From the IMG/VR virus record IMGVR_UViG_3300024518_000708, positions 1 through 21,798 of that record: a stretch of 21,798 nucleotides of DNA; one strand, written 5' to 3'. The notes under the pieces were generated by a model, which saw only the letters and a program-made list of their open reading frames with translations, searched no databases and was not told the origin of the DNA. Position numbers and translations under genes: made by a program. Positions 1-21,798 of this stretch are shown here, piece after piece. Numbering within the stretch: position 1 is the stretch's first letter; each line of letters starts with the position of its first letter. Source of the stretch: a virus.

Positions 1-1
1 C

Positions 2-289
2 CAGGTCATGCGGACCTCGATCGGCCAACCGTTCGTCATTACGAGCGCCTTCCGTGGCCCCGAGTACAACCAGCTCGTCGGCGGCAAGAAGGAGAGCAAA
101 CACCTCCTCGGCCACGCGGTGGACATCCAGTGCAATGGCGAACTGGCGGCAATGATCGCCCACTTCGTCCTGCACAACAACATGTTCAACGGGCTCGGGG
201 TCTATCAGAGCGGCGATTGGAAGTCCCGCTTCCTTCACGTAGACGACGCCCACGGTGGGCACGGCTACCCGGTCATCTGGAGTTCATAA
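2..289 (+). CDS. M15-family peptidase (probable endolysin), 5' partial
   Basis: The frame is open to the left window edge. The first ATG, at 8, falls inside a conserved stretch ('GQPFVITSAFR.PEYN') that in this family follows an N-terminal helix, so the gene probably begins upstream. M15_3/VanY-like zinc peptidases cleave peptide cross-links in peptidoglycan. The signature SxHxxGxAxD is present as SKHLLGHAVD, which supplies a zinc-binding His and Asp, and the last zinc-binding His is in FLHVDD. The end looks complete (HGYPVIWSS, then TAA). In a phage this is most likely the lysis endolysin, though a virion-associated lysin is possible. No holin or spanin is visible here. The stop overlaps the next start as TAATG. 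Confidence 0.85.
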   Translation, partial: QVMRTSIGQPFVITSAFRGPEYNQLVGGKKESKHLLGHAVDIQCNGELAAMIAHFVLHNNMFNGLGVYQSGDWKSRFLHVDDAHGGHGYPVIWSS

Positions 290-576
290 TGGCAGCAGGC
301 ACCCGCAGAAAGATCACCGGCTCCTTCGGGGGTAACGGATCGAGCGACGCGTTCCAGAGCGCGGGCGGGTTCAACCTGTCTGTCTCCGGGACGTACGCCG
401 GCACCATCTCGATCGAGCGATCGTTCGACGAAGGTGTCACCTACTTCACGGTCAGCGCCCTCACGGCCAACGCCGAGGTGCAGAAGCGTGTTGATGAAGT
501 CGAGGTCGGCGTGCTATACCGGCTAACCATGGCGTCGTATTCGAGCGGCACCGCCACCTACCGCATGTCCAGTTAA
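289..576 (+). CDS. Small beta-rich phage structural protein, 95 aa
   Basis: The start is the ATG at 289, overlapping the lysin stop (TAATG). An upstream in-frame ATG at 130 lies deep inside the lysin gene and is rejected. The protein alternates short hydrophobic and polar stretches with motifs such as LSVSGTYAGTISIERSFDEG and a C-terminal GVLYRLTMASYSSGTATYR. From memory, this pattern is typical of small single-domain phage proteins of beta-sandwich character found near tail-fibre and capsid genes. Their exact role is not established. A similar layout occurs at the N-terminus of the 271-residue protein at 11842. Virion decoration or a tail-fibre accessory role is an inference from context. 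Confidence 0.75.
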   Translation: MAAGTRRKITGSFGGNGSSDAFQSAGGFNLSVSGTYAGTISIERSFDEGVTYFTVSALTANAEVQKRVDEVEVGVLYRLTMASYSSGTATYRMSS

Positions 577-589
577 AGGAGCAATAACA

Positions 590-1636
590 ATGAGTTACGA
601 GCCACGCGCCCTTGATACCAAAACCCTCCGGGGTGCTGCTATCTACTGGGCAGAGCAATACCAGAAGCGGGACATCCCCGGTCTGGGCACACGAGACCCC
701 GAGAAGATGGGCGTCTGGAAGGGTGGGCGGTCGCTCGCCATGTCCCAGATGTACCGCTGCGGCACCATGGACGAGTTCGAGTACATCCTGACGGTCATGG
801 ACGAGATCCTGGAGAACACCGTCGTACGCGGCGAGTGGGAGCGGAGCAAGCGCGAATACTTCTCGCATCGCGACCCGGAGCTTCATGCGCAGATCCTCGC
901 CGACCACTACGCCATCTACCCGGATGGAACGCATATCCCCGGCAAGATCGGCAAGGTCCAGGTCGGCCAGCGCCAAGTCGGTGTTGAGCCCCGCGTGGAG
1001 ATCGAGCGTGACATCCCGAAGACCGTGATGCAGCTCTGGTTCCCCACCCGGCGTCCGATCATCCACGAGCGGCACTACATTCACCGTGTCAGGTGGCCGG
1101 TGTACGCGGGCGAGATGATCGAGCGTGAAGCCAACCCGGATGGTGCTGACCATATCACGGCCAACCCCGAGGGCTACGAGAAGTTCATCGAAGCGAGCAA
1201 GGTGTACGCCTTGGACCCGTCGATCAACAACCTCTGTGTCCTGGCAGCGCTGGACGCCATCACTGCTCGCGCGGATCTCGGCTCGACTGCCGCGACCATC
1301 CGTGGGCTCGACGGCTCGCAGCCTGCCCTGGTGGACGACGCGGAGACCGGCACCCTCGGGTTCGAGTGTACCATGAACGCGACCTCGTTCGGAGCCGCAG
1401 CCGACACCACCCCTGGCGGCACTTGCACCGCGGCGGCGGTCACGGACGACAGCTCGGCTGACGCGACGATCACCTTGTCGTACTGCCGCATCCGCACCAA
1501 CGGCTCGGGCGTGGATGACATCATGGATGGGAGCGCCGGCACCGCGTCGGCCAACTTCATCTTCAACACGGTGTCGATCATCATCACGACCAACGTGTCG
1601 ATGGCGGCTCCTACGGTTTCCCTCGCCGAGGGCTAA
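590..1636 (+). CDS. Two-part phage structural protein, 348 aa
   Basis: The start ATG at 590 follows a strong ribosome-binding site (AAAGGAG at 575-581). Residues 1 to about 205 are mixed and charged, rich in Trp, Tyr and Met, with no family I recognise. Residues 211 to 345 are a Thr/Ala/Asp-rich beta domain. It opens with a short helix (NNLCVLAALDAITA), then a 'GLDGSQPA' strand, a 'FGAAADTTPGG' turn and a terminal run of alternating hydrophobics (NTVSIIITTNVSM). That C-terminal pattern resembles a small stand-alone phage virion domain I recall from many phages, here fused to an unknown N-terminal part. The gene sits between the lysin and the putative fibre gene, so a tail-associated role is likely but not shown. 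No signal peptide or membrane segment is seen. Confidence 0.8.
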   Translation: MSYEPRALDTKTLRGAAIYWAEQYQKRDIPGLGTRDPEKMGVWKGGRSLAMSQMYRCGTMDEFEYILTVMDEILENTVVRGEWERSKREYFSHRDPELHAQILADHYAIYPDGTHIPGKIGKVQVGQRQVGVEPRVEIERDIPKTVMQLWFPTRRPIIHERHYIHRVRWPVYAGEMIEREANPDGADHITANPEGYEKFIEASKVYALDPSINNLCVLAALDAITARADLGSTAATIRGLDGSQPALVDDAETGTLGFECTMNATSFGAAADTTPGGTCTAAAVTDDSSADATITLSYCRIRTNGSGVDDIMDGSAGTASANFIFNTVSIIITTNVSMAAPTVSLAEG

Positions 1637-1638
1637 TC

Positions 1639-2010
1639 GTGAAACGGATGCACCTCGCATCGGTGGGTGGCAATGGCTCCGAGGTCATTGTCACCCTTCG
1701 CATGGACGACAGCGCCGTCGTCGCCACGTTCCAGCACTGGGACGACCGTGAGGTGCGCCAAGAGATCATCGGGACGTGCTTCGGCTACGACCTGACGTAC
1801 AAGGGCGACAAGCTGGACGGCATCTACGTCCTACGCCTCACCCAAGAAGCGGACCCGATCGAGAGCCGGCGCAAGGTTCCGTTCGATCTGCGGGAAGCTG
1901 AGAAACTGATCGGAGACGCGGAGACCTTTCGCGCCCCGATCCTCCTGGACAACCGGACGCAGAAGGGTGCGTGGTCCTTCGGTCTCACCTGGAACAAGAA
2001 GCGCGCCTGA
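1639..2010 (+). CDS. Hypothetical protein, 123 aa, GTG start
   Basis: I chose the GTG at 1639 because a GAGGG Shine-Dalgarno (1628-1632) lies 6 nt upstream. The alternative ATG at 1648 would be 15 nt away. The gene begins 2 nt after the previous stop, and its TGA overlaps the next ATG (TGATG at 2008-2012). The protein is soluble-looking and fairly charged. It has beta-like segments (EVIVTLRMDD, GIYVLRLTQ) and a basic C-terminus (WNKKRA). I do not recognise a family. Its place between two virion-like proteins suggests a structural or assembly role, for instance as a chaperone or partner of the large protein that follows. That is only context. Confidence 0.7.
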   Translation: MKRMHLASVGGNGSEVIVTLRMDDSAVVATFQHWDDREVRQEIIGTCFGYDLTYKGDKLDGIYVLRLTQEADPIESRRKVPFDLREAEKLIGDAETFRAPILLDNRTQKGAWSFGLTWNKKRA

Positions 2011-4466
2011 TGGCATACAGCCTCGTTCAATCCAAGGAACAGTTCGCGCACAATGGCGTCGCCAACGTCACCATGTGCCTGCCGGTGCGTCCGACGCGTG
2101 ACAACCTGATCGTCTCAACCCTCGCCGTCGATAAGAGCGCCGGCACGATCGCCACCCCCACAGGCTACACGATGGTGCAGCAATTCATCAGCGGGGCTGT
2201 CAGCACCGCCCAGGCGTACAAGATCGTCACAGACGACGAGGGCGCGGTCAGGTGGGTGATGGGGAACGCCAAGATGACGGGCTGCAACGTGGCCGAGTTC
2301 TCTGGCTGCGAACACACTGGCACCCTGGACACCAGCGTCGAGGCCAACTCAACCGGAGCGGACACCACGCTCACCATTGGGCCGACTGCCACCCTCAGCC
2401 AGACAGATAACCTCGTGATCGTAACCGCTGCTTGTGATACTCACGGCGGCTGGTTCGATAACCACACGGTCACGGGGCCGACAGAGTACGGCATCTCGAT
2501 CGACACCGTTCCCTCGGGAGAGCCGGGGCACTACAACGGACACGAGCGCGTCACGGCGACCACGGCGCTCTCTCAGGTCTTGACCACCACTGGGGGCGGC
2601 GACGAGATCGCGGGCTCCCTGGCGGTGTACAAGGAGAGCGGGGCCGACTTCATGGTGCAGGAGAAGTTCCGCTTCTTCGACGACGACGGGGCCCTGCCCA
2701 CGCTGACGGACGGCACTGTCCCAGTCATCGAGACCGCGGACATCACGGAGACCGCGAGCGACAGCGGCTCGACCAGCATCACGGCCTCGGTGCCAGATTA
2801 CGTGGCGGGCGACCTGATCATCGGGCTCCACGCCAACGACGATGACGACACGCCGTCAATGCCGGGCGCAGGCTGCAACGGTGAGACCATACACTACCTG
2901 CCCAGCGGCGACACCCTGTACGAAGCCGGGGGCATCTTCTCGTCCTCGGGGCCAGCGGTAGCCGGTCACTGGTTCATCGGCGACAGCACGCAGACCACGA
3001 ACACTCTGACGCATGAGATCGCCGCTGCCGAGGGGTACGTCATCCACTACATCAAGGTGCTGGCTGGTGAGTTCGATCCCGCCAACCCGATCCCCTCGAC
3101 CGGCTTCGACGGCGGCGTCAGTTCGGCAGAGCTGCCCACGCCGGCCTGGACGCACACACGAGGGCGAGCGAACGCCAGGGTGGTCACGTTCTCCTCGGTG
3201 GACACGGACCCCATCATCGGCGCGGCCACGGGCTGGACGATCAGGGAGGAGACGGACATCGGCTCAGCGTGTGGCGGCGTCATCACCAGAGACGCTGCTG
3301 CGACCGCTGGGGAAGCCATAGCGAGCGTTGACCACAACATCAGCTCCGACACATCCCAGACGATCGGCTTCACTGTGAGCGCTCCCACGACGCTCGCAGG
3401 GGCTACAGCGCTGGGCTCAGTCGATGTCGAGCCGGCGACGTTCGAGGTGGACACCAATTACTTCTGCGTCATCCGTGTCGTCAATCGCGGCGGGGCAGTC
3501 GGACCCTCGACCTTCAAGTGGCAGTTCAATCTGAACAGCGGCGGCTGGACGGATGTCGCTGCCTCGGGTACGGCGGTCATCTGGAGTACCTCGACCAACT
3601 TCGCGAACGGTGCTGATGTCGAGGAGACGATGCTCGACGCGAACCGGCCATACGCCACGGGAGACGCGCTTGAGGCTGGGAAGACCCATACCCTCGCGGC
3701 GGCTCTGCCGGCGCGGACAGCCACGGAACTCTGCCTCTGCTTCCAGTGCCCAGCTGCCCAAGTGGCCAACGGGGACAGCATCCAACTCCGCGTGATCGAG
3801 GACGGCGGCACGGTCTTCGACACGTACACGGTCGATCCGACCATCATCGTCAACGAAGCAGCGGGCGCGCACAGCTCGTCCAGTGGTGCCATCCAGGTAT
3901 CAGCTGTTACCATCGCAGGGACAGGAAGTCATGATCAAGAGGGCACTAGCGCGGCTATTCAGGTTCCGCCTACGACCATTGCCGGCACGGGCGACCACCA
4001 CCATGAGGGCACCTCGGCTGCTATCCAAGTACCCCTTGTCTCGATCGCAGGCACTGGCTCTCAGGACCAAGAGGGCACGTCGGCGGCGATCCAAGTTTCA
4101 CTCGTAACACTAGCTGGCACAGGGAGCCACGACCATGAAGGATCATCATCTGCTATTGCCGTCGCTAAGATCACGATTGCGGGAGAAGGCACACACGGCA
4201 CAGGACACGAAGGAACTAGCGGGGCTATCCAAGTCCCCCTCTACACCGTCGCAGGGACCGGTTCCGCTGACCACGAAGCAACATCTGGCGCTATACGGGT
4301 ACCAGCGGTCACTATCGGGCCGGACGGCACAAGCCAAGTTGCTGCGCTAGGGCTCGATCCAGGGCTCGTCACTAACCTAATCAACGACCTGATGTACGAC
4401 CTGATGACCGACATAGAGCGGTCGGGCACAGGCGACTATATACCGGGGAGAGCGGAACATGAGTAA
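2010..4466 (+). CDS. Large multidomain tail fibre/spike-like protein with C-terminal repeats, 818 aa
   Basis: The start is the ATG at 2010 in a TGATG overlap; the in-frame ATG at 1971 lies inside the previous gene. Residues 1-208 and about 240-458 look like two copies of one beta-sandwich plan. Each has a 'DNLIV' or 'GDLII' strand, then a Gly/Pro-rich loop, an aromatic strand, and an 'AEFSG' or 'KVLAGEFD' strand. Residues 475-612 form a third, Ig-like region. Residues 621-770 hold about seven tandem 22-residue repeats (consensus AIQVPxVTIAGTGSHDHEGTSx). A short tail follows with a possible amphipathic helix (NLINDLMYDLM). Size, composition and position suggest a receptor-binding or surface-contact virion protein. 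No enzymatic motif is seen. The last 8 nt overlap the terminase start. Confidence 0.8.
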   Translation: MAYSLVQSKEQFAHNGVANVTMCLPVRPTRDNLIVSTLAVDKSAGTIATPTGYTMVQQFISGAVSTAQAYKIVTDDEGAVRWVMGNAKMTGCNVAEFSGCEHTGTLDTSVEANSTGADTTLTIGPTATLSQTDNLVIVTAACDTHGGWFDNHTVTGPTEYGISIDTVPSGEPGHYNGHERVTATTALSQVLTTTGGGDEIAGSLAVYKESGADFMVQEKFRFFDDDGALPTLTDGTVPVIETADITETASDSGSTSITASVPDYVAGDLIIGLHANDDDDTPSMPGAGCNGETIHYLPSGDTLYEAGGIFSSSGPAVAGHWFIGDSTQTTNTLTHEIAAAEGYVIHYIKVLAGEFDPANPIPSTGFDGGVSSAELPTPAWTHTRGRANARVVTFSSVDTDPIIGAATGWTIREETDIGSACGGVITRDAAATAGEAIASVDHNISSDTSQTIGFTVSAPTTLAGATALGSVDVEPATFEVDTNYFCVIRVVNRGGAVGPSTFKWQFNLNSGGWTDVAASGTAVIWSTSTNFANGADVEETMLDANRPYATGDALEAGKTHTLAAALPARTATELCLCFQCPAAQVANGDSIQLRVIEDGGTVFDTYTVDPTIIVNEAAGAHSSSSGAIQVSAVTIAGTGSHDQEGTSAAIQVPPTTIAGTGDHHHEGTSAAIQVPLVSIAGTGSQDQEGTSAAIQVSLVTLAGTGSHDHEGSSSAIAVAKITIAGEGTHGTGHEGTSGAIQVPLYTVAGTGSADHEATSGAIRVPAVTIGPDGTSQVAALGLDPGLVTNLINDLMYDLMTDIERSGTGDYIPGRAEHE
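3888..4349 (+). repeat. Tandem 66-bp coding repeat (22-aa unit, about 7 copies)
   Basis: Copies begin with the codons for AI(Q/A/R)V at 3888, 3954, 4020, 4086, 4152, 4224 and 4290. Five spacings are exactly 66 bp. The fifth unit is 72 bp because of a two-residue insertion (GTHGTGHEG). The last copy is degenerate. The repeat is strong in the protein but weak in the DNA, since synonymous codons differ between copies. The region also uses many A- or T-ending codons (CTA, GTA, ACA, GGA, TCA), unlike the flanking C/G-ending style. Confidence 0.9.
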
Positions 4467-6039
4467 AGAAGCTGCCGACGTAATCCTGGCGAGGGAGCTT
4501 GGGCTCTACTACGCCGATCCATTGGGGTACACGATGTTCGCGTTCCCGTGGGACACCGACGCCGACCTCCAGCAGGTTCTGCTCGCGCCTCAGTATCGCG
4601 AGCGGTTCGGCTGCGACTACGGTCCCGACGTGTGGTCCTGCGAGTTCCTCGACGACCTCGGCGGCGAAGTGAAGCTCCGAGGGTTCGACGGCAAGAACGC
4701 CGTTGATCCGATCCAGTACAGCACGGCCAGCGGTCACGGGATCGGGAAGTCAACTCTGGTCGCATGGATCATCAAATGGATTATGGACACGAGACCATTT
4801 GCGCAAGGAACTGTTACTGCAAACACAGCGGAGCAGCTTCGTACGAAGACCTGGGCAGAGCTGGGGAAGTGGCACAGGCGCTCTGTTACTTCCCACTGGT
4901 TCGACTACACTTCGGGCAGAGGCGCGATGGCCTTGAGGCACAAGATCCACAAAGAGGAGTGGTACTGCTCAGCCCAGACATGTCGCGAGGAGAACAGTGA
5001 AGCCTTCGCCGGCCAGCACGCGGCGAACTCCACCTCGTTCTACGTCTTCGACGAGGCATCAGCTGTTCCCAACAAGATCTTCGAAGTCCGAGAGGGCGGC
5101 ACCACGGATGGGGAGCCGATGACATTCGACTTCGGCAACCCCACTCGTAACAGTGGCAAGTTCTACGACAACACGGTCGGCAAGATGCGCCATCGTTACA
5201 AGGTCCGCAAGATCGACAGCCGCGACGTGGCCATCACCAACAAGCAGCGCATCGACGCGTGGATCGAGGATTACGGGATCGACAGCGACTTCGTGAAGGT
5301 CCGTGTCCTCGGCGAGTTCCCCAGCCAGGGTAACACCCAGTTCATCTCGGGTGAGGCCGTGGAAGCAGCCATGGAACGTGAGCTGCATCCCATGGCGTCG
5401 AAGGGTTTCCCCCGCGTCCTCGGCGTGGACGTGGCGCGCTTCGGCGACGACGACAGCGTGATCTACAGCCGGAAGGGACCGGACGCTCGATCGTTCGAGC
5501 CCGACGTGTTCAACGGTCTCGACACCGTGCAGCTCACCCAGAAGGTCATCGCCAAGTTCCAGTTCTTCGACAGCATCGGGGATCGCCCGGTGATGATCTT
5601 CGTCGATGGCGGCGGCATTGGTGGTGGTGTAGTCGATCAGTTGCGCCACCTCGGGTACCCCGTGATGGAGGTCCACTTCGGCGGAAAGCCTAGCGATGGC
5701 GACACCTACCGGTACAAGGCCGACGAGATGTGGGGCGACCTGAAGGCCGACCTCGACAGCGTGTGCCTGCCCGACCGGTTTACCAAATATGGGCTGCGCC
5801 TACATGAGGACTTGACAGCCAGGGAGTTTGGGTATACACTTACTGGTCAGAAGATAAACTTGGAAAGCAAGACGGACATGAAGGCGCGCGGCATCGCGTC
5901 ACCCGACATGGCCGATGGTCTCGTTCTCACTTACGCGATGGGCGTGATCGCACTGAACCAGCTACAGGGGAACGAGTTCGTGAACCTGGGCACAACCCAC
6001 GCGGTGGATGACTACGATCCGCACGCAGACATCAGATAG
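4459..6039 (+). CDS. Terminase large subunit (TerL)
   Basis: TerL is the ATP-driven motor and nuclease that cuts phage DNA and pumps it into the prohead through the portal. This 526-residue protein has a Walker A-type motif SGHGIGKST at residues 91-99 (Lys97) and a Walker B segment YVFDEA at 195-200 with Asp198 and catalytic Glu199. The C-terminal RNase H-like nuclease shows GVDVARFGDD (Asp324), FVDGGG (Asp383) and SPDMADG (Asp483/Asp486). The start ATG is preceded by GGGGAGAG and overlaps the previous gene by 8 nt. No gene clearly resembling a small terminase lies upstream in the window. Near the 3' end the coding sequence holds a sigma70-like promoter candidate. Confidence 0.97.
   Translation: MSKEAADVILARELGLYYADPLGYTMFAFPWDTDADLQQVLLAPQYRERFGCDYGPDVWSCEFLDDLGGEVKLRGFDGKNAVDPIQYSTASGHGIGKSTLVAWIIKWIMDTRPFAQGTVTANTAEQLRTKTWAELGKWHRRSVTSHWFDYTSGRGAMALRHKIHKEEWYCSAQTCREENSEAFAGQHAANSTSFYVFDEASAVPNKIFEVREGGTTDGEPMTFDFGNPTRNSGKFYDNTVGKMRHRYKVRKIDSRDVAITNKQRIDAWIEDYGIDSDFVKVRVLGEFPSQGNTQFISGEAVEAAMERELHPMASKGFPRVLGVDVARFGDDDSVIYSRKGPDARSFEPDVFNGLDTVQLTQKVIAKFQFFDSIGDRPVMIFVDGGGIGGGVVDQLRHLGYPVMEVHFGGKPSDGDTYRYKADEMWGDLKADLDSVCLPDRFTKYGLRLHEDLTAREFGYTLTGQKINLESKTDMKARGIASPDMADGLVLTYAMGVIALNQLQGNEFVNLGTTHAVDDYDPHADIR
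5812..5840 (+). promoter_or_regulatory. Candidate sigma70-like promoter inside terL
   Basis: TTGACA (5812-5817), a 17-nt spacer, then TACACT (5835-5840) as the -10 (4/6 match). The surrounding codons switch to A/T-rich choices compared with the rest of terL, which fits selection for a DNA signal. It lies about 210 nt upstream of the MCxGG gene cluster. The same -10 and spacer length recur at 8813-8841. A match this good could arise by chance about once in a window of this length. Confidence 0.45.
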
Positions 6040-6051
6040 GAGACCACCAGT

Positions 6052-6270
6052 ATGTGCGGAGGAGCCCCTTCCCCACCACCGCCCCCGCCCCCGCCCGAGC
6101 CTTTGCCCCCGGCACCCCAGCCGGTGGATAGCGCCACAGCGGAGAAACGGGCCAGGAGTAAGCGCACGGCTGCGACCGCCCGTGGGCTGACTGCCAAGCG
6201 TTCGACGACCCCTCTCGGGTTGACGGATGACAATCTTAACTCGACCAAGAAGACGGCGTTGGGAGTGTAA
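6052..6270 (+). CDS. MCxGG microprotein 1, Pro-rich, 72 aa
   Basis: This is the first of four consecutive short genes whose products start Met-Cys. AGGAG at 6038-6042, overlapping the terL stop, sits 9 nt before the ATG. The protein begins MCGGAPSP, then has a run of eight or so prolines (residues 8-15) and a basic middle (residues 32-50). It carries a TPLG motif at 53-56 and TALG at 68-71, ending in ...TALGV. No membrane segment is seen. From memory, short Gly/Pro-rich proteins with a terminal 'LLG'-like motif occur near the portal genes of several podophages, with no known function. A head or portal accessory role is inferred from location. The last codons also provide the ribosome-binding site of the next gene. 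Confidence 0.8.
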   Translation: MCGGAPSPPPPPPPPEPLPPAPQPVDSATAEKRARSKRTAATARGLTAKRSTTPLGLTDDNLNSTKKTALGV

Positions 6271-6272
6271 CC

Positions 6273-6455
6273 ATGTGTCTCGGAGGAGGTGGATCATCAC
6301 CAGCGCCTCAGCCTCTACCGGACCCCAACGTCCAGAGGGCTGAAGGCGATGACCCGGAGACGAACCGGATCAAGGATCGGAACAAAGAGGACAAGCGCAC
6401 TGCCCTCGGTCTGGTCGCGAAAGAGCCCGAGACCCCGCTAGGGAGGATCGAGTAA
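6273..6455 (+). CDS. MCxGG microprotein 2, 60 aa
   Basis: This is a paralog of its neighbours. The first 13 residues (MCLGGGGSSPAPQ) are identical to those of the next gene, yet only 3 of the 13 codons (including ATG) are the same. The middle is highly charged (residues 23-42). TALG occurs at 43-46 and TPLG at 54-57, and the protein ends PLGRIE. GGGAG at 6261-6265, inside the end of the previous gene, lies 7 nt before the ATG. The stop overlaps the next start (TAATG). Function unknown. Codon-independent conservation of the N-terminal peptide shows it is a real, selected protein. Confidence 0.85.
   Translation: MCLGGGGSSPAPQPLPDPNVQRAEGDDPETNRIKDRNKEDKRTALGLVAKEPETPLGRIE
6441..6446 (+). promoter_or_regulatory. 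Ribosome-binding site embedded in the C-terminal PLGRI codons
   Basis: GGGAGG, in the Gly-Arg codons of microprotein 2, lies 8 nt before the ATG at 6455. The equivalent AGGGAAG at 6652-6658 in microprotein 3 lies 8 nt before the ATG at 6667. The conserved C-terminal peptide therefore doubles as the Shine-Dalgarno of the next gene. Confidence 0.65.
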
Positions 6456-6667
6456 TGTGCTTAGGTGGAGGGGGCTCAAGCCCCGCACCCCAACAGCAGA
6501 AGCCCCCATTTCCCAAGGAGCTGTCCGACGAACAGAAGTCGGTCGGCAAGGAGATGGGGCGCAAGGCCAATGAAAACTCTGAGCGTCGCCGGCAACAGAC
6601 TGCCCTCGGCGTGCAGGACAACCAGTTCACGGATAGCTCCGGGACACCGCTAGGGAAGATCAAGTAA
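6455..6667 (+). CDS. MCxGG microprotein 3, 70 aa
   Basis: It starts in a TAATG overlap. Residues 1-13 are identical to microprotein 2. A Pro/Gln stretch follows, then a charged, probably helical segment (residues 22-46) rich in Lys, Glu and Arg. TALG is at 49-52 and TPLG at 64-67, and the protein ends PLGKIK. A GC-rich inverted repeat (GGGGCTCAAGCCCC, 6471-6484) falls in the Gly/Ser/Pro codons; it has no T-tract and probably only reflects composition. Function is unknown. Like its siblings it sits between terminase and portal, so a minor virion or assembly-factor role is the simplest guess. Confidence 0.85.
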   Translation: MCLGGGGSSPAPQQQKPPFPKELSDEQKSVGKEMGRKANENSERRRQQTALGVQDNQFTDSSGTPLGKIK

Positions 6668-6891
6668 TGTGCATCGGCTCATCCAACGGGCTGGGACGCG
6701 TCGTGAACCCGAACTCCTTCATCGCGGAGAAGACGGGCATCAAGGCGTTATCCCCCGAGACGGTGGCCGCGCGCAAGATCGGCGGCGGTGCCGGCGACAT
6801 CATCGCACCTCAGCGCCTGTTCATGAAGAACAAGGGGCAGAAGGCCAGCCAGTCCGCTGAGCTGGGTGACACAAAAGGGATTAACAACTGA
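6667..6891 (+). CDS. Met-Cys microprotein 4, divergent, 74 aa
   Basis: It starts in a TAATG overlap, with AGGGAAG 8 nt upstream inside the previous gene. It begins MCIGSSNGLG, so it shares the Met-Cys-x-Gly start with the three genes before it, but it lacks the Pro-rich part and the TPLG motif. The remainder has an Ala/Ile/Gly-rich segment (ARKIGGGAGDIIAPQRLFM, about residues 35-53) and a polar tail. It is either a diverged paralog or an unrelated protein sharing only the N-terminal Cys. Its TGA overlaps the portal ATG. Function unknown. Confidence 0.75.
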   Translation: MCIGSSNGLGRVVNPNSFIAEKTGIKALSPETVAARKIGGGAGDIIAPQRLFMKNKGQKASQSAELGDTKGINN

Positions 6892-8561
6892 TGCCCCTCG
6901 TAGGAACCCTTCGGGAACGCCAAGAGAAGCGGCGCGGGTCGATGGTAACGGAGCGCACTTCGTTCATCGGTCACTACCGCGAACTCTCTGACTTCATTCA
7001 ACCACGCACCGGTCGGTACTTCGTCGACGATGTGAACAAAGGCGACAAGCGGTGGAACTCCATCATCAACTCCCGCGCTACCCAAGCGCTGCGGGTCGCT
7101 ACCGCTGGGCTGTTCAATGGTGTCATGTCCCCATCCCGCCCGTGGTTTCAACTGGGTTCGCCCGACACGGATTTAAACGACTTTGGTCCGGTGAAGCAGT
7201 GGTTGACACAGGTCGAGGAGCTGATGCGTCGGATCTTCAACGGCGGCAACATCTACAACATGTCGCCTGTGATGCTACGCGAGCTGCTATTGTACGGTAC
7301 CGGCTGTCTCTCGCACGTTGACGACTTCGAAGACGTGTCGCGGTTCTACGCCCATACCGTGGGCAGCTACGTCATCGCCCAGAACGATCGCTACATGATC
7401 AACACGGTCGGTCGCGAGTACAAGATGACGGTCGAGCAGATCTACCGGCAGTTCTACAAGACCGGCAAAATCAGCCAGCCCATCCGCGACGCCTACGACA
7501 ACGGCAAGTACGACGCGTGGTTCAAGATCATCCACATGGTGGACGAGAACCCCGAATACATCCGGGGCAATCCCTTCGCCCAGAACAAGAAATATCGGGA
7601 GATGTACTACGACCCGACCGACGTGGACAAGGATCACGTCCTCAAGCAGTCGGGCTATGACGAGTTCCCGTTCTACACCCCCCGCTGGGACGTGACCGGC
7701 GAGGACATCTACGGCACCGACTGTCCCGGCATGACAGCGCTGGGCGACGTGAAAGGGCTTCAGCATGAAGAAAAGCGCAAGGCCCAGGCGATCGACAAGA
7801 TGGTATCGCCGCCCCTGCATGGTCCTCCTTCTCTCCGCAATACTGCTGTGTCTTCTCTGCCGGGCGGTGTTACGACTTACGAGGCGGGTCAGTCACAGGG
7901 GCTCAAACCTATTTACGAGGTACGCCCGCAGATTGGCGAGCTTGTCCAAGACATCCAGGCCATAGAGACACGCATCAACGAGGCGTTCTACGTCGATCTG
8001 TTCAAGGCGATTTCGGACATGGCCGGCGTGCAGCCTCGCAACCAGCTTGAGCTGACGCAGCGGAACGAGGAACGCTTGCTTCAGCTGGGACCAGTCCTGG
8101 AGCGCCTGCATGGCGAGTACCTGGACAAGGTGATTGACCGCCAGTTCGCGCAGATGGTCAGAGCGAAGATGCTACCGGAACCCCCGGAGGAGCTGCGAGA
8201 CAGCCCCCTGAAGGTGACGTACATCTCAACGCTGGCCATGGCGCAACGAGCTGTTCAGACTGGATCGATCGATCGTCTGGTCGGCTTCATTGGCGGGCTC
8301 GCCGCGGCAGGGATGCCCGGCGCAGTACACAAGCTGGACGAGATCCAAGCCGTGGACGAGTACGCCACGTTCCTTGGTGTCCCGCCGACCGTCATCAGGT
8401 CCGACGACGACGTGAAAGCCCGCATGGAAGCGGAAGCCCAGCGAGCCGCACAGGCTGCTCAAATGGAGCAGATGCAGCAGGGTGCGGATATCGCGAAGAC
8501 AGCCGGCGAGGCTGACTTGAACCTACAGGGAGCGGCCACACAAGCGGCTGACAGAGCATGA
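6891..8561 (+). CDS. Portal protein (head-tail connector, T7 gp8 / Bbp20 type)
   Basis: The portal is the dodecameric ring at one capsid vertex through which DNA enters and leaves and to which the tail attaches. This 556-residue product matches the podovirus head-tail connector family. It shows an N-terminal helical region with 'QPRTGRY' (37-43), the 'GLFNGVMSPSRPWFQL' segment (73-88), 'LLYGTGCL' (133-140), and a proline-rich core 'PPLHGPPSLRN' from residue 307. It ends in an Ala/Gln/Glu-rich, coiled-coil-like region (about 505-556). Length is normal for the family. The start at 6891 overlaps the previous TGA, and the 3' end overlaps the next start (ATGA). Codons around 7800-7870 are more T-ending than their surroundings. 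Confidence 0.95.
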   Translation: MPLVGTLRERQEKRRGSMVTERTSFIGHYRELSDFIQPRTGRYFVDDVNKGDKRWNSIINSRATQALRVATAGLFNGVMSPSRPWFQLGSPDTDLNDFGPVKQWLTQVEELMRRIFNGGNIYNMSPVMLRELLLYGTGCLSHVDDFEDVSRFYAHTVGSYVIAQNDRYMINTVGREYKMTVEQIYRQFYKTGKISQPIRDAYDNGKYDAWFKIIHMVDENPEYIRGNPFAQNKKYREMYYDPTDVDKDHVLKQSGYDEFPFYTPRWDVTGEDIYGTDCPGMTALGDVKGLQHEEKRKAQAIDKMVSPPLHGPPSLRNTAVSSLPGGVTTYEAGQSQGLKPIYEVRPQIGELVQDIQAIETRINEAFYVDLFKAISDMAGVQPRNQLELTQRNEERLLQLGPVLERLHGEYLDKVIDRQFAQMVRAKMLPEPPEELRDSPLKVTYISTLAMAQRAVQTGSIDRLVGFIGGLAAAGMPGAVHKLDEIQAVDEYATFLGVPPTVIRSDDDVKARMEAEAQRAAQAAQMEQMQQGADIAKTAGEADLNLQGAATQAADRA

Positions 8562-8908
8562 GCGACGAAGGGGAACACTTAGACGAAGAACAGACCGCGA
8601 AGGTATCAGCTGAGACCGAGTTGCAAGCGCTGCTCGCGGCTGAGAGCTTCCACGTCTGGGAGGATGTCCTCAAGACCTACGCTGGCCGGCAGGCTATGTG
8701 GGAGATCTTGGTCGAGGCGAAAATCCATGCCACCTCATTCACTGGCGACCGGTGGGGTGATTTCAACGAAGGTCGTCGGGATCTCGGAAATTGGCTCATT
8801 GCAAATAAGATCTTTACAACGGGTCAAGAGTGGTATACACTCATGGGGTCTGAAGCACAACAACGAGACGAACGTGTCAAACAACTTCGTGAACAAAGGG
8901 GACTATGA
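8558..8908 (+). CDS. Bbp19-like phage structural protein, 116 aa
   Basis: Residues 33-85 resemble the small Bbp19-like phage domain, named after Bordetella phage BPP-1. The pattern is a helix, 'YAGRQAMWEIL', a hydrophobic 'HATSFTGD' segment, then 'FNEGRRDLGNWL'. The family lies directly after the portal gene in related phages, as it does here. Its precise role is unknown; it is regarded as virion- or assembly-related. An acidic N-terminus (1-20) and a charged C-terminal helix (98-115) flank the core. The start overlaps the portal stop as ATGA. The 3' third of the gene has A/T-rich codons and contains a promoter candidate for the scaffold-capsid genes. Confidence 0.8.
   Translation: MSDEGEHLDEEQTAKVSAETELQALLAAESFHVWEDVLKTYAGRQAMWEILVEAKIHATSFTGDRWGDFNEGRRDLGNWLIANKIFTTGQEWYTLMGSEAQQRDERVKQLREQRGL
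8813..8841 (+). promoter_or_regulatory. Candidate sigma70-like promoter before scaffold and capsid genes
   Basis: TTTACA (8813-8818), a 17-nt spacer ending GGTA, then TACACT (8836-8841). The string GGTATACACT and the spacing are the same as in the candidate at 5812-5840. It lies within the Bbp19-like gene, about 65 nt upstream of the scaffold start. That is a sensible place to boost capsid-gene transcription. Confidence 0.4.
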
Positions 8909-9801
8909 TGCCTGACCCAGTGGTCGATGAAACACCGAAAGACGGCGAAACTCCGCTAGGCAAGACCGCCGAGGAGCAAGCCGCCACTCTCTACGACAGC
9001 CCCGAGGCGGAAGCCAAAGCTGCCGAGGAGAAAGCCGCGTCCGACGCCGAAGCCGCGACGGAAGCTGCCGCTGCCGAGGAAGCTCGCATTTCCGCGTTGC
9101 CTGCCGCAGAGCAGGAAGCGGAGCGAACCAAGGTCGCCAACGAGAAGGCGGCTGACGAGGAACTCAAGAAGCTGGAAGCCGCGAAGGCTCCCGAGGGTTT
9201 CGAGGAGAAGACGGCAGACGAAATCGCGGCCATGTCGGCTCGCGAGAAAGCCGCCTACTTCGATGCCCTGGCGAAAGCCGAGGACGCTGCCAAACCCAAG
9301 GAGGACCGCGAAGGTGCCCCCGAGGAGTATGGCAAATTCGAGACACCGGAGGGTTTCGAGGAGCTGGACAAGGAACGGCTCGACGCTTTCCTCCCCATCG
9401 CGAAGGACATGGACCTCAGCCAAGCGGACACGCAGAAGCTGATCGACCACTTCGCGGCGGAACAGACGAAGATCATCACCGAACAGGTCGAAGCCTGGGA
9501 GGAGCAGAAAGCCACATGGCTCACTAGCTCCAAAGAGGACGACGAGATCGGTGGGAAAGGTTTCGACCAATCGGTCGGAAAGGCTGTGGCGGCGCTGGAT
9601 CAGTTCGGCACCCCGGAGCTGCGAGAAGCCCTTGACCAAACCGGCATGGGCAGTCACCCCGAAGTCATCCGCGTCTTTTCACGGATTGGGGCGGCGATTT
9701 CGGAAGGGAAAGTTATCACGGGCGGGATCGGCACGCAAGACGCCGATAAGACCCAGGCCGAGGTGATGTACCCGTCGATGGCGAAGACGCCAGCGGCTTA
9801 A
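8908..9801 (+). CDS. Capsid scaffolding protein
   Basis: The product is about 297 residues and strongly acidic, with an N-terminal half dominated by Ala, Glu and Lys (likely extended helix or coiled coil). The C-terminal part, from about residue 140, has the pattern seen in podovirus scaffolds: 'EGFEELDKERLDAF', 'LSQADTQKLIDHF', 'WLTSSKEDDEIGGKGFDQS', 'LDQFGTPELREALDQTGMGSH' and 'IRVFSRIGAAISEG'. Scaffolds direct coat assembly and leave before DNA packaging. The gene sits just before the major capsid gene, as expected. ATGs at 8905 and 8908 are both possible; the second is better spaced from AAAGGGG. Near the N-terminus is GETPLGKT, matching the motif in the MCxGG microproteins. Confidence 0.88.
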   Translation: MPDPVVDETPKDGETPLGKTAEEQAATLYDSPEAEAKAAEEKAASDAEAATEAAAAEEARISALPAAEQEAERTKVANEKAADEELKKLEAAKAPEGFEEKTADEIAAMSAREKAAYFDALAKAEDAAKPKEDREGAPEEYGKFETPEGFEELDKERLDAFLPIAKDMDLSQADTQKLIDHFAAEQTKIITEQVEAWEEQKATWLTSSKEDDEIGGKGFDQSVGKAVAALDQFGTPELREALDQTGMGSHPEVIRVFSRIGAAISEGKVITGGIGTQDADKTQAEVMYPSMAKTPAA

Positions 9802-9828
9802 ACTTAACCAAGCAAGGAGACCACAACC

Positions 9829-10851
9829 ATGGCCGTTCTTAGTGCCAAAAACCCGACCTTGCTCGATCTGGCGAAGGTGACTGACCCAGACGGCAAGATT
9901 GCCACGGTCGCCGAGATCTTGAACGAGACCAACGAGATCTTGGAAGACATGACGTGGATCGAGGGCAACCTGCCCACCGGCCACCGTACCACCACGCGAA
10001 CGGGCATCCCCGCTCCGACGTGGCGGAAGCTCTACGGTGGTGTCCAGCCGAACAAGTCAACGACCGTCCAGGTCACTGACAGCACCGGTTCGCTGGAAGC
10101 CTACGCCGAGGTGGACAAGAAGCTCGCCGACCTCAACGGCAACACCAGCGAGTTCCGGCTCAACGAGGATCGCCCCCACATCGAGGGCATGAACCAAGAG
10201 CTGGCCGACACGCTGTTCTTCGGAGACGAAGCCAGTGAGCCCGAAGCCTTCACCGGCTTTGGTCCGCGCTTTGACGACCTCTCCGGTCCCGAGAACGCCG
10301 ACAACATCATCGACGGCGCGGGCACCGGTTCCGACAACAACAGCATCTGGCTGATTGTCTGGGGTCCGAACACTGTCCACGGGATCGTTCCCAAGGGCAT
10401 CAAAGCCGGCCTGTCTGTCACGGACAAGGGCCAAGTCACGATCGAGGATGCCAGCGATGGCTCCAACACCGGTCGTTTCGAAGCCTACCGGACCCATTAC
10501 TCGTGGGATGCCGGCCTCACCGTTCGTGATTGGCGCTTCGTCGTGCGGATCTGCAACATCGACCTGTCGCTTCTGACGCGTGTTTACACGTCGGGCGCGT
10601 TCAGCACGGGCGCTCACTTGCCCGACCTGATGTTCCAGGCTCTGCGTCTCCCGCCCAACCTCAGCATGGGACGCCCGGCGTTCTACATGTCCAAAGACCT
10701 GATCACTTGGGTTGGCCGACAGACTGCCGCTGCGGTCCAGGGTTCCACGCTGACGACCGAGATGGTCGGCGGCAAAATGGTAACGTCCTTCATGGGTGTG
10801 CCGATGCGTCGCGTTGACGTGCTGGCCGCGAATGAAGCGCGCGTAACCTAA
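9829..10851 (+). CDS. Major capsid protein (Bbp17-like)
   Basis: The 340-residue product resembles the major head proteins of BPP-1-like and related podophages, which adopt the HK97 coat fold. Recognisable stretches are 'KIATVAEILNETNEILEDMTWIEGN' in shortened form at residues 23-47, 'GHRTTTRTGIPAPTWRKLYGG' at 51-71, 'NEDRPHIEGM' (112-121), 'TLFFGD' (128-133) and 'GRPAFYMSKD' (281-290). A strong Shine-Dalgarno (AAGGAG) precedes the ATG. The gene follows the scaffold and precedes a cement protein, which matches the family context. There is no protease gene beside it, and no N-terminal delta domain is apparent. The protein is probably the most abundant virion component. Confidence 0.93.
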   Translation: MAVLSAKNPTLLDLAKVTDPDGKIATVAEILNETNEILEDMTWIEGNLPTGHRTTTRTGIPAPTWRKLYGGVQPNKSTTVQVTDSTGSLEAYAEVDKKLADLNGNTSEFRLNEDRPHIEGMNQELADTLFFGDEASEPEAFTGFGPRFDDLSGPENADNIIDGAGTGSDNNSIWLIVWGPNTVHGIVPKGIKAGLSVTDKGQVTIEDASDGSNTGRFEAYRTHYSWDAGLTVRDWRFVVRICNIDLSLLTRVYTSGAFSTGAHLPDLMFQALRLPPNLSMGRPAFYMSKDLITWVGRQTAAAVQGSTLTTEMVGGKMVTSFMGVPMRRVDVLAANEARVT

Positions 10852-10883
10852 CCCAACCACAAACCCCATAGAGGAGATTAATC

Positions 10884-11345
10884 ATGGGCTGGATGGACGA
10901 AACCCTTGAGTTTGCCGACGCCACTAGCGTCGGTACGCCCAACAACACCACGGTCAATGTCGGTGACATCATCGACACCGAAGCTCTCGGACGCGACCTG
11001 GGCAACGGTCAGCCGTTGTACCTCGTCGTGGGCGTTGACACGCTCGTCGAGAGTGGCGGAGCGGCCACAGTACGCTTCAAGCTGGCTTCCGACGCGACGA
11101 CCACGATCGCCGTCGATGGAACCCAGTCGGAGCATATCACCTCCGACAGCATCGCGGTGGCCACGTTGGTCGCCGGCTATCAGTTCATCGCTACGCTGCC
11201 GCAAGGCTCGCAGGCGTACGAGCGGTACCTCGCCTTCCAGGTCGAGGAAGATGCTGGGCAGGCTCTGACTGCGGGCAACGTCAATGCCTTCATCACCGCC
11301 TTCCCGCCGACCAACTGGAAGTCCTACGCGGACAACCAGAAGTAA
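10884..11345 (+). CDS. Bbp16-family capsid cement protein
   Basis: The 153-residue protein matches the cement-protein family of BPP-1 (Bbp16). In that phage, a jelly-roll dimer sits on the capsid surface and stabilises it. Features visible here are the N-terminal 'LEFADATSVGT', 'IDTEALGRDLGNGQPLYLVV', a beta-rich middle ('AATVRFKLASDATTTI') and the late 'AYERYLAFQVEEDAG' followed by 'AFITAFPPTNWKSY'. The gene lies directly downstream of the major capsid gene and has its own strong ribosome-binding site (GAGGAG). It is followed by a long near-perfect palindrome that may end or process the capsid transcript. Confidence 0.9.
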   Translation: MGWMDETLEFADATSVGTPNNTTVNVGDIIDTEALGRDLGNGQPLYLVVGVDTLVESGGAATVRFKLASDATTTIAVDGTQSEHITSDSIAVATLVAGYQFIATLPQGSQAYERYLAFQVEEDAGQALTAGNVNAFITAFPPTNWKSYADNQK

Positions 11346-11355
11346 CGTGAGCTGA

Positions 11356-11381
11356 GGGGAGGTATCAGCTGATGCCTCCCC
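11356..11381 (+). terminator. 26-nt near-perfect palindrome after the capsid/cement genes
   Basis: GGGGAGG, then TATCAGCTGATG, then CCTCCCC. The whole 26 nt is self-complementary except one T/G pair, which can wobble in RNA. It lies in the 64-nt gap after the cement gene. No T-tract follows, so it is not a classical rho-independent terminator. It could be an attenuator, an RNase III-type processing site or a 3'-end stabiliser for the abundant capsid mRNA. As a DNA palindrome it could also bind a dimeric protein. Confidence 0.5.
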
Positions 11382-11409
11382 AACGCCACACCAACCGAGG
11401 AGCAACACG

Positions 11410-11814
11410 ATGGAAGTAAAACTGAAGGTCAACTTCTTCGCTGGCCGTGTCAGATATCGTCGCGTGATCGGTGGATTAACGGTCATGCCCGACGAGCTGG
11501 TGAACCAGCTTCCGTCGTCAGCTGATGTCGTTGTTCCTCCGAAAGGGATGGAGTTCATCCCAGGCGTCGATGGCGAAAAGGGCGAGTGGGTTCAGAACGA
11601 GATCGAGCCCGATGTCCAGGAAGATGTCGAAGCGGCCTTGCGCCAACGCCAGGAGTTCGCCGCACAACTGAAAGCCGAGAAAGACGCGGAGGTTGCTGAC
11701 GCAGCCGACAAGTCGATCGAGGCACTTGCCGACGCAGCCGATGCCACCAGTGGCGCGGCGGCGAACGCAGCCCAAGGAGAGGACAAGCCCAAGGCGGGCA
11801 AGTCCAAATCGTAA
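11410..11814 (+). CDS. Hypothetical virion-module protein, 134 aa
   Basis: ATG at 11410 is preceded by GAGGAG. The first half is beta-like and basic (VKLKVNFFAGRVRYRRV), then a short Pro/Val region. Residues from about 72 are an acidic, Ala/Glu/Lys-rich helix with strong coiled-coil character. The C-terminus is Lys/Ser-rich (KPKAGKSKS). I do not recognise a family. It lies between hairpins that separate it from the capsid genes on one side and from the tail genes on the other side of its neighbour. A head-completion or decoration role is possible. The disordered tail also suits an assembly factor. Confidence 0.75.
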   Translation: MEVKLKVNFFAGRVRYRRVIGGLTVMPDELVNQLPSSADVVVPPKGMEFIPGVDGEKGEWVQNEIEPDVQEDVEAALRQRQEFAAQLKAEKDAEVADAADKSIEALADAADATSGAAANAAQGEDKPKAGKSKS

Positions 11815-11841
11815 CCTAGAGCCACGGAAGGAGAACCACCC

Positions 11842-12657
11842 ATGGCCTCATTCACCGCAGCGGACGATACCCTCGTCCTCTCTATCCCCGACCGTGGCGA
11901 AACAATCGATATCGCCTTGTCGGGCACGTACTCGATGCAGATCGATCTGGAGATCGAAGTCGGCTCCAAGAACTCCGGTTCCTGGCAGAAGATCAAGACG
12001 GTCTCCGGTGCGGCCAACGCCACGATCGCCGACGCGTATACGTCCAAGTCCTACAGTGAGCGCATCCGTTTGCGCGTCATCGTGGACACCTCGGGCACAT
12101 GCGTCGCCACGCTCACCGACAACGACGATCGTTCGATCCATGTGATCAAGGATCAGGTCGGCAACACCCTCGCGACGTTCAACCAGAGCGGCCTCGTGCT
12201 GCCAGCCGATCTCGATATCGGCGGCGGTGTCAAGCGTCGGGCCGCAAAGATGGTGACGACCTCGGCAGCGATCACGCTGACCCAGGCGCTCCACGCCGGC
12301 AAGATCTTGACCATGACCGGCACGACCGGTCGGGCGATCACCCTGCCGGAAGCCACTGGCACGGGCGACGTGTACGAGATCTTCTACGTGGCCACGGTCG
12401 CGTCGGGCTCGCATACGATCGTCGCACCCTCCTCGGCAACTGACTTCGTGGGTGGCGTTGCCATCGCGACGGACATTGCCGGCGTCACCTGTATCTGTAA
12501 CTCCGGTGACGACACGATCACGATGAACGGTTCAACGACTGGCGGCGTCGCCGGCACGTTCCTCCGCTTCACCGACGTGGTTGACGGAACCTACCTCGTG
12601 GAAGGTTTCCTGACCTCGACTTCAACCGAAGCCGATCCTTTCTCGGCGGCGGTCTAA
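11842..12657 (+). CDS. Phage beta-rich structural protein (head or fibre decoration), 271 aa
   Basis: ATG at 11842 follows AAGGAG. Residues 1-95 are a beta domain with 'IALSGTYSMQIDLEIE' and 'SGTCVATLTDND', similar in layout to the 95-residue protein at 289. Residues 96-130 act as a linker ('SIHVIKDQVGN'). Residues 135-262 form a domain seen in many phage structural proteins: 'ITLTQALHAGKILTMTG', 'GRAITLPEATGTGDVYEIFY', 'ASGSHTIVAPSSATDFVGGV'. I recall such domains in head decoration and fibre proteins without a fixed function. Its location between capsid and tail-tube genes fits a virion surface role. A strong hairpin follows the stop. Confidence 0.8.
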   Translation: MASFTAADDTLVLSIPDRGETIDIALSGTYSMQIDLEIEVGSKNSGSWQKIKTVSGAANATIADAYTSKSYSERIRLRVIVDTSGTCVATLTDNDDRSIHVIKDQVGNTLATFNQSGLVLPADLDIGGGVKRRAAKMVTTSAAITLTQALHAGKILTMTGTTGRAITLPEATGTGDVYEIFYVATVASGSHTIVAPSSATDFVGGVAIATDIAGVTCICNSGDDTITMNGSTTGGVAGTFLRFTDVVDGTYLVEGFLTSTSTEADPFSAAV

Positions 12658-12663
12658 GGTAAC

Positions 12664-12687
12664 GGGGGCGGTCTTCGGATCGCCCCC
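12664..12687 (+). terminator. GC-rich hairpin with C(UUCG)G tetraloop
   Basis: GGGGGCGGTC, TTCG, GATCGCCCCC form a 10-bp stem with one G-U pair, closed by the very stable cUUCGg loop. It fills the gap between the 271-residue protein and the tail-tube gene. There is no T-tract downstream, so it is more likely an attenuator or an mRNA end or processing element than a textbook terminator. The next gene's ribosome-binding site (CTGGAG) starts a few nt after it. Confidence 0.55.
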
Positions 12688-12704
12688 AACCCTGGAGATC
12701 AAAC

Positions 12705-13307
12705 ATGGCGTCCTCAGTTTCCAAAGTCACGATCGGCAACATGGCCTTGGGCCATATCGGTACGGACAACACGATCGAGGCATTCACGGAGACCTCACCC
12801 CAGGCGAAGCAGATCGACCTCTGGTACGACTTCGCGCGGGAGCAGGCTCTGGCTGAGTACGACTGGAACTTCGCACGCAAGCGGCTCGCCATGTCGGTGC
12901 ACGCCGAAGATCCGCCCTCGGGAGTATGGGCGTATCGCTACCAATATCCTTCAGACGCGATTGTCTGCCGTGAGATCGAGAAGGCACCCACGGAGACCGT
13001 GGTCCCCTTCGACATCGAAACCGCTGGCACCGACAACTCGCTGTCCGTCCTCACCGACCGCGCGACCGCGACGATGAAGTACACGCGCGACGTACAGGAC
13101 ACGAACCTGTTCTCCCCTCACTTCGTCCAGGCTCTGGGCTACCTGCTGGCGCACTATGTGGCGTTCGCACTGACCCGGAAGAAGACGGTGAAGGAAGACA
13201 TGATGACTGCGTATCGACAGCTGGTACCCCTAGCCGCAGCGCATAATTTCAACGAGAGCGGAGCAAGTGCCCCGCCCGAAGGTGGAGCCGTCCAGGCCAG
13301 GAGTTAA
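12705..13307 (+). CDS. Tail tubular protein A (T7 gp11-like adaptor)
   Basis: The 200-residue product fits the gp11-like family, which forms a ring below the portal and links it to the tail nozzle. Typical features are 'KVTIGNMALGHIG' (7-19), 'SPQAKQIDLWYDFAREQALAEYDWNFARKR' in shortened view at 31-60, 'YRYQYPSDAIVCREI' (77-91), and a C-terminal helical part 'FVQALGYLLAHYVAFALT'. The length is normal for the family. The start ATG at 12705 is preceded by GGAG just after a strong hairpin. It is followed directly by the nozzle gene, as in T7 (genes 11 and 12). Confidence 0.92.
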   Translation: MASSVSKVTIGNMALGHIGTDNTIEAFTETSPQAKQIDLWYDFAREQALAEYDWNFARKRLAMSVHAEDPPSGVWAYRYQYPSDAIVCREIEKAPTETVVPFDIETAGTDNSLSVLTDRATATMKYTRDVQDTNLFSPHFVQALGYLLAHYVAFALTRKKTVKEDMMTAYRQLVPLAAAHNFNESGASAPPEGGAVQARS

Positions 13308-13308
13308 A

Positions 13309-16300
13309 ATGCCGTCGCTCATTCAGCCTTCGTTCGCGAAGGGCGAGTTCGCTCCCAGCCTCTACGGGCGGGTGGACACGCAAGCCTACTCGTCAGCTCT
13401 GCGCACAGCTCGCAACGTCATCGTGCATCCGTACGGTGGCGTTTCCAATCGTCCAGGCACCGACTTCATCGGACCCTGCAAGAACCACACCGGCACCACC
13501 CGGCTGATCAAGTTCCAGTTCAAGACCACCGACACCTACGTGATCGAGATGGGCGACCTGTATATGCGGTTCATCCGCAACGGTGGCCACGTCCTGGAAG
13601 CCGACAAGACGATCACTGCCATCACCGCCGCCAGCCCCGGCGTCGTCACCAGCGCGAGCCACGGCTACGCAAACGGGGACGAGGTATATTTGGATACGAT
13701 TGTGGGTATGACGGAGCTGAACCAGCGCCGGTTCATCGTCGCCAACAAGACCACCAACACGTTCGATCTGACCACCCAGTTCGACGGCAGCAACGTGGAC
13801 ACCTCGGGCTACACCGCGTACAGCTCAGCCGGCACCGCCGCCAAGGTCTACGAGGTGACGACCACCTACGCCCAGGCCGATCTCGCGGAGCTGAAGTTCA
13901 TTCAGTCAGCTGACACCATCACCTTCACGCACCCCAGCTATCCGGTGCGGGAGCTGACGCGTACGGCGCACACCTCGTGGACGCTCGCCGACGTGAGCTT
14001 CATCCCCACCCAGGTTGAGCCCGACAGCATGACGGTGGCCCAGCAGGGTACGACCGGCAGCACCACCTACAAGTACCGGGTCACGGCCATCGGGGCGAAC
14101 ACGTTCGAGGAGAGCCTCAGCGCATTGAACAACTCGACCTCAACCCCGGAGAGCGCCACGGCTGCGAACCCGGTTGTCGTCACGGATACGTCGCACGGTT
14201 TCGCCAACGGTGAGATCATCAAGATCACGGGCTTCAACGAGATGACCGAGGTCAACAACAGGCGGTTCAAGGTCGCGAACAAGAACGCGAACGACTACGA
14301 GCTGACCGATCCTCATGATGGGACCAACGAAGATGGATCAGGGTATGCGGCAGAGACTACGGGAGGTACTAGCGTTCAATGCCATGTGCAAATCACCAAC
14401 GGCAACGCCACCCTCTCGACCACGAACTACATCGCCATCGCCTGGGGAGCCACAGCTCTCGCTCAGCGATACGCCGTATACCGCGAGACAAACGGCGTTT
14501 ATGGGCTACTGGGAGAGACGGAGGATAACAACTGGGACGATGACGGGGCCATCTCGCCTGACGTGAGCGACAGCCCGCCGCGCTACAACCAGCCCTTCCG
14601 TGCCACGGACGAGTACCCCGGCACCACGGGCTTCTACGAGCAGCGGCAGGTATTCGGTGGAGCCAACGAGAACCCCGACACCACGGCGTATAGCCAGACC
14701 GGTAACTTCAAGAACTTCACCGTCTCGACCCCTGTCAAGGCGGATGATGCGATCACGGCGACCCTGCCCTCCAGCGAGGTCAACGAGATCCGTCACTTCG
14801 TCGCCGGCAACGATCTGCTGGTCCTGACCTCGGGTGGCGAATGGCGAGTGAACGCCGGCACCGAGGGCGGCTTCGAAGCGGCCACCCTGCGGCAGAAGCC
14901 TCAGTCGTATTGGGGCTGCTCGCATATCCCGCCTGTCACGATCGGCGACCAGACCCTGTTCTTCGAGTTCAACAAGACGATCCTTCGGAGCATGGGCTAC
15001 AGCCTGGAGATCGATGGCTACGCCGGCACCGACATGACCATCCTCGCCAACCACCTGTTCGGCGACTACCCTGCCGTGGAAGCGGCCTATGCGCGCCTGC
15101 CTGACCCCGTGATCGCCTGCGTGCGGTCGGACGGTAAGATGCCGGTCCTGACCTTCAACAAGGCACAGGAGGTCATCGGCTGGGCGAACTGGGACACGCT
15201 GGGCAAGTACAAGTCAGTGACCTCGGTCCTACCCTCGATCACCTCGACGGACCAAGCCTTGTACATGGTGGTCGAGCGCTCGATCAACAGCCAGACGATG
15301 CGCTATATCGAGAAGACGCACAGCCGCAGGTTCACCGACGTGCGCGATGCCTACTTCGTCGATGCCGGCGTCACCCAGGACACCCCGATCACGTTGACTG
15401 CCGCGTCAATCGCGAACCCTGTGCAGATCACTGCCGCAGCCCACGGCTTGTCGGACGGTAACGAGATCGACATCTTCGACATCAAGTGGGTCAGCGCCTT
15501 CGACGCCCTCGACAACGAGACCCAGCCGGCGCAGCTCAACAACGGGCGCTTCCTGATCAACGACGTGGCGACGAACACCATGACGCTGGCGAAGCCCAGC
15601 TCGAACATCCACGTCACCGCCATCACCAAGGCGAGCCCGGCAGCTGTGACCGCGGCCACCGCCCATGGTCTGACGACCGGCGACAAAGTGGTCCTGAACA
15701 ACACGGGCGGCATGACGGAGGTGAACAACATCACCTTCACGATCACCGTCACCAGCACCACGGAGTTCACCCTCGGCGTGGACAGCTCGGCCTACACCAC
15801 CTACACCTCGGGCGGCAAGGTCCATGCCACGATCGACGGCAGCGCCTTCGTGGCGTACGTCAGCGACGGCGAGCTCTACAAGACCGTGACGGAGATCGGT
15901 GGGCTGTGGCACCTGGAGGGCGAGAACGTCGCAGTCCTGGCAGACGGTAACGTCATCTCAGGTCACACGGTGTCGAGCGGCAAGATCACCCTCACCACCG
16001 CAGCCAGCCGCGCCCACATAGGGCTCAAGTATATCGCGGACGTTGAGACCCTGAACATCGAGGCACCGCAGGGTACCGTCCAGGACAAGAAGAAGCAGAT
16101 CCCCGAGGTCACGATCCGGTTCGAGAAGACCCGTGGCATCCTCGTGGGCCCGTCCACCGCCCTGCTCAGTGAGATGAAGCAGCGCGAGGACGAAGCGTAC
16201 GGTGAGCCCACCGCATTGCTGACCGGGGACAAGGCGATCCCGCTGGAGCCCAGCTGGAACTCGCACGGTCGCGTGTTCATACGCCAACGGAACCCACTGC

Positions 16301-16350
16301 CCATGACGATCCTGGCAGTGATCCCAACCGTGGAGATCGGGGATGACTAA
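13309..16350 (+). CDS. Tail tubular protein B / tail nozzle (T7 gp12-like), 1013 aa
   Basis: The ATG at 13309 follows AGGAG and the previous TAA; an in-frame ATG at 13267 lies inside the previous gene. The N-terminus carries the family signature: 'QPSFAKGEFAPSLYGRVDTQ', then 'ARNVIVHPYGGVSNRPGTDF'. Gp12-like proteins form the tip of the short tail. Four FCCH-like beta modules are inserted at about residues 102-183, 283-357, 694-769 and 770-844. Each has an 'ITAITAASP.VVT...HGxxxGD' opening, a 'GMTELN' turn and a final 'YTxYTSGG'. A conserved core with 'WANWDT' lies between them. The protein is longer than T7 gp12 (about 790 residues), which the insertions could explain. The end overlaps the next gene by 8 nt. 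Confidence 0.93.
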   Translation: MPSLIQPSFAKGEFAPSLYGRVDTQAYSSALRTARNVIVHPYGGVSNRPGTDFIGPCKNHTGTTRLIKFQFKTTDTYVIEMGDLYMRFIRNGGHVLEADKTITAITAASPGVVTSASHGYANGDEVYLDTIVGMTELNQRRFIVANKTTNTFDLTTQFDGSNVDTSGYTAYSSAGTAAKVYEVTTTYAQADLAELKFIQSADTITFTHPSYPVRELTRTAHTSWTLADVSFIPTQVEPDSMTVAQQGTTGSTTYKYRVTAIGANTFEESLSALNNSTSTPESATAANPVVVTDTSHGFANGEIIKITGFNEMTEVNNRRFKVANKNANDYELTDPHDGTNEDGSGYAAETTGGTSVQCHVQITNGNATLSTTNYIAIAWGATALAQRYAVYRETNGVYGLLGETEDNNWDDDGAISPDVSDSPPRYNQPFRATDEYPGTTGFYEQRQVFGGANENPDTTAYSQTGNFKNFTVSTPVKADDAITATLPSSEVNEIRHFVAGNDLLVLTSGGEWRVNAGTEGGFEAATLRQKPQSYWGCSHIPPVTIGDQTLFFEFNKTILRSMGYSLEIDGYAGTDMTILANHLFGDYPAVEAAYARLPDPVIACVRSDGKMPVLTFNKAQEVIGWANWDTLGKYKSVTSVLPSITSTDQALYMVVERSINSQTMRYIEKTHSRRFTDVRDAYFVDAGVTQDTPITLTAASIANPVQITAAAHGLSDGNEIDIFDIKWVSAFDALDNETQPAQLNNGRFLINDVATNTMTLAKPSSNIHVTAITKASPAAVTAATAHGLTTGDKVVLNNTGGMTEVNNITFTITVTSTTEFTLGVDSSAYTTYTSGGKVHATIDGSAFVAYVSDGELYKTVTEIGGLWHLEGENVAVLADGNVISGHTVSSGKITLTTAASRAHIGLKYIADVETLNIEAPQGTVQDKKKQIPEVTIRFEKTRGILVGPSTALLSEMKQREDEAYGEPTALLTGDKAIPLEPSWNSHGRVFIRQRNPLPMTILAVIPTVEIGDD

Positions 16351-16816
16351 GTACCTGCACCGGCCCAGCGTCGAGGAAGATTGCGCCCTCCTGGCACCCA
16401 GGATGAAGAAGGCAGACGTGGACGAGCTATGGGCTTTCGCCCGTATGCGACCAGTCCAGGCACTCAAGCACAGCCTCATGTACTCGCACGAGAGCTTCAC
16501 CGTCGAGGTTGACGGTCAGGTCGAGATGATGTATGGTATTGGACAGCCTTCGTTGCTGTCTCTCAACGCGATCCCTTGGATGCTTTCCTCGGACGCGGTG
16601 TATGACCCGGAGCATCGCCGTCACTTCCTGAAGGGGAGCGCTGAGTGGTTGGAGCTGATGAAGTTCATGTACCCGCGCATGGTCAACTTCGTGGATGGCC
16701 GCGCCAAGAAGACGATCGTCTGGTTGAAACGACTGGGGTTCACCATTGATGAACCGGAGCTGATGGGCAGGGACGAGATACCGTTCCATCGGTTCCACAT
16801 AGGATTGGAAAGCTAA
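16343..16816 (+). CDS. gp13-like internal virion/assembly protein (acetyltransferase-like fold)
   Basis: The 157-residue product resembles the T7 gp13 family, needed for assembly of the internal core and noted for a GNAT-like fold. Recognisable parts are 'ADVDELWAF' (24-32), 'SFTVEVDGQVEMMYGIG' (51-67, the typical beta hairpin), 'IPWMLSSDAV' (77-86) and 'NFVDGRAKKTIVWLKRLGFTID' in shortened form at 115-136. The last segment is the usual GNAT-like end (helix plus 'WLkxLGF'). Whether it binds acetyl-CoA is unclear; a clear RxxGxG/A loop is not visible. It is the first gene of the ejection-protein block and overlaps the nozzle gene by 8 nt and the next gene by TAATG. Confidence 0.88.
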   Translation: MTKYLHRPSVEEDCALLAPRMKKADVDELWAFARMRPVQALKHSLMYSHESFTVEVDGQVEMMYGIGQPSLLSLNAIPWMLSSDAVYDPEHRRHFLKGSAEWLELMKFMYPRMVNFVDGRAKKTIVWLKRLGFTIDEPELMGRDEIPFHRFHIGLES

Positions 16817-17664
16817 TGTGTCCTGTCACAGGTACTGCTGCCGCCGTAGGCACCGTCGCAGCTACCTCCGCTGCCTCTGCCGCTGCCGCTAGTGCTGCCG
16901 CCGCTGCTGCCGCTGCTACGACCGCTGCTGCCGCTGCCACGGCTACCGCTGCTGCTGCCGCTGCCTCGGCGACTGCCGGCCTATCTGCCGCTGCTGTCAC
17001 CTCAGCTGCTGCCGGCGTGGGTATGTTCGGCGGCATGGCGGCAACTGGTGTCTCAGCTGTCTCTGGCTTGACCGCTGTTGGTGCCTCGATGGTCGGTGGC
17101 ACCGCCGCCTCGACGGGTATCATCGCCGGCATGAGCGGGTTCCAGCTCGCCAGCCTCGGCATGAGCGCCATGTCCGGTATCATGGGTATGATGGGTCAGC
17201 GACAGCAGGGTCGAGCGGCCCAGGCGCGGGCCACGTATCAGGCTGCGGTCGATCGTAACAACGCGATCCGCTCCAATCAGAAGGCTGCTCGGGCTCGTAC
17301 CATCGGTGAGAGCCAGCGTGTCGCGAGGCTCCTGGGGGCTACTCAGGACGCTGGCCGGATCAACGTGGGTCTCGCTGCCAACGGCGTCGTCGTCAACGCT
17401 GGCACCGCCCTGGCGCTCAAGTCAGACGCCCTCGACGCCGGCTTCCAGGACGCCAGGATGATCGCCCACAACGCCGAGGTGGACGCGCTGTCCTACGAGG
17501 CAGACGCGGGCAACCACCAAGCGCAGGCTCGTCTCACCACCATGCGCGGAGCTGCCGATAATCAGGCCGGCAAGCGCGCTGCTTTCTCCACGGCACTGTC
17601 CACAGCTGGGCGAGTGTCCAACCAATGGTACGGTTTCGATCGTGCCAATCAGGGACTAGCCTAA
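16816..17664 (+). CDS. gp14-like internal virion protein with Ala-rich N-terminus
   Basis: The 282-residue protein occupies the T7 gene 14 position and, like T7 gp14, begins Met-Cys. Residues 6-66 are almost entirely Ala with Thr and Ser, including runs of 6-10 alanines. Residues 67-127 are Gly/Met/Ala-rich and hydrophobic (GMFGGMAATG, SGIMGMMG), likely membrane-inserting. Residues 128-282 are polar, helical and Ala/Arg/Gln-rich. In T7, gp14 is ejected first and forms a channel in the outer membrane. The same role is inferred here. The alanine run is encoded by mixed GCT/GCC/GCA/GCG codons, giving a trinucleotide-like tract at about 16855-16990. Overlaps: TAATG on both sides. Confidence 0.85.
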   Translation: MCPVTGTAAAVGTVAATSAASAAAASAAAAAAAATTAAAAATATAAAAAASATAGLSAAAVTSAAAGVGMFGGMAATGVSAVSGLTAVGASMVGGTAASTGIIAGMSGFQLASLGMSAMSGIMGMMGQRQQGRAAQARATYQAAVDRNNAIRSNQKAARARTIGESQRVARLLGATQDAGRINVGLAANGVVVNAGTALALKSDALDAGFQDARMIAHNAEVDALSYEADAGNHQAQARLTTMRGAADNQAGKRAAFSTALSTAGRVSNQWYGFDRANQGLA

Positions 17665-20354
17665 TGGTACAGCGGATCAGCACCCAGACCCACGGCGCTG
17701 CCGTCAATCGCGGCATCACTGCCAAGCAAGATCCTCGGAAGGATCAGACGCTCGACAGCACCGGGACGCACGGAGAGCAGGCTGCGCAGAGCTTGATCGA
17801 CGGCGGCAAGGCTGCGAAGGACATGTCGGATCAGCTCGCTGTGCGAGCTCGTCAGGACGCCCTGGACGATAGCCAGCGCGAGCTGGATCAGGCTGAGCTG
17901 ACGTACAGCCAGCAGGTTCGTGAGCTGAACGACGCCTTCTACGAGACCAAGGGCGAGAACACCTTGATCGCACGCACCGCGCACGAGGAAGCCTTGGCTG
18001 GTGTCCGCGCCGCCCTGACTGGGACCGGCAGCTCTGACGCTATGAAGGAGCGCATTGGCCTACGGCTTGAGCAGACAGAGAACAGTCACCGCACCCGCGT
18101 CGATCAGTATGTTCGGCAGCAGCGCGAGACCGCCAACGACGACAGTGACGCAGCTGCCATCGACCGCTCCACCCAGGACGGCATCGGACTGTACAACGAT
18201 CCGGTGCAGACCCAGCAGAGCCATGACGAGATCGAGGCACGCATCCGGGAGAAGGCGGCACGGAAGGGCTGGAACGAAGACAAGATCAAGACCGAGACCG
18301 ACAAGCACCGGGACGCCATGTACCTCGGCATGATCAAGCGGGCTCGCATCGACGGGAACCCGGCCACAGCCAATAAGGTCTACAACGCCAACCGCCACAA
18401 CATGACGCCCCAGGCGCGCACCACGGCGCAAGCGGAGCTGAAGGAAGTCGGGCTCGACCAGGAAGCAGCTGACGCCGTGAAGGCGACCCAGGACTGGCTC
18501 GACGAGGATACCTCGCGCACCCCGGAGCAGGGCCGCAAGATGCTGCGCGAGCAGTTCTCCGATCGCGTCGCCGTCATGGATCGTGTCACCAAGCGGTGGG
18601 ATGCCGAACAGAAGAACAAGCGGGACGTGAAGGCTGAGGCAGTGCGCCCCCTGGTCGAGAAGGCCATGGGCGATCTGATGGCGAAGCACACGAAGAAGGA
18701 TGGGACCACCGACTACAAGGCCATGTACGAGGAAGCCAAGAAGCACGGCAACCCGTTCGTGAAGCCCTACCTGCGAGCCGAGATCGACAAGCAGCTCAAC
18801 CGGGACTACAAGAGCGAGACCCACGCCAAGCGCCGGCAGGCCGACAAAGACGCGGAGATGGCGCTACGGTTCGCCCAGACCGCTATCGAGCTGGCCCAGA
18901 AGAAGGCGGATCGAGAGGGTCACGGGATCGCCTCGGAAGAAGACGTGGTGGCGAACATCACCTCGGGCTTGACCCCGGAGAGGGCAGGCGCTGCCATCGC
19001 CGAGGCACGGAAGCTCCTCGCCGGCAAGCGTCGGGATCGTGGCGACCAGCGTCAGATCGGGACCGACAAGCACAACGCCGACGTACGCGCCCGCGCCACC
19101 GAGGACAACGAAGCCAAGGACATGGCGCTGTCGTTCATGGATGAGCAGATCAAGCACGCCGACAGGTTCAACCCTGCCGCTGGGCTCACCGCCATGCTCA
19201 ACGCGATCGAGAAGTCGGAGAAGCTGTCGCTCCTCGGGAAGTTCCACGCCACCATCCAGGCACGCAACCACTTCAAAGAGACGGTGCGATTGAACAAGCA
19301 GGCGACCAGCGAGAAGGCGCGGTTTGAGATCATGGTCGGTAAGACGCGTGGCCTCAAGGGTGAGGCGCTGCGGTCGTTCCTCAGCGATATCTCGAACGAC
19401 GAGGTTCGGGAGGAAGCTGTCCGCAGGTACGACGTGATGCAGACCAGCATCAAGAAAGCCAACGACGAAGCCAACGCCGCTGCTTGGGCTGGCGCTCGCG
19501 AGGCTGTGGAGTTCAAGGCGATAGACCCCCGCACCTATGCGGAGCAACTGCGCAAGGACGACAAGCACGAGGAAGCAGACAGGCTCGCGGCGAAGATGCC
19601 GGAACTCCGCAGGCGCTACGCCGAAGTGGTCGCCGGCAGGATCTATGCCCCCGCGTCGGACGGCACCACGAAATCCACGTACGCCACGATGACCCCTGCG
19701 GCACTCGCCAGGGCAGACATCAACGAGAACCGCGGCAAGATGACGGAAGCCGAATACAACCGCGTCCTGGAGTGGCAGCGTGGAGCTGCCGCGTCCATCT
19801 CCGCATCCGAGAAGGATCAGCCTGCCTTCAACGCCGGCATCGCGGCAGTCAAGCAGATGTTCCCGACGCGGCGACGCAAGGGTAAGCTCATTCACGAGCT
19901 GACGAAGGAGCGTCAGCAGATCGTGTTCAATCACATGAACGCATGGACGGCGGCGCAGCTGGCAAAGGGCGAAGGAAAGATCGATCCAGCCGCGCGTGCG
20001 AAAGAGGCTCGTCGGGCACTGTTAGAGATCACGTACGATCCGCCCTTCGCCTTCAACGAAGTCACGCAGACGATCGCCGAGTTCGAACAAGCAGGCATCG
20101 TTATCAATGAGCTGGCGGATCAGCAGATCTCAGGCCAGCCGCCCCAGAAGAACCGCATCAAGATGACGGACCACACGAAGTTCGAGGCACTCTATCCAGA
20201 GCGCGCCAAGAACTTCCAAATCGTAGCGAAAGCGAACAAGGTCGAATGGGACGACAAGACCCGCGATCAGGTTTATATTGCATTTGCGATGGGCAACGAG
20301 AAGGAGCTGCGCAGGTTGCTCCGTGTCCCAGCGCGTAAAAGGGAAACCAAGTAA
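17664..20354 (+). CDS. gp15-like internal virion (ejection) protein, 896 aa
   Basis: The start is the ATG at 17664 in a TAATG overlap; the in-frame ATG at 17625 lies inside the gp14-like gene. The product is almost wholly helical and very charged, with many Glu/Lys/Arg/Ala/Gln heptad-like stretches (for example residues 50-90, 300-420, 560-640). No membrane segment is seen. Size (T7 gp15 is about 750 residues), composition and order support a gp15-like ejection protein that forms the periplasmic tube with the gp16-like protein. Sequence similarity to T7 gp15 itself is not obvious by eye, so the assignment rests mainly on position and architecture. The stop overlaps the next ATG (TAATG). Confidence 0.82.
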   Translation: MVQRISTQTHGAAVNRGITAKQDPRKDQTLDSTGTHGEQAAQSLIDGGKAAKDMSDQLAVRARQDALDDSQRELDQAELTYSQQVRELNDAFYETKGENTLIARTAHEEALAGVRAALTGTGSSDAMKERIGLRLEQTENSHRTRVDQYVRQQRETANDDSDAAAIDRSTQDGIGLYNDPVQTQQSHDEIEARIREKAARKGWNEDKIKTETDKHRDAMYLGMIKRARIDGNPATANKVYNANRHNMTPQARTTAQAELKEVGLDQEAADAVKATQDWLDEDTSRTPEQGRKMLREQFSDRVAVMDRVTKRWDAEQKNKRDVKAEAVRPLVEKAMGDLMAKHTKKDGTTDYKAMYEEAKKHGNPFVKPYLRAEIDKQLNRDYKSETHAKRRQADKDAEMALRFAQTAIELAQKKADREGHGIASEEDVVANITSGLTPERAGAAIAEARKLLAGKRRDRGDQRQIGTDKHNADVRARATEDNEAKDMALSFMDEQIKHADRFNPAAGLTAMLNAIEKSEKLSLLGKFHATIQARNHFKETVRLNKQATSEKARFEIMVGKTRGLKGEALRSFLSDISNDEVREEAVRRYDVMQTSIKKANDEANAAAWAGAREAVEFKAIDPRTYAEQLRKDDKHEEADRLAAKMPELRRRYAEVVAGRIYAPASDGTTKSTYATMTPAALARADINENRGKMTEAEYNRVLEWQRGAAASISASEKDQPAFNAGIAAVKQMFPTRRRKGKLIHELTKERQQIVFNHMNAWTAAQLAKGEGKIDPAARAKEARRALLEITYDPPFAFNEVTQTIAEFEQAGIVINELADQQISGQPPQKNRIKMTDHTKFEALYPERAKNFQIVAKANKVEWDDKTRDQVYIAFAMGNEKELRRLLRVPARKRETK

Positions 20355-21798
20355 TGGCTGAGATCTTCGACCCGTTAAAACTCGCAGACGAGGAGAAGCG
20401 CCGCGAGCAAGAGCGCTTGTTGTTTGGTGAAGACCGGGCACTCCAAGTCACGATCCGACCCCAACCAAAAGATCCCCTCCCTCTGGAGACCAGACGGGAG
20501 ATGGAACCTGACGCCTCGGTAGCGCGGAAGAACCGCAAGCTCGCCGACGAGATGGGCGTTGATCCTACCCTGGTCGAGGCTGACCCCCAGGCTTCCGAGG
20601 TGGAAGCCAAGCGCATGGATCAGGATGAACTCCTGTTCGGCGACGGAGCCCCGGTCACTACACGGTTCCTCGAACGCCCCGGCAACATGGAGCAGTCGCA
20701 CGACAGCGTGTCCCACCTCTCGCAGTTCGAGGAAGACACCAAGGACATGGCGATCGGCACCAGCTTCGGTCGCGGCGTGGACATGCTACAGCAGCTCGGG
20801 TATCGTTTCATCGAGGCCACGGGCGAGATTACCGGGAGCGACACACTGGCTGAGTTCGGCGGCGAGGGAGCCGAGGAGCAGTCCCGCCAGATGGCCCCGT
20901 CCAACAAGAACAAGGTCACGCTCAAAGAAGCCATCATGGGGAACGAGAGTTTCCTGGAGTGGGTGAGCCAGACGGTCGGCGAACAGATCCCGATGATGGC
21001 ACCCGCCGTCGCTGGTGGTCTCGGAGGTGCCAAGCTCGGTGCCATCGTCGGCACGGCAGTCGGTCCCGCAGGCACGGCAGTGGGTGCTGTGGTCGGCGGC
21101 ATCATCGGTGCCTTCCTCCCGTCCCTGATCCTCGGTGTCGGTGAGGTACAGCAGGGCTCCAAAGAGATCAACCCCGACAGTAAGGCAAGCGGCTACACGT
21201 TCGCTGGTGGCGCTGTCATCGCTATGCTCGACACCGCTCTCCCCGGCAAGCTGGGTGGCAGGCTGGTGTCCGCGTTCGGCAAGGATCTGGCACCACAGGT
21301 AGCTCGCGAGCTGGCGTTCAGCGCACTCAAGGCTGGCGGCAAAGATGCGACACTTGAAGGTATCACCGAGGGCTTCCAGGGTGTCATCGCCAAGTACGCT
21401 TCCGCCTTAGAGACGGGAACGGATGTGAAATTGGATGCCTGGGAGATCGCCGAGGAAGTGGCGGCTGGGTTCCTGATGGGCGGCGGCACCTCTGCCGTTG
21501 TCTCGGGCACGACCAACGTGGGCCAGCGGGCCCAGCGTGCGCGCCGGCAGGGCAACGCAGCCGCAGCTATGGCTGACACGGCAGCGATCACCCCACTCGA
21601 TCAAGAGGCTCCCGAGGTAGCGGTACAGCACCACGTCGATACGCTCAAGGAGCGAGGCATCACCAGCGTCTTCGTCCCGGCTGACGTGGCCATCGAACAC
21701 GCCCGCCAGAACGAGCATCAGCTCAAGGAGGGCTTCGACGACCTCGGCATCACCGAACAGATGAACGAGCAGTCGGGCCGCAACATGGTGGAGATCCC
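20354..21798 (+). CDS. Giant gp16-like internal virion protein, N-terminal part (3' partial)
   Basis: ATG at 20354 in a TAATG overlap opens a frame with no stop up to the window end (481 codons plus 2 nt). Residues 1-200 are charged and include two copies of an LLFG motif (RLLFGEDRALQVT at 21-33 and ELLFGDGAPVT at 92-102). Residues 216-264 form a glycine-zipper-like hydrophobic stretch (AGGLGGAKLGAIVG, AVGAVVGGIIGAFLPSLIL) suited to membrane insertion. A second weaker hydrophobic part is at 368-385. Residues 425-445 ('DTLKERGITSVFVPADVAI') resemble segments I recall from large polyvalent phage proteins. No lytic transglycosylase motif is seen so far, unlike the N-terminus of T7 gp16; it may lie downstream. 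Confidence 0.85.
   Translation, partial: MAEIFDPLKLADEEKRREQERLLFGEDRALQVTIRPQPKDPLPLETRREMEPDASVARKNRKLADEMGVDPTLVEADPQASEVEAKRMDQDELLFGDGAPVTTRFLERPGNMEQSHDSVSHLSQFEEDTKDMAIGTSFGRGVDMLQQLGYRFIEATGEITGSDTLAEFGGEGAEEQSRQMAPSNKNKVTLKEAIMGNESFLEWVSQTVGEQIPMMAPAVAGGLGGAKLGAIVGTAVGPAGTAVGAVVGGIIGAFLPSLILGVGEVQQGSKEINPDSKASGYTFAGGAVIAMLDTALPGKLGGRLVSAFGKDLAPQVARELAFSALKAGGKDATLEGITEGFQGVIAKYASALETGTDVKLDAWEIAEEVAAGFLMGGGTSAVVSGTTNVGQRAQRARRQGNAAAAMADTAAITPLDQEAPEVAVQHHVDTLKERGITSVFVPADVAIEHARQNEHQLKEGFDDLGITEQMNEQSGRNMVEI

Follow-up and report, generated by a model that had tools for sequence, protein, structure and literature searches.

A Tandem Set of Met-Cys Microproteins Upstream of a Podophage Portal Gene: Putative gp6.7-Like, Portal-Docking Virion Proteins

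Introduction

In the virion of phage T7, residues 2-15 of the small protein gp6.7 are found by cryo-EM on the portal barrel, and after being ejected, gp6.7 and gp14 reassemble into an outer-membrane channel (PMC11784390). A gp6.7 orthologue was also detected in the virion of a T7-like phage by mass spectrometry, with 80% peptide coverage (PMC4517105). T7 gp6.7 (DUF5476; PDB 9jyy, 9jyz and 9jz0) starts with MCFSPKIKTP, and its gene precedes the portal gene with three others (7, 7.3 and 7.7) intervening. A second solved gp6.7 relative with an MCFSPK start is chain S of PDB 9vvp ("Gp17," 74 aa), for which no paper was found in our literature search.

Another kind of small portal-side protein is represented by phrog_831, a function-unknown family whose named members include epsilon15 gp3 (AAO06066.1, single copy) and NVP1021A_04 of Vibrio phage 1.021. 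No structure of a phrog_831 protein was found in the PDB, where searches with phrog_831 relatives gave chance matches only, and no mass spectrometry of any phrog_831 protein was found.

The window analyzed here is a 21.8-kb viral contig (21,798 nt). Its head-tail module is of the epsilon15/BPP-1 type, and four small genes, all starting with Met-Cys (MC), lie between the large terminase and portal genes. By analogy with T7, we consider it moderately probable that they encode minor virion proteins of the gp6.7-like/epsilon15 gp3 type, which would dock on the portal and be ejected as linkers, with an N-terminal dock in common with gp14 and different tails. This portal-docking reading is supported by gene content, family relations, the confinement of the MC start to two gene classes, the lone Cys2 and the co-variation of residue 2.

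Gene Organization of the Window

The features of the locus are listed in Table 1. All four small genes (60-74 aa) possess the Met-Cys-x-Gly start that had been noticed before, and because Cys accounts for only 0.6% of the window codons, four consecutive Met-Cys starts are not attributable to chance. Stops and starts overlap in gene pairs 2/3 (TAATG), 3/4 (TAATG) and 4/portal (TGATG). Downstream of the portal gene are a T7-gp13-like gene, a gp14-type gene and a gene for a large protein. Among the 21 genes scanned in the window, five start with MC: the four microprotein genes and the gp14-type gene, in whose product Cys2 is the only Cys.

Table 1. Terminase-portal interval and gp14-type gene of the window.
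Feature	Coordinates	Strand	Evidence
Large terminase, upstream neighbor of the microproteins	4459..6039	+	phrog_2 terminase large subunit, E=5e-35
MC microprotein 1, 72 aa, MCGG start	6052..6270	+	phrog_831, E=2e-6; phrog_13568, E=0.0017
MC microprotein 2, 60 aa, MCLG start	6273..6455	+	Divergent paralogue of gene 1; relatives' profile, 22.6 bits
MC microprotein 3, 70 aa, MCLG start	6455..6667	+	Divergent paralogue; relatives' profile, 19.9 bits
MC microprotein 4, 74 aa, MCIG start	6667..6891	+	BLASTP E=1e-9 (single comparison) to L022:2744-3001
Portal/head-to-tail connector, proposed docking surface	6891..8561	+	PF12236, E=1.5e-138; phrog_332; solved relative 8ck0_A, E=7e-126
gp14-type internal virion protein, 282 aa, MCPV start	16816..17664	+	phrog_418 internal virion protein, E=9e-11

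Two other large proteins are encoded in the window. The one at 13267-16350, in the tail region, contains three E1_FCCH domain stretches (Pfam PF16190, E=2e-29). The other, of 909 aa (17625-20354), has a single Cys (residue 7) only when read from the first ATG; from the ATG at codon 14 (MVQRIS), which may be the real start, it would be Cys-free.

Kinship of the Four Microproteins

Genes 2 and 3 are identical over residues 1-13, where they have the same codon only at ATG1, GGA5 and TCA8, as first described. Two of 12 codons match, compared with 4.3 expected from random draws from the window codon usage (P(<=2)=0.12), and pS over codons 2-13 is 0.96; synonymous change between the two genes is thus saturated. 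Local alignments of the tails alone also exceed shuffled sequences, the fraction of shuffles reaching the score being 0 for genes 1 and 2, 0.0016 for genes 1 and 3, and 0.0068 for genes 2 and 3 beyond residue 13, which makes duplication likelier than convergence on a Gly/Ser/Pro-rich start. Saturated synonymous sites and aligned tails therefore support the old duplication that the original prediction had placed behind genes 2 and 3. Its notion of a four-gene family holds for genes 1-3, which are mutual relatives, and fails for gene 4, which has only the MC-x-G start in common with them. Gene 4, which contains a GDIIxPxRL block, had no match in the related-locus search; the only relative found is the second MC gene of locus L022, with which it is assigned by sequence to a separate MC family.

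Gene 1, which consists of the MC start, a Pro-rich stretch, a basic middle and a C-terminal TPLG...TALG, is a member of phrog_831 by profile. Gene 2 has no PHROG or Pfam match of its own, gene 3 has no PHROG match by hmmscan, and no relatives of either were found by tblastn against phage records. Both are linked to phrog_831 by a profile built from relatives only, with the window sequences left out, which gene 1 matches with 51.9 bits and genes 2 and 3 with the scores in Table 1, none of them reached by any of 1000 shuffles per gene in which MC was kept. Gene 4 is not linked to phrog_831. The C-terminal ends of genes 1-3 (TALGV, TPLGRIE and TPLGKIK, respectively) may correspond to the phrog_831 C-terminal motif STIxT...KTxLG; the last 34 residues alone are not clearly above shuffles (58/1000 for gene 2 and 23/1000 for gene 3). 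Gene 4 is without T-x-L-G.

Relatives in the Terminase-Portal Interval

The family was surveyed in 80 IMG/VR loci around the nearest portals, and a short protein between terminase and portal is found in many of those with a readable interval. Its consensus is MCxxxPxxPxPPPPPP...DxAVxxARxxxRxRAxxAxGRxSTIxTxxxGxxxxAxTxxKTLLGx, and 37 of the 39 aligned rows match phrog_831. That single-copy relatives occupy this site in podophages, as had been noted without names, is confirmed by epsilon15 gp3 and others. Like these proteins, the window genes lie between the large terminase and a PF12236 portal and share with the family the MC start, the Pro-rich N-terminal half, the basic middle and, in genes 1-3, possibly the C-terminal T-x-L-G. 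Whereas phrog_831 genes usually occur singly, three divergent copies and a fourth MC gene are present in the window, where genes 2 and 3 have a Gly-rich start and fall below PHROG detection. Two-gene MC sets occur in four phrog_831-type loci (L022, L036, L047 and L055). Small portal-side proteins of this kind are known but uncharacterized, and the four-gene set is one variant of them.

The window genes, epsilon15 gp3, NVP1021A_04 and PSSP7_023 of P-SSP7 are found in the same genomic place, which is near that of T7 gp6.7. This fixed place by the portal, seen in two podophage groups that are far apart, argues against the very improbable reading that they are accessory non-virion proteins, such as host-takeover peptides, varying freely within the head operon. 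Their short length, variability and one to four copies would fit such a role, as would the unrelated genes (e.g., an acetyltransferase) that the interval also carries in other phages; the start in common with gp14 and the presence of a gp6.7-type protein in virions (PMC4517105) do not.

Comparison with T7 gp6.7 and gp7.3

Similar to the window proteins, T7 gp6.7 is short, encoded upstream of the portal gene and starts with MC, its only Cys being residue 2; the gp14 of T7 has an MC start as well. T7 gp6.7 differs in that it is present in one copy, three genes off a T7-type portal that is distant in sequence. The window proteins have no significant sequence match to T7 gp6.7 and no PHROG or PDB link to it. 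The link between phrog_831 and T7 gp6.7 is based on position, start and composition; a profile comparison (A1-A3) gave 97%, but over Pro-rich columns, which inflate scores. With T7 gp6.7 as precedent (PMC11784390), the role of minor head or portal component that had been suggested for the microproteins is supported by analogy.

T7 gp7.3 (phrog_1320) is likewise a small, basic and minor virion component encoded just upstream of the portal gene, but it starts with MG, has no Cys and belongs to an unlinked sequence family; the window proteins have no phrog_1320 match. In the virion, its C-terminus is fixed between subunits of the nozzle (PMC11784390), and many marine T7-like single-copy MC proteins end with SLRI...GGLN, like the T7 gp7.3 C-terminus. 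The microproteins could accordingly be assembly factors of the gp7.3 kind whose C-terminal motif helps to attach the tail nozzle to the adaptor, the MC start being incidental. We regard this as improbable, as the window tails end in TPLG/TALG or, in gene 4, lack this ending, the MG start and lack of Cys in gp7.3 do not fit, and the MC start in common with gp14 would be left unexplained.

Tandem Sets in Marine T7-Like Phages

The related-locus search with genes 2 and 3 returned one locus, L087, which is marine and T7-like and in which three tandem MC genes precede a portal of the T7 type. Among 80 marine T7-like loci, an ORF scan, a few of whose hits may be spurious, showed that 79 have one or more MC ORFs immediately before the portal, with two in 23 loci and three in 21. 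The cultured cyanophage NATL1A-7 has three annotated MC genes (CYIG_00014 to 00016), while P-SSP7 and Pelagibacter phage HTVC019P have one portal-side MC gene each. Hence the expanded set, which the original prediction took to be unusual, is not so. As in the window, the marine three-gene sets (NATL1A-7, L087, L089 and others) consist of tandem MC genes up to the portal, with MCLGGGG starts and the only Cys at residue 2; they differ from it in their tails, T7-type portal and lack of the T-x-L-G ending. P-SSP7's portal-side protein gave chance matches only against the PDB.

Window gene 2 and L087:253-540 have the start MCLGGGGS(S/A)PAP in common, although their portals are far apart, which may reflect either exchange between groups or convergence. 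The earlier idea of a frozen 13-residue peptide is not borne out, since in close marine relatives amino-acid change over codons 2-13 is no slower than in the rest of the gene. This rate comparison rules out a frozen block as a general rule; the residue that is kept is Cys2.

The Met-Cys Start Is Confined to Two Gene Classes

Of 212 annotated CDS in T7, epsilon15, Vibrio phage 1.021 and P-SSP7, only eight start with MC, and in each genome these are the portal-side microprotein and the gp14-type protein; the same two are the only MC genes of HTVC019P. In phiKMV, SP6 and BPP-1, the MC start is found in neither class (SP6 has one other MC gene), and it is found in none of the 69 genes of P22, which has other ejection proteins. 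Over the nine genomes, 10/16 genes of the two classes start with MC vs 1/474 of the others (P=4e-16). Since both TGT and TGC are used for Cys2 and GTG starts occur, selection acts on the amino acid, and an RNA-level reason for ATG-TGY is ruled out. GTG-TGY starts, with Cys2 kept, were seen in gp14-type genes of marine T7-like phages (L172:25955, L226, L227 and L228). The MC start common to portal-side microproteins and gp14 suggests a shared docking or thiol role in DNA delivery. That BPP-1, SP6 and phiKMV manage without MC in either protein argues against the gp6.7-like reading. The portal-side and gp14-type proteins of BPP-1 (bbp22, L175:22762-23169, and bbp12, L175:14510-15205) share another start (MSGAVTAVAVGA / MSGATSAVALGA), as if keeping matching N-termini.

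A Lone Cysteine that Co-Varies with That of gp14-Type Proteins

No MC protein counted has a Cys other than Cys2, in about 20,000 residues of microproteins and gp14-type proteins together. For the microproteins, the count is zero in 11,317 aa of 138 distinct marine proteins, in 2,777 aa of alignment A1 and in 1,743 aa of alignment A3. At the Cys content of the portals of the same marine loci (0.42%), about 48 would be predicted in the marine set. Twenty-three gp14-type proteins also have no other Cys in 4,380 aa, and Cys is entirely absent from the nine counted that lack the MC start. These counts show that microproteins and gp14-type proteins avoid Cys but retain a single one right at the N-terminus. 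A portal-microprotein disulfide is not supported, as none of the portal Cys columns tracks the MC start. The literature searched contained no papers on the cysteines of ejection proteins, and as far as it shows, a lone N-terminal Cys common to two ejection-protein families is undescribed.

Residue 2 was compared between microproteins and gp14-type proteins in 45 genomes, with gp14-type genes taken from the contigs of related loci and further named phages, and some starts chosen by ribosome-binding site. Both residues are Cys in 27 genomes, neither is in 13 (several S/S or G/G), and five are discordant, one in one direction (L010) and four in the other (HU1, L078, L080 and L056); the Fisher P of 4e-7 ignores descent and includes near-duplicates. 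Mapped on the portal tree, the traits show eight and six changes, and of the independent pairs, about three of four agree, with none opposing (p=0.25). The co-variation is thus suggestive and not tree-proof. Because few gp14-type genes were recovered from marine contigs with phrog_805 and phrog_15746, it is based on few genomes among T7-like phages.

The large ejection proteins are Cys-free in T7, SP6, phiKMV, P-SSP7, Vibrio phage 1.021, HTVC019P and P22, and nearly so in epsilon15 and BPP-1; examples are T7 gp15/16, SP6 36/37, phiKMV 36/37 and P22 gp7/16/20 (L169, L173, L174 and L177). A stronger form of the portal-docking reading, not its opposite, is that ejection proteins are Cys-free to suit an oxidizing periplasm, where Cys2 of the microproteins and gp14 would form disulfides that lock the outer-membrane channel. 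Lone, co-varying Cys2 residues and Cys-free partners would fit this idea, as would the joint channel of T7 gp14 and gp6.7 (PMC11784390) and the description of the periplasm as oxidizing (PMC8954989). We nevertheless consider such a latch unlikely, given that no disulfide is reported in the literature searched, that in the T7 model after DNA ejection neither gp14 (before residue 25) nor gp6.7 (before residue 11) has a resolved N-terminus, that several lineages are without both cysteines and that a non-covalent dock would yield the same co-variation.

Proposed Working of the Microproteins

Removal of the initiator Met is the established rule for proteins with a small second residue. Based on the portal-docking reading, we propose that each microprotein is made just before the portal and that its Met is removed, exposing an N-terminal Cys, which is consistent with the modeled stretch of T7 gp6.7 that begins at Cys2. 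The first 12 or so residues (Cys, a hydrophobic residue, Gly/Ser and then Ser/Gly/Pro) would dock outside the portal barrel beside the gp14-type protein, and a flexible Pro-rich/basic linker would lead to the C-terminal T-x-L-G, which may hold a second component of the core or tail. Upon infection, the microproteins would leave the head early with gp14 and become part of the envelope channel. As the paralogues have the dock in common and differ in their tails, one portal ring could carry several kinds of linkers. We infer from analogy the carry-over of the T7 gp6.7 role to the window phage, the action of Cys2 and the job of T-x-L-G. Cys2 could either be thiol-active, forming a disulfide in the oxidizing periplasm, or fit a pocket.

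More tentatively, and with less than even probability, podophage ejection machines may have been selected to be Cys-free except for one N-terminal Cys on gp14 and the microprotein(s), gained and lost together, which would serve a thiol-dependent latch or modification in the virion or during envelope passage, with some phages multiplying the microprotein. In a 2026 study of phage Peru-2, gp6.7 and gp7.3 orthologues were not recognizable (PMC13320782). A Met-Cys start with no other Cys is a short flag for gp6.7- and gp14-type genes where similarity fails, and it makes the role of the lone N-terminal Cys of T7 gp6.7 and gp14 in head assembly or in the envelope channel a testable question.

Follow-up and report, generated by a model that had tools for sequence, protein, structure and literature searches.

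A lineage-wide C-terminal tag on small proteins encoded before the portal gene of short-tailed phages, and a similar word in the scaffold N-terminus

Small proline-rich proteins encoded just upstream of the portal gene carry, in their C-terminal third, a short motif with the lineage-wide core [ST]-x-L-[GTS], in which x is usually Leu, Ile or Val. The window, by which we mean the whole 21.8 kb virus record analyzed here, comes from a short-tailed phage and is possibly a fragment; its T[AP]LG words look like this phage's spelling of a tag that is spread over a large group of short-tailed phages. A similar word is in excess in the N-termini of scaffolds. Judged from sequence patterns, the motif may be a docking peptide received by a single hydrophobic pocket of some common partner in the head interior, for which the portal ring is the best guess, and we give this reading a probability of about 0.45. 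More generally, the tag probably docks the small proteins inside the new head.

The head genes of the window are ordered as terminase, 4 microproteins with an MC start (MP1 to MP4), portal, a Bbp19-like protein, scaffold and coat (Table 1). The model of the portal has its top match in the Carin1 portal, 8ck0, with Z = 35.1 and rmsd 3.1 over 389 aligned. The scaffold candidate belongs to the epsilon15/BPP-1-type scaffolds of phrog_458 both by profile search, E = 2.3e-49 over residues 124-292, and by its place between the portal and coat genes; in PHROG, phrog_458 carries the annotation "protease". A PDB search for a chain of the microprotein family found nothing credible, the best scores being E = 0.26 for MP1 and 0.77 for the profile.

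Table 1. Features of the window discussed in the text, with the positions of the T[AP]LG words of the microproteins
Feature	Position	Strand	Remarks
MP1	6052..6270	+	72 aa, MC start, proline-rich; phrog_831 / epsilon15 gp3 family; internal TPLG 6208-6219, near-C-terminal TALG 6253-6264
MP2	6273..6455	+	60 aa; internal TALG 6399-6410; C-terminal ETPLGRIE, TPLG 6432-6443
MP3	6455..6667	+	70 aa; internal TALG 6599-6610; C-terminal GTPLGKIK, TPLG 6644-6655
MP4	6667..6891	+	74 aa, MC start; without tag in the window
Portal (head-tail connector)	6891..8561	+	PF12236, E 1.5e-138; phrog_332
Bbp19-like small protein	8558..8908	+	between portal and scaffold; phrog_528; PF25181 below its cut-off
Scaffold candidate	8905..9801	+	298 aa; phrog_458
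Major capsid protein	9829..10851	+	phrog_212; BPP-1 coat 3j4u, E 3e-116; epsilon15 gp7 3j40, E 4e-79
gp14-like internal virion protein	16816..17664	+	MC start; phrog_418, E 9e-11

The preliminary description of this DNA had pointed to 7 T[AP]LG words, 6 in MP1-3 and 1 in the scaffold, and all are present. Each of the 3 microproteins has one TPLG and one TALG (residues 53 and 68 in MP1, 54 and 43 in MP2, 64 and 49 in MP3), separated as it said by 15, 11 and 15 residues, and GETPLGKT occupies residues 14-21 of the scaffold, inside the first 25. Recurrence beyond chance, which it also suggested, is borne out, as the own composition of MP1-3 (202 residues) leads to an expectation of 0.026 words against the 6 seen, and the maximum in 20,000 shuffles was 2. 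Over the whole listed proteome of 6,640 aa, 9 words are seen against 0.50 expected. The 2 beyond those 7 are both TALG, at residue 282 of the portal and residue 479 of a tail-fibre-like ORF, and we take them as background; the portal word (7734-7745) was considered as part of the finding and dropped, because it belongs to a conserved element, CPGMTALGD, that recurs in relatives. MP4 contains no T[AP]LG word. A basic residue had been said to come after the motif, which holds for 3 of the 4 TPLG words and for none of the 3 TALG words of MP1-3.

MP1-3 each have one internal copy and one copy placed 1-3 residues from the C-terminus, the pairs being TTPLGL and KKTALGV in MP1, RTALGL and ETPLGRIE in MP2, and QTALGV and GTPLGKIK in MP3. 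Because these internal and C-terminal sites recur both in MP1-3 and in the family alignment, we regard the 2 positions as the pattern and the alternation of Pro and Ala as incidental. The TPLG of the scaffold occupies residues 16-19 (8950-8961) in a disordered N-terminus, and an AF2 model of the protein has pLDDT <50 for residues 7-10 and 12-21, covering the word.

The family in question is phrog_831, to which MP1 aligns over residues 6-71 with profile columns 8-69 of 70 (E = 2e-6). MP2 and MP3 have no match to that profile, and the MP3 ortholog of the closest relative, locus L175, matches at E = 0.015, but MP1-3 share the phrog_831 traits of an MC start, a proline-rich stretch, a gene just before the portal gene and a C-terminal [ST]xLG tag. 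The alignment of 19 phrog_831 members has 2 conserved motifs, an internal one with the consensus region xGRxSTIxTxxxGL (e.g., like STILTGPxGL) and a C-terminal tag KTLLGx, in which L66 and G67 in first-row numbering are invariant. In L175, whose portal is identical at 435 of 555 positions (78%), MP1-4 are all present in the same order. The MP1 ortholog (L175:4031-4246, 49/72 identical) keeps its C-terminal copy as KKTVLGV, and the syntenic orthologs of MP2 (29/58 identical) and MP3 (31/58) keep only theirs, as TGSPLGVIK and DATPLGKIE; in L175 neither of these two has the internal TALG, nor does the scaffold have TPLG. Since L175 and most relatives differ, the literal T[AP]LG is ruled out as the conserved unit. 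The microprotein half of the finding, in terms of the wider motif, is robust.

The ORF at the place of MP4 in locus L021 (2744-3004) ends in TKSLLGE, and the tag may therefore be gained or lost on the MP4 body. A scan for MP3 relatives brought up one distant locus, L167, which encodes 3 tandem MC-start microproteins (253-982) before a distant portal. Their C-termini are quite different, so the N-terminal signature outlives the tag.

The fixed position of the tag can be counted over the fetched loci, taking ORFs whose [ST]xLG is followed by no more than 4 final residues and counting identical last 40 residues once. The tag closes 93 of the 632 plus-strand ORFs in the 1 kb preceding the portal and 1 of the 670 minus-strand ORFs there; in other bins the share is 0.08-0.59%. 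The bodies on which the tag is found are dissimilar and range over 85-348 aa, including BPP-1 Bbp22 (135 aa) and those of loci L105 (275 aa), L100 (191 aa), L074 (348 aa) and L046, in a listing that includes a few long mechanical ORFs and out-of-frame starts and so is not a gene count. None of 10 tagged bodies tested has a Pfam family at its cut-off; the C-terminal half of phrog_831 matches some tagged bodies. Twelve further named phages were then taken, of which Sodalis phiSG1 was excluded because its portal and the stretch before it are without annotation. In 11/11 of those left, xLG closes the small ORF that precedes the portal, and [STKN]xL[GT] does so in 9/11.

Two variations were seen along the way. 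In loci L055, L068, L070, L153 and L205 the microprotein tails read K[STA]LTG[QM] in place of KTLLGx, and the scaffold words are like DLLSDDE. A domain of about 110 aa with the pattern VxFxxENxHxLxxxLxRxxRHV precedes the tagged tail within one ORF at L060:425-1099, L074:2299-3345, L077:3957-4571, L078:277-867 and L216:2457-3062, and its ORFs in L074 and L078 have no Pfam family at its cut-off.

A tail of this kind might simply control the amount or clearance of the microproteins, as a degradation signal or through some other binding to the host, which we regard as very improbable. A host protease could read a short hydrophobic C-terminal tail, and the degradation of T7 gp6.7 and gp7.3 by cellular proteases (PMC11784390) counts for it. 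But such a signal would leave the adjacency to the portal, the internal copy and the co-variation with the scaffold without explanation, and the hosts are as diverse as Salmonella, Bordetella, Microcystis and Pelagibacter. Not quite so improbable, although still hard to favor, is an anchor in the tail: the tag would hold the small protein within the portal-tail channel, and the scaffold word would be a separate matter. The model for that is T7 gp7.3, also encoded shortly before the portal gene and held by its last residues, where the tag lies here, since its C-terminal loop (84-98 of 99) anchors it on the nozzle gp12 (PMC11784390). Against this, the MC..SP N-terminus resembles gp6.7 and not gp7.3, and neither the scaffold word nor the internal copy is accounted for.

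For the scaffold half of the finding, 149 matches gave 120 usable N-termini, 26 being left out without a recognised boundary and 3 as cut or out of range, and these form 76 clusters. The pattern [ST][AILVMP][LIM][TSGN], a broad regex composed after the scaffold sequences had been read, occurs in the N-terminus of 44/76 clusters against 3.8 +/- 1.8 shuffled, and over the rest of the protein, towards the C-terminus, it is not enriched (8/76 against 11.7). Patterns drawn from the microproteins alone find 13/76 clusters against 0.8. When 14 gene families of the window were tested, a strong terminal excess came only from the scaffold N-terminus (35/97 against 1.8) and the ends of the gp14-like protein (C-terminus 16/41 against 2.1, N-terminus 9/41 against 1.0). 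The portal C-terminus has a weak excess, 6/100 against 1.4, and the Bbp19-like family is not enriched. In middle parts, excesses over shuffles are found in ttA (18/75 against 2.4), the gp13-like protein (5/27 against 0.8) and the portal (25/100 against 14), and we read these as conserved words bound to the fold.

The preliminary description had held that absence of the motif from related scaffolds and microproteins would count against it. The microproteins retain it, but some scaffold orthologs do not: L175 offers DGIFGD at most, and the word is absent in epsilon15, Vibrio 1.021 and PS25B.1, all of which bear the tag. In the 11 later named phages the scaffold regex is found once against 1.0 shuffled, no better than chance. 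With xL[TG]G as a looser core, picked after those sequences were seen, 6/11 of them are hit against 0.47, and only 7/76 of the first scaffold set against 1.2. Because some tagged phages lack the scaffold word and the regex is at chance in the named phages, the scaffold half is lineage-dependent. One could go further and deny scaffold and microproteins any common function, the tag being real and the scaffold word a degenerate patch of hydrophobic residues, of a common kind, within an acidic tail that has another role. The pattern is short and degenerate, and it is missing or at chance in just these phages, as that would predict; yet 44/76 against 3.8, an excess restricted to the N-terminus and an x that co-varies with the tag all speak against it, and we judge it unlikely.

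The co-variation concerns whether x is Ala or Pro. Among phages with Ala or Pro before the tag Leu, 6/7 show one of these two residues in the scaffold word as well, compared with 7/49 others (Fisher 3e-4; trait simulation on the portal tree, p ~0.0015), which supports one shared binding site. The sample is 56 non-redundant phages with both tag and scaffold word, drawn from 226 loci that include many overlapping re-fetches (97 with both, 38 with the tag only, 26 with the scaffold word only, 37 with neither, 24 without a gene and 4 outside these categories); in a previous count, over 59 rows, the figures were 6/8 against 7/51. The exceptions are L086, with A in the tag and V in the scaffold, and 7 phages in which the scaffold has A or P and the tag L, I or V.

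The same data would fit equally well if the tag imported small proteins into the scaffold core, by binding the folded part of the scaffold or the inner face of the coat, which the scaffold word would also contact. That varied bodies carry the tag recalls the T4 capsid targeting sequence, which is found on diverse internal proteins and brings them into the scaffold core (PMC3012670), and a word common to scaffold and small proteins suggests mimicry. The tagged genes, however, adjoin the portal gene and not the scaffold gene, the positional analogue in T7 contacts the portal, and epsilon15 and L175 retain the tag without the scaffold word, making import into the core a rather unlikely reading, if somewhat less so than a lack of any common function.

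In the gp14-like protein of the window, STALST near the C-terminus (TALS, 17590-17601) aligns with a T/S-x-L-T/S/G site of relatives. There x is Ala in 4/4 of the phages with Ala or Pro in the tag against 3/17 others, compared by eye over rows of which some are near copies. As the site is located in a conserved hydrophobic stretch, which may be conserved for other reasons, we treat it as a lead only. In L055, L070 and L153 the matching site of the gp14-like protein is AGLx, and the N-terminal third of the window protein is unusually Ala-rich.

The docking peptide for a common partner proposed in the preliminary description thus survives in altered form: the motif is placed in small proteins next to the portal, is in excess in scaffold N-termini and co-varies at x, but the letters T[AP]LG themselves are not conserved. 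From these patterns we infer binding, the identity of the partner (portal, scaffold or coat), loading of the procapsid and any ejection. If docking is the right reading, the scaffold would use its N-terminal word as procapsid growth begins at the portal, and the tag would let the small proteins be placed around the portal while the procapsid is being built, both words sharing one pocket that is most likely on the portal. After the scaffold leaves, the small proteins might stay at the portal, as gp6.7 and gp14 do on the T7 portal barrel. The portal is our best guess for the putative partner, with the coat as the alternative. It is possible, although we would sooner doubt it than rely on it, that in podophages of the epsilon15/BPP-1 type the C-terminal [ST]xLG is a tag for import into the head, defined by its sequence and either copied from the scaffold's docking peptide or common to both. 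Unrelated small proteins would be loaded into the procapsid at the portal by means of it, and tag and receptor would co-evolve. In that event, genes for virion cargo could be recognized by reading the tag in the sequence, with no other information, the cargo set would change between phages, and the phage of the window would load 3 tandem copies.

How podophages load small internal proteins into the head, and how the scaffold finds the portal, is known mainly from a few model phages, and a tag common to the scaffold and the small proteins next to the portal is a concrete element that can be mutated. It could also flag unannotated cargo proteins now filed as hypothetical across epsilon15, BPP-1, Carin1 and pelagiphages. 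A literature search found no printed description of the motif, a weak negative with subscription journals thinly covered. Carin1 is a good test system, since the portal model best matches 8ck0 and gp47, annotated as a hypothetical protein, is a clear tagged small protein.

Among known proteins, the closest likeness is to the phrog_831 family of epsilon15 gp3 and Carin1 gp47, which MP1 matches over nearly its whole length; family members occupy the same place before the portal and share the internal motif and C-terminal xLG tag, but their tag usually has L, I or V at the position of the window's A or P. T7 gp6.7 (phrog_1391, DUF5476) is like the window microproteins in being small, with an MC..SP N-terminus and a gene shortly before the portal. 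Profile similarity does not extend this, as hhalign aligns 7 N-terminal columns at a probability of 7.7%, the window microproteins have no match to phrog_1391, and 6 gp6.7 homologs have no conserved xLG tag. In T7, loop I (residues 2-15) of 12 copies of gp6.7 surrounds and lines the portal barrel, which gp14 wraps (PMC11784390). T7 gp7.3 (phrog_1320) is also small, pre-portal and functional at its C-terminus, but it has no MC start and the C-terminus is different. For Peru-2, the authors of its description found orthologs of gp6.7 and gp7.3 not easy to pick out, possibly for lack of motifs by which to know them (PMC13320782).

T7-type scaffolds (L084:2951-3874, L220-L224) have an N-terminal hydrophobic word resembling the motif core in 6/6 phages, namely NSAVMSG, NSAVLTG, HNAVLTG, SNAITG, TNAVVSG and GNAVITS. 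In T7 gp9, which is phrog_1052 where the window scaffold is phrog_458, that word is SAVMSG (AVLTG in 2 relatives), and there is also a TPLG near residue 104, which we rejected as the same element because 5 T7 relatives do not conserve it (APLG, EPLG, IELG). The T4 targeting sequence is likewise a conserved tag on otherwise different proteins, as seen here before the portal; the present tag lies at the C-terminus and is similar to a word of the scaffold itself, and the 2 tags are compared by function and not by sequence. In P22, an extended segment of the scaffold, the C-loop, occupies a cleft of hydrophobic character between the wing domains of the portal (PMC12005531); that loop lies towards the C-terminus, unlike the window scaffold word, and the likeness is one of docking mode, an extended scaffold segment in a hydrophobic portal cleft, rather than of motif.
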